Origin: a virus
Strand: one strand, 5' to 3'
IMG/VR virus record: IMGVR_UViG_3300024506_000008
Location: 1 to 52,196 of that record
Length of the DNA stretch: 52,196 bases
Shown: piece after piece, positions 1 through 52,196 of the stretch
Layout: each line of letters begins with the position of its first letter
Numbering within the stretch: the stretch's first letter is position 1
Notes under the pieces: model-generated
Told to the model about the DNA's origin: nothing
Databases searched by the model: none
The model's input: only the letters and a program-made list of their open reading frames with translations
Position numbers and translations under genes: made by a program

Positions 1-280
1 GATGAAATTCAATATGGATCAAATCCATTTCGGTAGTCATTTTTCGAATGGATTCATTGCCCATATCGAGAACTTTTTTTCTTAACCAAGCCATTTGATT
101 TTCATCAAGATAATTGGCTTGTTTGACTACAGGCTTGAAGGAATCGGGAGCCGAAGAATACAATATTGCAAATTGACGGTCGTGTTCGTGCTTAATATCT
201 TCTAGGATTCCAAGCATACGCTTGAAAAGATCAGAAGTATTAACCTTTACCCTGTCATTTAAATAGTCCTTGCCCGTCAT
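1..280 (-). CDS. Hypothetical protein, C-terminus outside window
   Basis: An open reading frame begins with ATG at 280 on the minus strand (MTGKDYLNDRVKVNTSD...) and stays open to the window edge, giving about 93 residues. The visible part is acidic/basic mixed and probably helical, with no signal peptide or recognisable motif. It is divergent from the neck genes that start at 333, with 52 bp between them. It has no recognised function. Because the downstream end is missing, neither length nor family can be judged. Confidence 0.6.
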   Translation of the reverse strand, partial: MTGKDYLNDRVKVNTSDLFKRMLGILEDIKHEHDRQFAILYSSAPDSFKPVVKQANYLDENQMAWLRKKVLDMGNESIRKMTTEMDLIHIEFH

Positions 281-318
281 ACCTTTTACCTTACTATATA
301 TTACATCTGATATAAAAA

Positions 319-328
319 GTGTAAAGTA
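319..328 (+). promoter_or_regulatory. Late-type promoter motif GTGTAAAGTA
   Basis: GTGTAAAGTA lies 4 nt before the ATG at 333 and follows the A/T-rich GATATAAAAA. The same core TGTAAA(G/A/T)TA precedes several other structural genes in this window. A role as the -10-like box of a phage late promoter is inferred from its repeated position. Confidence 0.45.
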
Positions 329-332
329 AAAT

Positions 333-782
333 ATGGCATCTTACCTCTCAGACGCGCAGAAAAACTTTATCAATGAAGTGATTGATGATGTGTTTGATAC
401 CTTCTCTAGGCAGATAACCGTATACTCTAACCCCAGAGAGACTGTGATCTCCACTTCAGCTAGTTATAATTATTTTTACGATAGAGACGTTCCAGCTGTA
501 GAAAACAAGGAGTTCACAACTGTTTCCAATACATTTCAGGCTAAGATTAAGTACTTAGATCAGGCCAAAGCCCCAGTACCCGGAGCCGATACTCAGCAAA
601 AAATAGACTATCCTGCTGGCAGCGTTAAAATCAAAGTGCCAGCTTCTGCCTACACTGTTCTAAAAGAAGCTCGTCGTGTCGAATTTGATGGTCGTAGATA
701 TGCAATCTCTTCTGATTCAAAGCCTTATGGAATGTTTGGGCCAAGATATTATTCATTCATCCTATCCCCAATTAACGAGTAA
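333..782 (+). CDS. Probable head-tail connector (stopper/neck) protein
   Basis: A 149-residue protein, first of a plus-strand run of four neck/tail genes. The C-terminal half is beta-rich: a segment near residues 97-127 (VKIKVPASAYTVL...VEFDGRRYAISS) resembles the small barrel of phage head-closure/stopper proteins, which seal the portal and bind the tail. No signal peptide or membrane segment is seen. The next gene starts 2 nt after its stop, so the genes are probably co-transcribed. The family assignment rests on length, beta pattern and position before the tail tube gene, so the exact role is uncertain. Confidence 0.45.
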   Translation: MASYLSDAQKNFINEVIDDVFDTFSRQITVYSNPRETVISTSASYNYFYDRDVPAVENKEFTTVSNTFQAKIKYLDQAKAPVPGADTQQKIDYPAGSVKIKVPASAYTVLKEARRVEFDGRRYAISSDSKPYGMFGPRYYSFILSPINE

Positions 783-784
783 TT

Positions 785-1393
785 ATGGCGAAGATCCCAG
801 CAAATGTTGCAAAAAAAATCAATAAAGATGTCGCGCCAATATTAAAAAATAGCGTAGAAAGGCGTGTTTTCTTAGCTTTCGAAAGGATAAAAAGAGAAAC
901 GATCAATGAATTTCTTAGACACCCTGTTACAAAAGAAATCGAAGCTGGTCCAACGGCTCAAAACATTAGCGGAACTCTCGATGGCTATGGTAATCTTTTT
1001 TCTTATATTGGTTTTTATAACGGAGACGATCCGATATCGCCAATAACAGAGGCGTTTCAGAAAAGCACCATTACCTTTTCTAGATTGATTGATGGCGGGG
1101 TAATTTGGAACGTATTTATTCCAGCAAAAGAAGACATATGGGATGTCTCGCCAATGCCTTGGGCTCCGGGGCGCAGTTGGGCGAAAGGCATCGAAACAGG
1201 AATTTCCGGTATTGGCCAGTACTTTTACACCCTGCGAGAAGATCTTCCGACATCCAGATCTGACACCGCTATCCAAACAAGTAAAAATATTAGAAGAAAA
1301 ACTAGATTTAAAAATGTAAAATACATTAGCGCTATATTGGCTAACTTCGAAAAAAAGATAAACCTATTAGATGAAACCGCAATATCAACATAA
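785..1393 (+). CDS. Probable neck/tail-completion protein
   Basis: A 202-residue protein with a basic helical N-terminus (residues 1-45, rich in K/R/E), a central Gly/Asn/Ser-containing part and a basic C-terminus. The order connector-like gene, this gene, 278-residue gene, tail tube gene fits the neck region of long-tailed phages, where HK97 gp10-like tail-completion proteins of about this size occur. No catalytic motif is seen. Its last 23 bases overlap the start of the next gene in another frame, which suggests translational coupling. Function is inferred from position only. Confidence 0.4.
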   Translation: MAKIPANVAKKINKDVAPILKNSVERRVFLAFERIKRETINEFLRHPVTKEIEAGPTAQNISGTLDGYGNLFSYIGFYNGDDPISPITEAFQKSTITFSRLIDGGVIWNVFIPAKEDIWDVSPMPWAPGRSWAKGIETGISGIGQYFYTLREDLPTSRSDTAIQTSKNIRRKTRFKNVKYISAILANFEKKINLLDETAIST

Positions 1394-2207
1394 CGTAACG
1401 ACATCTTTTGCTCTATGGCTTGATCACTATCTTTTAGAGAAGGGTGAGGCTTATAGCAATCAGACTGGCACTTTCACTTATTATGCAGACCCAAGAATAT
1501 CAACCACTTACAAAGCTTTCGGTACTCCTTACAAACAGTTTGTATACGACTCCACAATTACTGGAGCAAGTATTCCTAGCGGCGTTCATGTTTCGGGAGT
1601 TTTTAAGGGTCGCAACGATGGGGTTATTATAGACTATATCAATGGTAGAGCGCTAATTAGCGGCGTTTCTACAGGAGTTGCGGTCACAGGATCTTTTGCG
1701 GTTAAGGATTTCAATATCTATCTTACTAACGAAAACGAGGACGACCTGATTCTAGATAACAACCTCGACGCGAATAAAAAATTTCCTTGGACTGGCAAAT
1801 ATATACCGCCATATGATCAAGTTGCTCCAGCTATCTTTATTGCAAATGACTCTACTTATAATTCTCCGTTTTCGTTTGGTGGAGAAGATGAAAGCCGCTC
1901 ATTTGTGAAGTGCGTCGTTTTTACCGATAACCCCTATCAACTTGACGGCGTTCTGTCTATTTTTGCCGACGCTAAATCTAGTAGCTTTAAATACAAGGAC
2001 TTTACTGGATACCCGCTCACAGAATATGGAGATGTCAAAAACGGAACATACTCTTATGATTCTTCTGTTATAAATCAGAATGACTTTTTTATTGATGAAG
2101 TAGTTTGCTCTAAGCTCAAAGACTCTCGCGCTAGAGGAGGCAACGCTAAGCCTTATATCGGCTTTATTGATTTTGAAGTCGTCAAGTACCGCCATCCAAG
2201 AGCTTAA
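1371..2207 (+). CDS. Virion structural protein, neck or tail terminator region
   Basis: A 278-residue protein without signal or membrane segments. It begins with a helix (residues 10-25, FALWLDHYLLEKGEA) followed by beta-rich sequence with repeated VSGV/ISGV-type strands at about 70-110 and a C-terminal strand (GFIDFEVVKYRHPRA). The ATG at 1371 is 23 nt inside the previous gene; no later start keeps the N-terminal helix. It is followed by a 59-nt gap holding a late-type promoter motif and then the tail tube gene. Tail terminator or neck protein is a positional guess. Confidence 0.4.
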   Translation: MKPQYQHNVTTSFALWLDHYLLEKGEAYSNQTGTFTYYADPRISTTYKAFGTPYKQFVYDSTITGASIPSGVHVSGVFKGRNDGVIIDYINGRALISGVSTGVAVTGSFAVKDFNIYLTNENEDDLILDNNLDANKKFPWTGKYIPPYDQVAPAIFIANDSTYNSPFSFGGEDESRSFVKCVVFTDNPYQLDGVLSIFADAKSSSFKYKDFTGYPLTEYGDVKNGTYSYDSSVINQNDFFIDEVVCSKLKDSRARGGNAKPYIGFIDFEVVKYRHPRA

Positions 2208-2231
2208 TTATTCCATTTTTAGATAAAAAAA

Positions 2232-2240
2232 TGTAAAGTA
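2232..2240 (+). promoter_or_regulatory. Late-type promoter motif TGTAAAGTA before tail tube gene
   Basis: TGTAAAGTA, preceded by GATAAAAAAA, lies 26 nt upstream of the ATG at 2267. It matches the motif at 319-328 and an internal one at 21978-21988, both of which also follow a GATA-plus-A-run. It would give the tail tube gene a short leader of about 20 nt. Confidence 0.5.
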
Positions 2241-2266
2241 TTTCAAACCTTCTTAACTAACAACTT

Positions 2267-3421
2267 ATGGCACGCAACAGAGTAATTTATCAATCAGAAG
2301 CTCTTTATGTCGCAGACGGTACAGCTGTTCCGACAGCCACCCACGCATCCAGCATCATTAGACAGCTTCACCGCGTTCAGTCAGCCAACTATGGCTTTAC
2401 TATCAATCGCCAAGACGTTAACCAATTTGGTAACCTTGCTCGTATTGACCAAATCTCAATCGAGGCTCCTACTGTAAACCTTGACTTCTCTTACTACCTT
2501 ACTACTGGTAATAACGAAACTGCCCTTGGATTTAACGTAGGAACAAGCTCTGCTGCTGGATCATTCATCAGTGGACTCGTCGATTCCAGCAACGCAACCA
2601 ATAACATTGGTATCGTATCTGGCCGTAACTTCCATATCCTCACCGTAGCAGAGGGTAACGACGCCAACGGTTCCGCTACCGGAATTTATCAAAATTCTGG
2701 AGTTGCCAGAACAATCGGTATCGGCAACGCTTATATCACAAACTACACTGTAGAAGCCGCAGTAGGTGGTCTTCCCACTGTTTCGGTAACCTGTGAAGGT
2801 CTTAACGTTAACGTTATCAGCGGCTCTTCTGGCGTTGTCCCCGGTATCTTCGTTGAGGCTGGAACTGGATCTGCAAGCCTTTTCCAACTTCCTGCCCCAG
2901 TTACTGGCAGCGTAGGCGTTTCCGCGCTTCGCCCCGGCGACATCACAGTAATCCTGCCTGATGGCGTAGTCGCTGAACTGCCCACTGGTGTTGAAGGTTC
3001 TCCATTCAACAATACTGCTGCTCACATCCAGAACCTCTCAATTGAGATTCCAATTGGTCGTACCACCCTTGAGCGTCTTGGTAGCCGCTTCGGCTTCACC
3101 AAGGTTATTGACTTCCCTGTAGAGGTAACTGTCAATATGAGCGCAATTGTTGCTGACCTCAAGTCCAGCGGTGCAATCGAGACCCTGCTTAACGCCGATA
3201 CCACAAAGAACCTTGCCTTCGCGTTCAAGCTGCCCGGTGCTAATGATCGCGTTATCTATGAGATCAGAGGCGCCAAGCTGGTAAGCGAGAACTTCTCAAG
3301 CGCAATTGGCGACAATAAGAGCGTTGACCTGAGCTTCACTACTCAGATCGGTAGCCCACAGGACACCACAAACGGCGTCTTCGTATGGGTACAGAACACT
3401 GCTTATACTCCCAGTATCTAA
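2267..3421 (+). CDS. Major tail tube protein
   Basis: A 384-residue Gly/Ser/Thr/Val-rich, beta-rich protein. The N-terminus (residues 35-75: NYGFTINRQDVNQFGN...ISIEAPTVNLDFSYYLT) and a C-terminal segment near 260-300 (LSIEIPIGRTTLERLGSR...VEVTVNMSAI) show the strand pattern of phage tail tube proteins, which polymerise into the inner tail tube. Codon use is optimised and GC-richer than its neighbours, as expected for an abundant virion protein. It has its own upstream promoter motif and is followed by a strong bidirectional terminator. A second, shorter tube-like protein is encoded at 30835-31647. Confidence 0.6.
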   Translation: MARNRVIYQSEALYVADGTAVPTATHASSIIRQLHRVQSANYGFTINRQDVNQFGNLARIDQISIEAPTVNLDFSYYLTTGNNETALGFNVGTSSAAGSFISGLVDSSNATNNIGIVSGRNFHILTVAEGNDANGSATGIYQNSGVARTIGIGNAYITNYTVEAAVGGLPTVSVTCEGLNVNVISGSSGVVPGIFVEAGTGSASLFQLPAPVTGSVGVSALRPGDITVILPDGVVAELPTGVEGSPFNNTAAHIQNLSIEIPIGRTTLERLGSRFGFTKVIDFPVEVTVNMSAIVADLKSSGAIETLLNADTTKNLAFAFKLPGANDRVIYEIRGAKLVSENFSSAIGDNKSVDLSFTTQIGSPQDTTNGVFVWVQNTAYTPSI

Positions 3422-3444
3422 CCTGAACTGACCTAAAACAAAAA

Positions 3445-3470
3445 CCCCCGAAGAAATTCGGGGGTTTTTT
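3445..3470. terminator. Bidirectional Rho-independent terminator
   Basis: Stem CCCCCGAA/TTCGGGGG with a GAAA loop, followed by T6 on the plus strand and by T-runs (A4 in the plus strand) on the minus strand. It lies between the plus-strand tail tube gene and the minus-strand methyltransferase gene, so it can stop transcription from both sides. Confidence 0.9.
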
Positions 3471-3471
3471 A

Positions 3472-4011
3472 TTAGTAGTAAAAGTCTTCTTTTACCACTT
3501 CTGGCTTTTTTCTTAAAGCCGCAATTCCTTGACCTTCTGTCAGCATCTCAACCAGATCGTAATACTTCAGAGCCATCTGATAATCAGAGCGATTGAAGTC
3601 ATGGATGAATACCAGCACATCCTGATCAATAATATCCCAAAGATACTTGGCGCAATACTTACGCGCGCGACCATCAATCAGCGCCTTGGTGAACTTTAGC
3701 TTCTTGGTTGCAGGCAAATGAATGTAGTCCTTGAACTGTTCGTATCTGCAAGGCTTTGGATCTGGAGAGTGAGCGGCTTGATAGATCAGTTCGATATTCT
3801 GGATATCGTAAGCATTAACGATCTTTTGGATATTTTTAATCCAGTCGATGTCGTGCTCGATGGAAATTACCTTCTTCACCAATCCAGAAAAATAAACAGT
3901 GCTATTGCCACTACCAAACTCAAGCAACGTGTCATTTTTATTTAGATACTTTTCAATAAACTTGTACTCATGTTCGTGCATGAGCGGGCGGAAGGAACTA
4001 AATTTATTCAT
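3472..4011 (-). CDS. Class I SAM-dependent methyltransferase-like protein
   Basis: A 179-residue protein with a Rossmann-type SAM site: motif I LLEFGSGNS (residues 29-37) and an acidic strand end VISIEHD (48-54). A later segment (ALIDGRARKYC, about 111-121, then VLVFIHDFNR) resembles sugar or small-molecule methyltransferases of the FkbM-like type. It overlaps the glycosyltransferase gene upstream by 4 nt (ATGA), so the two are coupled. Its place downstream of sulfotransferase and glycosyltransferase genes suggests it methylates the same glycan. The substrate is not visible in the sequence. Confidence 0.65.
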   Translation of the reverse strand: MNKFSSFRPLMHEHEYKFIEKYLNKNDTLLEFGSGNSTVYFSGLVKKVISIEHDIDWIKNIQKIVNAYDIQNIELIYQAAHSPDPKPCRYEQFKDYIHLPATKKLKFTKALIDGRARKYCAKYLWDIIDQDVLVFIHDFNRSDYQMALKYYDLVEMLTEGQGIAALRKKPEVVKEDFYY

Positions 4012-5606
4012 CGCTTGTTATCGTAAATGTCCATAACTTCCTTAACTACGGTATCGGCATCTGGGAGATAATCCCAGAGAGTCTTACCCTTGGGGATAAG
4101 ATCGATAGTATCGTGCTTGAACTCAGTGTGACGGATTTCTAGACCATCGAGCAACAGATCTTTACGGAGAGCCTTGGTTTTGTAAGACTGAGTACCGTTT
4201 CTATATGGAAGGATGTGATCTTCATGCTTACAGGTTGGGAATGTCACAATCCAATTATCAAAAGCACCAGCAATATGAAGCGGTGATGAATCATTCGTTA
4301 CAAGGCATCTAGACAGTGAAATTAAGGCAAATAATTGCCCAAGAGTGGTCAGATCGCGGAGATCGTAGCCGTCCTGTGGAACTTTGATTGGTAGATAGCC
4401 CTGTTTCTCGTCAATGCTCTTGCCAATCAGCACAACTGTAAGCTTTTCCGACAGTTTATCCACAATAGACTGCCACCACTCAACTGGCAAAGTCTTTGAG
4501 GGCCACCAGCGACCAGCGTGAACCACAACAGTAGGCTTTTCAGGCTTCTTGTCTTTAAATAAGTCGATAACATAACTGACATCCTCTGCATCTAGCTTGA
4601 GTTGAATCGTCTTGTCAGTGTGTGGGATAGTACGCTTGATCATTGACATCGAGGCAAAGTCTGTTGGGTGGAACAGAACGTGTGACATCTTGTGTTCTGA
4701 CTGCTCATCGTCAGGGCAAGTATGCATTGTCAAGATAGCGTCATTAATTCCCTTCCATTGATCATAATTAACCACGGGGCAGCTAAGGTGCTCAAAGAGA
4801 CGAGGGAAGTGCGATACAACAGTGATATTAGCGTCAGGATAAAGCTTCTGAGTATAGCGGATAGCAGGCTCTGAACATAGCTGGTCGCCCATTCCTGCTG
4901 TTACGCTAATAAGGATGTTTCGCTTATACTTGTAGCCCTCCTCCTTGTCTTTTTCCCATTGAAGGATATCCTTGTAGATAACGCCCATTTGCATATCTTT
5001 TGGCGCACCAGCGTAGTGAACGATATACGAGTTTAGGCGCGAGATGCCGCAGAACTTATCCAAGATATCCATACGATTAAAGTCGTAGTGGAGGTCAAAC
5101 ATATCAACCTTATCATTTAAAATTCGCAGATTGATGAATGGCTGATCAGTTTCTACGAAATCAATGCCTCGCGGAAGTCTGAAGATCTGCTTGTGGATTC
5201 GGGAGATAACCATTACGCCCGAATTGTAGAACTTGCCGTTCCACTTCTTCAATGGCTCCTTGTAGTACTCCGAGGCTTGTTCCAGATACTCAAACCTTGG
5301 CGCATAACGGCCCTCATTGAACATTCCCAGCTTAGTCTCTGGGACAACTTCAAACAAGTTGGGGCAATCATCTCTGATTAAAATATCAATATCAAGATAA
5401 ATGATTCGCTTGTACTGATTTAAGAGTTCGCCAATCAGGAACTTATTCCACTTTTGGGTAATGTAGTATTTGTTGAACTCTGTGACGTTTAGAAAATCGG
5501 CGCCGATTTTCTCCGCATACTTTTGGATAGAAGGTAGCGTGAGCTTTGCTACTTCGTTGTAATAATCGCCAATCGAGATGGTTAAAACTAAGTTATCCTT
5601 TTTCAT
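4008..5606 (-). CDS. Two-domain glycosyltransferase (GT8-like plus GT9-like)
   Basis: About 532 residues from the preferred ATG at 5606 (MKKDNLVLTISIGDYYN); an upstream in-frame start at 5645 would add 13 residues but extend the overlap with the previous gene. Residues 1-225 resemble retaining GT8/glycogenin-type enzymes: a DxD metal site in YLDIDILI (70-77), NSGVMVI (128-134) and HYAG (197-200). Residues 230-532 resemble GT9 heptosyltransferases: SVTAGMGDQL (234-243), VVHAGRWWPSKTLP (361-374) and TNDSSPLHIAGAF (437-449). It probably transfers two sugars in sequence onto a virion or cell-surface acceptor. The gene overlaps both neighbours. Confidence 0.75.
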   Translation of the reverse strand: MKKDNLVLTISIGDYYNEVAKLTLPSIQKYAEKIGADFLNVTEFNKYYITQKWNKFLIGELLNQYKRIIYLDIDILIRDDCPNLFEVVPETKLGMFNEGRYAPRFEYLEQASEYYKEPLKKWNGKFYNSGVMVISRIHKQIFRLPRGIDFVETDQPFINLRILNDKVDMFDLHYDFNRMDILDKFCGISRLNSYIVHYAGAPKDMQMGVIYKDILQWEKDKEEGYKYKRNILISVTAGMGDQLCSEPAIRYTQKLYPDANITVVSHFPRLFEHLSCPVVNYDQWKGINDAILTMHTCPDDEQSEHKMSHVLFHPTDFASMSMIKRTIPHTDKTIQLKLDAEDVSYVIDLFKDKKPEKPTVVVHAGRWWPSKTLPVEWWQSIVDKLSEKLTVVLIGKSIDEKQGYLPIKVPQDGYDLRDLTTLGQLFALISLSRCLVTNDSSPLHIAGAFDNWIVTFPTCKHEDHILPYRNGTQSYKTKALRKDLLLDGLEIRHTEFKHDTIDLIPKGKTLWDYLPDADTVVKEVMDIYDNKR

Positions 5607-6336
5607 TCGTCTCTTTAATATTATAAAGAGACAGCAAATCTTCAATCTTCGCGGCTAATTTTTCTGACATAACTTCCTTATGTCCGCCGATCTTTCCTTT
5701 GACGGGGCCGAAGTTTGGTAAAGACTTGTCGTGAACATCTGGGATCTTATCCGCAATCTTTTTTTCAATCCAGCTTTCAATTCTTTGTTTTTGATGCTGG
5801 TAATCTGTAAGCATATCCTCATAATTAACTACAAGCATTTTATCTTTGTGCTTGAGCCAGCCGCTGGTATGCAAGAACCATCGATGAATATAATTTTCTG
5901 GTTCAATAATTATATGTGGATCAGGTGCATAAGGCTGTAGAAACTTTCTGCCAATATCATCAGGCTTGGAAAACACCCATTCTTCAAACACTGGAAAATC
6001 TTTTTGTTCTGGCTTTGGGATAAATTTATAATAGCTATTTAATACATCCTTGATATCGCGCTTAACGTAAATAACCCTATACTTGCTAAATAAAAAATCT
6101 AAATAATCCTTCATAAACTCTACTTGGTGATGAGATTTATTAACCGAGTCCAAGAAACAGGCATTGCACATAATATCCTTATAAGTTATATGCTTATAGC
6201 CTTTTAAATTAAAATCTATATTATTTGGCGTATAACCAACGGTCAAAAATTCACCTTTTTTTTCGTAGTTTATCGAATTGATAACAAGATGTGTGCCAGA
6301 GCGTTCGTGAGTTATAACAAGAACTGGTTTAGTCAT
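5593..6336 (-). CDS. PAPS-dependent sulfotransferase
   Basis: A 247-residue protein with both PAPS-binding signatures of the sulfotransferase family: a 5'-phosphosulfate loop ERSGTHLV (residues 11-18) close to the N-terminus, and a 3'-phosphate motif IYVKRDIKDVLNSYY (89-103), followed by the usual downstream MLVVNYEDML (about 166-175). The family moves a sulfuryl group from PAPS to a hydroxyl, often on a carbohydrate. It starts 3 nt after the RCC1-protein stop and overlaps the glycosyltransferase gene by 14 nt, so it belongs to one operon with fibre and glycan-modifying genes. An APS-kinase-like protein that could supply PAPS is encoded at 35265-35705. Confidence 0.8.
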   Translation of the reverse strand: MTKPVLVITHERSGTHLVINSINYEKKGEFLTVGYTPNNIDFNLKGYKHITYKDIMCNACFLDSVNKSHHQVEFMKDYLDFLFSKYRVIYVKRDIKDVLNSYYKFIPKPEQKDFPVFEEWVFSKPDDIGRKFLQPYAPDPHIIIEPENYIHRWFLHTSGWLKHKDKMLVVNYEDMLTDYQHQKQRIESWIEKKIADKIPDVHDKSLPNFGPVKGKIGGHKEVMSEKLAAKIEDLLSLYNIKETNEKG

Positions 6337-6338
6337 AA

Positions 6339-8543
6339 TTAAATACTACAAATTTGCACAGGAGTTTCTGATAAAGCTGAAGTGTTATCCCCGTTGCTTC
6401 CAAATGGATTATCTCCCCAAGCCCAGACTTTTCCATTTTTATCAATAGCTATTGAATTATTAGATCCAGAGTTTATTTTGCAGAATGTTTTAATTGCTCC
6501 AGCAACACTAACAGGAGTTCTTCGGCTAGTTCTGCTGTTGTCGCCTAATTGACCGCGATGATTGAAGCCCCATGCCCATGCTCTTCCATTTTTATCAATA
6601 GCAAGTGTATGATTAGGTCCAGCACTTATATGGCAAAAAGTTTTTACCGCACCGGCGACACTTACTGGCGATGTTCTAAAGGTTACAGTATTATCTCCAA
6701 TTTTTCCATATCCATTATCGCCCCATCCCCAAGCTCGGCCATTTTTATCAATAGCCATAGAATGAATTCTTGCAGCTTCTACTTTGCAAAATGTTTTTGC
6801 AAGACCGATAATCTTTGTTGGAGTTGCTATATTTACACCACCACCTGTTCCAGTTTGATTATTTGCATTTCTTCCCCAAGCCCAAACTTGACCATTCTTT
6901 TCAATTGCGAGGGTCCAATTTTCACCTGTAGATATTTTACAAAATGTTTTAACTAAACCTCCAATTTTAACCGGCGTAGCAGAATTTGAAAAAGTTCCAT
7001 TGCCAAGCTGATTAGTGTTATTAAGTCCCCACATCCATACTTGACCATTTTTATCTATGGCTGAACCTTGACCTCTGCCCGCACCAATTTCACAAAATGT
7101 TTTAACTGCTCCAGCAACGCTTACTGGAGTGCAGCGATTGGAGCTAGTTCCGTCTCCAAGTTGCAAATATCCATTCCATCCCCATCCCCAAGCTCGGCCA
7201 TTTTTATCAATAGCGAGTGTATGGACGCCTCCAGCAGAAGTTATTATTTTACAAAATGTTTTAACAGCTCCCGCTAAACTTACTGGAGTTTTTCTCATTA
7301 TTACGGTAGTGCCATCTCCAAGAGTTCCATATTGAGCATTTATACCCCATCCCCAAATCCTGCCATTTTTATCTATTGCCGCCACATGAGAATCAGAGTA
7401 TATTTCACAAAAAGTTTTTATAGATCCTGCTATAGCTGCTGGAGTGCATTTAAACGGAAATGAGCCGATTCCTAATGGACCAATATCATTTTGCCCCCAC
7501 CCCCAAGATCTACCATTTTTATCAACAGCAATAGCATGAGCTATCCCTCCTGATATTTGACAAAATGTTTTAATAGTTCCCGCGACACTAACTGGAGTAA
7601 ATCTATCTATTAGGCTTCCATCTCCAAGGACGCCTCCAGAGTTATTTCCCCATGCCCACGCTCTACCGTTCTTATCAAGTGCATAAGAAACATCATATCC
7701 ATTATTTATATGACAAAAAGTTTTTACTGCACCCAGAATACTAACAGGAGTTCTTTGGCTCCCAGTTCCATTATTTCCCAACTGTCCATACCTGTTATAG
7801 CCCCATCCCCAAAGTCTTCCATTTTTATCTATTGCAATAGTGTGCGCATTTCCCATAGCAATTTTACAAAAAGTTTTGAGCACTCCAGCTATAGCAACTG
7901 GAGTATTTTGCTGGGAAACTGAATTACTGCCTAGCTGTCCTCGTCCATTATATCCCCAACCCCAAACCCGACCATTTTTATCTATAGCTAAAGATGAGCC
8001 CAAAACCGCAGTTGCGGCTAAAGAACAAAAAGTTTTAACTGCTCCAAGTACACTTATCGGCGTTCGTTTGCTGACTGTAGTATTATCTCCCAATTGTCCA
8101 TATTGATTTATTCCCCATGCCCACGCTCTTCCGTACTGATCTATTGCAATTACATGGTTTTGCCCTACAGCAACTTTGCAAAATGTCTTACGTACTCCAG
8201 TAACACTGACGGGAGTTAACATTGCACCTGTAGTAGTTCCATTTCCTAATTGTCCATAATTTCCATAACCCCATCCCCAAACTAAACCATTTTTATCAAT
8301 AGCAGAACAGAAGGTCGATCCATTGTCTATTTGACAAAATGTTTTAACACTTCCCGCAATACTTGTTGGTGTAGTGCGCTCTGTTGTCGTATTATTTCCT
8401 AATTTTCCATTAGTATTGTCTCCCCATCCCCATGTTTTACCGTTTTTATCAATAGCGAAAGAAGAGGAGCTTCCAGCAGAAATAATAAAAGCATTTCTTC
8501 TAGGTTTATTTCTTCTTAATGGCGTCGAGAACGATAAGCTCAT
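6339..8543 (-). CDS. RCC1-repeat beta-propeller protein, probable virion adhesin
   Basis: A 734-residue protein made almost entirely of 14 tandem repeats of about 50 residues. Each repeat has a core like AIDKNGRAWGWG, followed by N-x-x-G-x-LG and ending in VKTFC. This is the RCC1-type blade; RCC1 has seven blades per propeller, so 14 repeats predict two propellers in tandem. There is no signal peptide. The repeats stay close to each other in DNA sequence, suggesting recent expansion. Its place between fibre genes and glycan-modifying genes suggests a receptor-binding or tail-tip protein; this role is inferred. A conserved Cys near the end of most repeats is unusual. Confidence 0.75.
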   Translation of the reverse strand: MSLSFSTPLRRNKPRRNAFIISAGSSSSFAIDKNGKTWGWGDNTNGKLGNNTTTERTTPTSIAGSVKTFCQIDNGSTFCSAIDKNGLVWGWGYGNYGQLGNGTTTGAMLTPVSVTGVRKTFCKVAVGQNHVIAIDQYGRAWAWGINQYGQLGDNTTVSKRTPISVLGAVKTFCSLAATAVLGSSLAIDKNGRVWGWGYNGRGQLGSNSVSQQNTPVAIAGVLKTFCKIAMGNAHTIAIDKNGRLWGWGYNRYGQLGNNGTGSQRTPVSILGAVKTFCHINNGYDVSYALDKNGRAWAWGNNSGGVLGDGSLIDRFTPVSVAGTIKTFCQISGGIAHAIAVDKNGRSWGWGQNDIGPLGIGSFPFKCTPAAIAGSIKTFCEIYSDSHVAAIDKNGRIWGWGINAQYGTLGDGTTVIMRKTPVSLAGAVKTFCKIITSAGGVHTLAIDKNGRAWGWGWNGYLQLGDGTSSNRCTPVSVAGAVKTFCEIGAGRGQGSAIDKNGQVWMWGLNNTNQLGNGTFSNSATPVKIGGLVKTFCKISTGENWTLAIEKNGQVWAWGRNANNQTGTGGGVNIATPTKIIGLAKTFCKVEAARIHSMAIDKNGRAWGWGDNGYGKIGDNTVTFRTSPVSVAGAVKTFCHISAGPNHTLAIDKNGRAWAWGFNHRGQLGDNSRTSRRTPVSVAGAIKTFCKINSGSNNSIAIDKNGKVWAWGDNPFGSNGDNTSALSETPVQICSI

Positions 8544-8547
8544 ACTT

Positions 8548-8556
8548 CACTTTATA
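8548..8556 (-). promoter_or_regulatory. Possible late promoter motif (TATAAAGTG)
   Basis: On the minus strand TATAAAGTG ends 4 nt before the ATG at 8543. It differs from the late-type consensus TGTAAAGTA at two positions and lies inside the 3' end of the previous gene, so the call is weak. Confidence 0.25.
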
Positions 8557-9061
8557 ATGTCACAGCTAATGCAAATATATCACTAACTTGCTGCTCGTTT
8601 AAATTTAAAGTTGAAGCGATCATTCCGACGAGAGGGTGTTGTTTTTTTATTTCTAACGCATATTCCCATTCCGCACGGGCAATTTCTCTTTGAACTGGAT
8701 CTGAAATTCCATCGATTTGTGCTTCTATTGTAGAAAGAGATATTCCTGTTTGTATTAATGCTATTCTTAGCTGCCTCGGAGTGCAAGTATCTGGAGGCTT
8801 GGGTAACCTTTCGTTAATCTCATCTTGAGTTAAATTTCTAACATAAGTTTCTTCAACCCATTTAAAATTAAGTAAATCTGCAAAAGATCGCCCTTCAAGG
8901 ACTTGAGTAGCAGGATCAAAAAATGGATCTGGACGCTTTTCAATCTCAAGCTCTATAAGAAAGTCTGGCAATATCCCAGGTTGGCCATCAACTAAATATC
9001 GCCCCTCTCGGATCTCCCCTTCCCTTTTTTGGGTATTTAAATTGTAAAGGAAAGTTTGCAT
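8552..9061 (-). CDS. Phage tail fibre-associated protein
   Basis: A 169-residue protein with no signal peptide. The C-terminal part (from about residue 93, TPRQLRIALIQTGISL...) is a helical domain of a kind often seen at the end of small phage proteins encoded next to tail fibres: QLRIALIQ, then DPVQREIARAEWEYA, then a helix ending in NLNEQQVSDIFALA. The N-terminal half (YNLNTQKREGEIREGRYLVDG) is probably beta-stranded. It lies between the fibre gene and the RCC1 gene and is likely co-expressed with both. It could be a fibre chaperone or a minor structural protein; the sequence does not decide. Confidence 0.45.
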   Translation of the reverse strand: MQTFLYNLNTQKREGEIREGRYLVDGQPGILPDFLIELEIEKRPDPFFDPATQVLEGRSFADLLNFKWVEETYVRNLTQDEINERLPKPPDTCTPRQLRIALIQTGISLSTIEAQIDGISDPVQREIARAEWEYALEIKKQHPLVGMIASTLNLNEQQVSDIFALAVTL

Positions 9062-9076
9062 ATTTTATATATTATA

Positions 9077-9991
9077 TTAAACGAGTTCTCTTTCTCCAAA
9101 CAATGTCCAGACATCTCCAGAGACATTTTTTAATGCTACTACCGAGTACTGTTTCTGTGTTTTGAGAGTCTCGCTAGTGTTAATCACGACCCCTGTTCCT
9201 GTGGCAAAAGTAACCTGACCAGCGCCAGCTTGCTCCAGCATAATTTCGCAGTCAGTTGGCCAAGCGACGACTGATGTTGGCGGCACAGTAACGGTTACTG
9301 CTGTTGCGGCAGTGGTTCTGATATAATCGCCCGCATGCCCGCGCTCTAGCGTAAGACCAGTGCCAGTAAAACCAGAAACTAAAAAGAATTGTGGTCCCAG
9401 CGGCCCTACTGTTGAGCCGCTAACCCTTACGTACATTCCAGAAGTTGTCGTCCAAATGTCGCCATCAACTGGAGAGGTTGGTGCAATGCCGTGCGGAATA
9501 TTAAATGTAGCCCTGCCCGTTGTACCTGAAGAAAGTGAGAATTTACCACTGGCTGAAATCGAATCGCCTGAAATTACTAATCCAGTTGTGTTAAATCTGC
9601 TGACGCCAGAAACATTAAGAGAAATGCCGCTGATTGGCAGCGCCTTTACAGCAGCCCAGTCACCCGAAACGTGCAAGGTATTTGAGGCGTATTGTCCCAT
9701 CACAACCCTATCATCACTAAATACTTCCAAAATTGGCAGGCCCGCAATGTCGTTAACGCTCATAAGTGAGCCAGTCATTACATCGTCAACACCAAATAAG
9801 CGTCCGTTTATGCCCTCAACGAAAAACTTATCAACTGTTCCAGTAGAAAAACTTTGAACTCCAAGCGTGCCGCTATTAGAAAAGGCAAGTCTTACTGCGC
9901 CACTTAGAGAAGCGTCTAAAGACGAAGAACCTGTAGTTCCAGTATTGAACTCTAGGATGCCAGAATTAGGGTTGATTAAAATATTAGGCAT
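9077..9991 (-). CDS. Tail fibre/spike-like structural protein
   Basis: A 304-residue protein rich in Gly, Ser, Thr and Val, with repeating short beta strands (for example LNVSGVSRFNTTGLVISGDSI) and no Cys-rich or enzymatic motif. The sequence GDIWTTTSGMYVRVSGS at about 178-194 is typical of phage fibre proteins that mention display of short beta hairpins. The C-terminal third (AVTVTVPPTSV...EIMLEQAGAGQVTF) resembles a fibre domain also present twice in the large collagen-like protein ([11 protein letters not shown]...). A late-type motif sits 5 nt before the start codon. Probably part of the adhesive tail tip. Confidence 0.55.
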   Translation of the reverse strand: MPNILINPNSGILEFNTGTTGSSSLDASLSGAVRLAFSNSGTLGVQSFSTGTVDKFFVEGINGRLFGVDDVMTGSLMSVNDIAGLPILEVFSDDRVVMGQYASNTLHVSGDWAAVKALPISGISLNVSGVSRFNTTGLVISGDSISASGKFSLSSGTTGRATFNIPHGIAPTSPVDGDIWTTTSGMYVRVSGSTVGPLGPQFFLVSGFTGTGLTLERGHAGDYIRTTAATAVTVTVPPTSVVAWPTDCEIMLEQAGAGQVTFATGTGVVINTSETLKTQKQYSVVALKNVSGDVWTLFGERELV

Positions 9992-9996
9992 TTTTA

Positions 9997-10006
9997 TAAT
10001 TTACAC
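9997..10006 (-). promoter_or_regulatory. Late-type promoter motif GTGTAAATTA
   Basis: On the minus strand GTGTAAATTA ends 5 nt before the ATG at 9991, in the 20-nt gap after the LamG gene. Spacing and core match the motifs at 31654-31663 and 319-328, where transcription would begin at or very near the start codon. Confidence 0.45.
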
Positions 10007-10011
10007 TGGAA

Positions 10012-10707
10012 TTAGAGTCGAAAGCGACCTTTTGTGGCGTTGTAGTTTTGACGGATTTCGCTGCTAGATAATCCACGATTATACAGTTTCGCATAATATA
10101 TATTACAAGCGCAATTTCTGCTTGTTCTTAATAAATCATTTGCAAGCACTAATCTTGTAAAATTTATTGTCGGACTAAATGAAGCTGTTCCTTGTAAGAC
10201 GCCGTCAAAATAAGAAGTTGCAGTAGAAGAAGTAACTGATAATCCCAAAACATGTATTTTCCCATCCGCCGGAAATTGAGAAGCTGAAGCTAATGCATCG
10301 CTTGCTGCTCCATTAATAGCACTTCCATAATATCTTAAATGGCCGTTTGTATTTGGTACTCCGTTAAATCCTCCATACTCTAACAAAAGGTTATTTGTTC
10401 CATCGTCTAAAACTGCAAAATCAACCCAGCTTTGACCCCCGCTATTTTGCCTAAATGCCATTTCTATAGTCATATTAGAACTAGATAAACTTATTGCGCA
10501 TGAGCCATAATCATTGCTTCCGTCAAATGCAATAATACCCCCATTTGCACTGCTAAATGTTGGTCCATTTATTAGAGTGACATTATTTCCATTCCTACTC
10601 AAATCAGTCCAAACTGTCCCAGAACCGGGGTAACTCTTTGTGTTCCCCGCATCCAAACATAAAACTAAACCATTTTCAACTATATCTGGACCCCCGGAGA
10701 CACTCAT
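10012..10707 (-). CDS. LamG/concanavalin-like jelly-roll protein, copy 1
   Basis: A 231-residue protein with the pattern of LamG/concanavalin A-like lectin folds used by phage and bacterial adhesins: N-terminal NGLVLCLDAGNTKSYPGSG, then W-DLSRNGNN, FDGSNDYG (about 68-75), a central beta core and a C-terminal YNRGLSSSEIRQNYNA. It is one of three paralogues in this block (others at 10704-11375 and 11641-12273). It starts within a 4-nt ATGA overlap with copy 2. Such domains commonly bind carbohydrates, so a host-glycan-binding or virion-decorating role is likely. No signal peptide is seen. Confidence 0.7.
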   Translation of the reverse strand: MSVSGGPDIVENGLVLCLDAGNTKSYPGSGTVWTDLSRNGNNVTLINGPTFSSANGGIIAFDGSNDYGSCAISLSSSNMTIEMAFRQNSGGQSWVDFAVLDDGTNNLLLEYGGFNGVPNTNGHLRYYGSAINGAASDALASASQFPADGKIHVLGLSVTSSTATSYFDGVLQGTASFSPTINFTRLVLANDLLRTSRNCACNIYYAKLYNRGLSSSEIRQNYNATKGRFRL

Positions 10708-11375
10708 AGCTTGAACCTTCCTTTGGTGGCGTTGTAGTTTTGAATTATTTCAGCGCGGGACAATGCTCTGTTATATATTTGAGCAACTGCTATGTTTCCC
10801 GCAAAAAATCTGTTACCAAAACCACTATCTCGCCCCATTTGTATATTGTTTAAAGTGGTTGATGCGTGACTCACATTGTTAACGGCGGAAGTTATTCCAG
10901 TTTGCTGACATAGATATGCGGTTGCTGAAGTTGCTCCCACAGAAACCGCACAAAGAGACCATTGCAAATTCGGCACGATCAAACCGCTGGCCCAATTATA
11001 AGTATTTGCGTTATCATTCCAATGATAGCCAATCTGGTTGCTGCTAAAAAAGTTTAACCCAGTCACGTTTGTTCCTCTGGAAAGAAACACGCCATCATAT
11101 TGTGCTTGATCTCCATTTCTATATATCCAAATCAAAAAAGTGGCGGTGGATGTCACGATTGTACCACTAAATATAACATAGTCATCAACACCATCAAATA
11201 TGATGCTTCCATTATTGGCACTGCTATATGTTGGACCGTTTGTTAGCGTTCCATTTATACCATTTCTGCTAATATCTGTCCAAGCTGTTCCACTGCCCGA
11301 ATAGCTTTTCGGGTTTCCAGCATCCAAACATAGCACAAGGCCATCTGTAACTATTTTTGGACCGTTGCTGTACAT
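10704..11375 (-). CDS. LamG/concanavalin-like jelly-roll protein, copy 2
   Basis: About 223 residues from ATG at 11375 (MYSNGPKIVTDGLVLCLDAG); a longer frame from 11411 would overlap the previous gene and lacks similarity to the paralogues, so the shorter start is preferred. The same landmarks occur as in copies 1 and 3: LVLCLDAGNPKSY, W-DISRNG, FDGVDDYV, and YNRALSRAEIIQNYNATKGRF at the end. The N- and C-terminal edges are best conserved while the central strands differ, as expected when ligand-contact loops diversify. Confidence 0.7.
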   Translation of the reverse strand: MYSNGPKIVTDGLVLCLDAGNPKSYSGSGTAWTDISRNGINGTLTNGPTYSSANNGSIIFDGVDDYVIFSGTIVTSTATFLIWIYRNGDQAQYDGVFLSRGTNVTGLNFFSSNQIGYHWNDNANTYNWASGLIVPNLQWSLCAVSVGATSATAYLCQQTGITSAVNNVSHASTTLNNIQMGRDSGFGNRFFAGNIAVAQIYNRALSRAEIIQNYNATKGRFKL

Positions 11376-11376
11376 T

Positions 11377-11637
11377 TTAAATAGGCATTCCAGTCTGGGT
11401 CCAACCGACACCTGTCAGGATATCTAAAATTTCCTCGTAAGTATATGGACCTTCTGCCCCAGAGATTGTGGCGGCGAACGCTGGCGCTTCGCCGTCCCAC
11501 TTCACAAATGTTTTAGCTTGATCGATTGATTTGCGCACAGTTTCGGCAGAAGTTTCAAGAACTTCATCAAAATTAACCTTCGTTAATTCGGAGACTGGAA
11601 TGATTAAGTATTCGCGATGTTCGAATTGGTGACTCAT
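11377..11637 (-). CDS. Small conserved phage protein
   Basis: An 86-residue protein starting MSHQFEHREYLIIPVSELTKVNFDEV. It seems to be a mixed alpha/beta protein with a hydrophobic strand near the N-terminus, a helix at 30-42 (ETVRKSIDQAKTF) and YTYEEILDIL near 67-76. The pattern of a start strand, then W near residue 47 (FVKWDGEAPAF), resembles small accessory proteins found among tail-fibre genes. It sits between two LamG genes with gaps of 1 and 3 nt, so it is surely co-transcribed. Function unknown. Confidence 0.55.
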   Translation of the reverse strand: MSHQFEHREYLIIPVSELTKVNFDEVLETSAETVRKSIDQAKTFVKWDGEAPAFAATISGAEGPYTYEEILDILTGVGWTQTGMPI

Positions 11638-11640
11638 AGT

Positions 11641-12273
11641 TTAAAGTTTAAATCGGCCTTTGATGGCATTGTAGTTTTGAAGGATTTCTGATGGCGACAA
11701 TGCTCTACCATACACTTGAGCAACTGCTACGCTAAAAGCCCCATACTCTCCAGCCAAATTGTCACCTCCAACAAAAAATAAAGCGGAATTTTTTGTGGTG
11801 GAACTTGTGGTGCTTGCAATCAAAACTCCATTTCTGTAATAAGACAAACTTGTGCCATTTTTAACGACGCATACGTTTATCCAAGACCCGATGGGCATTG
11901 CTCCACCAAAAATTGTTGGAAAATATTCCATATTACTTGTAGTAAGTTTTGTAAAATCCCCTTGTCTACAACCCATTATGATGTCGGCGCTGCTATTTCT
12001 TGTTGGTTTTACCCAAGTGTTCCAAGTAAATGACGAAGCTGTAGTATATGCGGGTTGAGTATAATTAGTTGAAACATAATCATTAGTGCCATCAAACACA
12101 ATACTTCCCCTATCTGCGCTATTAAACGTTGGTCCATTCAAAGTTCCATTGTTTCCATTTCGACTTAAATCATTCCAAGCTGTCCCGCTACCCGGATAGC
12201 TTTTTGAGTTCCCCGCATCCAAGCACAGCACTAACCCATCTGTAACTATCCTTGGCCCATAATTATTCGGCAT
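11641..12273 (-). CDS. LamG/concanavalin-like jelly-roll protein, copy 3
   Basis: A 210-residue paralogue of the two other LamG-type genes nearby. It has DGLVLCLDAGNSKSYPGSG near the N-terminus, WNDLSRNGNNGTLNGPTF, FDGTNDYVS, a central sandwich with WNTWVKP and a C-terminal YGRALSPSEILQNYNAIKGRF. It starts 1 nt before the stop region of the collagen-like gene upstream. The three copies keep the same length and boundaries, which suggests that each is a complete single-domain protein. Binding partner unknown. Confidence 0.7.
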   Translation of the reverse strand: MPNNYGPRIVTDGLVLCLDAGNSKSYPGSGTAWNDLSRNGNNGTLNGPTFNSADRGSIVFDGTNDYVSTNYTQPAYTTASSFTWNTWVKPTRNSSADIIMGCRQGDFTKLTTSNMEYFPTIFGGAMPIGSWINVCVVKNGTSLSYYRNGVLIASTTSSTTKNSALFFVGGDNLAGEYGAFSVAVAQVYGRALSPSEILQNYNAIKGRFKL

Positions 12274-12274
12274 A

Positions 12275-15200
12275 TTAAAACTCCACTTTAAGTTTCTCTA
12301 CATCAACACGCTCGGCGTAGACTATATAAAAATAATCCAGATCGGGCGAGTCTGACGATATATAAATAAAGTTGCCTTCAATTTTTTCAACATAAAGGTT
12401 TTGCTGATAGCCAAACGGAGTGAGTTGAACAGTGATAGACTGAGGATCAACCAGCGCGACCCAGTAATCGGGCAGTGAGATCACGCCCCCGCGCCCGCGC
12501 CCGCGCACGTACACGCCGTTTTCTGGGCCTTCCAAGCAGGCGTACTGCAACTTCATTCCGCTCTTTGTGGGGTGGTCAATAAGGAACGCCTTGGTCTGCG
12601 CGGCCATATGGCCGTTGATTGTGGTATTAACGCCGATTGTTACAAGCGATCCAGTGTCAGTAATAGAAGAATTGCCAACGGCAGTTGAAGAAGTAAATTT
12701 AGCAATTGTATTGGTAGTGCCAGAAATAGTTCCAGCGCCACTTGTGCCACTTGTGCCTGCCGCACCGTTAGCACCACTTGTACCGCTAGTGCCAGTTGTG
12801 CCACTGGTACCCGCTGCACCCGCTGCGCCATTAGCGCCGCTTGTACCACTTGTTCCTGTAGTTCCGCTAGTTCCGTTAGCACCAGCTGCACCATTAGCTC
12901 CACTTGTGCCGCTAGTGCCAGTGGTGCCAGAAGTACCATTTATACCGCTAGTGCCATTAGCACCGTTCGCGCCGCTAGTACCACTCGTTCCATTAACACC
13001 GCTGGTTCCAGCAGCGCCATTAGCACCGCTTGTACCAGAAGTTCCATTGACGCCGCTCGTTCCGTTTACACCGCTTGTGCCATTTGCGCCACTGGTACCA
13101 CTTGTTCCATTTACACCGCTGGTACCGTTAACGCCACTAGTACCGCTAGCACCACTGCTTCCGCTTGTGCCATTTGTGCCGCTTGTTCCACTTACGCCAC
13201 TTGTGCCATTTGCGCCACTGGTACCACTAGTGCCCTGTGTTCCGCCAAGTTCAGCGATAAAGTCTACTTTCCAGCCGATTGTAGCATCGATATAAGTAAA
13301 TCCTAGAAGAGCAGAGAAATTACAAGTTAAGTCTTCTAACAAGCTTTCGATTCTCGATCCATTTCTAGCTACAGTTAAATTATTAGTTGGCCAAGTTTCT
13401 TTAAAATCATTAATTTCAACATAGTTACCAGCAGATGGAGTAGCTGGTAGGGTAATCGTAAAAGCGCCAGCAGAAGTGTCTGCAAGAATACGATCACCAT
13501 TAACTGCGGTGTAATTTGAGGTTTTTACCGTCCAGCCAACAAGTGGGCTAGTTCCGCTTGTACCGCTAGTACCTGTTGTCCCACTAGTGCCAGCAGCACC
13601 ATTTGCACCGCTAGTACCAGCTGTACCACTTGTCCCAGCTGCGCCATTAACGCCACTAGTTCCGTTAACTCCACTTGTACCATTAGCGCCATTTGCGCCG
13701 CTAGTACCTGTCGTGCCACTGGTGCCATTTGCACCGCTAGTGCCACTTGTACCCGTTGTACCGCTAGTGCCATTGACGCCGCTAGTGCCGTTAGCGCCAT
13801 TTGCGCCGCTAGTGCCTGCTGTACCGCTAGTGCCAGTAGTACCACTGGTTCCGTTAATGCCGCTAGTACCAGTTGTGCCACTTGTTCCATTGACTCCGCT
13901 CGTACCATTAACACCACTTGTGCCATTAATTCCACTAGTTCCGGTAGTACCACTAGTACCAGTAGTTCCGCTAGTCCCATTTGTACCGCTAGTGCCATTG
14001 ATACCACTGGTACCATTAATGCCACTGCTACCACTAGTTCCTTGAGTGCCACCGATTTCAGAAATAACATCGATTTTCCAACCAATTGTCGCATCAATAT
14101 AAGTTAAGCCGATTGTAGCTGAAATATTACATACAAGATCTTCAAGCAAGCTATCGATTCTAGAACCATTTCTTGCAATTGTCAGATTATTTATCGGCCA
14201 AGTTTCTTCTGGATCATTAAATTCTACATAATGACCAGCAGATGGAGAAGCTGGCAAAGTAATAGTAAATGCTCCAGCTGAAGTGTCAGCGAGAAGGCGA
14301 TCACCGTTTACCGCTGTATAGCTAGATGTTTTTACCGACCATCCAACTAGTGGGCTGGTGCCACTAGTGCCACTTGTGCCTGTTGTACCGCTAGTGCCAA
14401 CAGCGCCGTTTGCTCCGCTGGTACCAGCTGTGCCGCTTGTGCCATTAATCCCGCTTGTACCGTTTACACCACTAGTACCGTTGGCGCCATTTGCTCCGCT
14501 GGTGCCGCTAGTGCCGGTCGTACCGCTAGTACCATTGACACCGCTTGTGCCATTAGCACCGTTCGCGCCGCTGGTGCCTGCTGTACCGCTAGTGCCAGTT
14601 GTACCGCTGGTGCCGTTAGCGCCATTTGCACCACTAGTACCTGATGAGCCGCTAGTACCAGTTGTTCCGCTCGTACCATTAACACCGCTAGTACCATTGG
14701 AGCCATTCGTGCCTGAAGAACCAGAAGTGCCAGTTGTACCAGAAGTACCACTTGATCCAGACGAGCCAGCAGTACCGCTTGTACCAGATGAGCCAGAAGT
14801 TCCACCAACAGCCACGTTCCAAGTTGATCCGTCGCTAATTACAGTAACTGCTTCGTACTGATCTAAAACGTAAGTATTGGCGCCATCAATTTGACCAAGA
14901 GAAGTGGCGTCGATTGTTAGAGTTCCAGTGCCTTTATTTTTTATCGTATACTGTCTGCCGCTATTAGCCGAGGCGGAAATCAGTGTGACAGTAATTGGCG
15001 AAGAGGAATTACCAACGATAACGTCATCAAGAGTTGTGACAACATAACCTGTAGTTTTTACATCAACGTTGCGCTCGATAGATTCGGCGTAGAATGTCCT
15101 GAAAATGTCCAAGCTGCCAGAAATAAAATGCTGACCAGTGCCATTAAGCTCAAGAGTGTTTGTATTAAACCAAACACCAGAAGCCGAATGATAGGACAGC

Positions 15201-18052
15201 ATATCGTTGTCCTGAACACCAATCAGGCGAACGTTGTGCAACTCTTGCAATTCATAACCATTTTGAACTTTAACAAGGATCTCGCCCGCGCTCTGATGCG
15301 CGCGCACGACGTAGCCAAGAAAGACGCCGTGATCTGGCGCGATTGGAATTCCAGTTTGATAAGCGCCGGAAATTGTTGGCGACAGCCAGAGAGAAGCGCC
15401 CTCTGGAATACCAGTTGTGTTTATTCCCTTGAGAAGTCCGTTGATGATAACGTAGCCATCGGCACCAACAGCAACATCTTCAGCCATAAGGCCGAATGTT
15501 TTTGTGGAGCCCATTTCGCTACCAGCGTAAGATTTTTGAACAATGATTTTATTTCCTTGGGCGCCGGAAACATAAACAACAGTGCCCTTGGAAAGAGTAC
15601 CAGTTGTTTGATTGGTGACTCGCTCAAACATTTGCTGACCAAGATCGAGATCAACATTACCACCAAGAAGGCCAAGGCTAACTGTGCCACGACCATCATT
15701 CCAGTTCATTTCGCCAACACCAACGGGGTCGGCGTAACCAGTATTGAATATTAATTCATTTGTTTTTACTGAACCAGAAACAGTGATTAAACTGCCAGAT
15801 TCATAAGCAATGCTGTCGCCAATTGTTCCTGTTGTAGTAAATTTAGCTAGATAGGTTGGAGTACCGGAAACCGCAAGGCTGTTACCGCTTGTGCCGCTTG
15901 TGCCAGTTTGGCCACTAGTTCCGCTAGAACCATTAGCGCCGTTGGCTCCGCTAGTGCCACTGGTTCCGCTCGCGCCAGAAGATCCAGTCGCGCCACTTGT
16001 TCCGCTAGAGCCACTGGTTCCACTAGCGCCTGCGACACCATCAGTACCGCTGCTACCACTTGTTCCGGCTGTACCGCTTGTACCGCTACTACCACTTGCG
16101 CCAGAAGAACCTGTAGCACCACTAGTACCACTGCTGCCGCTTGTGCCCGCTGCACCACTTGTGCCATTAGAGCCATTTACACCACTTGTGCCAGATGAAC
16201 CATTGGCTCCATTAACGCCACTAGTTCCATCTGCACCGCTGCTGCCGCTGCTCCCACTAGTTCCATTAGTCCCGCTAGTTCCAGTTATGCCACTTGATCC
16301 ACTAGTACCGTTAACGCCACTAGATCCACTTGTTCCGTTTATGCCAGATGTTCCACTAGAGCCACTAGTTCCATCTGTTCCGGCTGTGCCACTGCTACCG
16401 CTTGTTCCCGTAGTGCCGCTAGTTCCATTGATGCCGCTGCTGCCACTAGAACCGCTACTACCACTAGATCCACTAGTTCCATCAACGCCGCTAGTACCAT
16501 CGGTACCGCTAGAGCCACTAGTTCCAGTTGTTCCACTTGAACCACTTGAGCCGCTAGTTCCGTTTATTCCGCTAGTGCCATCAGTGCCACTAGTGCCGTT
16601 AACTCCACTTGTACCGCTGCTGCCACTGCTGCCGCTGCTGCCACTTGTGCCATTTGATCCATTATCTCCTTTGTCACCAGTTCTGGCAAATGTAAGAATG
16701 CAATCATCACCATCACTAAAAGGATTGGCGCTTGAACTATCTACAGGAGAAACAGTAATCTTAAAAAATCCAGAAGCCTCTTCTGTTGCGCTGATAGTAA
16801 ACAGAATAAAAGTTCCAGTATCAAATAGCTTGCTTACTTTTACGTGACCTTTGATTGTCGATGTTGAATCATCAATCGTCCTGAGATAATTCTGAATATC
16901 GGAGTTATTCAGATCCACATCGTCAAGATTAATTCTTGTGGATGTGTCTTGAGTCGATTGGTTAAAGGCGAAATTACCCGCTCCTGGATCAATATCAGTT
17001 GTTACTGAACTAAAATTATATTTAAAAGAAGCGCCGCCAAAGTTACCGTTTTGACCTGATGTGCCTGCGGTACCAGAAGAACCACTAGAGCCACTGCTGC
17101 CACTTGTGCCATCAGTGCCGCTGGTGCCATTTACACCGCTAGTACCGTTAACGCCGCTAGTACCTGCTGTACCGCTAGTGCCGGTGGTTCCACTAGATCC
17201 GCTAGAACCACTTGTACCGCTAGAACCACTTGTTCCATCGGTGCCGCTGGTTCCATTTACGCCACTCGTAGCACTTGTTCCACTGGTACCATCTGTGCCG
17301 CTACTTCCACTGGAACCTGAAGTTCCACTTGAACCGGAAGTTCCACTGGTTCCGCTAGATCCACTAGTGCCATTGATGCCACTTGTGCCATCTGTGCCAC
17401 TCGTTCCGCTAGAGCCACTGCTGCCACTGGTTCCATTAATACCGCTGGTGCCCGCTGTGCCACTAGTTCCTGAAGAACCACTAGTACCACTAACTCCGCT
17501 GCTTCCACTTGAACCGCTGGTGCCCGTAGTGCCACTTGTTCCATTAATACCGCTACTTCCTGAAGTTCCACTTGTTCCAGCTGTACCACTTGTACCGCTA
17601 ACGCCACTGCTACCACTACTGCCACTTGTTCCATTCGTTCCTGAAGAACCGCTAGTTCCTGTAGTGCCACTGGTCCCATTTACGCCACTAGTACCACTAC
17701 TGCCGCTTGTTCCAGTCGTGCCGCTTGTTCCATTGATTCCGCTTGAACCACTTGTCCCCGCTGTGCCGCTTGAACCGCTTGTGCCATTGATTCCGCTTGT
17801 GCCAGAAGAGCCACTTGTTCCGGCGGTGCCGCTTGTACCAGAAGAGCCGCTGCTACCACTTATGCCACTTGATCCACTGGTGCCGCTTGTACCGTTTGTC
17901 CCACTGGTTCCATTTATACCACTAGTACCATTACCAATAATCTGATCAACCTCAACTATCTCAGTTGGAGGGCAAACGCCAGTTGAAGTCTCTACGATTT
18001 CGACTGGTCCGCATATACCGGAAACGATGACCTCTACAACTGTATGAGACAT
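12275..18052 (-). CDS. Giant collagen-like tail fibre protein
   Basis: A 1925-residue protein built of long Gly-X-Y tracts rich in GTSG, GSSG, GVNGTSG and GINGTSG, interrupted by globular parts. After a short N-terminus (about 40 residues) come five tracts. The first break (around residue 345) is a beta domain; the second (around 760-1130) is a large fibre domain with [15 protein letters not shown]. The third and fourth breaks are two copies of a 105-residue domain starting SPLVGW(S/T)VKTS. The C-terminus has [21 protein letters not shown] and GVYVRGRG, a known end domain of phage fibres. Gly-X-Y tracts form triple helices, so this is probably a long trimeric fibre. Very many Asn-Gly-Thr sites and Ser/Thr residues could carry glycans. 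Confidence 0.85.
13232..13553 (-). repeat. Duplicated globular fibre domain, copy B
   Basis: Codes for about 105 residues from [20 protein letters not shown] to the end of a [15 protein letters not shown] segment. It is a diverged copy of the domain at 14041-14362, offset by about 809 bp, both flanked by collagen tracts. The shared core is [13 protein letters not shown], then ARNGSRI and SLLEDL. Confidence 0.8.
14041..14362 (-). repeat. Duplicated globular fibre domain, copy A
   Basis: Codes for [20 protein letters not shown] to [15 protein letters not shown], about 105 residues, closely similar to the copy at 13232-13553. Duplication of domain plus flanking collagen tract probably lengthened the fibre in one step. 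Confidence 0.8.
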
Positions 18053-18053
18053 G

Positions 18054-18395
18054 TTATGATAATGTTGAGATGTTAGTGTCTACGTTTACTGTTCCTTTTA
18101 ATATTTTTTGAATTGTATTATCTGCGTATTTGACTAACACATCGTACTTTAAAGGACCAGGGTGAAGAGCGGCAGTTTGTGCCGCAGTCAGGGTTAGCTT
18201 AATTAAGCCTGAAGCCGGGGTGATTTTAGTGACCGTGAAAGTTTGAAGATTTGGAAAGTAATAATCTTGTTTGATTTCTGCATCAATTGTGGCATTAGTT
18301 ACATCAATGGTTGTTCCAGTATCATTCTTCAAAGTTAGCACTAAACAGAAATCTACATTCCTTTCGATTGAAATATTGTAGGTGGAGGCTGGCAT
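18054..18395 (-). CDS. Small beta-rich baseplate-type protein (BppU-like N-domain)
   Basis: A 113-residue protein: [22 protein letters not shown], then [20 protein letters not shown], then a conserved [17 protein letters not shown] and a final strand [23 protein letters not shown]. This order is that of the Ig-like N-terminal domain seen in upper-baseplate BppU-like proteins, which join fibres to the baseplate. It ends 1 nt before the collagen-like fibre start and has a promoter motif 11 nt before its ATG, so it leads the adhesin operon. A fibre-attachment role is inferred. Confidence 0.55.
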
Positions 18396-18406
18396 GGCGC
18401 TTAATA

Positions 18407-18416
18407 CAATTTACAC
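18407..18416 (-). promoter_or_regulatory. Late-type promoter motif GTGTAAATTG
   Basis: On the minus strand GTGTAAATTG ends 11 nt before ATG at 18395 and lies immediately downstream of a terminator hairpin, so it is well placed to start a new transcription unit for the adhesin operon. Confidence 0.5.
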
Positions 18417-18445
18417 AAAAAGCGCACCATAAAAGATGCGCTTTT
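18417..18445 (-). terminator. Rho-independent terminator
   Basis: Inverted repeat AAAAGCGCA/TGCGCTTTT with an 11-nt loop and T-rich end on the minus strand. It follows the connector gene ending at 18467 and precedes the promoter motif of the adhesin operon. Confidence 0.75.
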
Positions 18446-18466
18446 GATTTTTAATTTTAATTAAAT

Positions 18467-18949
18467 TTAAGTTAAAGATCCAGTCGCTAAACTATTTAAA
18501 ACTTCACCGACCATATTCTTAGCTACAACTTGCACAGGCTTGCTCTGATAAGAATTGTAAGCGTGAACTAACCTATTTAATTCGGCGCCGTGATCTTTTG
18601 ACAAAATTACAAACTGTTTGCTAACTTCGTTGCCATTCAAGAAAGTAACAGAAGAATCTTCATCACGAATTGAAACAACATTATTTGTCGGCGTTGCGCT
18701 TCCAATTGTTTTGATTGCATTGCGCGACTTCTTTTTGTAATAATGCATCAAATAAAGGTGCTTGAGGATGTTCTGCTCCTCTAACCCTAAATCACTAGAA
18801 GCGCCGCTATAATCTGTGTATATGAGACTGTTAAGCTCGCCAAGGTTGGCTGACAGCCAGCCAGAAATCATACTGATATTTGTCTCACCAGTATCGCCGT
18901 CGAATTCGTAATAAAAAATTCCACTCGCTATCTCTTGGATGTTAGCCAT
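18467..18949 (-). CDS. Hypothetical virion protein, probable head-tail adaptor
   Basis: A 160-residue protein with an acidic N-terminus (IFYYEFDGDTGETNISMISGWLSANLGELN), a helical segment with basic residues near 62-80 (ILKHLYLMHYYKKKSRNAI) and a mixed C-terminus. The pattern of an N-terminal part naming strand-loop-helix then LKHLYLMHYYKKK is typical of small connector proteins that contact the portal. It overlaps the upstream SAP-like gene by 8 nt and is in the minus-strand unit that begins downstream of the capsid gene terminator. No enzymatic motif is seen. Confidence 0.4.
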   Translation of the reverse strand: MANIQEIASGIFYYEFDGDTGETNISMISGWLSANLGELNSLIYTDYSGASSDLGLEEQNILKHLYLMHYYKKKSRNAIKTIGSATPTNNVVSIRDEDSSVTFLNGNEVSKQFVILSKDHGAELNRLVHAYNSYQSKPVQVVAKNMVGEVLNSLATGSLT

Positions 18950-19337
18950 TTAAAACCTTGTTTAATTGTTCTCTCTGATCATCAGAGAAAATTTGTTTAG
19001 CTTGCGGCTGGGGTACAAAATATCCCCTGCTCGCAACATTTTGAGTGTCAAATTGACGAAGTAGTCGCTGCTTTAAATTTGGCCTGCTTCCAGCAGGATC
19101 AATTTTTAGCTTGCTAGCGAGAGCTTGAATTTGACGATCAGACATAACGTCTAGATTCTCTTCAAAAATCTTGCGGTTAGCTGTTCCAAAAATATTAATT
19201 TCTGTGATTCCGAGAGTCTTTTCTAGCTGTCTGATTTTATCCCTGTATTCGGGCGAGTTCTTATCTTGTATAGAATTAATTTCGTCAATAAGATTTGTCT
19301 TTTTAGGAGCCTTGCTTTGTCCAGTAGAGATTTCCAT
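18942..19337 (-). CDS. Small protein with SAP-like DNA-binding motif
   Basis: A 131-residue, helical and basic protein. Residues 69-92 (LASKLKIDPAGSRPNLKQRLL region) fit the SAP helix-extended-helix motif used for DNA binding: a hydrophobic helix, a G-x-R turn and a second helix with KQRLLRQF. The rest is charged and possibly coiled. It starts after its own promoter motif at 19354-19363 and is coupled to the next gene by an 8-nt overlap. Near head genes it could be a DNA-contacting internal or neck protein; this is a guess. Confidence 0.45.
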   Translation of the reverse strand: MEISTGQSKAPKKTNLIDEINSIQDKNSPEYRDKIRQLEKTLGITEINIFGTANRKIFEENLDVMSDRQIQALASKLKIDPAGSRPNLKQRLLRQFDTQNVASRGYFVPQPQAKQIFSDDQREQLNKVLNG

Positions 19338-19353
19338 ATAAGATAATACTCTA

Positions 19354-19363
19354 TATTTTACAC
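19354..19363 (-). promoter_or_regulatory. Late-type promoter motif GTGTAAAATA
   Basis: On the minus strand GTGTAAAATA ends 16 nt before ATG at 19337. It is just downstream of the capsid gene terminator (19391-19415), so it can restart transcription. It is identical to the motif at 31654-31663. Confidence 0.55.
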
Positions 19364-19383
19364 TTTTCTATGTTATAGAGAAT

Positions 19384-19415
19384 AAAAAAACCCGCCCCTT
19401 TCGAGGCGGGTTTTT
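19384..19415. terminator. Rho-independent terminator after major capsid gene
   Basis: Stem CCCGCC/GGCGGG with an 8-nt loop, flanked by T5 on the plus strand and by A7, giving T7 on the minus strand. It follows the minus-strand capsid gene, as expected for an abundantly transcribed unit. Confidence 0.9.
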
Positions 19416-19429
19416 GCTAAACATTAACC

Positions 19430-20575
19430 TTAGACGATCTTGCCTACGAGGGCGCGGGTGTCGAGGATGATACGACCCTCTTCCATCGAACCGAAGTAGC
19501 CGATCTTGTTCTGACGGATGCTGTACTGGTCGTCAGCAACGAGGGTGAACTCGGCGCTGGAGTCTGGATCAGTAGCAACAACACGGAGCAGGGACTCACG
19601 GGAGCGGTCGATACCAACGAGGATCTCTTCAGTTGCACCATCGAACTGGGCAGCGCCAGTGGAACCGTCAGCCTTAGCGAAGGTGTCGGAACCAGCAGCG
19701 GTGTCGAAGATGGTGTTGAACTTCTGACCTTTACCCATTTCACCGAACTCAAGGATGGATACGCCATAGAAGCTGGGGATACCAGCGCTGTTGTAAACAG
19801 CCATACGCATCTCATCAGGAGCGGCGATACCGTTCTCGCTGCCGTTGCCAGCAGAAGCGACGGAGGGCGAGCCCTTGACATTGATGGGGTTGTAGGCCAT
19901 AGCGCGGATCTGCTCGACGATCTCTGGGGAAACCAGAAGATCGCTCAGGCCACCACGGGCGCCACCAGCAGGAGTACCCTTAGCCCAAGAGGTGTTGATA
20001 CGCTTGCCGAGGGTGAGCAGTTCGTTCAGGTCAGCCAGCAGGAAACGACCAGCGGCATTGGCACGTTGAACGTGATCTTTACCATTGGTGGTAGCGGTAG
20101 CGAGAACGGACATTACGAGGTTAGCAGAGGTGCGCTCCTGTTTCAGGAGGATTTCCTGAGCCATACGGGTGAAGGTCTTGGCGACAACATCCATACGGTG
20201 CTTGGCGGCGTACTTGCGGTCGAACGAAAGTGCGCTGTCAAGGCTGTAGGTGGTGATCTTCATCTCCGATACGGTGGGAAGAACCTGATTGGTGGGGAGA
20301 CCGCCAGCTACTGACTGCGAGTATACAGTGATGTAGTCCTCGTCATTGATGTCGAAGTAGAGGTCGAGTGGGATGCTGGGATTATCGTCAGCGTTAAAAG
20401 GCAGAGTGGTGAACAGATTGCTCAGTGTGGGAGCATTGTTTACAACTTCCGCGAGAACGGGGCCGATAAATTCAGCAAGGGCGACTTGAGCGTCATAAGC
20501 AACGGTGCGATTACGGCTAGCCATTGCTTTGATAAGCTCAACTTGTTCTGGAGTGCGCTTTAAGGTGATTTTCAT
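19430..20575 (-). CDS. Major capsid protein (HK97-like fold)
   Basis: A 381-residue protein encoded next to decoration, protease/scaffold and portal genes. It begins with a helix MKITLKRTPEQVELIKAMAS, then has a P-x-L-Y-F region (IPLDLYFDINDEDY), a middle with conserved ALSFDRKYAAKHRMDV and a C-terminal strand set. Codons are strongly biased (GC-rich, preferred), unlike the AT-rich neighbours, as in highly expressed virion genes. A clear Shine-Dalgarno AAGGAA lies 10 nt before ATG, rare in this window. A strong terminator follows. The fold is assigned from order and length. Confidence 0.75.
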   Translation of the reverse strand: MKITLKRTPEQVELIKAMASRNRTVAYDAQVALAEFIGPVLAEVVNNAPTLSNLFTTLPFNADDNPSIPLDLYFDINDEDYITVYSQSVAGGLPTNQVLPTVSEMKITTYSLDSALSFDRKYAAKHRMDVVAKTFTRMAQEILLKQERTSANLVMSVLATATTNGKDHVQRANAAGRFLLADLNELLTLGKRINTSWAKGTPAGGARGGLSDLLVSPEIVEQIRAMAYNPINVKGSPSVASAGNGSENGIAAPDEMRMAVYNSAGIPSFYGVSILEFGEMGKGQKFNTIFDTAAGSDTFAKADGSTGAAQFDGATEEILVGIDRSRESLLRVVATDPDSSAEFTLVADDQYSIRQNKIGYFGSMEEGRIILDTRALVGKIV

Positions 20576-20594
20576 TTAGATAGTTCCTTTCTTA

Positions 20595-21224
20595 TTACAT
20601 GCGCAGACCAACTACGGCGAAGACGCCAGAGAACTGGTCATTGAGGTTTGCAGTTGAGGTGAGGGGTGAGCGTGAGCCGGTGCCGAGAACGATACCGAGT
20701 TTGCCACCGTCACTGTGCAGACAGCCGGTGATCTTGCCGCCATTAGCGGAAAGTTTGAAACCGGAACCAACGGTCAGGGTGCCGTCGATAGCGTTTGCGC
20801 CGAGGGTGAAGATGCCACGGGTAGCGACTGGAACGGCTTGGCCGGGCAGTACGCACATAAGCTCTTCAGCCTTCTGGCGGTAATAGAGAAGTTTCTCACC
20901 GTTCTCATCAAACTTTGCAGTCTGACGGAGGGTAAGACCAAGGCAGTTAGTCAGGTCGCCAGAGGCGGCAGGAGTAACCTTCAGATTAACCTTGGGATAG
21001 GAGTTAGCCCCCATAAAGGGGTAGTCAGTTTTGCCGAGGTAAGAGTCGGTAGCGTAAGAGACTGGGTCGAGGTCAAAGTTACCAGCGGAAACTTTAACGA
21101 AGACACCAGCATCACCAGTACCAACACCAGTTACGTTCTCGTTGACAGCTGCGTCAACAAGGGCGTACATGTTTACCACATCATGTTCGTCATATTGACG
21201 GAACGGTAGAAGACGATTTGCCAT
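20595..21224 (-). CDS. Probable capsid decoration protein
   Basis: A 209-residue beta-rich protein rich in Gly, Ala and Val, without Cys-rich sites or enzyme motifs. It opens MANRLLPFRQYDEHDVVNMYAL; later there is GGKLGIVLGTGSRSPL and a C-terminal FSGVFAVVGLRM. Optimised codon use, GC content and position directly upstream of the capsid gene match those of a capsid-binding decoration or cement protein. A Shine-Dalgarno AAAGGA lies about 8 nt before ATG, and a late-type motif is 17 nt upstream. It might also be a head-tail structural protein. Confidence 0.5.
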   Translation of the reverse strand: MANRLLPFRQYDEHDVVNMYALVDAAVNENVTGVGTGDAGVFVKVSAGNFDLDPVSYATDSYLGKTDYPFMGANSYPKVNLKVTPAASGDLTNCLGLTLRQTAKFDENGEKLLYYRQKAEELMCVLPGQAVPVATRGIFTLGANAIDGTLTVGSGFKLSANGGKITGCLHSDGGKLGIVLGTGSRSPLTSTANLNDQFSGVFAVVGLRM

Positions 21225-21241
21225 ATAGTTATCCTTTAATT

Positions 21242-21251
21242 TGCTTTACAG
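21242..21251 (-). promoter_or_regulatory. Late-type promoter motif CTGTAAAGCA
   Basis: On the minus strand CTGTAAAGCA ends 17 nt before ATG at 21224, just after the protease/scaffold stop codon at 21262. It would separately boost the decoration and capsid genes, which also carry the clearest ribosome binding sites in the window. Confidence 0.45.
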
Positions 21252-21261
21252 TTAATTTTTA

Positions 21262-21969
21262 TTATTTGGAATAGCTTACGCTAATATTTTCGCGAGAGAA
21301 AGCTTTTGCAAACTTCTCACGGAGACTGGGTTCGCCAGAAATCTTGCTATCTGGCGCGGTGTTTGTCGCTTTAGCGCTTTCGAGGGCGGCATCGACATCG
21401 GGCTTCTTCTCTTCGACTTTAACCTCTGCGGTTACAGTGGAAGCTTTGCTAACTTCCTTGAGACGAGCCTCGACTTGCTCGGAAATCTTCTTTTCGATCT
21501 CGGCCTGCTGGGCTTTGACGAACTCTTTGTTTTTGTGCTTCCAAATAGCATTGAACTTCTCTTTGTAAGAAGCGAAAGCCTCTTCGGAAGCGTCAAGAGC
21601 TTGGACTTCACCGATAACCAGCTTGCGATCATCATCAGAAAGATCGAAAGCGGCATCAAGTTCAGCTACGCGAGCATTCTGACGAGCGAGAGCTTGCTCT
21701 TCGGCTTGAACTTTCTTAATTTGATTAAGCTCCTCTTGAGTCTTGGAAAGCTCTGACTTCATCTGCTCTACGGAAGCGACAGTCTCTTTATAAAGCTTCT
21801 CAGCTTGCTCTTTAGCGTTTTTCTCTGCGGACAGAGACTCGCGATACTCTGCATCCTTTTGCTTGATAGCTTCTACGAATTGGCTGGTCATTGAAGCGAC
21901 GGCCTCTTCACCAAACTTTTTCTCCAAAAGGGCAGACTTAAGTTCTGAAATAAGTTTTTCTAAGTCCAT
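21262..21969 (-). CDS. Nested scaffold protein from internal start
   Basis: ATG at 21969 is in frame in the protease/scaffold gene (codon 306, MDLEKLISELKSALLEKKFGE). From it the frame gives 235 residues: coiled-coil scaffold without the protease. Just upstream there is a promoter-like TGTAAAAAATA (21978-21988) after GATAAAAA, and the surrounding bases are A/T-rich, so a separate mRNA is likely. Nested scaffold genes inside protease genes are known, for example lambda Nu3 within C. Confidence 0.5.
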   Translation of the reverse strand: MDLEKLISELKSALLEKKFGEEAVASMTSQFVEAIKQKDAEYRESLSAEKNAKEQAEKLYKETVASVEQMKSELSKTQEELNQIKKVQAEEQALARQNARVAELDAAFDLSDDDRKLVIGEVQALDASEEAFASYKEKFNAIWKHKNKEFVKAQQAEIEKKISEQVEARLKEVSKASTVTAEVKVEEKKPDVDAALESAKATNTAPDSKISGEPSLREKFAKAFSRENISVSYSK

Positions 21970-22884
21970 ATGGTTTATATTTTTTACATTTTTTATCACT
22001 GAAATGGAATTTGATTTTTTATTCGTCAAGAAGGCGGCGACCTCTTCACGAAAATCCGCAGAAGATTCTTCTGTCTCGATATCTTGATTTTCTTCCTCTT
22101 TGTCGTCTTCTTTTTCGTCCTCCGAGTCTTTTAGAGAAATACTGGCATCGTTATCAAAAGCGACGACGCCATTAACTTGTGCCGCCGGATTAGTGGTAAA
22201 ACCGCCGCCAAGAGGATAAATCTCTCCAACAATCAAACGATAAATTGGAGTGCCATCTTTCATCTTGCCGCTGCCGCCCTTTGCTTTTAAAAACTGAGAA
22301 AGTTCTTGAACTTGCGCTGCATCAGTGACAATCTCTGCTTCTTTGAGTGACTGGCTTCCAATAGCTAAGTAATAGCTGCTAAAACCAATTTCCCAGCTTG
22401 CTGAAATTGCATTATTGAACTTATCATTCTTATCAGAGTTGCGCAACATTAAGGAAGTGAACGACTTGTCTACAGTTCTGTAGATGACGCCTGCGACAGA
22501 AAGATAAACTGGATCAAGAGTGCGAGCGGCGTCATCGTCGCTCATAAACTCGTTTGTCTGAAAATTATTAAACGAATAATTGGTGATGTGCCCGACAACT
22601 CGCTTCTTGTTGTGCTCAATATTCAGATATTTATGCAGGAATCTTTTTGCAATCTTAGAAGCAGTGGCGCCAGAAATGCCATCGCCGTTATTGTTAATCA
22701 TATTTGGAACAGCAAGATTGAATGAAACGCCCAGCAAATCTGGGTTGTTTTCTATATCAATATTTGGCGAAAGTTTTTTTAATTCGTCGAGCGAAGCTTT
22801 TGAAATAAGCGGAAAATCTGTGTCCCCAAGTTTATGACAGGCGAATGAGATGCCGTCTAATCTTGTTTTGTATTTGAAAGACAT
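21262..22884 (-). CDS. Prohead protease / scaffold fusion protein
   Basis: A 540-residue protein with two parts. Residues 1-260 look like a prohead maturation protease: the segment 120-165 (LDPVYLSVAGVIYRTVDKSF, then NAISASWEIGFSSYYLAIG) has the strand pattern of such enzymes, though no catalytic triad can be named with certainty. Residues 306-540 are highly charged coiled coil (long K/E/Q/A helices) as in scaffolding proteins that are removed from the prohead. Linker 260-300 is acidic. It lies between portal and decoration/capsid genes, the standard place for these functions. Confidence 0.6.
   Translation of the reverse strand: MSFKYKTRLDGISFACHKLGDTDFPLISKASLDELKKLSPNIDIENNPDLLGVSFNLAVPNMINNNGDGISGATASKIAKRFLHKYLNIEHNKKRVVGHITNYSFNNFQTNEFMSDDDAARTLDPVYLSVAGVIYRTVDKSFTSLMLRNSDKNDKFNNAISASWEIGFSSYYLAIGSQSLKEAEIVTDAAQVQELSQFLKAKGGSGKMKDGTPIYRLIVGEIYPLGGGFTTNPAAQVNGVVAFDNDASISLKDSEDEKEDDKEEENQDIETEESSADFREEVAAFLTNKKSNSISVIKNVKNINHMDLEKLISELKSALLEKKFGEEAVASMTSQFVEAIKQKDAEYRESLSAEKNAKEQAEKLYKETVASVEQMKSELSKTQEELNQIKKVQAEEQALARQNARVAELDAAFDLSDDDRKLVIGEVQALDASEEAFASYKEKFNAIWKHKNKEFVKAQQAEIEKKISEQVEARLKEVSKASTVTAEVKVEEKKPDVDAALESAKATNTAPDSKISGEPSLREKFAKAFSRENISVSYSK
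21978..21988 (-). promoter_or_regulatory. Internal late-type promoter motif TGTAAAAAATA
   Basis: It lies inside the protease/scaffold gene, 8 nt before the in-frame ATG at 21969, and is preceded by GATAAAAAA, as the motif before the tail tube gene is. The protein here (SISVIKNVKNINH) is poorly constrained linker, consistent with a DNA signal shaping codons. Confidence 0.45.
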
Positions 22885-22887
22885 ATA

Positions 22888-24807
22888 TTACTTTACAGCA
22901 GAATGATAAAAAATTGCCGCAGAATATTCTTCTAATAAAAATTCATCGGCAGTCTGCGAAACTTGTGGCAGCGGCTTCAGCTTCTCAATTTCATCAAGAT
23001 TAGCCATACATTTTTGCAAAGTAGATACCCAATTCTCCCTGTCAGATGATACCACGACCTTCTTGCATAACTCTACAACATTCTGCTTCTGCTGCTTTGA
23101 AAGCTTCTTGACTTTAAACTTGTCAGCAACAAAGTCTTCGGAAGCTTTCATAAAAGCATCGACTTCATAAACAACAGCCTGAATATCTTTGCGCGAAGCT
23201 TGGTTAGGAGTGCCAAGAGGTCTACCAGAAGTGCTATTGGTTGGGGCTCCGGTTGGAGCAGAGGGAACAGCGGGTGGTACTACAGGAACACCGCCAACAA
23301 TTGGGTTATAATAACCCTTTTCTCTCTCAGAGATGTACTGCTCCTGCGCGGGCGCGAGCGCGCGCGCGTCTGGGAGTTTGCCAGTTTGAATAGCCTCGAT
23401 ACCTTGCTCTGGAGTAAGAATAGAAAGCTCCATCAAACGAGAGATCGTTCTCATGTACTGGGTCTCGTCCTTCAAATCAATCTCGGTGAATTTGGCTGTA
23501 GGATAAGCTCTGAACCCAAGATCTTTCGAGATACGGATAATCTCTGGCTGGATAATGTCGTTAAGGAAAGAGTTTCTAGCCTCTTTCAAACGCTCCATAA
23601 AGAAACTAATCTTTGCGTTTTGCCCGTTATACTTTTCCTCTCCAAGCAATACATTCATCAAACCTTCTTTAATATCTTGATTTAAGATCTTATACTTTTC
23701 TTCGCCAACGACTTTCTTTAGGTCGGGAATTACGAAGTCTGCCTTGGTGGTGTAGTCAGAAACTAAAACGCGACCAACGCTTTCGTTCATAAAAAGGTTT
23801 TGCATTGCGGTCATATTGGCGGGATTAACACCGCCCTTGTCCGGCTCTGCGCCCATTGTAATCAAAAGAATAACGTTCTCGACTGTGCGCGAGATAGCCT
23901 GATCAATGTGCTTGAGTTCAATCTTGGCGTTTACATCCTCTAAAACAGGATAAGCGAAAGGAATTGCGAATGGCTCGTAATCCTGCTTCTTGTAAAATGA
24001 ATAGAGCAAATATTGGGGATCGAGCTTCATCTTTAGACCGTCTCTAAAGTATTGCTTACTCTTGATCTGCTCTTGAACCTCTGGAGGAAAACCTTTAAGA
24101 AGTTCTACATCGGCATCATCTTTTGGATTCTTCAGTCTCTCAAGTTCATACTCGGAAAGCACCTTCTCGTAAACAGCCTCTGCAAACGAACTGGAAATCT
24201 TCGCAACGATTTCATAAGGATTGATCAAGATATAGCGAAGGGGAACACGATTGTTAACGATACCGTTCTCACTAAGGCCAGAAAGAAGTTTAAAATCTTC
24301 AGCGTTAAACTTGCCGTCTATACGGTAATAGAAAATATTTCCGCTGCGATAATACTCGCGGAAGTACTGATCTTTCATCTTCCACAGCTTGATCTTCTTA
24401 AACCATTTGCTGAAAAATTCTCTGCTTCTTTCGGTGCCACCCTCTAAATAGATGTCTGTATTAGCAAACTCGGTCGCAATATCGATTGTGTTTCTGACAA
24501 TTGCGACATTTGCGTAAGCTTTTTGACAAAGAAGAATAGCGTCTCTTACATCTACGCCGTCTTTAGAAAAATCAAAAGGAAGCAAGCCTTGGCTTAACAG
24601 CGCATATCTGCGAATGTTAGAATCTGTACCATTCGCAGGCATTCTGCTCTTAGTGGAAGAGGAATTAGAAACTGTTCTGGAAGCCTGAGAGACCTCGTTA
24701 AAGTAAGAGCCGCCTACTAACTTTGGCTCTACAGGAGGCTGGGCCAGAACCTCTGGCTTTTTGTTCCTATTCCAATATTCAGATTTTTTGATATAAGAGC
24801 GGGCCAT
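22888..24807 (-). CDS. Portal protein
   Basis: A 639-residue protein between large terminase (upstream) and the protease/scaffold gene. It has the usual portal features: an early conserved part KDGVDVRDAILLCQKAYA (about 82-99) and NVAIVRNTIDIATEFAN, then FREYYRSGNIFYYRIDG (about 148-164), LRYILINPYEIV, and a long helical stretch. The C-terminus has a Pro/Gly/Thr-rich linker (PPAVPSAPTGAPT, about 526-538) and a charged helical end. It forms a ring at one capsid vertex through which DNA is packaged and joins the tail. Start at ATG 24807, 65 nt after the terminase stop. Confidence 0.75.
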   Translation of the reverse strand: MARSYIKKSEYWNRNKKPEVLAQPPVEPKLVGGSYFNEVSQASRTVSNSSSTKSRMPANGTDSNIRRYALLSQGLLPFDFSKDGVDVRDAILLCQKAYANVAIVRNTIDIATEFANTDIYLEGGTERSREFFSKWFKKIKLWKMKDQYFREYYRSGNIFYYRIDGKFNAEDFKLLSGLSENGIVNNRVPLRYILINPYEIVAKISSSFAEAVYEKVLSEYELERLKNPKDDADVELLKGFPPEVQEQIKSKQYFRDGLKMKLDPQYLLYSFYKKQDYEPFAIPFAYPVLEDVNAKIELKHIDQAISRTVENVILLITMGAEPDKGGVNPANMTAMQNLFMNESVGRVLVSDYTTKADFVIPDLKKVVGEEKYKILNQDIKEGLMNVLLGEEKYNGQNAKISFFMERLKEARNSFLNDIIQPEIIRISKDLGFRAYPTAKFTEIDLKDETQYMRTISRLMELSILTPEQGIEAIQTGKLPDARALAPAQEQYISEREKGYYNPIVGGVPVVPPAVPSAPTGAPTNSTSGRPLGTPNQASRKDIQAVVYEVDAFMKASEDFVADKFKVKKLSKQQKQNVVELCKKVVVSSDRENWVSTLQKCMANLDEIEKLKPLPQVSQTADEFLLEEYSAAIFYHSAVK

Positions 24808-24871
24808 TTTGGTAGTTCTTTATATTAAAAGTTACACGCAAAAGTCCAAAAGTACTTTGTTTTGCTTTTAT

Positions 24872-26740
24872 TTATCGAGCGAAAAACGGCGTAAAAGTAG
24901 AAGATACTGATTGCATCTGACATTCCATCATATCAAAGTAGACTTTTGTCATCCAGTTGCCCAAGACAAGACAGGAATAAGAGTCTTTTCTCGTTTTCTC
25001 TGCGCCACTTTGACGCTTTAGTTCTGGCGGCAAGTCAAAGCTTTGATGGCCGTTTGCAGTTGTTGTCGGAATAATTAACGAACATTGAGCTTTCACCAAT
25101 TCGATCATGTCTGCTTGATGGTCTACAAAATCTACCATCTTTGCCTCGATGCTTTGAGTATCTTCTTGATCTCTTACAAACTTTAAGTTCTTGATAGGAA
25201 TTGTTTTACCCTTTTGAGTAGTAAAATCATCATTGACCGCTTCAGCAGCGAATAAAATTTTTCTATGATCAAAGTTAGACTGTAATAGTTCGTTACCATA
25301 TCTTATCCAAGTGCTAGTCGGAACTCGTAAATAACAAATACGCCTCTGTTCTAAGCTATACGCTGATCTTGCCTTCCTGAGTTCTGTTTGATAGCTCTCT
25401 GGGGAATCAAAATCTGCCTCAAACATCTTTACTTCGATTTTTGCGTTTTTGAATAACTCACTTTCATTTGCAGCATTAATGAATTGGACACCGCCATTGT
25501 AGTCGCCGCACATCGCTACGATATTAAAGCTGGTCATTAAATAATGGAGATATTCGATATGCTTTTTCAGATTTGCGCCAGAAACTGCGTAGTTATGAAC
25601 AAGAACGCCCCTCTTATTTGCTTTATCCAACTTTATGACATTCATCGCAAAATCGTCAGAAGACTCATTTTCTGCCCAAGAAGGGTCAAAACTAAGAATG
25701 TATTCAGCGGTTTTTTCTCCAGCCACCTCTATGCTTTGACCTTCGCCAGCTTTTATGGTGCATTCGTGCATCTTGCTGAGTTTAAAGTAACCAGAAGAAT
25801 CATCCATAAATCTAGAGCCGAACTCTCTCATAAACTGTGATTCAGACATCGTAGATTTTGCCTGCGTCAAAAGACTCTCGTCATACAAACCCTGCGGAGC
25901 AACATCATAAGAAAAATGCAAAATGGCTCTTGTCGATCCACCCTTACCGTCTTTTTCTGGGTAATTGATCAGTGACTCGTACTGCTTGTAAAGCTTGTAC
26001 ATATACTCAAACTGATAAGAGGCTGACGAAAGCACAATAATTTTATTATTAGGCCAACGAAAGCGATCCTCCTCTTTCATATCGCCGCGTTTAATTAACT
26101 CAGTTTCCAAATCGTATACCTGTTTTCTTTCAGTTGGATTTTGCACAACAGAAAGGAACGGAATAATAACTTCGTTGAAGATTCTTTCTGGCATCAACAA
26201 GAACTCGTCGATCATCATTCTATGAAAGCGGAAGCCACGAAGCTTTTCGCCATCACCAAGCGGCAGACAAGTAATTTTACTACGCCCTATTTCCATCGTC
26301 CACTCGTCCGAGCTTTTAGAGACCTTTGTGATGCACTGTTTTAAAAATGCTGCATTTGGCTTTTCAGAGATCTCTTCAATCTTACGGAAAATCATTTTTG
26401 CCTGACGAAATGTTTTGCTGACAATGCCAATATGAACGCCCTGATTCAAGATGGCGTCCAAGGATGCAAAAACTGCACAAGTAAAACTCTTGGAAAGACC
26501 ACGGCTCCAAACCATCATCGAGTAGTCGGTCTCAAACATCGTCTTGATTGCGAGATGCTGGAACGGGAAAAGCTTAACACCGCATATCATTTCAGAAGAA
26601 AACGATATATTACTACGCAAAAATTTATAGAGCAGGATTTTAGCGTCCCGCTCTTCCAGAAATCCCTTGTGTTTAAGGATCTCTTCGTTTACCTTGCTGA
26701 AGGTGCTTTTTCTTTTTTGGTTTCCTTCGATCCAAGCCAT
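24872..26740 (-). CDS. terL: Large terminase subunit (packaging ATPase-nuclease)
   Basis: A 622-residue protein with an N-terminal ATPase and C-terminal RNase H-like nuclease. Walker A is SRGLSKSFT (residues 79-87), a deviant form common in terminases; Walker B is MMIDE (175-179); the coupling motif is VLSSAS (236-241). Nuclease acids are D352 in LSFDPSW and D413 in CGDYNGG. It powers DNA packaging and cuts concatemers. ATG at 26740 is 52 nt inside the nuclease gene before it, so both are coupled. No frameshift or inactivation of key residues is seen. Confidence 0.9.
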   Translation of the reverse strand: MAWIEGNQKRKSTFSKVNEEILKHKGFLEERDAKILLYKFLRSNISFSSEMICGVKLFPFQHLAIKTMFETDYSMMVWSRGLSKSFTCAVFASLDAILNQGVHIGIVSKTFRQAKMIFRKIEEISEKPNAAFLKQCITKVSKSSDEWTMEIGRSKITCLPLGDGEKLRGFRFHRMMIDEFLLMPERIFNEVIIPFLSVVQNPTERKQVYDLETELIKRGDMKEEDRFRWPNNKIIVLSSASYQFEYMYKLYKQYESLINYPEKDGKGGSTRAILHFSYDVAPQGLYDESLLTQAKSTMSESQFMREFGSRFMDDSSGYFKLSKMHECTIKAGEGQSIEVAGEKTAEYILSFDPSWAENESSDDFAMNVIKLDKANKRGVLVHNYAVSGANLKKHIEYLHYLMTSFNIVAMCGDYNGGVQFINAANESELFKNAKIEVKMFEADFDSPESYQTELRKARSAYSLEQRRICYLRVPTSTWIRYGNELLQSNFDHRKILFAAEAVNDDFTTQKGKTIPIKNLKFVRDQEDTQSIEAKMVDFVDHQADMIELVKAQCSLIIPTTTANGHQSFDLPPELKRQSGAEKTRKDSYSCLVLGNWMTKVYFDMMECQMQSVSSTFTPFFAR

Positions 26741-27651
26741 AAAGAATCCTTATCTAAAAAATATTGAACATCCACATCCCAAAGAGGACTGCCAATAGCC
26801 AAAAGCTTTGGAATAAGAACCTCGCTGTTCTTTCTATTGCCCGAGAATATAAATTGACAATACCCCGCAAATTCGTGTTGCAGCAATCTCATATTATGGT
26901 AAATAAATTTAAGATTCGCCTTATGAGGAGTAAAGTCATTATTACTACTTATACGTTCTAAAGTAGATTCCACGACAATAAACAGATAACACTCCATCTC
27001 CTTCGCTCTCTGAAGCTCGCGCTTGAACCTGTCTAGGTTATCTCCCACTAAAGTTCCTTTAAAATCAGACTCTGACTTGCGGTCCACAAATGTTTTTGTA
27101 TAATTGGCCCCGCTGGCAGTGTAATCGCCAAAATCTAGCTTAACTTGCTTCTCGTTTTTAAAACTCAACGGTTGTTGCTCTCTTGTATCCACAAAGATTT
27201 CAACTTCAGAAAAGTCTTCATAAAACTTTTTTGGCAAACTCCTTCTAAACATTGGCTCTGCCCCAATTTCGTCGCAGGCTTTAGAGTAACTGCCAAAATG
27301 CTTTTTATACAAATCAATTGTTGGCATCTCACTAGTTTCCAACTCCAAGTGAAACGGTGCGTATTTTAAATCTTTACTTTCGACCCTGTACGCAAGCATC
27401 TTTTTGATCTGCGCTTTGACATTTTCTGCTGACTCTATCTCGCACCACCTCAAAAGCTGCTCTCTATTTTCAAAGTCCTTCTCAAAATACGACTCTTTGT
27501 CTTTAAACGGAAGCAAGGTTCCAGTCAAAAGATTTTTGCGGGGATAGTAAGTAGTGTAGTATTCACCCAAAGAAGCCTTATGCTTCTTTAAGTGAGCGTG
27601 CAAGCTTCTCTCAGAAGGAAAAGAAACGTCGCATATTTTACACTGCATCAT
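26689..27651 (-). CDS. ERCC4-type nuclease with N-terminal C2H2 zinc finger
   Basis: A 320-residue protein. A C2H2-like finger is formed by C4, C7, H20 and H24 (CKICDVSF...HAHLKKH). A second half has the XPF/MUS81-type nuclease signature: VDTREQQP (154-161), LDFGDYT (172-178), VDRKSESDF (189-197) and RFKREL (208-213). Such enzymes cut branched or flapped DNA. The gene is placed between a probable small terminase and the large terminase and overlaps both (14 and 52 nt). A branch-trimming role before packaging, like T4 endonuclease VII by function, is inferred. Confidence 0.75.
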   Translation of the reverse strand: MMQCKICDVSFPSERSLHAHLKKHKASLGEYYTTYYPRKNLLTGTLLPFKDKESYFEKDFENREQLLRWCEIESAENVKAQIKKMLAYRVESKDLKYAPFHLELETSEMPTIDLYKKHFGSYSKACDEIGAEPMFRRSLPKKFYEDFSEVEIFVDTREQQPLSFKNEKQVKLDFGDYTASGANYTKTFVDRKSESDFKGTLVGDNLDRFKRELQRAKEMECYLFIVVESTLERISSNNDFTPHKANLKFIYHNMRLLQHEFAGYCQFIFSGNRKNSEVLIPKLLAIGSPLWDVDVQYFLDKDSLWLGSKETKKEKAPSAR

Positions 27652-28699
27652 CTAATGATATGCCAAGAATACGAGCTTTCCATTCCGACATACTCTCCAG
27701 TCTTTGCGCTTCATCCTTAACCAGAGACCTTTGCATCTCAGCGATCTTCACCATATTAGCTCGCTCTTCTTCGTCTTGAAACATTTGCACAATTGACAAA
27801 ACAGACGCATTTTCCTTTTGTTTTGCATTAATTCTGCCTGCTCTATCACCTTGCAGCTTTTTAATTAAGCTTTCAACGCGACCTTCGCATTGGTGATACT
27901 CCCCGCTTTTGGCTTTGATAATCTCGGCCAAACGAATACTCATTTCATTTTGTTCCTGCGTCTCTTCAAACATTTTATTCAGCTTGTCCAAGTGACGCGA
28001 AGTAGTTTCGAGGTTAATGATTTCTTTGCAAACATTCATATACAAATTAACCTCGTCCGCAGTGAGATCAGGCTTGTCCCAAGTCATACGTATAAACTCC
28101 TCCTCAAAAATATTCCTATCCTCTTGGGATGTATAGCAATTGATGATCTTTTGGAAGCGGGAATTGGATAAGTTTATGGCGAGTTTATCTATGCAATACT
28201 TGTGGTGACGGCTGATCTTTTCTTTATTCAGATTTTCGCCTGTTGCCGCATTGATTTTATTTATAACGCGCTCTACTGAGCGCGGAACTTGATATTTGAC
28301 GCCTAGCGCCGTTTCATTTTCTGGCATTGACCCATCCCCAATTGAGCGTAAATACTCCATCACTGTTCTGTGCTCAGTGCTCAACTGCACTACTTGCTTA
28401 TCTGGGTAAACCAACTCCGCTATCTGAAGACTCGCCACCCCCATTTTGGCCTGACCTTCTATAAAATCTTTTTGCTCATCAGTTAGCGGTAAACTTCCAA
28501 CCTTCTGGTACTTAGAAGTCTTGTAATTAATTTTGTTTGCGGCTAAGAAAGCCCTGATTGCGATGCCCTGTTTACTTCTACCATCCAACTCTTCGTCGTT
28601 AAAAAACTTTCTTGTGATTAGATTTAAATCAGGAAATTCAGCCGCAAGCTTTTTAATCTTTTCTCCATCTTCTGGGGTAAATTTAATTTCTAGATTCAT
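27638..28699 (-). CDS. DNA-binding-type helical protein, possible small terminase
   Basis: A 353-residue, mostly helical and charged protein. A possible helix-turn-helix lies near residues 75-105 (QKDFIEGQAKMGVASLQIAE, then LVYPD). Residues 220-340 are long amphipathic helices, possibly coiled coil. It precedes the nuclease and large terminase genes, the position of small terminase subunits, which bind the packaging site and assemble through helical domains. It is longer than typical small terminases (about 100-200 residues). It overlaps the sigma-like gene by 17 nt and the nuclease gene by 14 nt. Confidence 0.4.
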   Translation of the reverse strand: MNLEIKFTPEDGEKIKKLAAEFPDLNLITRKFFNDEELDGRSKQGIAIRAFLAANKINYKTSKYQKVGSLPLTDEQKDFIEGQAKMGVASLQIAELVYPDKQVVQLSTEHRTVMEYLRSIGDGSMPENETALGVKYQVPRSVERVINKINAATGENLNKEKISRHHKYCIDKLAINLSNSRFQKIINCYTSQEDRNIFEEEFIRMTWDKPDLTADEVNLYMNVCKEIINLETTSRHLDKLNKMFEETQEQNEMSIRLAEIIKAKSGEYHQCEGRVESLIKKLQGDRAGRINAKQKENASVLSIVQMFQDEEERANMVKIAEMQRSLVKDEAQRLESMSEWKARILGISLDDAV

Positions 28700-29438
28700 A
28701 ACCAGTGATGATGTCCTCGTTTTGTAGAATTTTTAAAGCGATCTGCTTAAAAAGCTTCTTTAAATTCTTGATTTGCTTGTATCCCGCCTTCTTGCCCTTT
28801 TCATTTGTCTTGTACCCCATTTCTGCGGCAACCTTTTCTTCATCTGCTCCATCGATATAGAGTCTGGCATAAACCTTGTACTGTTTCGGTGCAAGATAAA
28901 GCCTCATCTCTTCGTGTAGCTTATTTGCGCTGGACAATATGTCCAAACTGCTGTCTTTCATTGCATAGACATTGTCTATATGGCCTTCTATGGAAACAGA
29001 AAGCTTAACATCATAAGCACTCTTCTTGGTCTTTTCCCATTTACGATAAAGCGGGCATTCTGAGCATTGCAGTCCGCTTGGAGTAACAGAGCAGGCAGGC
29101 GGCTCATTCCCCTGATTGTATTTGCAACTTAAACAAGGACGAACGTAATTGGAGTAATTATTTCTTAAAAGATTCTTGATTTGATTGGATGCGATTCTAG
29201 CCAACCAAGGCTCAAGAGGCCGATCCTGTTTCCACATATGCCACTTTTTGGAGATGTGAAATCTAATTATTTGCGCCACATCTTCGAAATCCATCCACGC
29301 AACAGCCTTTAGCTGCCACATATATCTGTGCTTTTCGATTATCCGATCTACTACGTCTTGCTTTTCCTCGTACTTAATCTTGCGCCTCATTCTTTGAGCT
29401 TCCGTATTTCTGAGGAGACAAGTCTGATATGCCGTCAC
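28683..29438 (-). CDS. Phage sigma-like transcription factor (late-type), with Zn-knuckle insert
   Basis: Up to 251 residues; an ATG at 29390 (MRRKIKYEEK) is an alternative start with a shorter overlap. Residues 45-95 match sigma-70 region 2 (WMDFEDVAQIIRFHISKKW, PWLARIASNQIKNLLRN). Residues 102-128 carry five cysteines (C102, C105, C116, C125, C128) as a possible zinc knuckle. Residues 176-235 resemble region 4 (LAPKQYKVYARLYIDG, then EEKVAAEMGYK). This architecture suggests a late sigma factor like T4 gp55. It may recognise the TGTAAA(G/A/T)TA motif near structural genes. It overlaps both neighbours in the cluster. Confidence 0.65.
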   Translation of the reverse strand: MTAYQTCLLRNTEAQRMRRKIKYEEKQDVVDRIIEKHRYMWQLKAVAWMDFEDVAQIIRFHISKKWHMWKQDRPLEPWLARIASNQIKNLLRNNYSNYVRPCLSCKYNQGNEPPACSVTPSGLQCSECPLYRKWEKTKKSAYDVKLSVSIEGHIDNVYAMKDSSLDILSSANKLHEEMRLYLAPKQYKVYARLYIDGADEEKVAAEMGYKTNEKGKKAGYKQIKNLKKLFKQIALKILQNEDIITGYESRN

Positions 29439-29757
29439 GACGAATTGGCTTGAACTTTTGTGTTCTTGCTGTCGTTGGCGAAGTAGAAAGCTCTTCTAAA
29501 CTAAAGGCTCTGAAGCCTCCTTCGATAGAGATTTCTACATCTAACTTGTCTAAATGAGGAAGCTCATTAATGTCGCTCTGATCCTCTGAAATTTCTTCGT
29601 TGTCAGCAGGCTCTACTGTTTTTTGTGGCTGCACTCTTGCGGAACTCTGCTGAACAGCCTTTGCTGTCATTGGTGAGCCGCATTTTGAACAGAAGTTGGG
29701 CGGAAAACCAGCATATTGATGCTTTGCTCCGCAACTAGAGCAGAAAACAGTGGACAT
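29374..29757 (-). CDS. Zinc-ribbon protein
   Basis: A 127-residue protein with an N-terminal zinc ribbon: FCSSCG (residues 5-10) and FCSKCG (22-27), two CxxC pairs. The remainder is hydrophilic and probably disordered up to residue 80 (Gln, Ser, Pro, Glu), then a short conserved-looking helix FRAFSLEEL and a basic end. It follows the membrane protein gene by 2 nt and overlaps the sigma-like gene. Such small zinc ribbons often act with nucleic acid or transcription proteins, so it may be a partner of the sigma-like factor. That link is guessed from position. Confidence 0.55.
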   Translation of the reverse strand: MSTVFCSSCGAKHQYAGFPPNFCSKCGSPMTAKAVQQSSARVQPQKTVEPADNEEISEDQSDINELPHLDKLDVEISIEGGFRAFSLEELSTSPTTARTQKFKPIRRDGISDLSPQKYGSSKNEAQD

Positions 29758-29759
29758 TT

Positions 29760-30107
29760 TTATTTGTTTTTATCCAAACGGTCCACCTTTTCGTTAAGGT
29801 TTTCCATTCTCATTAATATTTTAGCAATATCCTTCTGAATTTCAACCATCTTATCAGTATTTACTGGATCTCCTTCATCATCCACTATCTTAGACAAACG
29901 CCGAGATATGTTTTTTACCTCGGCGTTTACATACGAAATCTGCTGCGCTTGAATCTTTATCTCTTGGGCTACTGGGGTGAAATCACTCTTTGTCACGTAG
30001 GTAGCATTTAAATAAAAAAGAGCAGAGGCGATGACGATACCACCAAACACCTTTATGATATTTGCCCAATTACTTAAGATTGCTATTTTTATTTCGCCTC
30101 TGCTCAT
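29760..30107 (-). CDS. Small membrane protein with coiled coil
   Basis: A 115-residue protein with one transmembrane helix near residues 18-36 (IIKVFGGIVIASALFYLNA) after a short N-terminal segment, followed by a long helical coiled-coil-like part (residues 45-115, rich in Q/K/E/I). Arrangement N-in or N-out is uncertain. Similar one-TM coiled-coil proteins include phage spanin-like and assembly proteins, but no lipobox or cleavage site is seen. It overlaps the PhoH gene by 38 nt. Function unknown. Confidence 0.5.
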   Translation of the reverse strand: MSRGEIKIAILSNWANIIKVFGGIVIASALFYLNATYVTKSDFTPVAQEIKIQAQQISYVNAEVKNISRRLSKIVDDEGDPVNTDKMVEIQKDIAKILMRMENLNEKVDRLDKNK

Positions 30108-30831
30108 TAGTAGCCCTATCTATCTTCTTTACAATAAATTTTAGGATTTGGCTTCTTTTTATATCATCTTCTGTAAATTTAAATGTTAGTATGCCATTTT
30201 GACTCGATTCCTCGTCGGCAAACAGCTCAAAGAAATCCTCAAAACCGTTTTGGCCACGCATATCAGACTGCATAAAATCACCACAAAGGAAGATCTTTGA
30301 CCCTTCACCGATTCTAGTGATAAGTGTTGTAATCTCTTTATGGGTAAAGTTTTGCACTTCATCCGCAATTACAATTTTATCAGAAAGGGTACTGCCTCTA
30401 AGAAAGTTGACTGGAATAGCCGCAATGCGACCGTCCTCTTTCAGTTTGTTGGCGTCAGTAGCCTCGATAATTTCGTGTATTTTATCTTCTAATGGCTGGA
30501 GGAAGGGCTGGAACTTCTCGTTAATTGTTCCGGGCAGAGAGCCAAGGGATCTTTCGCCGCTCTCAATGATTGTCCTGACATAAACTACCTCCTTTTCCGA
30601 TTCTTTGATTAGGTTTAAGGCAGCATAAACTGCCATAAAAGTTTTTGATGTTCCTGCTGGCCCAGCAATAAATACTATTTTAGTATTTTCATCCATTAGC
30701 ATTTTCAGCAACTCTTGCTGCTTCTCGCTGAATTTAAATTTCCGCTCCTTAAATTTTAACTCATAATTTAGTTGAGGGATTACGATATCTGCGGGTTTAT
30801 TCTTCTTGTTTTTCGAGGCTTTTTTGGCCAT
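30070..30831 (-). CDS. phoH: PhoH-like P-loop ATPase
   Basis: A 253-residue protein with P-loop GPAGTSKT (residues 57-64), conserved LGSLPGTINEKFQPFLQPL (98-116) and Walker B IVIADE (154-159) then LCGDFMQSD (183-191). These match the PhoH family, which is common in phages and predicted to act as an ATP-dependent nucleic-acid enzyme; its exact role in phage infection is not settled. The N-terminus (about 25 residues) is very basic. It is 3 nt downstream of the tube-like gene stop at 30835 and in the same operon. Confidence 0.85.
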   Translation of the reverse strand: MAKKASKNKKNKPADIVIPQLNYELKFKERKFKFSEKQQELLKMLMDENTKIVFIAGPAGTSKTFMAVYAALNLIKESEKEVVYVRTIIESGERSLGSLPGTINEKFQPFLQPLEDKIHEIIEATDANKLKEDGRIAAIPVNFLRGSTLSDKIVIADEVQNFTHKEITTLITRIGEGSKIFLCGDFMQSDMRGQNGFEDFFELFADEESSQNGILTFKFTEDDIKRSQILKFIVKKIDRATNEQRRNKNSNLK

Positions 30832-30834
30832 AAA

Positions 30835-31647
30835 TTAAACCATTTCCTCAACAACTGTGAGGTTGGTTTTTGCAACTCCGTTTGCATCTACTGAGAAAGA
30901 TTGATTTGTGAGCACTCCAGTAATACCAATCACGTTACTGTCAGCCATTGTTATCTGACAATTCATCGTCTGATTCGGCTGATAATCAGAGATCCAATTT
31001 AGGTTTGAAATACCGTTAATCTGCAACGTTTTGGTGATTCTGGCTACACTAACTTTTGTCGGGTACTCTTGACCAATTTCATAATTAGCTGCGCGATCAA
31101 CAGAGACTTCAAAAGAAATATTTTCGTATTCGGTAATTGGTCCAGAAAAATATCCAGCGTTTGTGATTGCAATCGAAGTTCCGCGTAACGGAGAAATTAA
31201 ACTTGCAGATGATTCTGATGGAGTTTGAGAGGTGATGCCTGCTCCCGTTGCCATTCCGTAAGAATCAAACTGTAAAGAAACCTGACAAACTCTCCAAGGT
31301 TCAAAAACAGCGCCAAAACTTTTTAGAAAACACTTGTCGAAACGATAGCTTGGAATCTGGATGTATGATCCGCTCGTAAAATCGCCAGTCAATGCCAGCA
31401 GCCCAGTGATCTGATTTCCTCCCGCGCCCGTAACAGGAACGATTGTAGCTGAAACAGTTGCAGATTTTGGACCAGTCTGATTGTAGTAGTCCTCTTCGCC
31501 ACCAATTCTTTTGATTCTCTGAATGTTCGCAGAGTTGCTGGCGTTAATATTTAATGCGTAAAGTCTGTTATATGTTCCCGTATTCAGGGATTGCTCGTCT
31601 CCCGTGGAGACATATCCAAGAATATTGTTGTAACTTATATATGACAT
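30835..31647 (-). CDS. Tail-tube-like structural protein (second)
   Basis: A 270-residue beta-rich protein without signal peptide. A segment near residues 170-210 (YENISFEVSVDRAANYEIGQ, then PTKVSVARITKTLQINGIS) resembles the conserved part of tail tube proteins, including the one at 2267-3421 (IQNLSIEIPIGRTTLERLG...VEVTVNMSAI). The early part (residues 55-115) has repeated beta strands with SATVSATIVPVTG. It begins the minus-strand head/packaging operon with a promoter motif 6 nt before ATG. It may be a tube variant, tail terminator or neck component. Confidence 0.5.
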   Translation of the reverse strand: MSYISYNNILGYVSTGDEQSLNTGTYNRLYALNINASNSANIQRIKRIGGEEDYYNQTGPKSATVSATIVPVTGAGGNQITGLLALTGDFTSGSYIQIPSYRFDKCFLKSFGAVFEPWRVCQVSLQFDSYGMATGAGITSQTPSESSASLISPLRGTSIAITNAGYFSGPITEYENISFEVSVDRAANYEIGQEYPTKVSVARITKTLQINGISNLNWISDYQPNQTMNCQITMADSNVIGITGVLTNQSFSVDANGVAKTNLTVVEEMV

Positions 31648-31653
31648 TACTAG

Positions 31654-31663
31654 TATTTTACAC
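31654..31663 (-). promoter_or_regulatory. Late-type promoter motif GTGTAAAATA
   Basis: On the minus strand GTGTAAAATA ends 6 nt before ATG at 31647, in the divergent 85-bp gap with the AbrB-like gene. It is the apparent start signal of the long minus-strand head and packaging block and predicts a start at or near the ATG. Confidence 0.55.
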
Positions 31664-31732
31664 TAGTTCTGCGTTTATTCCAATCCGTAAAATTTATAGA
31701 AAAAGATCAGCACAACTTACTATACCATTAGC

Positions 31733-31969
31733 ATGAACGGCAAAGGATCTAAACCGCGTCCATTTTCAGTAAAGTATGACCAGTACTCCGAAAACTGGGA
31801 CAACATTTTTAACCAGAAAAATATCATTGTTCCCCTAAAAACACTTGACAACGGCGACCAATATATTGAGATTCCTGAAAAGATGCTGAAAAGCTTAGGT
31901 TGGAAAGAGGGCGATGATATCGAGTGGGCGGAATTAGAAGACGGTAAATTTAAACTTAAAAAAAAATAA
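31733..31969 (+). CDS. AbrB/SpoVT-like DNA-binding protein
   Basis: A 78-residue protein. Residues 1-30 (NGKGSKPRPFSVKYDQYSENW) resemble the start of a known small phage protein family. Residues 44-78 match the swapped-hairpin AbrB fold: YIEIPEKMLKSLGWKEGDDIE, then ELEDGKFKLKKK, as in antitoxin-type DNA-binding domains. It probably binds DNA as a dimer and may regulate the divergent promoters here. It is the first gene of a plus-strand unit and is 1 nt before the next gene. The regulatory target is inferred. Confidence 0.6.
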   Translation: MNGKGSKPRPFSVKYDQYSENWDNIFNQKNIIVPLKTLDNGDQYIEIPEKMLKSLGWKEGDDIEWAELEDGKFKLKKK

Positions 31970-31970
31970 T

Positions 31971-32552
31971 ATGGGCATGTTTGACACTATCGCGGTAGCT
32001 GAAAAGCTTCCCATCACCCAAGAGATGATTGATCTTGGCTTGGAGAAAAAGCTTCAAGAGTTCCAAAGCAAAGACCTAAACTGTTGCCTCGATCTGTATT
32101 TTATGCAGAACGGCAGACTCTTTGTGGAAAAGTACAAGGAGACAAAATGGATTGAGGGCGATAAAAAAGCCAAAAGCATTTTTTCGCGGCTTGGCCATAT
32201 GGAAAGAAATGACCCTTACCAAGAGGACACTCATTTTCACGGCAAGGTTAATTTTTATAATTATATTATGGATGTTGCTGGAAAGTACGATTGTATGATT
32301 GAGTTCTGTGCAACTTACAATAAGGGGCAACTGGAAAAAATTGAACTTGTGGAGTTTGAAAAAACCGACAATACTCCGCGCAAGGAGCGCGATTTAGCTT
32401 GGCGAAAAGAAGCAGACAGAATCCGAAACGCTTGGTACAACAAGTATTTTAAATTTTATCAAATTAAAAGAGCCGTTGGCTACAGATTTTTCTACAAGCC
32501 TCTGATCTGGCTGAGCATAAAAATTAGCAGCCTCGCGCGTTTTTTTCTTTAA
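31971..32552 (+). CDS. Conserved phage protein, MGMFDTI family
   Basis: A 193-residue protein beginning MGMFDTIAVAEKLPIT, a start shared by many hypothetical phage proteins. The middle holds DLYFMQNGRLFVEKY and FHGKVNFYNYIMD; the C-terminus is basic and partly hydrophobic (residues 165-193) and might contact membrane. No catalytic residues are recognised. It is 1 nt from both the previous and the next gene, so all three are translated from one mRNA. Function unknown. Confidence 0.6.
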   Translation: MGMFDTIAVAEKLPITQEMIDLGLEKKLQEFQSKDLNCCLDLYFMQNGRLFVEKYKETKWIEGDKKAKSIFSRLGHMERNDPYQEDTHFHGKVNFYNYIMDVAGKYDCMIEFCATYNKGQLEKIELVEFEKTDNTPRKERDLAWRKEADRIRNAWYNKYFKFYQIKRAVGYRFFYKPLIWLSIKISSLARFFL

Positions 32553-32553
32553 T

Positions 32554-33171
32554 ATGAAACCCTATTCTTTTGAGGAGCATCTGACTAAAAAGTATGAAAA
32601 GACTGTTTGGTGGTGGCCTTGCAAGTGGTACATCGAGCCTTACGCGCTTTCTTTCGACGGTTGGGAGCACAATGCTCAATATTATAAGTCTAATTATCCA
32701 GTTCAGTATTTTCTGCGCCGCGAACTTCCTTGTTTATGGAGTGTACGTATTGTTATGCCTCTGCGCGAGTTGAAGTACGAGATCAAGGGGCGCTTGCGTA
32801 ATCCGAGAAAGGAAATGCGCGACAGCGTATTCTCTCATCGCTGGCAGGACTTGACTTATACGATTGTAAATTTCCACATTCAGGCGGTCATTGAATTTGT
32901 AGATCGTGAAAAATGTTTCGATCACGTTGTTTATTCCGATACTGAGGTTCACAAAAAATTTGAAAGAGAATTAAAGGAAATGTACAACTATGCAAAAACT
33001 GGAAGAGATGAATTAGAGAAATCTCTTGACAAGGCTTACGAAAGAGTCGATCACAGCAAGCATTATGAAGAGGCTTACAAAGAGGTTCATACTATTGAAC
33101 AAGCCATTGAAGATCACGATACAAAGTTGTGTCGATGGGTCATAGAAAACAGACAATTTTTTTGGGTTTAA
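32554..33171 (+). CDS. Hypothetical phage protein
   Basis: A 205-residue protein rich in Trp, Tyr and charged residues. The first half contains many aromatics (KTVWWWPCKWYIEPYALSFDGW); the second (130-205) is helical and charged (FERELKEMYNYAKTGRDELEK...) and ends RQFFWV. There is no signal peptide or membrane segment. It sits between the MGMFDTI protein and the secreted repeat/Ig protein with gaps of 1 and 3 nt. Not recognised. Confidence 0.55.
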   Translation: MKPYSFEEHLTKKYEKTVWWWPCKWYIEPYALSFDGWEHNAQYYKSNYPVQYFLRRELPCLWSVRIVMPLRELKYEIKGRLRNPRKEMRDSVFSHRWQDLTYTIVNFHIQAVIEFVDREKCFDHVVYSDTEVHKKFERELKEMYNYAKTGRDELEKSLDKAYERVDHSKHYEEAYKEVHTIEQAIEDHDTKLCRWVIENRQFFWV

Positions 33172-33174
33172 TCA

Positions 33175-34248
33175 ATGAAAAAGTTAATATTAATCGCATT
33201 CTTATTCCTTTCGCTTCCAGTTTTCTCTGCGGAGAATCCCAGAATTGAAAGTTCAAGATCTAACGGTCGTCAGGTAAACGCGGACTGGGCGGCAACTTCT
33301 GGTCCCGCTTTAATTCTCAATAAGCCAACCATCGTTTCGCCAGTTAACGCAGACTGGAATGCGACATCTGGGCCAGCGATGATTCTGAACAAGCCCACAT
33401 TAAATAATTCGCCTCAGATTAATGCGGATTGGAATGCGACTTCTGGCGTTTCAATGATCTTGAACAAGCCGGTTATTCCCGCTGCTCAAGTCAACGCGGA
33501 CTGGAATGCGACAACTGGCGTAGCTCAAATTTTGAATAAGCCTACGATTGTGAATGCTGACTGGAACGCGACTTCCGGTCCCGCACAGATCTTGAACAAG
33601 CCATCCAGCATCGGATCACAAGTTAACGCAGATTGGAATGCGGCTTCGGGCGCAGCGCAAATCTTAAACAAGCCCGCAACGCTGCCAACAATTCTAAAGA
33701 TTAATACTGTTACGGCAGACTACATTTTGAGAGCTTCTGATCTTGGCGGCACAATTGTTTTCAATCCTCCAGCAGGATCAAGAATCACTCTTGTTATTCC
33801 ACAGGAGTTTGTAGGCTCAGAGATTCTCCCTGTTGGCGCGCAGATTTCTGGCGTAAACACATCAGAATCTTCTTACGTTACTGTTCTTCCCTCAACAGGA
33901 GTAACTCTAACGAATCCTGACAACGCTTTCAGAACTCGCGCGCGCGGGTCTAAGTTCACCTTAACAAAGTACGGACTCAATGTTTGGGGTCTTGATGGCG
34001 ACCTGTTCTCTCTTGAAATGGTGGCCTATATTGGCGACACTATCACCCTAAAGGCGGTGATTGACCGCTCCGCAACTCCTCCTTTCACCTTTACTTGGGC
34101 AAAGAACGGAACAACGATTGTTGGCGCAAACATTGCGAGCTTGTACATTCCTGACGTTGTTAGCGGAGATGCTGGAACTTACACTGTGACTGTCACCAAC
34201 TCTTCTGGAACAAGAAGCAGCGAGACATTCACGCTAGTTGTAAAATGA
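33175..34248 (+). CDS. Secreted repeat protein with C-terminal Ig-like domain
   Basis: A 357-residue protein. Residues 1-20 form a signal peptide (MKKLILIAFLFLSLPVFSAE, cleavage likely after FSA). Residues 36-160 hold six copies of a 19-residue unit such as NADWNATSGPAQILNKP, a pattern common in phage fibres and other surface proteins. Residues about 170-275 form a beta domain, and the C-terminal 80 residues an Ig-like domain (FTFTWAKNGTTIVGANIASLY, then DAGTYTVTVTNSSG). A signal peptide on a phage surface-type protein is unusual and suggests export by the host before or during lysis. The Ig-like end recalls Verrucomicrobia proteins. Confidence 0.65.
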   Translation: MKKLILIAFLFLSLPVFSAENPRIESSRSNGRQVNADWAATSGPALILNKPTIVSPVNADWNATSGPAMILNKPTLNNSPQINADWNATSGVSMILNKPVIPAAQVNADWNATTGVAQILNKPTIVNADWNATSGPAQILNKPSSIGSQVNADWNAASGAAQILNKPATLPTILKINTVTADYILRASDLGGTIVFNPPAGSRITLVIPQEFVGSEILPVGAQISGVNTSESSYVTVLPSTGVTLTNPDNAFRTRARGSKFTLTKYGLNVWGLDGDLFSLEMVAYIGDTITLKAVIDRSATPPFTFTWAKNGTTIVGANIASLYIPDVVSGDAGTYTVTVTNSSGTRSSETFTLVVK

Positions 34249-34487
34249 AGTTTTTTAATTGGATTGGCCGCTCTCTGCAAGAAGGCGACGGGGCTCCTTC
34301 GTCTATTCGACTGCAAATGTTTATCGTTTGTATGGTTGCCGCTGTCTTGCCCTTGTTAATTTGGGCGGGATTGTGCATTTACAGCCAACAAATGCTTGAC
34401 ATTCCCAGCAGCGTCACTGCATTCTGTGGCCTACTTTTTGGCAGCGCAACTGCTGGCAAAGTTTTTCAGTATACCAAAGAACCATGA
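34245..34487 (+). CDS. Small two-helix membrane protein, holin-like
   Basis: An 80-residue protein with two hydrophobic helices (residues 24-48, FIVCMVAAVLPLLIWAGLCIY, and 56-73, VTAFCGLLFGSATAGKVF) joined by a short loop and a charged N-terminus (QEGDGAPSSIRLQ). Size and topology fit phage holins, which form pores in the inner membrane, though other small membrane proteins look alike. It overlaps the secreted-protein gene by 4 nt and the next gene by 4 nt. No lysis enzyme is adjacent; the spanin-like protein and SleB-like hydrolase are elsewhere in this window. Confidence 0.45.
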   Translation: MKFFNWIGRSLQEGDGAPSSIRLQMFIVCMVAAVLPLLIWAGLCIYSQQMLDIPSSVTAFCGLLFGSATAGKVFQYTKEP

Positions 34488-34684
34488 TTAATATTCAAAA
34501 GAAATACCTGAAGGAAATAAGAAGGATCAGAAAAGAAAGAGATGCTTACTACAAGAAAAGTGATGCTGATATTGAGAAATTAGCAAAGCAAATTGGCCTT
34601 TCCTCAGAAGAGGAGATGGAAATCTTCTGGTCGTTTGTAATCAATGATGATGAGTACGCTGTTCAAGTTGTTTCTGGTAAATGA
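34484..34684 (+). CDS. Hypothetical small protein
   Basis: A 66-residue, highly charged helical protein (MINIQKKYLKEIRRIRKERDAY...) with an acidic second half (LSSEEEMEIFWSF). It overlaps both neighbours by 4 nt, indicating coupled translation. No known family was recognised. Confidence 0.5.
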   Translation: MINIQKKYLKEIRRIRKERDAYYKKSDADIEKLAKQIGLSSEEEMEIFWSFVINDDEYAVQVVSGK

Positions 34685-35223
34685 ATAACATTCCTATATT
34701 CGTCGATCTCGACGAGACTCTAATCCATTCTACCTACCCAGTAACTCGTCCTGCTGACGATGCAGTCAGAGTTAGGGCGGGTAATGAGGACTATGATGTT
34801 ATTTTGCGTAATGGCGCACGACAACTCCTCAAAATGCTAAGGAACCGGGGCCAAGTGCATATGCTCACCATTGCTACCCACGACTATGCCTTGGAGATGA
34901 ATAACGTCTTTAAGCTGGATTTCCCAACGCACCGCATCTTCTCGCGCACTCACGTTGCGAATCGTTCGGCCCCAAATATTTTGGCGCCAAGGGCTTATCT
35001 CTTCGATAACCTTCCTCGCAGAGAGAACCGAAACAAGATAGAGTTTTTGCGGAAGATCTCCACAACTGTTATGTACTATCAAGTTTCAGCGTTTGAGGGT
35101 TATCCAGTCCAGCACTTCTCAGAGAAGGAGCTAACCAACTTAATCTCGCGCTTGGACGCCGACATCAATGAATCAAATAGAATTATTAAAGAGACTCCCG
35201 AAAGAGCACTGGACAGAGCATAA
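34681..35223 (+). CDS. HAD-family FCP1/NLI-like phosphatase
   Basis: A 180-residue protein with the phosphatase signature DLDETLIHS (residues 9-17), where the first Asp would be the nucleophile. A middle threonine (TIATHDYA, about 62-69) and later D (YLFDNLP, about 106-112) could complete the active site. It most resembles FCP1/SCP-type enzymes, which remove phosphates from proteins, but a small-molecule substrate cannot be excluded. The C-terminal 40 residues are helical and charged. It precedes the kinase-like gene; the pairing may reflect a common pathway. Confidence 0.7.
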   Translation: MNNIPIFVDLDETLIHSTYPVTRPADDAVRVRAGNEDYDVILRNGARQLLKMLRNRGQVHMLTIATHDYALEMNNVFKLDFPTHRIFSRTHVANRSAPNILAPRAYLFDNLPRRENRNKIEFLRKISTTVMYYQVSAFEGYPVQHFSEKELTNLISRLDADINESNRIIKETPERALDRA

Positions 35224-35386
35224 AGGTAAAGCTATACTGATTAAAGATTTAATAAAGCTGCTGAATGAAGAAGATACTAGTAATGGGATTGCCGGGCGTG
35301 GGGAAGACAACGCTCGCCAAGCACCTCGCAGAGATGTTGGGCGCCGTTCACCTAAACGCCGACGAGATAAGAAAAGAGATTCATAA
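35168..35386 (+). CDS. Overlapping small ORF, uncertain
   Basis: A 72-codon frame starting inside the HAD gene and ending inside the APS-kinase-like gene, in a different frame from both. The first 36 residues (MNQIELLKRLPKEHWTEHKG...) look like a compact helical protein, but the rest is Arg-rich in a way typical of reading the other gene in the wrong frame. It could be a real overlapping gene truncated in function, or chance. Confidence 0.25.
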   Translation: MNQIELLKRLPKEHWTEHKGKAILIKDLIKLLNEEDTSNGIAGRGEDNARQAPRRDVGRRSPKRRRDKKRDS

Positions 35387-35705
35387 AGACTTGGGGTTCT
35401 CGGTTGAGGATAGAATTGAGCACAGTAGAAGAATGGGGATATTGTGCGACATTGTTGCTAGGAGCGACAATTATGTTATTGCTGATTTTGTATGTCCCAC
35501 TTTTGCCACCAGAAAAGCTTTCGGGGATGATTTTTTTATGATTTTTATTGATCGAAAACCCTGCCGCCATTATCCCGACACAACAAAGCTGTTTGAGCCC
35601 CCGCTGGCTCCTGATTTAATAATAACAGAAGGCGGTTCGCCCGCTCTCTGGGCCGAAGTAGCTGCCAAAATGATCCTTTCCAAACAAAACCACTATGACA
35701 TTTGA
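35265..35705 (+). CDS. APS-kinase-like P-loop kinase
   Basis: A 146-residue protein with P-loop GLPGVGKTT (residues 8-16) and motifs close to adenylyl-sulfate kinase: NADEIRKEI (31-39), DLGFSVEDRIEHSRRMG (42-58) and VCPTFATRKAF (76-86). The end APDLIITEGG recalls the family's C-terminal strand. APS kinase makes PAPS from APS and ATP. It is shorter than usual (about 180-200), and the segment around residues 98-110 that should hold the lid with KGLYKKAR is replaced by RKPCRHYPDTTKL. This may mean altered specificity. It is the only candidate PAPS source here for the sulfotransferase. Confidence 0.65.
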   Translation: MKKILVMGLPGVGKTTLAKHLAEMLGAVHLNADEIRKEIHKDLGFSVEDRIEHSRRMGILCDIVARSDNYVIADFVCPTFATRKAFGDDFFMIFIDRKPCRHYPDTTKLFEPPLAPDLIITEGGSPALWAEVAAKMILSKQNHYDI

Positions 35706-35796
35706 TACAAAAAGCGAAAAGTTCCAATTCGTTCTAATGATTCTCGCGATAATTGCTGATATCGCGTTGATAGTCAACATTATTCACCATTGGTGA
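35695..35796 (+). CDS. Tiny membrane peptide (33 aa)
   Basis: Starts at ATG 35695 within the last codons of the kinase-like gene (11-nt overlap) and ends at TGA 35794-35796. The sequence MTFDTKSEKFQFVLMILAII then ADIALIVNIIHHW has one hydrophobic helix (residues 12-30) and charged flanks. Position before a terminator and coupling support a real gene. Similar peptides act in lysis or membrane regulation, but nothing specific can be said. Confidence 0.45.
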   Translation: MTFDTKSEKFQFVLMILAIIADIALIVNIIHHW

Positions 35797-35829
35797 AACT
35801 GGGTCCGCCCGGTTTTTTCGTTCCCCTCG

Positions 35830-35851
35830 GCCCCCATCTGGGGGCTTTTTT
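35830..35851 (+). terminator. Rho-independent terminator
   Basis: Stem GCCCCC/GGGGGC with loop ATCT followed by T6. It ends the plus-strand unit that starts at 31733 and separates it from the small-gene array. Confidence 0.9.
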
Positions 35852-36051
35852 ATTGTTTTTTATAAATACGGGTGGGGGGGGGATATATATAGGGATAAAC
35901 ATAAAGGAGAGATAAAGGGAGTTTCAAATGGTTAAAAATGGGGGAATGCGGACTAAAAACCACCCCCCGCCGTTGCCCTGGGAATCGCGGGGGCGTTTTT
36001 TTGGAAATGGGGGAGGGTGTTTCCAATCGCATTAAAAAATCAAAAAAAAGC
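35852..36051. other. Non-coding gap with G/A-rich sequence and a second terminator
   Basis: A G/A-rich stretch at 35869-35925 has several AGGGA-like blocks but no convincing gene. A strong hairpin CCCCCGC/GCGGGGG (35964-35970 with 35987-35993) with T7 at 35996-36002 is a terminator. The A-run just before 36050 leads into the first small-array promoter. Confidence 0.6.
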
Positions 36052-36080
36052 TTGCGGCACGGTGCCGCGCCCCTATTCTC
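36052..36080 (+). promoter_or_regulatory. Array promoter 1 (TTG-N19-TATTCTC), leaderless
   Basis: GCTTG after an A8 run (TTG 36052-36054), 19 nt, then TATTCTC 36074-36080. ATG at 36090 lies 9 nt after the box, so the mRNA starts at or within a few bases of the start codon. Confidence 0.65.
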
Positions 36081-36089
36081 GGGGACGTA

Positions 36090-36293
36090 ATGAATACCAA
36101 TACTGAAAACAAGCTGAATGTCCTCAAGCGCGGTCGCCTCTACTTCCACACCAAGCTTGGGCGCGTCGAGCGCGCGGTTTTGCAGGACAACGGCAACGTT
36201 GTCCACCGTCACCACGCTGAAACTAACGTCTCCGCCGTGACCTTTTTCCGTCACGCCACGCGCGAAGAAATCGCTTGCTATCTCGGCAAGTAA
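36090..36293 (+). CDS. Small hypothetical protein
   Basis: A 67-residue basic protein, MNTNTENKLNVLKRGRLYFHTKLG, with a beta-like middle (VERAVLQDNGNVVHRHH) and a helical end (REEIACYLGK). It is the first gene of the array, with promoter 1 right upstream and no ribosome binding site. Probably encoded with the next gene, 37 nt downstream. Not recognised. Confidence 0.55.
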   Translation: MNTNTENKLNVLKRGRLYFHTKLGRVERAVLQDNGNVVHRHHAETNVSAVTFFRHATREEIACYLGK

Positions 36294-36330
36294 TCCCATC
36301 CTTTCCCTCAACCTCAACCCACCCAAAAAA

Positions 36331-36579
36331 ATGGAATACCAGACCATCCACAAGACCGAAGCGCAGATCAATGCGGATCGCGCCAACTTCTACTTCGCCA
36401 CGCGCGCGCTGAACGCGAGCCCGTTCTGCCACGCGAGCGACTTCAAAAAGGCCGTTCCCGACTTGACTTGGGAGCAGAGCAACGCCCTCGCCGCTGCGAT
36501 GGTGTCCATCTTGCAAGGCTATCAGGCCGAAGCCGAGACCCGCAACAGCGGGGGCAAGGTGGGCAAGATCGTCTGGTAA
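36331..36579 (+). CDS. Small hypothetical protein
   Basis: An 82-residue protein (MEYQTIHKTEAQINADRANF...), mostly helical with many Ala; DLTWEQSNALAAAMVSILQG is an amphipathic helix. Leader A-run (CCCAAAAAAATG) but no Shine-Dalgarno is seen. No family recognised. GC-rich codon use contrasts with the AT-rich structural genes. Confidence 0.55.
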   Translation: MEYQTIHKTEAQINADRANFYFATRALNASPFCHASDFKKAVPDLTWEQSNALAAAMVSILQGYQAEAETRNSGGKVGKIVW

Positions 36580-36587
36580 GGTTTCCC

Positions 36588-36625
36588 GACACCCCCCTGT
36601 AGGAAAAGCTTACAGGGGGTGTGTC
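36588..36625 (+). terminator. Long inverted repeat after small gene
   Basis: CACCCCCCTGTA pairs with TACAGGGGGTG around a 9-nt loop. There is no T-run directly after it, so it may be an RNA stabiliser or a weak terminator. It lies 9 nt after the stop codon. Confidence 0.45.
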
Positions 36626-36652
36626 AATGGGTACTTCTACGTAGATCGTTAG

Positions 36653-36710
36653 TTTTACAAAATTTTTACAACCGGGCCTGGCCCGGCCAAAAAATACGTA
36701 GTTCTACGCA
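36653..36710 (+). repeat. Array repeat A plus TACGTAG palindrome
   Basis: Two T-run/ACAA units, then CCGGGCCTGGCCCGG at 36672-36686, and TACGTAGTTCTACGCA at 36695-36710 followed by TTGACA. Copy A of eight; this one has both palindromes. A half-palindrome TCTACGTAG also sits upstream near 36636. Confidence 0.75.
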
Positions 36711-36771
36711 TTGACAAGGTTTCTTGCACCCCTTGGCACGGAAAATGTCCCGAAAATAATCAAAAAAAAGC
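36711..36771 (+). promoter_or_regulatory. Extended leader with TTGACA and GGCACG
   Basis: TTGACA at 36711 with a TTGGCACGGAAAATGTCC block about 16 nt later. Copy F at 42066 shares TTGACA, the same spacing and a nearly identical TTGGCACGAAAAATGTCC. Probably a second regulatory or promoter element before promoter 2. Confidence 0.35.
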
Positions 36772-36800
36772 TTGTGTTCGGCTGCGCGCGGTTCATTCTC
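36772..36800 (+). promoter_or_regulatory. Array promoter 2 (TTG-N19-CATTCTC)
   Basis: GCTTG after A8, TTG 36772-36774, 19 nt, CATTCTC 36794-36800. A GTG start codon lies 6 nt after the box, predicting a leaderless message. Confidence 0.6.
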
Positions 36801-36806
36801 TCCCCT

Positions 36807-36992
36807 GTGAACATCATTAATCCCCCCGCCCTCAAGAAGGACCACTACTCCCCGATGTCGGACGTTGACCATATCGGGATGAAAAAGTTTCTGGACGATA
36901 TGGCTGCGCTGTTCGTCGCGGAAGAAGACGCTTGGGACCGCACGTTTCAATACGGCGCCGATGTGGGCCTTGACACCGGCCCGACTTCCTGA
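36807..36992 (+). CDS. Small hypothetical protein, GTG start
   Basis: About 61 residues from GTG at 36807 (MNIINPPALKKDHYSPMSDV...). The frame is open further upstream, but the promoter at 36772-36800 rules that out; GTG sits exactly where ATG sits in other units. An ATG at 36855 (MSDVDHIGM) is an alternative. The sequence is acidic and helical (KKFLDDMAALFVAEEDAWDR). A terminator follows 8 nt after the stop. Confidence 0.5.
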   Translation: MNIINPPALKKDHYSPMSDVDHIGMKKFLDDMAALFVAEEDAWDRTFQYGADVGLDTGPTS

Positions 36993-36999
36993 ATCTCTC

Positions 37000-37026
37000 G
37001 GGGGCGAGAAATCGCCCCCTTTTTTC
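37000..37026 (+). terminator. Rho-independent terminator
   Basis: Stem GGGGGCGA/TCGCCCCC with GAAA loop and T7. It ends the 36807 gene unit and has the same tetraloop style as other terminators in the array. Confidence 0.85.
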
Positions 37027-37050
37027 TACTAAAAAAACACGAAAAAAAGC

Positions 37051-37079
37051 TTGCGGTTACCCTCTCTCTCCTTACTCTC
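37051..37079 (+). promoter_or_regulatory. Array promoter 3 (TTG-N19-TACTCTC), leaderless
   Basis: GCTTG after an A7 run, TTG 37051-37053, 19 nt, TACTCTC 37073-37079. ATG at 37086 is 6 nt after the box. The sequence between is an unusual CT repeat. Confidence 0.6.
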
Positions 37080-37085
37080 TCTCTC

Positions 37086-37316
37086 ATGAACATTGAACCT
37101 GTGGAAATCACCATCAACGGCGAAGTTTACTTCTACCGCGCGGAGCTTGAGGCGACGCGCAACGGTCGCGCCGAGGTGCTCGACATCGTCGTTGAAAATC
37201 TGGACGGCGATATCATCGAGGACGACGCCATCGTCCGCGCGTGCCTGCGCGATGCGCTGGCCGATTTCAACACCGAGCCGTACTACCCCCTGCCCCGCAG
37301 GGAGTGGCAGGGTTAA
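37086..37316 (+). CDS. Small hypothetical protein
   Basis: A 76-residue acidic protein (MNIEPVEITINGEVYFYRAELEATR...). An N-terminal beta hairpin EITINGEVYFYRAEL, then a helix DAIVRACLRDALADF, look like a small alpha/beta fold. It has its own promoter and terminator (9 nt after the stop). No family recognised. Confidence 0.55.
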   Translation: MNIEPVEITINGEVYFYRAELEATRNGRAEVLDIVVENLDGDIIEDDAIVRACLRDALADFNTEPYYPLPRREWQG

Positions 37317-37325
37317 CCCTAGCGG

Positions 37326-37347
37326 GGGGCGAAAGCCCCTTTTTTTT
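37326..37347 (+). terminator. Rho-independent terminator
   Basis: GGGGC/GCCCC stem with GAAA loop and T8, right after the 37086 gene. Same tetraloop style as the other array terminators. Confidence 0.85.
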
Positions 37348-37411
37348 CGCCCTGTTGTGTCGGAAAATCTTACATAACCTTGTCAAGTAGGTAGTAATAC
37401 GTAGAGATGCA

Positions 37412-37466
37412 TTTTTACAAATTTTTTACAACCGGGCCCGGCCCGGTCAATACGTAGTTCTACTTA
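37412..37466 (+). repeat. Array repeat B plus TACGTAG palindrome
   Basis: Two T-run/ACAA units, CCGGGCCCGGCCCGG at 37432-37446 (centre base changed), TACGTAGTTCTACTTA at 37451-37466. A TACGTAG half-site is also near 37398. Confidence 0.7.
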
Positions 37467-37477
37467 CCAAATAAAAA

Positions 37478-37506
37478 TTGACCGCACGCAAAACTGAGTC
37501 ATTCTC
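37478..37506 (+). promoter_or_regulatory. Array promoter 4 (TTG-N19-CATTCTC)
   Basis: TTGACC at 37478, 19 nt after TTG, CATTCTC 37500-37506. Here ATG at 37530 is 23 nt after the box, so the predicted leader is about 17 nt; no Shine-Dalgarno is present in it. Confidence 0.55.
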
Positions 37507-37529
37507 TGTCCTGCAACCATCATCATCCT

Positions 37530-37859
37530 ATGATCAACCTGCCCCTCACCCTCACCGAAGCCTCCCTTGTTCTGTCCGCCCTGCGCGATGTCAGCGGTCG
37601 CGTCAATATGCCCCAACTGGAGACCATCATCGACAACCTCAATTCGGCCTACCTCGTTGCCGAGCAGGACAGCGACGAGCCGTTTGACGGCTTCCGCAGC
37701 GACGCCGAGGCTGACGGCGACGCCCTCGCCTCCGCTGGGCACGGCACCAACGAGGACTACCAGCCCGCGCACCCCGCCGAGGACGCCCATCTGGACTCCT
37801 ATTGGGAGGAGCGGAACGAGGGGGGCTACTACAACCCTTGGGAGGACGACGGGGTGTGA
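37530..37859 (+). CDS. Small acidic hypothetical protein
   Basis: A 109-residue protein with a helical first half (TLTEASLVLSALRDVSG...NMPQLETIIDNLNSAYL) and an acidic, disordered second half rich in D/E/A (SDEPFDGFRSDAEADGDALA). The end YWEERNEGGYYNPWEDDG is acidic-aromatic. Strongly acidic proteins of this kind sometimes mimic DNA; no homology supports that here. Own promoter and terminator. Confidence 0.5.
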   Translation: MINLPLTLTEASLVLSALRDVSGRVNMPQLETIIDNLNSAYLVAEQDSDEPFDGFRSDAEADGDALASAGHGTNEDYQPAHPAEDAHLDSYWEERNEGGYYNPWEDDGV

Positions 37860-37862
37860 GCG

Positions 37863-37889
37863 GGGGGGCGCAAGCCCCCCTTTTTTTTT
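37863..37889 (+). terminator. Rho-independent terminator
   Basis: GGGGGGC/GCCCCCC stem with GCAA loop and T9, right after the 37530 gene. Confidence 0.9.
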
Positions 37890-37892
37890 ACC

Positions 37893-37939
37893 ATTTTTTT
37901 ACAACCGGGCCTGGCCCGGCCACTACGTAGTTCTACGTA
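37893..37939 (+). repeat. Array repeat C plus perfect TACGTAG palindrome
   Basis: T-run/ACAA, CCGGGCCTGGCCCGG at 37905-37919, then perfect TACGTAGTTCTACGTA at 37924-37939 followed by TTGAC. The T-run is shared with the terminator just before. Confidence 0.8.
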
Positions 37940-38023
37940 TTGACTTCCCCCCCCTGCCCCCCCCAAACTTTTATTTGTCTATTTCGTATTTGCTGATTTG
38001 CTAATTTTTTAGCAAAAAAAAGC

Positions 38024-38052
38024 TTGCACAGCGCCCACAGTCTGTCAGTTTG
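38024..38052 (+). promoter_or_regulatory. Array promoter 5 (TTG-N19-CAGTTTG), variant
   Basis: A8-run, GCTTG, TTG 38024-38026, 19 nt, CAGTTTG 38046-38052; ATG at 38060 is 7 nt after. The spacing holds but the box is poor. TCAGTTTG also resembles the TAnnTTTG box of Bacteroidota promoters. Confidence 0.4.
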
Positions 38053-38059
38053 CCGACCT

Positions 38060-38596
38060 ATGCCAAACTGGTGCCAAAACAAATTGCTCGTCTGGGGAAA
38101 AGACTTGACCGCCTTCCGTGAGTGGCTGGGTGAAGATGTCGAGTTGACCCTTGCCAAGATTGCCCCCACGCCCAACGAATTGATCGAGCGTCAAGCTCCG
38201 TTCAAGGGAACAGAAGAGGAAAGCATCGCCTTTGTCGTGAAGTACGGTTACGACAACTGGTACGACTGGAACGTGCATAATTGGGGCACCAAATGGGACA
38301 TCGAAGCCGAGTTTGACGAGGTGTCGAGCAATGAAAATATGATGTTTTTTTCTTTTGATTCGGCTTGGAGCCCGCCCACCATTGCAATCAAAAAGCTTTC
38401 TGCGATGTTTCCCGCGAACTTCCAAATCATCTACGCCGAGGAAGGCAACGGTTTTGCGGGCTATGAAATCTTCAATGAGGGCGAAACTATCGAGACCGTG
38501 AGCTTGACCTTGGAAGAATCGAACAAAAAAGATTGGCAAGAATTTGTGCGCGAACACTTTGGGTGGGAGCCGCAAGAAGATGAGGAAAACGCTTGA
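38060..38596 (+). CDS. DUF1281/YubB-type ferredoxin-like protein
   Basis: A 178-residue protein with MPNWCQN at the start (a family hallmark), then YDWNVHNWGTKWD (about 73-85) and FDSAWSPP (about 104-111). The family has a ferredoxin-like fold and is common on plasmids and in phages; molecular function is unknown. ATG at 38060 gives exactly the family start, whereas the longer frame from 38024 does not. It has a single transcription signal and no terminator directly after. Confidence 0.75.
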   Translation: MPNWCQNKLLVWGKDLTAFREWLGEDVELTLAKIAPTPNELIERQAPFKGTEEESIAFVVKYGYDNWYDWNVHNWGTKWDIEAEFDEVSSNENMMFFSFDSAWSPPTIAIKKLSAMFPANFQIIYAEEGNGFAGYEIFNEGETIETVSLTLEESNKKDWQEFVREHFGWEPQEDEENA

Positions 38597-38621
38597 TCGG
38601 CGCTTGGCCTGTGGTATCTTG
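38593..38621 (+). promoter_or_regulatory. Array promoter 6 (TTG-N19-TATCTTG), leaderless
   Basis: The TTG at 38593-38595 overlaps the previous gene's stop; 19 nt; TATCTTG 38615-38621. ATG at 38630 is 8 nt after. Also has GCTTG like the other units. Confidence 0.5.
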
Positions 38622-38629
38622 TTTCCCGT

Positions 38630-38929
38630 ATGAATAACAACCTACGTTCCATCATCGAGAAGATCGTTGCCAACGGCGCCGCTATCGTGTCGTTTGACTA
38701 CCCTGACAAGGACGGCGCGACTAAGCGCCGCAACGGCGTGATCGGCTACAAGCCTTTCGGCCACCGCGTTTGGGGTGAGCACGAAAGCAAAGCGATTGTG
38801 GTTTCCAAGGCTGGCAACGAGTTCTTGACCGTCAAGACGAACAACGAGGACACGCCCACGGGCCACGCTTACAAGAGTTTCAACCTCGAAAAGATCAGTA
38901 ACTTCACCCATAAGGGCATCACCGTCTAA
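38630..38929 (+). CDS. Small hypothetical protein
   Basis: A 99-residue basic protein (MNNNLRSIIEKIVANGAAIVSFDYPDKDGATKRRNGVIG...). A helix is followed by beta strands with several charged residues (FGHRVWGEHESKAIVVSKAG), a layout like small SH3-type or nucleic-acid-binding proteins. It is 2 nt before a small overlapping reading frame and close to the SleB-like gene. Not recognised. Confidence 0.55.
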   Translation: MNNNLRSIIEKIVANGAAIVSFDYPDKDGATKRRNGVIGYKPFGHRVWGEHESKAIVVSKAGNEFLTVKTNNEDTPTGHAYKSFNLEKISNFTHKGITV

Positions 38930-38931
38930 GT

Positions 38932-39102
38932 ATGAATGTCTTCAAAATTGCGAAATTAATCCTTGCGTTCAATTGGAACACTGATAAAGTTCAGGAATAT
39001 GCAAAACAAAATGGTTTCCCTCCTGCTTCTGACAGCGACCTTTTCTGGGGCGGCTTCGTTGCCGCAAGTGCAGAGCGTCACGGTTACAGTCTCCCAGACT
39101 GA
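38932..39102 (+). CDS. Small reading frame overlapping the hydrolase gene
   Basis: A 56-residue frame (MNVFKIAKLILAFNWNTDKV...) begins 2 nt after the previous stop and overlaps the hydrolase start by about 100 nt in another frame. Its amino-acid content is protein-like (NGFPPASDSDLFWGGFVAAS). Either it is a real overlapping gene or chance; its place and quality leave it open. Confidence 0.35.
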   Translation: MNVFKIAKLILAFNWNTDKVQEYAKQNGFPPASDSDLFWGGFVAASAERHGYSLPD

Positions 39103-39442
39103 AGTGGTCGCCGCTACCCTCATTATGGAGGCGGGCGGCGAGGGGCGCGAAGGTATGGAGGCGGTCCGCGAAGTGATCGCCAATCGTGCCAAGGGCAAGG
39201 GCGAGATGATCGTTTGCCTCGCCCCCAAGCAATTCTCTTGTTGGAACGGTCTTGCTGTCGGCACGGGAATTGAAAAGGCAAAGCGTCACAAGAATTGGGC
39301 GCTTGCTCTGGAGATTGCGCGGGGCAAGCTCACGAACCACACGAAAGGCGCCACGCATTACCACAACGGAACGGTGTCCCCCAGTTGGGCAAGCAAGCTC
39401 AAAAAGACTGTTAAGATAAAAAATCACGTTTTTTACCGATGA
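38999..39442 (+). CDS. SleB-type cell wall hydrolase (probable endolysin)
   Basis: A 147-residue protein from ATG 38999 (MQNKMVSLLLLTATFSGAAS), which has a signal-peptide-like N-terminus to about residue 19. The domain has VVAATLIMEAGGEGREGME (37-55), VREVIANRA, CLAPKQFSCWN (73-83) and ATHYHNGTVSPSWA (about 116-129): the SleB/Hydrolase_2 family, which cleaves the peptidoglycan sugar chain; E44 is the likely catalytic residue. A signal peptide implies export to the periplasm by the host. Longer in-frame starts exist upstream but do not form a signal. Confidence 0.75.
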   Translation: MQNKMVSLLLLTATFSGAASLPQVQSVTVTVSQTEVVAATLIMEAGGEGREGMEAVREVIANRAKGKGEMIVCLAPKQFSCWNGLAVGTGIEKAKRHKNWALALEIARGKLTNHTKGATHYHNGTVSPSWASKLKKTVKIKNHVFYR

Positions 39443-39609
39443 AAAACAAAATTGCAATCTGGGTTGAGGGCGGCGCCATTCAAGGCATCCGCTCCTCTGT
39501 TGACATAGAGGTTGAGATCATTGACCTTGACCTTGAAAATACCGATAAAGACGAGGCGGAAGCTAAGTGGGAGACTTATCAAACCGAATTGCCTTTTGAA
39601 GTAAGTTAA
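39439..39609 (+). CDS. Small acidic phage protein (56 aa)
   Basis: ATG at 39439 overlaps the hydrolase stop by 4 nt. The sequence MKNKIAIWVEGGAIQGIRSS then VDIEVEIIDLDLENTD is a beta strand-loop-strand with an acidic end. Such proteins (start K-IA-W-EGG-IQ) recur among phages with unknown function. Coupled to the hydrolase by overlap. Confidence 0.6.
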   Translation: MKNKIAIWVEGGAIQGIRSSVDIEVEIIDLDLENTDKDEAEAKWETYQTELPFEVS

Positions 39610-39621
39610 GGGGCGGCAGGG

Positions 39622-39637
39622 TGGGGAAAATTCCCCA
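39622..39637. repeat. Palindrome TGGGGAAAATTCCCCA
   Basis: A 16-bp palindrome. Its reverse complement, TGGGGAATTTTCCCCA, occurs twice in the spanin-like gene at 45093-45108 and 45123-45138. Possibly a protein-binding site. Confidence 0.45.
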
Positions 39638-39643
39638 CTTTGG

Positions 39644-39678
39644 CCGGGCCTGGCCCGGTTGTAAAAATTATGTAAAAA
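39644..39678 (-). repeat. Array repeat D (reverse orientation)
   Basis: CCGGGCCTGGCCCGG at 39644-39658 followed by TTGTAAAAA and TGTAAAAA: the T-run/ACAA unit read on the minus strand. It lies between converging genes and has no TACGTAG palindrome. Confidence 0.75.
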
Positions 39679-39799
39679 TCGTCCCCACCCCTTGACAAGG
39701 GGCGGGGGCTCTCGGCGGCGCTATTTCTTCAAACTTCGCTTTGTCAGTAGAAAAGCTACTACTAGGAGAAACAGTAGAACAGAAAAGAAAAAGTTTGCG

Positions 39800-40495
39800 T
39801 CACGCACGGATGACAAAGCCGGAAACGTCTTGCTTTGCTTTGCCCTTTGCCTTTAGGGCAACCAGTTTGTTCGCGCCGTCAAGAAAGCGCAAGTCGTGCC
39901 GGTCACCGTCCACCACTTGGAAACCGTTCCAAGTTTTCGGGAAGACTGAAGAAAGGAAGACCGCCGCCACGTTACCGCCGTTGCAAAGGACATCGAGCGC
40001 CTGACTCTCGTTTTCCTCGCTGCGCGAGAAAGTCAAGTGATAATTTGAAGGCATCGCGCCCTTGGCAAATTGAAGCGCGCGGATAGGTGACTTTGTGTAA
40101 TCGTAGAATTGCACGGAAGGGAACTTGTCGAAAATGCCGAGGCGCTCCCACGAAATGTCACTCGTTCCGTTCAAACGCACGCAAGGCTTCAATCCGTTCG
40201 CGATTGCGTACTTGACGAAAGCGGCGATATCGGCAAGCAAAAGAGCCTTGAAGGTGGCGAAATCATCGAAAAACAGTTGCGTCCGGCGCACGCGCGCAGC
40301 TTGCACGGAATTCATTTGACCGCGTCCGGCGGTGTAAAGGCACGCAAGCGTGCAGTTTTTTGAGCGCCACTTGCAAACCTCGCCACGGCCCGCAAGGCGC
40401 GCGGGCGCAAGGTAAAGGATTGCCGTCAGCCACCCGAAAGCCTCGCCCTTGGAGGTTTTCGCATCGGAATTGCAGGAGAGCAAGTTAAGTTTCAT
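39800..40495 (-). CDS. GP88-family phage protein
   Basis: About 231 residues from ATG 40495 (MKLNLLSCNSDAKTSKGEAF); a longer frame from 40570 is not supported by a promoter. The part YLAPARLAGRGEVCKWRSKNC then TLACLYTAGRGQ (about 28-60) has C41, C48 and C52, characteristic of a conserved phage family called gene product 88. Later parts are VKYAIANGLKPCVRLNG and QFYDYTKS. The Cys cluster suggests metal or Fe-S binding. Function unknown. The -10 box TATTCTT lies 7 nt before ATG. Confidence 0.6.
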   Translation of the reverse strand: MKLNLLSCNSDAKTSKGEAFGWLTAILYLAPARLAGRGEVCKWRSKNCTLACLYTAGRGQMNSVQAARVRRTQLFFDDFATFKALLLADIAAFVKYAIANGLKPCVRLNGTSDISWERLGIFDKFPSVQFYDYTKSPIRALQFAKGAMPSNYHLTFSRSEENESQALDVLCNGGNVAAVFLSSVFPKTWNGFQVVDGDRHDLRFLDGANKLVALKAKGKAKQDVSGFVIRA

Positions 40496-40502
40496 ACGGG
40501 GA

Positions 40503-40509
40503 AAGAATA
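40503..40509 (-). promoter_or_regulatory. Array-type -10 box (TATTCTT)
   Basis: On the minus strand TATTCTT lies 7 nt before ATG 40495. A TTG 19 nt upstream is missing (nearest is 22 nt), so this is a partial match. Confidence 0.45.
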
Positions 40510-40562
40510 GGCGCGCGCGGAGATAAATAAACAAAAAAAATGCAATGGCCCCAATTTCTTTG

Positions 40563-40603
40563 CTTGACACGGCGGCGGCGCGGCGGGCGGCGGGGGCGTC
40601 AAG
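40563..40603. repeat. CTTGAC/GTCAAG inverted repeat around GC-rich core
   Basis: CTTGAC and GTCAAG flank a GCG/GGC-rich core of 29 nt. It lies in a GC-rich gap next to array repeat E. It might be a hairpin or paired -35 elements; no more can be said. Confidence 0.35.
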
Positions 40604-40623
40604 GCTTTTCTGAGGGAGGGGGA

Positions 40624-40659
40624 TTTTTTACAAATTTTTTACAACCGGGCCTGGCCCGG
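40624..40659 (+). repeat. Array repeat E
   Basis: Two T-run/ACAA units and CCGGGCCTGGCCCGG at 40645-40659, between two minus-strand genes. No TACGTAG palindrome follows; instead CCCCCCTAGGGG-type sequence. Confidence 0.75.
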
Positions 40660-40700
40660 CCCCCCTAGGGGTTTCCCCCTAGTGGGCGGGACTTGCTATA

Positions 40701-40994
40701 TCACCAGCCGCTATAGTATCTATAGTTGTTTACTGTAGCGAGTGAGATGTTGAGTTTCACCGCGATGTTGTAAAGGTGAACGGAACAATTCTTGCGTTCA
40801 GTAAGGCGCGGCAGCTTCTGAGCATAGAAGGCGACTTTCCACCTTTCGCTGCGCGTCAGCCAGCCGTTGATGCGCGGAGTGACAACTTGCACCTCCTGAT
40901 CAAACATAGCTTGAGCCTCCTCGGGCGTCTTGTTTACATAAAGTTCCGAACCCTTCAGGCGTTCGTTCAGAAAGTCGATAGATTGGATATTCAT
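40701..40994 (-). CDS. Small DNA-binding-type hypothetical protein
   Basis: A 97-residue basic protein (MNIQSIDFLNERLKGSELYV...). The C-terminus (CSVHLYNIAVKLNISLATVNN) resembles a helix-turn-helix. It lies between the DUF932 and GP88-family genes. No terminator directly follows; repeat E is 42 nt downstream. Not recognised. Confidence 0.5.
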   Translation of the reverse strand: MNIQSIDFLNERLKGSELYVNKTPEEAQAMFDQEVQVVTPRINGWLTRSERWKVAFYAQKLPRLTERKNCSVHLYNIAVKLNISLATVNNYRYYSGW

Positions 40995-41061
40995 CGCAAT
41001 TTTTTTCTAAGCAAAATAAACAATAGCAGAACAATAAGCAAAATTTGATATAGCAAAGGGG

Positions 41062-41089
41062 AAAAAAGGGGGCGCTGTCACCGCCCCCG
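41062..41089 (-). terminator. Rho-independent terminator
   Basis: On the minus strand CGGGGGCG...CGCCCCC with 7-nt loop followed by T6. It lies directly after the DUF932 gene. Confidence 0.85.
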
Positions 41090-41094
41090 ATAGC

Positions 41095-41868
41095 TTAGAC
41101 CGTCGCCACCTCCACCTCGGGCTTGATGTCAACCGTGAGGTTCAGACCCGCGAACGGATCGAAGATGGAGTGCAGGGCTTGGCTGCGCTTGGGGAGCGCA
41201 AGCAAGTTCCCCTTGTACACCTCGGTGAAGGCGTTGTGCAGGGACCAGAGGTTGCGCGGGGCAAACTCTTCGTGCGCGGGCTTCTCCCATTGATCGAGAA
41301 CATCCGCGATCATCGTCTTGCCGATTGCACCGGCCCGATAGCTACGCAGGATCAGATTGCCAGCCTCCTCATCGGAAAGCTCGCGCCCCTGATAGGTCGA
41401 GACGCGGGTTTCGTGCTTCGTCCACATATCGGACAAGGCACCAATCGCACGCCCGACAATCTGGGGCAAGTCGCGCAGCACGTTCGACGTATGGCGACGG
41501 GTGAACACAACCTCGTTGTGGAAAACGAGATTGCTGCAAACGAAAGGAGCGTTGCCCGCGCAGATGCCAGCGGGGAAGCTCTTGTCGTGCGAGTTACGCA
41601 AGCCGACGACGGTGCCAGCGGTGCCAGCCTTGCCGAGGTCAATCTCGAAAAGGCCGAAGTAACGCTGACCGAAGCGGGAAACCGTGTGCAGTTCCTGCTT
41701 GATGGTCAAATCCGCCGCGCGCATATTGTCGCGGAAGATCGAAACGAGATCAGAGTGCGGGATGGGCTGATAGGTCGCCGTCTTCTCGGGCGACTTGATG
41801 GCGGCGAGTTCAGCGACGCTGACCTCGGAATTGTCTGAGCCGCAGATGCGGAGGTTGATGGAGTTCAT
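41095..41868 (-). CDS. DUF932-family protein
   Basis: A 257-residue protein typical of DUF932: YQPIPHSDLVSIFRDNM (about 34-50), FEIDLGKAGTAG, GLRNSHDKSFP (about 88-98), SNLVFHNE and a long C-terminal helical region. The family is widely found on plasmids and in phages; some members are called YfjQ/YafZ. Molecular role is not established. Gene start at ATG 41868, with A-run/TTTGCAC upstream whose spacing fits the array promoter but whose -10 box does not match. A terminator follows. Confidence 0.75.
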   Translation of the reverse strand: MNSINLRICGSDNSEVSVAELAAIKSPEKTATYQPIPHSDLVSIFRDNMRAADLTIKQELHTVSRFGQRYFGLFEIDLGKAGTAGTVVGLRNSHDKSFPAGICAGNAPFVCSNLVFHNEVVFTRRHTSNVLRDLPQIVGRAIGALSDMWTKHETRVSTYQGRELSDEEAGNLILRSYRAGAIGKTMIADVLDQWEKPAHEEFAPRNLWSLHNAFTEVYKGNLLALPKRSQALHSIFDPFAGLNLTVDIKPEVEVATV

Positions 41869-42005
41869 ACGCTAGGAGGTTGGGCGCTCGGGACCGCGCG
41901 TGCAAACCTTTTTTTGCTTTTTTTTGAGGGGGGGGAGGGGGGCGAAAAAGCGCGGAAGAATGCCCGAACGGCGCGCGCTGGCGAGACTTTTCTTCTGATG
42001 GGCGA

Positions 42006-42065
42006 TTTTTTACAATTTTTTTACAGCCGGGCCTGGCCTGGGCAAAAAATACGTAGTTCTACCCA
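42006..42065 (+). repeat. Array repeat F plus TACGTAG palindrome
   Basis: T-run/ACA, degenerate CCGGGCCTGGCCTGG at 42028-42042 and TACGTAGTTCTACCCA at 42050-42065, followed by TTGACA. It shares the TTGGCACGAAAAATGTCC leader with copy A. Confidence 0.7.
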
Positions 42066-42116
42066 TTGACACGCTTTTTGGGAGGGCTTGGCACGAAAAA
42101 TGTCCGCAGAAAAGTG

Positions 42117-42145
42117 TTGCAGAGCGCAGAGCAAACTCCATTCTC
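42117..42145 (+). promoter_or_regulatory. Array promoter 7 (TTG-N19-CATTCTC)
   Basis: TTG 42117-42119, 19 nt, CATTCTC 42139-42145. Here the next ATG is 100 nt away, so the message would have a leader of about 94 nt with AGGAGG and a mini-frame. Confidence 0.5.
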
Positions 42146-42245
42146 TCCCTTGCTGACGGGGAGAAACCGAAGCCGTGAAGACTCCCTAATCACCCGCCAC
42201 ATAGGAGGCAGGCAGCGCGGCTCCAATTCTAACCCATACAAAAAG

Positions 42246-42452
42246 ATGATTGCTGACACTCCTGACAAGATCTTCGCTTACCGCCTGCTCGCCCTCAAGG
42301 GCGCGCTCAAGCTCGAAACCCTCGGGCTCCGTCACTCCTCGGGCAAGAGCGTTGCCCCGCAAATCCGCTACCTCATCGGGTCGCGCACCAAGAACAAGAA
42401 AACCCTGCTCGACCAATACGTCACCTTCCTGCAAAACCACAACATCCTGTAA
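42246..42452 (+). CDS. Small hypothetical protein
   Basis: About 68 residues from ATG 42246 (MIADTPDKIFAYRLLALKGA), a basic helical protein (RHSSGKSVAPQIRYLIGS, then KNKKTLLDQYVTFLQ). The reading frame is open upstream, but promoter 7 lies inside that extension, so ATG 42246 is preferred. It ends 1 nt before the next ATG. Not recognised. Confidence 0.5.
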   Translation: MIADTPDKIFAYRLLALKGALKLETLGLRHSSGKSVAPQIRYLIGSRTKNKKTLLDQYVTFLQNHNIL

Positions 42453-42453
42453 T

Positions 42454-42741
42454 ATGAAAGTCATCATCGACCGCGAGGACATCGTCAACCACTTCGCCGC
42501 CAAGCTGGGCGTGTGCAATAGCGAAATCGAAATCAGCTTTGACAGGGGCGCCGATCTCAACAGCGCCAAGGTGCGGATGGCGCTCACCACCCTCTGGGAT
42601 GAGGCGCAGAGGCAGGCGCGGGAGAGCCACCCCATCGCCAACAAGATCACCCTGATCAAGGCTGTGCGCGATATCTGTCCAGAGGCGACGCTCGCCCAAG
42701 GCAAGGAGTACGTGGAAAGCGTGCTTCTGGGGCAAATCTGA
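42454..42741 (+). CDS. Small helical hypothetical protein
   Basis: A 95-residue protein from ATG 42454 (MKVIIDREDIVNHFAAKLGV). Alpha/beta start, then a long helix (VRMALTTLWDEAQRQARE) and a possible helix pair with TLAQGKEYVESVLLG. It shares an mRNA with the previous gene. A terminator is 7 nt after the stop. No family recognised. Confidence 0.55.
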   Translation: MKVIIDREDIVNHFAAKLGVCNSEIEISFDRGADLNSAKVRMALTTLWDEAQRQARESHPIANKITLIKAVRDICPEATLAQGKEYVESVLLGQI

Positions 42742-42748
42742 GAGAGTC

Positions 42749-42777
42749 AAGCGCGGACTTCGGTTCGCGCTTTTTTT
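42749..42777 (+). terminator. Rho-independent terminator
   Basis: AAGCGCG/CGCGCTT stem with 10-nt loop and a T-run (42771-42777) that continues into repeat G. Confidence 0.85.
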
Positions 42778-42807
42778 ACATTTTTTTTACAACCGGGCCA
42801 GGCCGGG
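42771..42807 (+). repeat. Array repeat G
   Basis: Two T-run/ACA units and CCGGGCCAGGCCGGG at 42793-42807 (centre A, slightly degenerate). It shares its T-run with the terminator and has no TACGTAG palindrome. Confidence 0.7.
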
Positions 42808-42839
42808 CGGCTGGGGTAAACACCCCACCCACCAGTTTT

Positions 42840-43022
42840 TTAATCTAAATTATTGTCATCCGCATAGAAGGTCATTCCCTTATCGTATCCAGCCTTGTAA
42901 TCGCTTCCAGCGTTGGGGCTGGTCAACTCGCTTCGGCGCGCATCGAATTGATAGGCGCCAATGTTGTAAGCATCGAGAAACCCGCGCAAGTAAGCGTAGG
43001 TGGGTTGGGTCATCGGCTTCAT
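42840..43022 (-). CDS. Small hypothetical protein
   Basis: About 60 residues from ATG 43022 (MKPMTQPTYAYLRGFLDAYN), with the ATGA overlap to the previous gene; a longer frame from 43052 lies inside that gene and is not needed. The sequence GAYQFDARRSELTSPNAGSDYK is rich in aromatic and Gly residues. The gene ends in DADDNNLD-type acidic tail. Not recognised. Confidence 0.5.
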   Translation of the reverse strand: MKPMTQPTYAYLRGFLDAYNIGAYQFDARRSELTSPNAGSDYKAGYDKGMTFYADDNNLD

Positions 43023-43237
43023 AGGTCGTGCTGCGCGAAGATCTCTTTCCAAACGTGCGGGGGCGTTCCGGTCATAATGAACTCCCGCTCATCGGCGGTC
43101 AAGAAGGGAAACGCCTGCTGAATCAGCAGGCCACCCTTCCACTTCTCACGGGCGTCGTAATACTGCGACGCGGTCATATTGGGGAAGTCCATCTCGTAGA
43201 CCCTCCCGTTGAACTGGCAAACGCGCTTTAGTTTCAT
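43019..43237 (-). CDS. Small hypothetical protein
   Basis: About 72 residues from ATG 43237 (MKLKRVCQFNGRVYEMDFPN). Begins with a beta hairpin, then a helical part (TASQYYDAREKWKGGLLIQQ, then FLTADEREFI) and ends HVWKEIFAQHDL. It overlaps the next gene by 4 nt. It lacks a clear -35/-10 pair upstream. Not recognised. Confidence 0.5.
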   Translation of the reverse strand: MKLKRVCQFNGRVYEMDFPNMTASQYYDAREKWKGGLLIQQAFPFLTADEREFIMTGTPPHVWKEIFAQHDL

Positions 43238-43296
43238 ACGCCAGAAGTAGATCAGAAGAGGGGTGGCTGCGCGAGAACAATCTTGCACGAAAACCA

Positions 43297-43349
43297 TTTT
43301 TTACATTTTTTTTACAACCGGGCCTGGCCCGGCTACGTAGAACTACGTA
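43297..43349 (+). repeat. Array repeat H plus perfect TACGTAG palindrome
   Basis: T-run/ACA/T-run/ACAA, CCGGGCCTGGCCCGG at 43318-43332, and perfect TACGTAGAACTACGTA at 43334-43349 (centre AA instead of TT). It is not followed by TTGAC. Confidence 0.8.
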
Positions 43350-43430
43350 TCCCACTTGTGAGCTTGCTTTTATTTATTTCGCACTTATTTGTTATTATTT
43401 GCTTTCTCTTTCGTTATTATTTAAAAGGAA

Positions 43431-43547
43431 CCCAGTCAAGTTAAGGCTTTACCCGTGCCTGTGTTTTGCGTAGGGCCACCACTGTTGATTACTAACTATT
43501 TTGTTTTGTTTGTGGGCTCAGCGGAATGCTGTTCTAACTTGACTGGG
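43431..43547. repeat. 117-bp element with 13-bp terminal inverted repeats
   Basis: CCCAGTCAAGTTA at 43431-43443 and its exact reverse complement TAACTTGACTGGG at 43535-43547. GGGCCACCACT occurs inside (43473-43483) and again just outside (43557-43567). No target duplication is evident and no frame fits. It could be a structured RNA or a MITE-like element. Confidence 0.55.
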
Positions 43548-43597
43548 AAAATTGTTGGGCCACCACTCACGCACGGTTGCCCAGTCTCGGTATGAAG

Positions 43598-44527
43598 TTA
43601 AGCCTTGACTTGCTCTAACACCTTCGCGCCTGCCACCGTGAGCTTGCGCTGACCCTCGATCTTCATAAACCCCTTCTGGAGCAGGAAGACCTCGGAATCA
43701 CGCTGAAGGGACGAGCGGCTCATTCCCGTAATAGCTGACAGCATATTCAGGGAGCAGTCGCCACGATCCTTCAACGCACGGAGAATCTGAATTTCGGTGT
43801 TGTTAAGACCAGAGGGGTTGATGCCGATCTTGCTGCAAAGGTCGTCCCACTCCTTGCAACCGAAATCCTTTTTAGCCTTGGTCTCACAGTACATCTCGAT
43901 CTGCTTCGCACGCTGGACGGAGGAGCGAGCGTTGCCACGGACAGTGGTCGCGATGCGGTCCAGAGCCTCGCCCTTGAACGAAACATCAGGAAGAATCTTT
44001 TGGATAATCTTCGCGACATCCGACACGGAATAGGTCTGGAAATCGATATGAGTCAGGCGATCCTTCAAGGGGGCAAACAGGCGATCAGGCTCGGTGGTAG
44101 CGAGCATAAACGTCTGCTTCTTGAAGTTGAACTCGTACATACCCTCGCGCCAAGTAACTTGCTTGATCTCCGTCTTCTCCGTATTGAACGCAGAAAGCAG
44201 AACAGTCATCAAGTCCTTGGGGAGAGCGTGACACTCATCCAAGAGAACAGTGATCTCGTTGCCTTGGATCACTGGAGCAAACACCTGTTCAAAGAACACT
44301 TGAGCATTCTTGATCGTGCCGCAGTTGATTTCGAGGAAAGCCTTGGGCGCGCCGTCCGCAGCCTTGAGGCCACGGGCAGTCTCCTTGGCGAACTCGGTCT
44401 TGCCCATACCCTTGGCTCCGGTGAGGAGAAGGAACGGGAACTTGCGGCTCTTTTCGTGGGCGTCGAGATAGAAGTCGAGCTTCTTCTTGACATCCGCCTG
44501 ACCAACTAGTTCAGCAAAACGGGACAT
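43598..44527 (-). CDS. RuvB-like AAA+ ATPase
   Basis: About 309 residues from ATG 44527 (MSRFAELVGQADVKKKLDFY); upstream TTG 44542 is an in-frame alternative, but a GGAG ribosome site precedes the ATG. Walker A GAKGMGKT (37-44), Walker B VLLDECH (94-100), sensor 1 ATTEPDRL (143-150), arginine R157 (KDRLTH), sensor 2 GNARS (198-202) and a C-terminal winged helix (about 225-309, with EIQILRALKDRGDCSL). This matches RuvB, the branch-migration motor at Holliday junctions. No RuvA or RuvC is visible here. It may help phage recombination or replication. Confidence 0.75.
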   Translation of the reverse strand: MSRFAELVGQADVKKKLDFYLDAHEKSRKFPFLLLTGAKGMGKTEFAKETARGLKAADGAPKAFLEINCGTIKNAQVFFEQVFAPVIQGNEITVLLDECHALPKDLMTVLLSAFNTEKTEIKQVTWREGMYEFNFKKQTFMLATTEPDRLFAPLKDRLTHIDFQTYSVSDVAKIIQKILPDVSFKGEALDRIATTVRGNARSSVQRAKQIEMYCETKAKKDFGCKEWDDLCSKIGINPSGLNNTEIQILRALKDRGDCSLNMLSAITGMSRSSLQRDSEVFLLQKGFMKIEGQRKLTVAGAKVLEQVKA

Positions 44528-44542
44528 TTGATTAGTCTCCAA

Positions 44543-44782
44543 TTAGAGCTTGGTGATCTTGAACTCCACCTTGGGGGTGGTGTCGGTGGTGTCGCTGGCC
44601 TCGTTGATCGAGCGGGTGATCGGCTGGACCGTGAGGTTCATCTTCTGGAGCCAGACGCGCGAGACAGGGATCGCGCTCTTGGTGCCGATGAACTGATCGA
44701 GGTCAGCGAGGCTGACGTTGACAAAGGAGGTGGAGCCAACAGGGCGCCCACGACCGCGTTTGATTGAGGTGGTGTTATTCAT
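44543..44782 (-). CDS. Small protein with AT-hook-like motif
   Basis: A 79-residue basic protein with KRGRGRPVGST (residues 8-18), an AT-hook-like motif that would bind the DNA minor groove. The rest is a beta/helix mix (FVNVSLADLDQFIGTKSAIP, then VSRVWLQKMNLTV). It starts at a leaderless promoter (TTG-N19-TAGAGTG) and is 15 nt before the RuvB-like gene, so the two are co-expressed. A DNA-binding partner of the ATPase is possible. Confidence 0.6.
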   Translation of the reverse strand: MNNTTSIKRGRGRPVGSTSFVNVSLADLDQFIGTKSAIPVSRVWLQKMNLTVQPITRSINEASDTTDTTPKVEFKITKL

Positions 44783-44789
44783 ACGCGAT

Positions 44790-44818
44790 CACTCTACCAC
44801 AGATTCGCCCGCCGTCAA
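44790..44818 (-). promoter_or_regulatory. Array promoter 8 (TTG-N19-TAGAGTG), leaderless
   Basis: On the minus strand GCTTGACGG, 19 nt after TTG (44818-44816), TAGAGTG (44796-44790); ATG 44782 is 7 nt after the box. Same geometry as in the plus-strand units. Confidence 0.55.
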
Positions 44819-44900
44819 GCCATCTCGCGCACTTTTTTTCAAAAAAAAACGGGGGGGTGGGCGGACAATTCTTATGCCAACTCCCCATTTTTAATTAATT

Positions 44901-45416
44901 TTAATTCGTGGGGCGGGGAGGATTGTGTGGCCTATAGTACAGATAATACCAAGCGGTAGCGAAGAGCGCCGCTACTCCAATCACAACCAAAAAGAAGAGC
45001 GGCCAGCTGCTGGAAGCGGAAGGCTTTTTCTCTTCAGTTGGCTCCAAGCGGATGACAGGGACCGAAAGGATTTCTGGCTTCGATTGGGTGGGTGGGGAAT
45101 TTTCCCCAATTTTGGCGAGGGGTGGGGAATTTTCCCCAGTGGCGGCGGGCGCCGCAACCGCACCCTTATTTGGCGCTGGCTCGCTCACCTTTCGATTTAA
45201 TAATAAATTTAAATCGGTCTCTTTGACCAAGATATATTTCTCGCCCTTGTATTCAACTTTGGGTTCAGCTGGCTTATTAGCGGGAATCGCGTTCGTCTTT
45301 GGGCTTACAAAGATCGGCGCATTTTTATTAATATTTTCTCCGTTCTTATCCTTATAGAAGGAGGAGCATCCTGCCAACAGTAAACAAAGAGCTATATTTA
45401 GGGCTTTTACATTCAT
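44901..45416 (-). CDS. Spanin-like lipoprotein (unimolecular spanin)
   Basis: A 171-residue protein with a lipoprotein signal (LLLAGCSS, cysteine 17), a Pro-rich middle with two GENSPP repeats (94-109) and one C-terminal membrane helix (about 138-161, WPLFFLVVIGVAALFATAWY). This N-terminal lipid plus C-terminal helix is the layout of unimolecular spanins, such as T1 gp11, which link outer and inner membranes during lysis. The two repeats are coded by a 16-bp palindrome. It overlaps the next gene by 4 nt. Confidence 0.65.
   Translation of the reverse strand: MNVKALNIALCLLLAGCSSFYKDKNGENINKNAPIFVSPKTNAIPANKPAEPKVEYKGEKYILVKETDLNLLLNRKVSEPAPNKGAVAAPAATGENSPPLAKIGENSPPTQSKPEILSVPVIRLEPTEEKKPSASSSWPLFFLVVIGVAALFATAWYYLYYRPHNPPRPTN
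45093..45138. repeat. Two TGGGGAATTTTCCCCA palindromes
   Basis: Palindrome copies at 45093-45108 and 45123-45138 code the GENSPP repeats of the spanin-like gene. The same palindrome, reversed, is at 39622-39637. A direct repeat of coding DNA plus a binding site is possible. Confidence 0.45.
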
Positions 45417-45838
45417 AATTGAAGTAGCCCGTTCGTTGTTAAGAACTCTATATTTGCAGCGTGAGCCTTCATTATTTCTCCTTTATTTTGCCCACTGTAC
45501 TCGACACCGTACTTGTTATTTAGGAGATAGTGATTCACGTTTTCGCCCCTGTCAGTGATTATTGTGCCTAAGATCCTCCCATATTTGTCGTCCTCTGGTT
45601 CAAAATTCTCGCTCTTGATTGAGAGCCCTTGAGCAGAAGAGAGAAACTCAGTGAGCTTGGTCTTAGCTAGCAGCCCGGCTGCTCGGTGGGCCTTATCTTT
45701 ACTCTTCAGTTCTGGTGTGTCAACTCCATATAGGCGAATATACTGATCTTTTAGCCACACATCGAAGCCAAGGTCGATATCAGCTACGATAGTGTCGCCA
45801 TCAATTACTCTGTTTAACTTGATAATGTATTCGTACAT
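45413..45838 (-). CDS. Thermonuclease (SNase-type)
   Basis: A 141-residue protein of the staphylococcal nuclease family: VIDGDTIVADI (11-21) and YIRLYGVDTPE (33-43), with R35, D40 and E43 as likely catalytic residues, and later YGRILGT. These enzymes cut DNA and RNA with Ca2+. No signal peptide is present, so it acts inside the cell, perhaps on host nucleic acids. It overlaps the spanin-like gene by 4 nt. Confidence 0.8.
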   Translation of the reverse strand: MYEYIIKLNRVIDGDTIVADIDLGFDVWLKDQYIRLYGVDTPELKSKDKAHRAAGLLAKTKLTEFLSSAQGLSIKSENFEPEDDKYGRILGTIITDRGENVNHYLLNNKYGVEYSGQNKGEIMKAHAANIEFLTTNGLLQL

Positions 45839-45849
45839 AAAGTTGTATT

Positions 45850-46098
45850 TTACCCCTGCCCGGAGTTCATTTTTTCCATTACCGATCTGATGTTTTTGTG
45901 CAGGAAATAGCTGTTCTGGAACTCCGTCAGCTTACCTAACACGTTGGTTAGGAACGTGTTGTTCAAGTCCACGAACAGGCTCGCGGTGCAGAGCACGCCT
46001 CCGACAAGGGAAAACAAAATTGATACAGGAACCCCTACTAGGATGAACAAAACTGTCGTAATGAGATACCTAATAGCTGTGAATAGGTGATAACGCAT
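45850..46098 (-). CDS. Small membrane protein
   Basis: About 82 residues from ATG 46098 (MRYHLFTAIRYLITTVLFIL); a longer frame from 46194 lacks protein-like content. Two hydrophobic helices (about 8-42) are followed by a charged helical end (NSYFLHKNIRSVMEKM). No lipobox or motif is visible. It is 11 nt before the nuclease gene. It could be a holin or accessory lysis protein near the spanin-like gene. Confidence 0.45.
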   Translation of the reverse strand: MRYHLFTAIRYLITTVLFILVGVPVSILFSLVGGVLCTASLFVDLNNTFLTNVLGKLTEFQNSYFLHKNIRSVMEKMNSGQG

Positions 46099-46194
46099 AG
46101 AAAAGGGCGAATTAAAATTCCAAATTGAATTAAAATTAATAAAAAATAGAGCCGTGATGGGTAAAATTCCCCATTTCCCATTTATAATTCCCAT

Positions 46195-46310
46195 TAACCT
46201 CTCTCTTTTCTCTATATTCTCTATACTTATCTGTATTCATTATCTATGTTACTGGTATAGTGGTTATAGGGTGTTACGTTATCATCCCACTTATGTGGGA
46301 GTGGGATGGT
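46195..46310. other. Intergenic A/T- and T/C-rich gap with terminator hairpin
   Basis: The minus-strand gene ending at 46311 is followed by a hairpin with ATCCCAC/GTGGGAT arms. The rest is T/C-rich with CTATA-type words and contains no convincing gene. Confidence 0.45.
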
Positions 46311-46601
46311 TTAGTCAAGGTTTTTCTTGAGGCTTTTTTTGCCGAGAATCTTGGTGTCTTGGGGCTTCCGTTTTGTCTTGAAAGCCTTGGGTGGTTTTAG
46401 GCCGATTTCTACTCTAGAATCGACCAATTTATCGTGTAGTTTTTTGGCCTCAATTTCATCCAAATGTGCCTGATGAAAAACCTCTTGTTCGTGCTGTTTT
46501 TTCTTGCGCCATTTTCTGTAGATTTTTGACCCCAAAACTCCAAGGAAAACGCCCGCTAAAAGCACCCCGATTGCTGCTGGAATTGGTGTATTTTCTGTCA
46601 T
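46311..46601 (-). CDS. Small membrane protein
   Basis: A 96-residue protein with an N-terminal hydrophobic helix (residues 8-26, PAAIGVLLAGVFLGVLGSKIY) and a long basic tail (RKWRKKKQHEQE... KKSLKKNLD). Upstream GGGGGAGAAG gives a possible ribosome site. Such basic tails may stay in the cytoplasm. Not recognised. Confidence 0.5.
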   Translation of the reverse strand: MTENTPIPAAIGVLLAGVFLGVLGSKIYRKWRKKKQHEQEVFHQAHLDEIEAKKLHDKLVDSRVEIGLKPPKAFKTKRKPQDTKILGKKSLKKNLD

Positions 46602-46653
46602 CTTCTCCCCCTTTTTGATTTTTAATTCGAAAAAAGCCTGTAATTTAATAGAA

Positions 46654-46691
46654 AGCGCCGAATCTGTCTCATTTGGAACAAACTCGGCGCT
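46654..46691. terminator. Hairpin AGCGCCGA/TCGGCGCT
   Basis: An 8-bp stem with 22-nt loop between two minus-strand genes. It lies about 48 nt downstream of the 46739 gene stop. No clear T-run follows on the minus strand (a T-poor CTTTCTATTAAATTAC), so it may be a weak terminator. Confidence 0.45.
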
Positions 46692-46738
46692 CTCGTCAAG
46701 ACTAATTACAGCAATTTGTTGTTAAAAACCTTACTGAA

Positions 46739-46906
46739 TTACCCTTTTTTGGGCGCTTTTCCTTCCTTGTCCTTCTGGATGAGGTCAATGAGCGTTTGGA
46801 TGCTCGCCTTCATAATGTCGTGTTCTTCGGGCGTTAAGCGACTTTGCTTGTAAACTGTAATCAGATTGCCCAAAGCTATCTCTGGTGTCATTGTTTCTTG
46901 TGCCAT
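46739..46906 (-). CDS. Small helical phage protein (55 aa)
   Basis: ATG 46906 to TAA 46739. The sequence MAQETMTPEIALGNLITVYK then QSRLTPEEHDIMKASIQTLI is amphipathic helical and ends KDKEGKAPKKG. The A/T-rich leader AATTAAAATTT has no Shine-Dalgarno. Coding quality and coupling support a real gene. Not recognised. Confidence 0.6.
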   Translation of the reverse strand: MAQETMTPEIALGNLITVYKQSRLTPEEHDIMKASIQTLIDLIQKDKEGKAPKKG

Positions 46907-46911
46907 AAATT

Positions 46912-47448
46912 TTAATTCTTTTTAATTTGCCAGCGTCTGAACAAAAAGTAAGGATACCAAATGAACTTTGGAATCTTCTTAACGACAACGCTAGGAGAGT
47001 TGATAATGGTTGGCATTTCAGCGTCCCAGACCCTTACGGTCACTTTGGCCCCCGAAACACTGTGTACGTTTTCGAGTTTAACTCCACGGGTAGGCTTGCG
47101 CCCTGGAGTCCAATAGTTATCGAATTGACCCAGTTCAATGCAGTAGTCCTTACCCGTAGTCTCAAATGAGATATTCTTGAATGTAGCGTTCTCTATGCTA
47201 CCTTTAATCGTTACTCCATTCCACAAGGGAACAAGCGAAAGGTCGGTGAAGAAGTAGTTCGACCCTCTTACGGCGTCAATACAGTCCTCTCTGCCGCCCA
47301 TAATCAGCACCCCAGATACGGTAACATCTGTGCAGTTGGAGAACTTCATTACGTCATCGTAAGCAGAAACTGTTTCTGGATTCTGCCAGTTATCGATGAA
47401 CAAGCCTGTCTCGTTCACGTAAGATTTATAATTAACGTCGGGATTCAT
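46912..47448 (-). CDS. Beta-helix-like hypothetical protein
   Basis: A 178-residue protein with repeated short strands (NCTDVTVSGVLIMGG, NATFKNISFETTGK, RGVKLENVHSVSGAKVTV) like rungs of a right-handed beta-helix. There is no signal peptide or catalytic motif. The C-terminus is basic and aromatic (FIWYPYFLFRRWQIKKN). Beta-helices are used by phage spikes and depolymerases, but this one is short. Function unknown. Confidence 0.5.
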   Translation of the reverse strand: MNPDVNYKSYVNETGLFIDNWQNPETVSAYDDVMKFSNCTDVTVSGVLIMGGREDCIDAVRGSNYFFTDLSLVPLWNGVTIKGSIENATFKNISFETTGKDYCIELGQFDNYWTPGRKPTRGVKLENVHSVSGAKVTVRVWDAEMPTIINSPSVVVKKIPKFIWYPYFLFRRWQIKKN

Positions 47449-47476
47449 ATCTTATAGTAGCCTTAAAATCTTTGTT

Positions 47477-47719
47477 TTAAACGAAATGTTGGTCAATCTC
47501 CTTCCTGACATCTTCGGGCAAGCAAGCAGGCAAAAACCCGTGCGGTAGCTGGTCACGGGACATCAGAACGACTGCTGCGCCAAGATAAGCCAAGGAACGA
47601 AGCCGTTCTTTGCATACCCCGCTATCTGGGAAGGTGCAAAGGCAACTGATCTCATCTTGCCCTTCGCTTACCATAATTGGGTAATTGAACCCTTGGAGGT
47701 AATATTTATCGCAGCCCAT
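47477..47719 (-). CDS. Small hypothetical protein, Cys-rich
   Basis: An 80-residue protein with C3, C26, C28, C36 and C66 (MGCDKYYLQGF, SCLCTFPDSGVC). The Cys spacing CxCx7C may bind metal. The leader TTAAAATTAATTAAA has no Shine-Dalgarno. Not recognised. Confidence 0.5.
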   Translation of the reverse strand: MGCDKYYLQGFNYPIMVSEGQDEISCLCTFPDSGVCKERLRSLAYLGAAVVLMSRDQLPHGFLPACLPEDVRKEIDQHFV

Positions 47720-47730
47720 TTTAATTAATT

Positions 47731-47949
47731 TTAACTCTCTTTGTGAAGATCGCTTACAACCTCAGAGAGGTACTCTGACCGGATAAAGTGGGCGAACTCG
47801 GTAACTGATGTGATGTTATGACCGTGCTTGGAAACAGAGCGAAGAAGACTGTCCAAGTCCAAGATGACGCTCGACATCTCAGCGGAAGCTTTGAAGCAGT
47901 TGTAGTCCCATTTGTCCTCGGGCAGTTTAAATGTGACGGTGACTTTCAT
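47731..47949 (-). CDS. Conserved small phage protein
   Basis: About 72 residues from ATG 47949 (MKVTVTFKLPEDKWDYNCFK). The pattern strand, D-x-x-D-Y-N/F-FK, then a helix with SSVILDLDSLLRSVSKHG, occurs in a phage family of unknown role. A longer frame from 47970 overlaps the previous gene. Likely co-expressed with its neighbours. Confidence 0.55.
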   Translation of the reverse strand: MKVTVTFKLPEDKWDYNCFKASAEMSSVILDLDSLLRSVSKHGHNITSVTEFAHFIRSEYLSEVVSDLHKES

Positions 47950-47953
47950 AGGT

Positions 47954-48301
47954 TTAGCTGTAATTCGCATAGAATCGGAAGTTGAAGTCGAATATCGCGT
48001 TTTTCTTCATCCTCGCCTTCAAGATGCTTCTAGTGACTTCGGGACGAAAAAAATTATTTAAAATTTCTTGAGCGTTGGCGCGGCTTTCCTTTTTGCTTAG
48101 ATCGTAGATGCAAACTACATCAGAGAAAAAAGATACCTCTTCCTCCAAAGTGCAAGTGTTTTTGCTTAAAACATAGTCCCTGCAAAAGATTTTGATAGCT
48201 TCTTTTTCTGATTTGGCATCGACAAAAGCCATATTTTCAGTCAGTCCCTCGCCTGTGGCGAAGTATTGGAGGAAACAGAAGTATTGTTTTGACTTGCTCA
48301 C
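47954..48301 (-). CDS. Small hypothetical protein, GTG start
   Basis: 115 residues from GTG 48301 (MSKSKQYFCFLQYFATGEGL), whose start codon shares GTGA with the stop of the previous gene. A longer frame to 48490 runs inside that gene and is rejected. Content: SEKEAIKIFCRDYVLSK and an end rich in basic and aromatic residues (RMKKNAIFDFNFRFY). Not recognised. It is the last member of the GTGA-coupled chain. Confidence 0.6.
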   Translation of the reverse strand: MSKSKQYFCFLQYFATGEGLTENMAFVDAKSEKEAIKIFCRDYVLSKNTCTLEEEVSFFSDVVCIYDLSKKESRANAQEILNNFFRPEVTRSILKARMKKNAIFDFNFRFYANYS

Positions 48302-48636
48302 GGCTGTGCCTTTTTTAAGATTTGTTTTTCCAACTCCGCAAAATTTGCTACGGTGTCGGGTGAGAGCTTGTCTCCCCAAACAGTTACCCAAACGCGCGCA
48401 AGCGCGCATACCTCGACAGCTGCGGTCCGCAGTGTGGCGTTCTGGACCGACAAGGCACATTGCTCGTCGGTACTCAAGCCGCACCTGCAAGTCGGCATAT
48501 CTTCCAAGGCTTGCCGCAGCGCAGCGTTCTCGCGCTCCAGTTCGCGGGCAAAATCAGCCTGCACGAATTCTTCGCCCTCGTCTGGATTGAATCCGAAAAA
48601 TTGTGCTTTAGCGTCGGTTTTAGGTGTGTCGCTCAC
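48298..48636 (-). CDS. SDTP-module protein 1, GTG start
   Basis: 112 residues from GTG 48636 (MSDTPKTDAKAQFFGFNPDE). N-terminal module SDTPKTDAKA plus FVQADFARELERENAALRQ (a coiled coil) is shared with the gene at 49683. The C-terminal part is Cys/Leu-rich and unlike any other (CRCGLSTDEQCALSVQNATL). Coupled on both sides by GTGA overlaps. Function unknown; similar phage proteins with SDTPRTDA and ARELERE exist. Confidence 0.65.
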   Translation of the reverse strand: MSDTPKTDAKAQFFGFNPDEGEEFVQADFARELERENAALRQALEDMPTCRCGLSTDEQCALSVQNATLRTAAVEVCALARVWVTVWGDKLSPDTVANFAELEKQILKKAQP

Positions 48637-49013
48637 GGCTGCTCCTTTCGTGCGGCGTCGATGGCGGCGCGCACGTCTGCAATGTCTCCATCGTTGACCC
48701 AAAGATCGTGAACCCTAGACAAGCGTTTGTCTGGCAATTGCGCGAGCCAATCCAGCCGCTCCTTATCCGCCCGCAGCCGAGCAATTTCCCTCTCGTAAAA
48801 ACCGGTCTTAACTTTGAGGTCATTGATTTCCTCGCACGCAATCCGCAGGTGATTGCGTTTTGCCTCAATCTCGTACTCCAGTTGCCTTCTGAGATCGATG
48901 CACTCTGCGATATACCAGTCGATGTCGCGCTGGTTTGGTTTTGTCGTTGGGGGTGTCATTTGATGTAATGCTTTGGCGTGTCGATTAGCCTCGGCGATCA
49001 GGTGGTCGCTCAC
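48633..49013 (-). CDS. SDH-start protein with RLDWL/HDLW C-module
   Basis: 126 residues from GTG 49013 (MSDHLIAEANRHAKALHQMT). A long coiled coil (RRQLEYEIEAKRNHLRIACE) leads into a C-terminal module ERLDWLAQLPDKRLSRVHDL then NDGDIADVRAAIDAARKEQP. The same C-module ends the gene at 49943. GTGA overlap to both neighbours. Confidence 0.65.
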   Translation of the reverse strand: MSDHLIAEANRHAKALHQMTPPTTKPNQRDIDWYIAECIDLRRQLEYEIEAKRNHLRIACEEINDLKVKTGFYEREIARLRADKERLDWLAQLPDKRLSRVHDLWVNDGDIADVRAAIDAARKEQP

Positions 49014-49426
49014 GTTGGCGTTCCTCCTTGGTTGAGATGCTGACGCATAATAGCGTCGTCTCCCGATTCTTTTTTTGTCGCGTTAATGACATCTCGTAGT
49101 TTGCTAACACCCTCGTAAAGCATCTCTCCATTTGCTTGACCTACTTGATGGAACGCTTCACCATCAATCTCGTTTAGAAGAAACAGTGCAGCCTCCCGCA
49201 ACGCGGCATTTTCTCGCAATAGTTCTGGCAATCTAACTTGTGCCATATCGAAATAATTTTTAGCCTCATCGGATAAAGTTTCTCGTAACCACTGCTTTTC
49301 TTCATGCAGTTTTGCGTTTTCATTCTCCATTTCCAACACTTTATCAATAACTTGATGGATTGCCCAATCTTCGGCTCCAGCCAAAAGATCGTTATAATGT
49401 TGCTGTATCATTTCGTCGTAGTTCAT
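49010..49426 (-). CDS. Coiled-coil protein with GDDAIMRQ C-module
   Basis: 138 residues from ATG 49426 (MNYDEMIQQHYNDLLAGAED). Coiled coil (VLEMENENAKLHEEKQW, LPELLRENAALREAAL) followed by GVSKLRDVINATKKES and the C-module GDDAIMRQHLNQGGTPT, shared with the gene at 49683. Overlaps the next gene by GTGA. Function unknown. Confidence 0.65.
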   Translation of the reverse strand: MNYDEMIQQHYNDLLAGAEDWAIHQVIDKVLEMENENAKLHEEKQWLRETLSDEAKNYFDMAQVRLPELLRENAALREAALFLLNEIDGEAFHQVGQANGEMLYEGVSKLRDVINATKKESGDDAIMRQHLNQGGTPT

Positions 49427-49686
49427 TTTGATAATGCTTTAGTTGCCATAGCATCTATTGCCATAAACTTACCCCAAGCATCTTGTAATGTTGGTGTATT
49501 CAATGGACCTGCTTTGGCAATACAATGAGCTTCGGTGCTGATTTCTTTCAATGCTTCACGCAGTTTGGCGATTTCCTTTTCCTGCTCACAAGCGTGAGAA
49601 TATAACTCTTTATAAGCGTGATGCCAAGGCTTGCCAAGATTAACTACTTGTACTTTTTGAGTGTGTGGTGTATCAGTCGTATTCAT
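49423..49686 (-). CDS. Small coiled-coil protein
   Basis: 87 residues from ATG 49686 (MNTTDTPHTQKVQVVNLGKP). A Trp/His-rich segment (WHHAYKELYSHACEQEKEIA) leads into a coiled coil (KLREALKEISTEAHCIAKAG). ATGA overlaps both neighbours. It keeps only a faint version of the SDTP start (TDTPHT). Function unknown. Confidence 0.6.
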   Translation of the reverse strand: MNTTDTPHTQKVQVVNLGKPWHHAYKELYSHACEQEKEIAKLREALKEISTEAHCIAKAGPLNTPTLQDAWGKFMAIDAMATKALSK

Positions 49687-49946
49687 GTCGGTGTTCCTCC
49701 TTCAGTTAGGTGCTGACGCATAATAGCGTCGTCTCCTGTTTGCTTACTCGTAACGGCGCGTGCGATATCACGCAATTCATTTGCGTCTAACGCATAAGCA
49801 TCGGCAATCATTTGAAGTCTTTCCCGTAGGGCGGCGTTCTCGCGCTCCAACTCGCGGGCAAAATCAGCCTGCACGAACTCTTCTCCCTCTTCTGGATTCC
49901 AGCCAAAGAAGATGGCTTTAGCGTCAGTTTTAGGTGTGTCGCTCAC
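49683..49946 (-). CDS. SDTP-module protein 2, GTG start
   Basis: 87 residues from GTG 49946 (MSDTPKTDAKAIFFGWNPEE). The N-module nearly matches that of the 48298 gene, the C-module GDDAIMRQHLTEGGTPT matches the 49010 gene. Middle: NAALRERLQMIADAYALDAN, then LRDIARAVTSKQT. GTGA coupling to the previous gene and ATGA overlap to the next. Confidence 0.65.
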   Translation of the reverse strand: MSDTPKTDAKAIFFGWNPEEGEEFVQADFARELERENAALRERLQMIADAYALDANELRDIARAVTSKQTGDDAIMRQHLTEGGTPT

Positions 49947-50221
49947 GGCTGCTCCTTTCGTGCGGCGTCGATGGCTTGGCGAACATTACTGATGTCTCCG
50001 TTATTGCACCACAGGTCGTGCACGGCGTTTAGCCTTTTATCGGGAGAGAGCTCCAGCCAATCAATGCGCAGTTGGTCGGCTCGCAGTCTAGCGATCTCGC
50101 GCTCGAGTTGGCGAGCAAAATTGGCAGTAACCCAACCGAAGATTGGATCACCGAAACTATCGTCATAACGGTGCTGACTAGTTAGGGCAACCGCAGCATC
50201 CGTTCTCGGTGTATCGCTCAC
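49943..50221 (-). CDS. SDTP-module protein 3, GTG start
   Basis: 92 residues from GTG 50221 (MSDTPRTDAAVALTSQHRYD). Variant N-module, FARQLEREIARLRADQLRID coiled coil, and the C-module WLELSPDKRLNAVHDLWCNN then GDISNVRQAIDAARKEQP shared with the 48633 gene. GTGA overlaps both neighbours. A longer frame to 50332 lies in the previous gene and is rejected. Confidence 0.65.
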   Translation of the reverse strand: MSDTPRTDAAVALTSQHRYDDSFGDPIFGWVTANFARQLEREIARLRADQLRIDWLELSPDKRLNAVHDLWCNNGDISNVRQAIDAARKEQP

Positions 50222-50706
50222 GGCTGTTCCTCCCCAATCAGAGTCTTCACAATCTTTTCGGCACTTTCTTGTATCGAAGGATAAGATAGAGTGTTGAAAG
50301 ACTGCCCGTGCTTCTTCATAAAAGCCTCCCAATCTTTCTTTTCTTGGGGAGAAAGCTCTGTCTGGTTAGGGCGAGCTTCACAAGCCTTACAAATAATCTG
50401 TACCAGCTTGTCCTCCATCAAACGAGCAGCGGCGTGGAGCGAAGCCTTGTCGGGATAGATCTCTTGACGGATGGAAGTGGAGCCATCTTTGACTTGGATT
50501 AGCCAGAAGCCATTGCGAAGACCATCGTAAGCATAGGGGTCATTCACGGGGACGAACTTCTTGCCAACCTTACGATACAAACGCTGGTCTTCCTTTGCGG
50601 CTGCGCGAGCAGCGACTGCATATTCGCCATTGAAACGCCAGCCAAAAAGGTAACGATAGCGTTCAGCTTCGTCTTTGTAGTGTTGGATATCTTTCTTGGT
50701 TTTCAT
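50218..50706 (-). CDS. Hypothetical phage protein, start of coupled operon
   Basis: 162 residues from ATG 50706 (MKTKKDIQHYKDEAERYRYL). Helical start, a beta middle (FVPVNDPYAYDGLRNGFWLI then QVKDGSTSIRQEIYPDKASL) and a helical end (SAEKIVKTLIGEEQP). It ends in EEQP, like the KEQP end of the modules downstream, where the GTGA overlap begins. Not recognised. Confidence 0.6.
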   Translation of the reverse strand: MKTKKDIQHYKDEAERYRYLFGWRFNGEYAVAARAAAKEDQRLYRKVGKKFVPVNDPYAYDGLRNGFWLIQVKDGSTSIRQEIYPDKASLHAAARLMEDKLVQIICKACEARPNQTELSPQEKKDWEAFMKKHGQSFNTLSYPSIQESAEKIVKTLIGEEQP

Positions 50707-50885
50707 TGGAAGCCTTGGTAATCGGGATAATTGAAATACTTTTCCATCACTGCGGTTAATTGGTTGAACAAAGCATCGTGCTTCGGATCGTTACTGTCAA
50801 GCACTTTTAGCTGTTCAAGGCAAGAAATTGCAGCAACAGCAGCAGCGTTGACATCTTCCATCGACGCCTCTTTGAACTGGTTCAT
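50703..50885 (-). CDS. Small helical hypothetical protein
   Basis: 60 residues from ATG 50885 (MNQFKEASMEDVNAAAVAAI). Ala-rich helices and aromatic end (YFNYPDYQGFQ). A/T-rich leader without a ribosome site. ATGA overlap to the next gene. Not recognised. Confidence 0.5.
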   Translation of the reverse strand: MNQFKEASMEDVNAAAVAAISCLEQLKVLDSNDPKHDALFNQLTAVMEKYFNYPDYQGFQ

Positions 50886-50887
50886 TT

Positions 50888-51532
50888 TTAAATAATAAAA
50901 ACTTGCGGCTGATTGGTGACGCTGTAGTCCTCGCTCACGATGGAAGCGTTACAGAAAATTGTGTTCATTCCGCTCACAAAGCTTTTACCTCCATCAGCGT
51001 GGATGTGCCCAAACAAATGAAGTTTCGGACTCAGTAGAACTATCTTGTCGAGCAAGTCTCTGCACCCAACGTGATCGTAAGAGTTTCCCCTTGGAGCACG
51101 ATCAAGAATTTGATAAGGTGGACCGTGCGTGATCAAAACGTCTGTATCCGCAGGGATCATATCCCAATGGCGGCGGATCTCCGCGCCGCGAGTCCGGTTA
51201 AACGCCCAGTTGAAGAAACGTGGGGAAACTGGCGAGCCCCAAAACTTTACTCCTTCGATTTCGCACCCACTGTCTTCAAGGTAAGTTAACTGCGGATAAT
51301 CGTGCTTTAGTAAGTTTTTGATGAAGCTTTCTTTCTCAAAGGCAAGGTCGTGATTGCCAGCAATAAAAATTTTATTCTTGTGCGGTAAGCAGTTAAACCA
51401 ATTCAAGAACGACATTGCGTCTTTGATTTGCCCGAAATCACAAAAGTCTCCGCAGTGAATAACCGTGTCGGCGTCTGGCACTTGGATGCCAAAGTGTTTG
51501 CCGTGAGTGTCAGACAGGACAGCGATTTTCAT
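50888..51532 (-). CDS. Calcineurin-like metallophosphoesterase
   Basis: A 214-residue protein with the classic motifs of this family: SDTHGKH (7-13), CGDF (27-30), GNHD (59-62), ITHGPP (about 134-139) and GHIH (about 174-177). They bind two metal ions and cleave phosphoesters; substrate is not visible. No signal peptide. It starts directly after the lipoprotein gene (stop 51532 shared base), so the two are coupled. Confidence 0.8.
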   Translation of the reverse strand: MKIAVLSDTHGKHFGIQVPDADTVIHCGDFCDFGQIKDAMSFLNWFNCLPHKNKIFIAGNHDLAFEKESFIKNLLKHDYPQLTYLEDSGCEIEGVKFWGSPVSPRFFNWAFNRTRGAEIRRHWDMIPADTDVLITHGPPYQILDRAPRGNSYDHVGCRDLLDKIVLLSPKLHLFGHIHADGGKSFVSGMNTIFCNASIVSEDYSVTNQPQVFII

Positions 51533-51981
51533 TAGTCGAATTTTGAGAAGTAAGTTGACAGTCTTTGACCCTCTGTCAACTGGATAAACTTGCCGGTTTG
51601 TGGCTCAAAGTATTCCATCCCATTCTGCGTGATGATCTGATTGACTGCGTGACCTTCCAACATTCCTTGCTGCATAGGAGTGAACGTGAAATACCATACA
51701 GTTCCAACTGCAATTCCCTGCGCTTGAATGTCGCTGTGAAAGCCTTGGCGGAAGAACGCAAGCTGGCAGTAAACTTCAAAAGCGGTTGCAAACAGGGTGC
51801 ATTGGGATCGGTCGTCCCACTTTGTTACTCCATAAGCTCCGCTGCCTAACCATTTGCGGTAATCGTCGTAGGCCCACAGCACCCAGTCCCGATTGACGAC
51901 AGCATAAGAAGCTTTGCCGGTTGTCGGGATGTTGTAAGCAACCATCAAGCTTAACTTGTTGATGGTTTGCCCATTGAACAT
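51532..51981 (-). CDS. Probable lipoprotein, start uncertain
   Basis: 149 residues from ATG 51981 (MFNGQTINKLSLMVAYNIPT). However, the frame is open upstream to 52151 and codes KKSFFIIFILAVFFCFSAPA then CSRKSDEPP, a textbook lipoprotein signal with the lipobox SAPAC. No ATG, GTG or TTG lies in that extension; ATC codons at 52072-52077 are the nearest candidates for a start. The mature part is a beta-rich domain with aromatic and Gly residues. Possibly a non-standard start or a mutated one. Confidence 0.5.
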   Translation of the reverse strand: MFNGQTINKLSLMVAYNIPTTGKASYAVVNRDWVLWAYDDYRKWLGSGAYGVTKWDDRSQCTLFATAFEVYCQLAFFRQGFHSDIQAQGIAVGTVWYFTFTPMQQGMLEGHAVNQIITQNGMEYFEPQTGKFIQLTEGQRLSTYFSKFD

Positions 51982-52196
51982 CGGAGGCTCATCCGATTTT
52001 CGTGAGCAGGCTGGCGCGGAGAAGCAAAAAAAAACTGCGAGAATAAAAATGATAAAAAATGATTTCTTCGCGATGATGTTGGGCGAATGTCGTCGCGGGC
52101 TTCGATGTAAATGAATGACGGCGGGTTTGTGATTGTGGGGGCGGGAGAGACGTTAAGCGTTACGATGTTACTTTGGGCAACTCCAATAGAATTTGT

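Follow-up and report, generated by a model that had tools for sequence, protein, structure and literature searches.

The small-gene array of this virus displays, within the window (the whole 52,196-nt stretch of DNA that was analysed), a set of sigma-70-type promoters whose predicted transcription starts fall on, or within about 3 nt of, start codons, and which very probably yield leaderless mRNAs. In this family an A/T-rich tract precedes a TTG(A/C)C-like -35 element, which a 16-nt spacer separates from a -10 element of the form (T/C)A(T/C)TCT. RNA polymerase holoenzyme, most likely bearing the host housekeeping sigma factor and possibly a phage sigma, would transcribe the array small gene by small gene into short leaderless mRNAs, presumably at an early or middle stage of infection. 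The ribosome would then initiate directly at the 5'-terminal AUG or GUG, independently of a Shine-Dalgarno sequence.

Eight sites with a TTG, 19 intervening nucleotides (N19) and a 7-mer box had been described in an earlier note, and both their coordinates and the quoted 7-mers proved exact (Table 1). The GCTTG-type -35 attributed to them is present in six of the eight, but 37478 bears AATTG and 42117 bears TGTTG. As had been claimed, the start codon lies 6-9 nt past the box in six (9, 6, 6, 23, 7, 8, none and 7 nt, in table order), and the GTG start at 36807 obeys the same rule. The sites carry the TTG-type -35 and YAnnnT-type -10 elements of sigma-70 promoters, with TTG-N19-YAnnnT corresponding to a 16-bp spacer. 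A promoter scan with the E. coli consensus found one of the eight, 44818.

Table 1. Predicted promoters, terminators and leader RNA of the small-gene array (window coordinates)
Feature	Position	Strand	Elements	Downstream context
Promoter 1	36042..36092	+	A-run, TTG 36052-36054, box TATTCTC 36074-36080	ATG 36090, 67-aa ORF to 36293; predicted leader 0-3 nt
Promoter 2	36762..36809	+	A-run, TTG 36772-36774, box CATTCTC 36794-36800	GTG 36807, 61-aa ORF to 36992; predicted leaderless
Intrinsic terminator	37000..37025	+		directly 3' of promoter 2 ORF
Promoter 3	37043..37088	+	A-run, TTG 37051-37053, box TACTCTC 37073-37079	ATG 37086, 76-aa ORF to 37316; predicted leaderless
Intrinsic terminator	37324..37347	+		directly 3' of promoter 3 ORF
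Promoter 4	37466..37532	+	TTG 37478-37480, box CATTCTC 37500-37506	ATG 37530, 109-aa ORF to 37859; same promoter type, predicted leader ~17 nt
Intrinsic terminator	37862..37889	+		directly 3' of promoter 4 ORF
Promoter 5	38014..38062	+	A-run, TTG 38024-38026, box CAGTTTG 38046-38052	ATG 38060, ORF to 38596; weakest of the eight
Promoter 6	38581..38632	+	TTG 38593-38595, TGG-TATCTTG (extended -10) 38612-38621	ATG 38630, 99-aa ORF to 38929
Possible extra member, absent from the earlier note	40495..40509	-	TATTCT box	box 8 nt before ATG 40495, GP88-family gene
Promoter 7	42107..42152	+	TTG 42117-42119, box CATTCTC 42139-42145	conserved leader RNA, not a leaderless ORF
Conserved leader RNA	42152..42224	+	GCTGACGGGGAG...GGCTCC; covarying arms	68-aa ORF 42246-42452
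Intrinsic terminator	42749..42777	+		after ORFs downstream of promoter 7; last ORF ends 42741
Promoter 8	44780..44825	-	TTGACG from 44818, TGG-TAGAGTG box 44796-44790	ATG 44782, 79-aa ORF to 44543

Across the whole window, TTG-Nk-YAYTCTC occurs five times at k=19 and at most once at every other k from 8 to 31, and between 36.0 and 45.2 kb all five YAYTCTC boxes (5/5) stand at k=19 from a TTG, a count that averaged 0.05 and reached at most 1 in 400 third-order Markov simulations of the same interval. The proposal that the fixed spacing exceeds chance is thus borne out for these five by simulations and spacing control, but the three off-consensus boxes taken alone would not be significant. Two of the three, 38593 and 44818, are supported by the promoters that precede orthologous genes in relatives: the 38630 gene is preceded there by TTG-N19-CATTCTC-N6-GTG, so that its promoter is kept while box, offset and start codon (ATG or GTG) vary, and before orthologues of the 44782 gene TTG-N19-box persists to protein identities as low as about 56-61%, with changing spacer sequence. 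The third, 38024, ranked second in the window when scored with a matrix built solely from relatives; no comparable promoter was found before its orthologues in relatives. The possible extra member at 40495 shows no TTG at N19 from its TATTCT box in the window copy, and TTG-N19-box is present before its GP88-family orthologues in loci L007, L021 and L023. A matrix match at 38963, ahead of the lysis gene, was left out of the family on account of its overlap with conserved coding sequence and of the presence of the relatives' copies in the training set.

The same geometry is displayed by the relatives. In 22 related virus loci, which are statistically non-independent of one another, the motif peaks only at N19 (42 occurrences against 0-9 at other spacings) and the start codon lies mostly 6 nt past the box; when spacing (k) and offset (d) are counted jointly over these relatives, the peak at k=19, d=6 holds 28 unique sites with a strict box and 48 with a loose one, against 0-11 elsewhere. 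Relative to all candidate starts, TTG is placed at -35, YATTCT at -13 and A6 at -47 to -44. About 65 further loci, whose neighbouring protein is 36-51% identical, repeat this arrangement with plainer sigma-70 elements: TTGAC stands at -35 and a hexamer at -13/-12, a pyrimidine at -1 is followed by ATG at +1, and Shine-Dalgarno-like sequences are few. Among these distant loci, likewise non-independent, TTG at -35 numbers 552 against about 155 per position and TTGA 379 against about 55, and the joint spacing and offset peaks reach 214 and 119. The family as a whole peaks at N19 and N20 only, and at the offsets k=19, d=6 and k=20, d=6; many members have a TG upstream of the -10 (an extended -10), and the CATTCTC box of the close group deviates from TATAAT while distant relatives approach the consensus in a TTGACA/TATATT-type variant of the same architecture. 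The search proposed in the earlier note, for TTG-N19-box and its offset to start codons, accordingly returned a single spacing and offset peak in this phage and scores of relatives rather than a spread through coding or random sequence, and the design was not found in the negative controls, namely three unrelated phages and the window's own structural region.

The leaderless prediction, which applies fully or nearly so to six of the eight window sites, follows from where the start codon stands, since transcription would be expected from the -10 at 6-9 nt after the 7-mer at these six sites and at the family peak of 6-7 nt after the hexamer. The base at -1 is a pyrimidine at 90% of promoter starts, compared to 55% of other starts, and that at +4 is A at 83% compared to 39%. 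Shine-Dalgarno-like sequences precede 2% of promoter starts and 11% of other starts in the distant loci, and 6% and 11%, respectively, in close relatives. The preference for a pyrimidine at -1 and a purine, namely A, at +1 and the few Shine-Dalgarno-like sequences together favour a transcription start at the start codon itself. Along with the motif peak and the offset, they support the leaderless, sigma-70-type reading first given to the array, except that 37478 and 42117 belong to the same promoter type and are not leaderless: the former would produce a short leader, an arrangement predicted also in relatives L023 and L002-L004, and the latter a conserved, probably structured RNA.

These two sites indicate that family members may carry leaders, and the start codons are themselves predictions, so that the promoters might be real while transcription begins farther up- or downstream and the adjacent start codon goes unused behind an ordinary leader. 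This is very improbable, as no feature of the family is sharper than the start-codon offset, the bases at -1 and +1 suit a transcription start, Shine-Dalgarno-like sequence is scarce ahead of these starts, and these very codons are where the protein alignments start for the 38630 and 44782 genes. Less credible again is that the TTG-N19-box pairs serve as regulator binding sites or a translation-related signal; palindromes and direct repeats recurring in the same intergenic regions would suit such a role, but the elements sit at -35 and -10 below an A/T tract, often with the extended -10 TG, and vary in relatives toward TTGACA/TATAAT-like sequences. Chance, or CT-rich sequence of low complexity mistaken for a pattern, draws on the location of 37051 within a CT-repeat and on the three off-consensus boxes, and is contradicted by the simulations, the spacing controls, the independent distant loci and the unrelated phages to the point of being hardly tenable.

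A more serious contender, though still unlikely, accepts the promoters as real and leaderless but assigns them to a phage-encoded sigma or phage-modified polymerase, with CATTCTC as the -10 of that factor. A window protein (28683-29438, minus strand) matches Sigma70 region 2 and is found in most related records, a second protein, bearing regions 2 and 4, is encoded in the three closest relatives, and the exact CATTCTC pattern is uncommon in bacterial genomes. Against this, distant relatives carry the near-consensus TTGACA/TATATT-type form in the same architecture, some of them in records with no recognised sigma match, no counterpart of that second protein turned up in the window, and the structural genes bear a different motif, TGTAAAGTA, that a phage sigma would more plausibly recognise. 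A host housekeeping sigma is preferred as the likely reader.

Several array genes are self-contained units of promoter, predicted leaderless ORF and terminator (Table 1). Repeated palindromes and direct repeats also crowd these intergenic regions. The leader RNA downstream of 42117 is probably structured, judging from its covarying arms; it matched no Rfam family, and its minimum-free-energy folding was not significant. A broader pattern search added two contigs, of which the one inspected resembled a chance hit.

The hosts of the phage may be Verrucomicrobia or similar bacteria. With the AAA protein as query, bacterial genomes yielded no match. Among 84,980 bacterial species the full promoter pattern had 54 scattered, chance-like matches, many within coding sequence, a result that weighs against the proposed reading, and next to no matches came from pattern searches of 22 assorted genomes or of 299 and 198 genomes belonging to two phyla. 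Against a phage collection, the terminase (22-26%, mostly Firmicutes phages), the AAA protein (21-27%) and the DUF932 protein (28%, Salinibacter phages) found weak matches, and two other structural proteins none.

Leaderless genes are already known in bacteria and from single phage cases. Those of Deinococcus-Thermus have a -10 motif adjoining the ORF (TANNNT, e.g. TACACT) in cellular genes (PMC12340547; PMC3160421), and share with the array a -10-type hexamer about 6-7 bp before a start codon that lies at or next to the transcription start, without a Shine-Dalgarno sequence; only the -10 motif is described there, whereas here, in small-gene arrays of phages, -35 and -10 form a full pair at a constant distance from the start codon, a CATTCTC variant occurs and an A/T tract lies upstream. 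Mycobacterial leaderless transcripts likewise begin at AUG or GUG and are common for small proteins, but were mapped experimentally in cellular genes (PMC3898074; PMC4633059), unlike the phage starts predicted here from sequence alone. Among phages, single leaderless transcripts are noted for lambda (PMC3160421) and predicted for mycobacteriophage Adephagia gene 90 (PMC11373665); in these, as predicted here, transcription start and start codon coincide, although they are isolated cases, compared to many genes per genome throughout a phage clade. The promoters resemble sigma-70 promoters in their TTG-type -35, 16-17 bp between hexamers, YAnnnT -10, partial TG and A/T-rich sequence above the -35, and depart from the norm in the frequent C at the first -10 base, the TATTCT/CATTCT box of the close group and a position locked to the start codon. 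A clade-wide array of predicted leaderless phage genes is apparently new, none having been met with in the literature searched.

It is an even call whether leaderless mRNAs are the main route by which a widespread clade of uncultured aquatic phages expresses its small genes, probably early in infection. The transcripts would come from exchangeable cassettes, each with its own promoter and terminator, and hosts not known for leaderless expression could be translating many phage genes in this way. If so, the promoter at fixed distance from the start codon would allow gene units to swap as complete modules, and one may ask which of the two, host or phage, favours the translation of leaderless mRNAs during infection. 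The array offers exact predicted start sites for many genes of phages without cultured relatives, and its fixed -35/-10/start-codon rule provides a way of locating such small genes, which Shine-Dalgarno-based gene finders may misplace or miss. If the reading is true, leaderless expression in phages would be not just a matter of single genes but a strategy shared across a clade.

The eight promoters described in the earlier note, named here by the position of the TTG (36052, 36772, 37051, 37478, 38024, 38593 and 42117 on the plus strand, 44818 on the minus strand), all match their description exactly, each bearing a -35 TTG separated by 19 nt (N19, or k = 19) from a -10-type box. The contention that so fixed a spacing exceeds chance was borne out for the YAYTCTC boxes by spacing counts and Markov simulation. 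Five TTG-Nk-YAYTCTC sites occur in the window at k = 19 against at most one at each other spacing scanned (k 8 to 31), and in 36.0-45.2 kb the YAYTCTC boxes of both strands, five in total, all stand at k = 19. Across 400 sequences simulated from this array of small genes with a third-order Markov model, the mean number of k = 19 boxes was 0.05 and the maximum 1. The motif count is 5 in the array against 0.3 expected, compared to 2 against 2.1 at positions 1-35.7 kb, and the same count in one Microcystis, one Bacillus and one Salinibacter phage gave 2, 3 and 0 sites respectively, numbers that did not exceed the shifted-motif counts or did so only marginally. The boxes CAGTTTG, TATCTTG and TAGAGTG are too loose for significance alone and require other support. 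The array (36-45 kb) has a G+C content of 0.49-0.56, whereas the structural region lies mostly at 0.39-0.45; tail-fibre, terminase and endolysin-type genes are present in the window.

The window also encodes an AAA/RuvB-like protein and a DUF932 protein, and close relatives were obtained from two protein scans of viral contigs (AAA protein 70-90% and DUF932 protein 36-85% identical). The motif search in relatives that the earlier note had proposed, using a pattern fixed beforehand from the window, returned a single spacing peak at k = 19, with 42 matches in 22 loci against 0-9 at any other spacing; as the relatives share descent, their matches cannot be treated as independent of each other; exact duplicates were removed and orthologues kept. 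With an ORF start required, unique sites peak at k = 19 combined with 6 nt from box to start codon (28 sites for a strict box definition and 48 for a looser definition; all other combinations tabulated give 0-11). Position counts over 2,637 candidate starts place TTG at -35 (108 against typically ~50), YATTCT at -13 (17 against ~1) and an A6 peak at -47 to -44; since every in-frame ATG or GTG of the kept ORFs was taken as a candidate, the real share of promoted genes exceeds what these ratios suggest.

The same promoter architecture, stronger than in the close relatives, is found in ~65 further loci gained through alignment of the DUF932 protein (36-51% identity). Here TTG at -35 numbers 552 against ~155 per position, TTGA 379 against ~55, and the motif 549 against 50 expected. 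The spacing-offset counts have their main peaks where N20 is paired with a hexamer-to-ATG distance of 6 nt (214) and N19 with one of 7 nt (119), which indicates that the TTG is fixed at -35 and the hexamer shifts by one base. Two sub-forms are displayed, N20 with TAnnnT and N19 with an extended cTGt-CATACT, to the latter of which the CATTCTC promoters of the window correspond.

Of the eight window sites, six are predicted to give leaderless or nearly leaderless transcripts (leaders of 0-3 nt), in agreement with the earlier note. The other two are 37478, with a predicted leader of ~17 nt (likewise in the related locus L023), and 42117, which precedes a conserved, probably structured RNA. A promoter in another related locus, L005, with near-identical -35 and box to site 37478 is predicted to be leaderless. 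GTG starts occur alongside ATG, and the one at 36807 fits the rule. In the distant loci, the base at -1 is a pyrimidine in 90% of promoter-linked starts against 55% of others; A occupies the fourth ORF position in 83% against 39%, and a Shine-Dalgarno-like sequence precedes 2% against 11%. Bacterial transcription starts usually prefer a pyrimidine at -1 and a purine at +1. These base preferences, together with the scarcity of Shine-Dalgarno-like sequence, favour a predicted transcription start at the start codon itself. Among individual genes, orthologues of gene 44782 keep TTG-N19-box down to ~56-61% protein identity with a varying spacer, and in the three closest relatives gene 38630 carries a CATTCTC box and a GTG start, always with TTG at N19. 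Site 38024 received the second-highest window score from a matrix trained on relatives only, and its promoter was not found in orthologues.

Features of the window and of related loci
Feature	Position	Strand	Remarks
Gene 44782 promoter	site 44818	-	TTGACG-N16-TAGAGT with TG; from sequence
Gene 38630 promoter	site 38593	+	TATCTTG box, ATG start in window; from sequence
GP88-family gene	start 40495	-	TATTCT box upstream; TTG-N19 forms in relatives
Leader RNA	42152-42224	+	Starts at predicted transcription start of promoter 42117
Leader RNA homologues	L005 14129 (-), L021 8915 (+), L007 8347 (-), L013 13646 (-), L014 14442 (-)
Sigma-like protein	28683-29438	-	Sigma70 region 2 match; inside structural gene cluster
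TGTAAAGTA-type motif (examples)	320 (+), 2232 (+), 31662 (-), 22897 (-), 19362 (-), 10005 (-)		Structural region
Repeated intergenic element, eight copies	36653, 37411, 37885, 39642 (-), 40625, 42008, 42773, 43298		40-98 nt

The leader RNA of promoter 42117 is conserved and probably structured, and its arms covary in L005, L021, L007, L013 and L014; it features a hairpin with loop RYAUAGGA and covarying arms CUCAUC/GAUGAG and CUUGUC/GACAAG, and two more helices would make a pseudoknot. It has no Rfam match. Further non-coding sequence lies 3' of it in L005 and L007, and thus a small RNA form may exist. A TTG-N19-TATTCTC promoter in the related locus L009 (~10073-9710, minus strand), and also in L010, is followed by ~350 nt without annotated family, with a G+C-rich hairpin and a T-run at their end; this stretch looks like a non-coding RNA, likewise lacking an Rfam match.

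In the simplest reading, every small gene would be transcribed by a sigma-70-type holoenzyme that starts at the promoter of that gene, and ribosomes would begin at the 5'-terminal codon of the mRNA. Intrinsic terminators directly 3' of three array ORFs (37000, 37324 and 37862) make each of these genes look like a single unit, with a promoter, a leaderless ORF and a terminator of its own. A pattern scan of 84,980 bacterial species showed the exact CATTCTC pattern to be uncommon, so that a host with another promoter preference, or a phage factor, may be involved. The sigma-like protein is present in 12 of 17 related records, window included, and the three closest relatives additionally encode a second sigma (200 aa, regions 2 and 4). 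Several structural-gene starts have a different motif, TGTAAAGTA or a close variant of it, 4-26 nt upstream; this motif is a candidate late promoter, plausibly the target of the phage sigma, and possibly also yields very short leaders. Given separate promoter types for array and structural genes, the array would be expressed early.

The repeated intergenic element is comprised of tandem TTTTTTACAA, palindrome CCGGGCCTGGCCCGG and often palindrome TACGTAGTTCTACGTA followed by TTGAC. Its G+C palindrome is also found in close relatives near other palindromes (e.g. TATATAGCGCTATATA), and the element may act as an operator, as an origin or in recombination. The sequence TTGGCACG(G/A)AAAATGTCC occurs ahead of both promoter 36772 and promoter 42117 (at 36733 and 42088) and is also seen upstream in L023; it recalls the sigma-54 -24 element but is without the -12 GC.

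Leaderless genes with a -10 element adjoining the ORF are known from Deinococcus-Thermus, at a distance of ~6-7 bp and most commonly as TACACT (PMC12340547), and from mycobacteria (PMC3898074; PMC4633059), and are covered in a bacterial survey (PMC3160421). The phage cases found, lambda, cited in that survey (PMC3160421), and mycobacteriophage Adephagia, where the case is predicted (PMC11373665), are single, whereas the array discussed here is clade-wide. As leaderless genes are already known, and the literature searched contained no description of a phage array of this kind shared across a clade, this array would be a new form of leaderless genes rather than a separate phenomenon.
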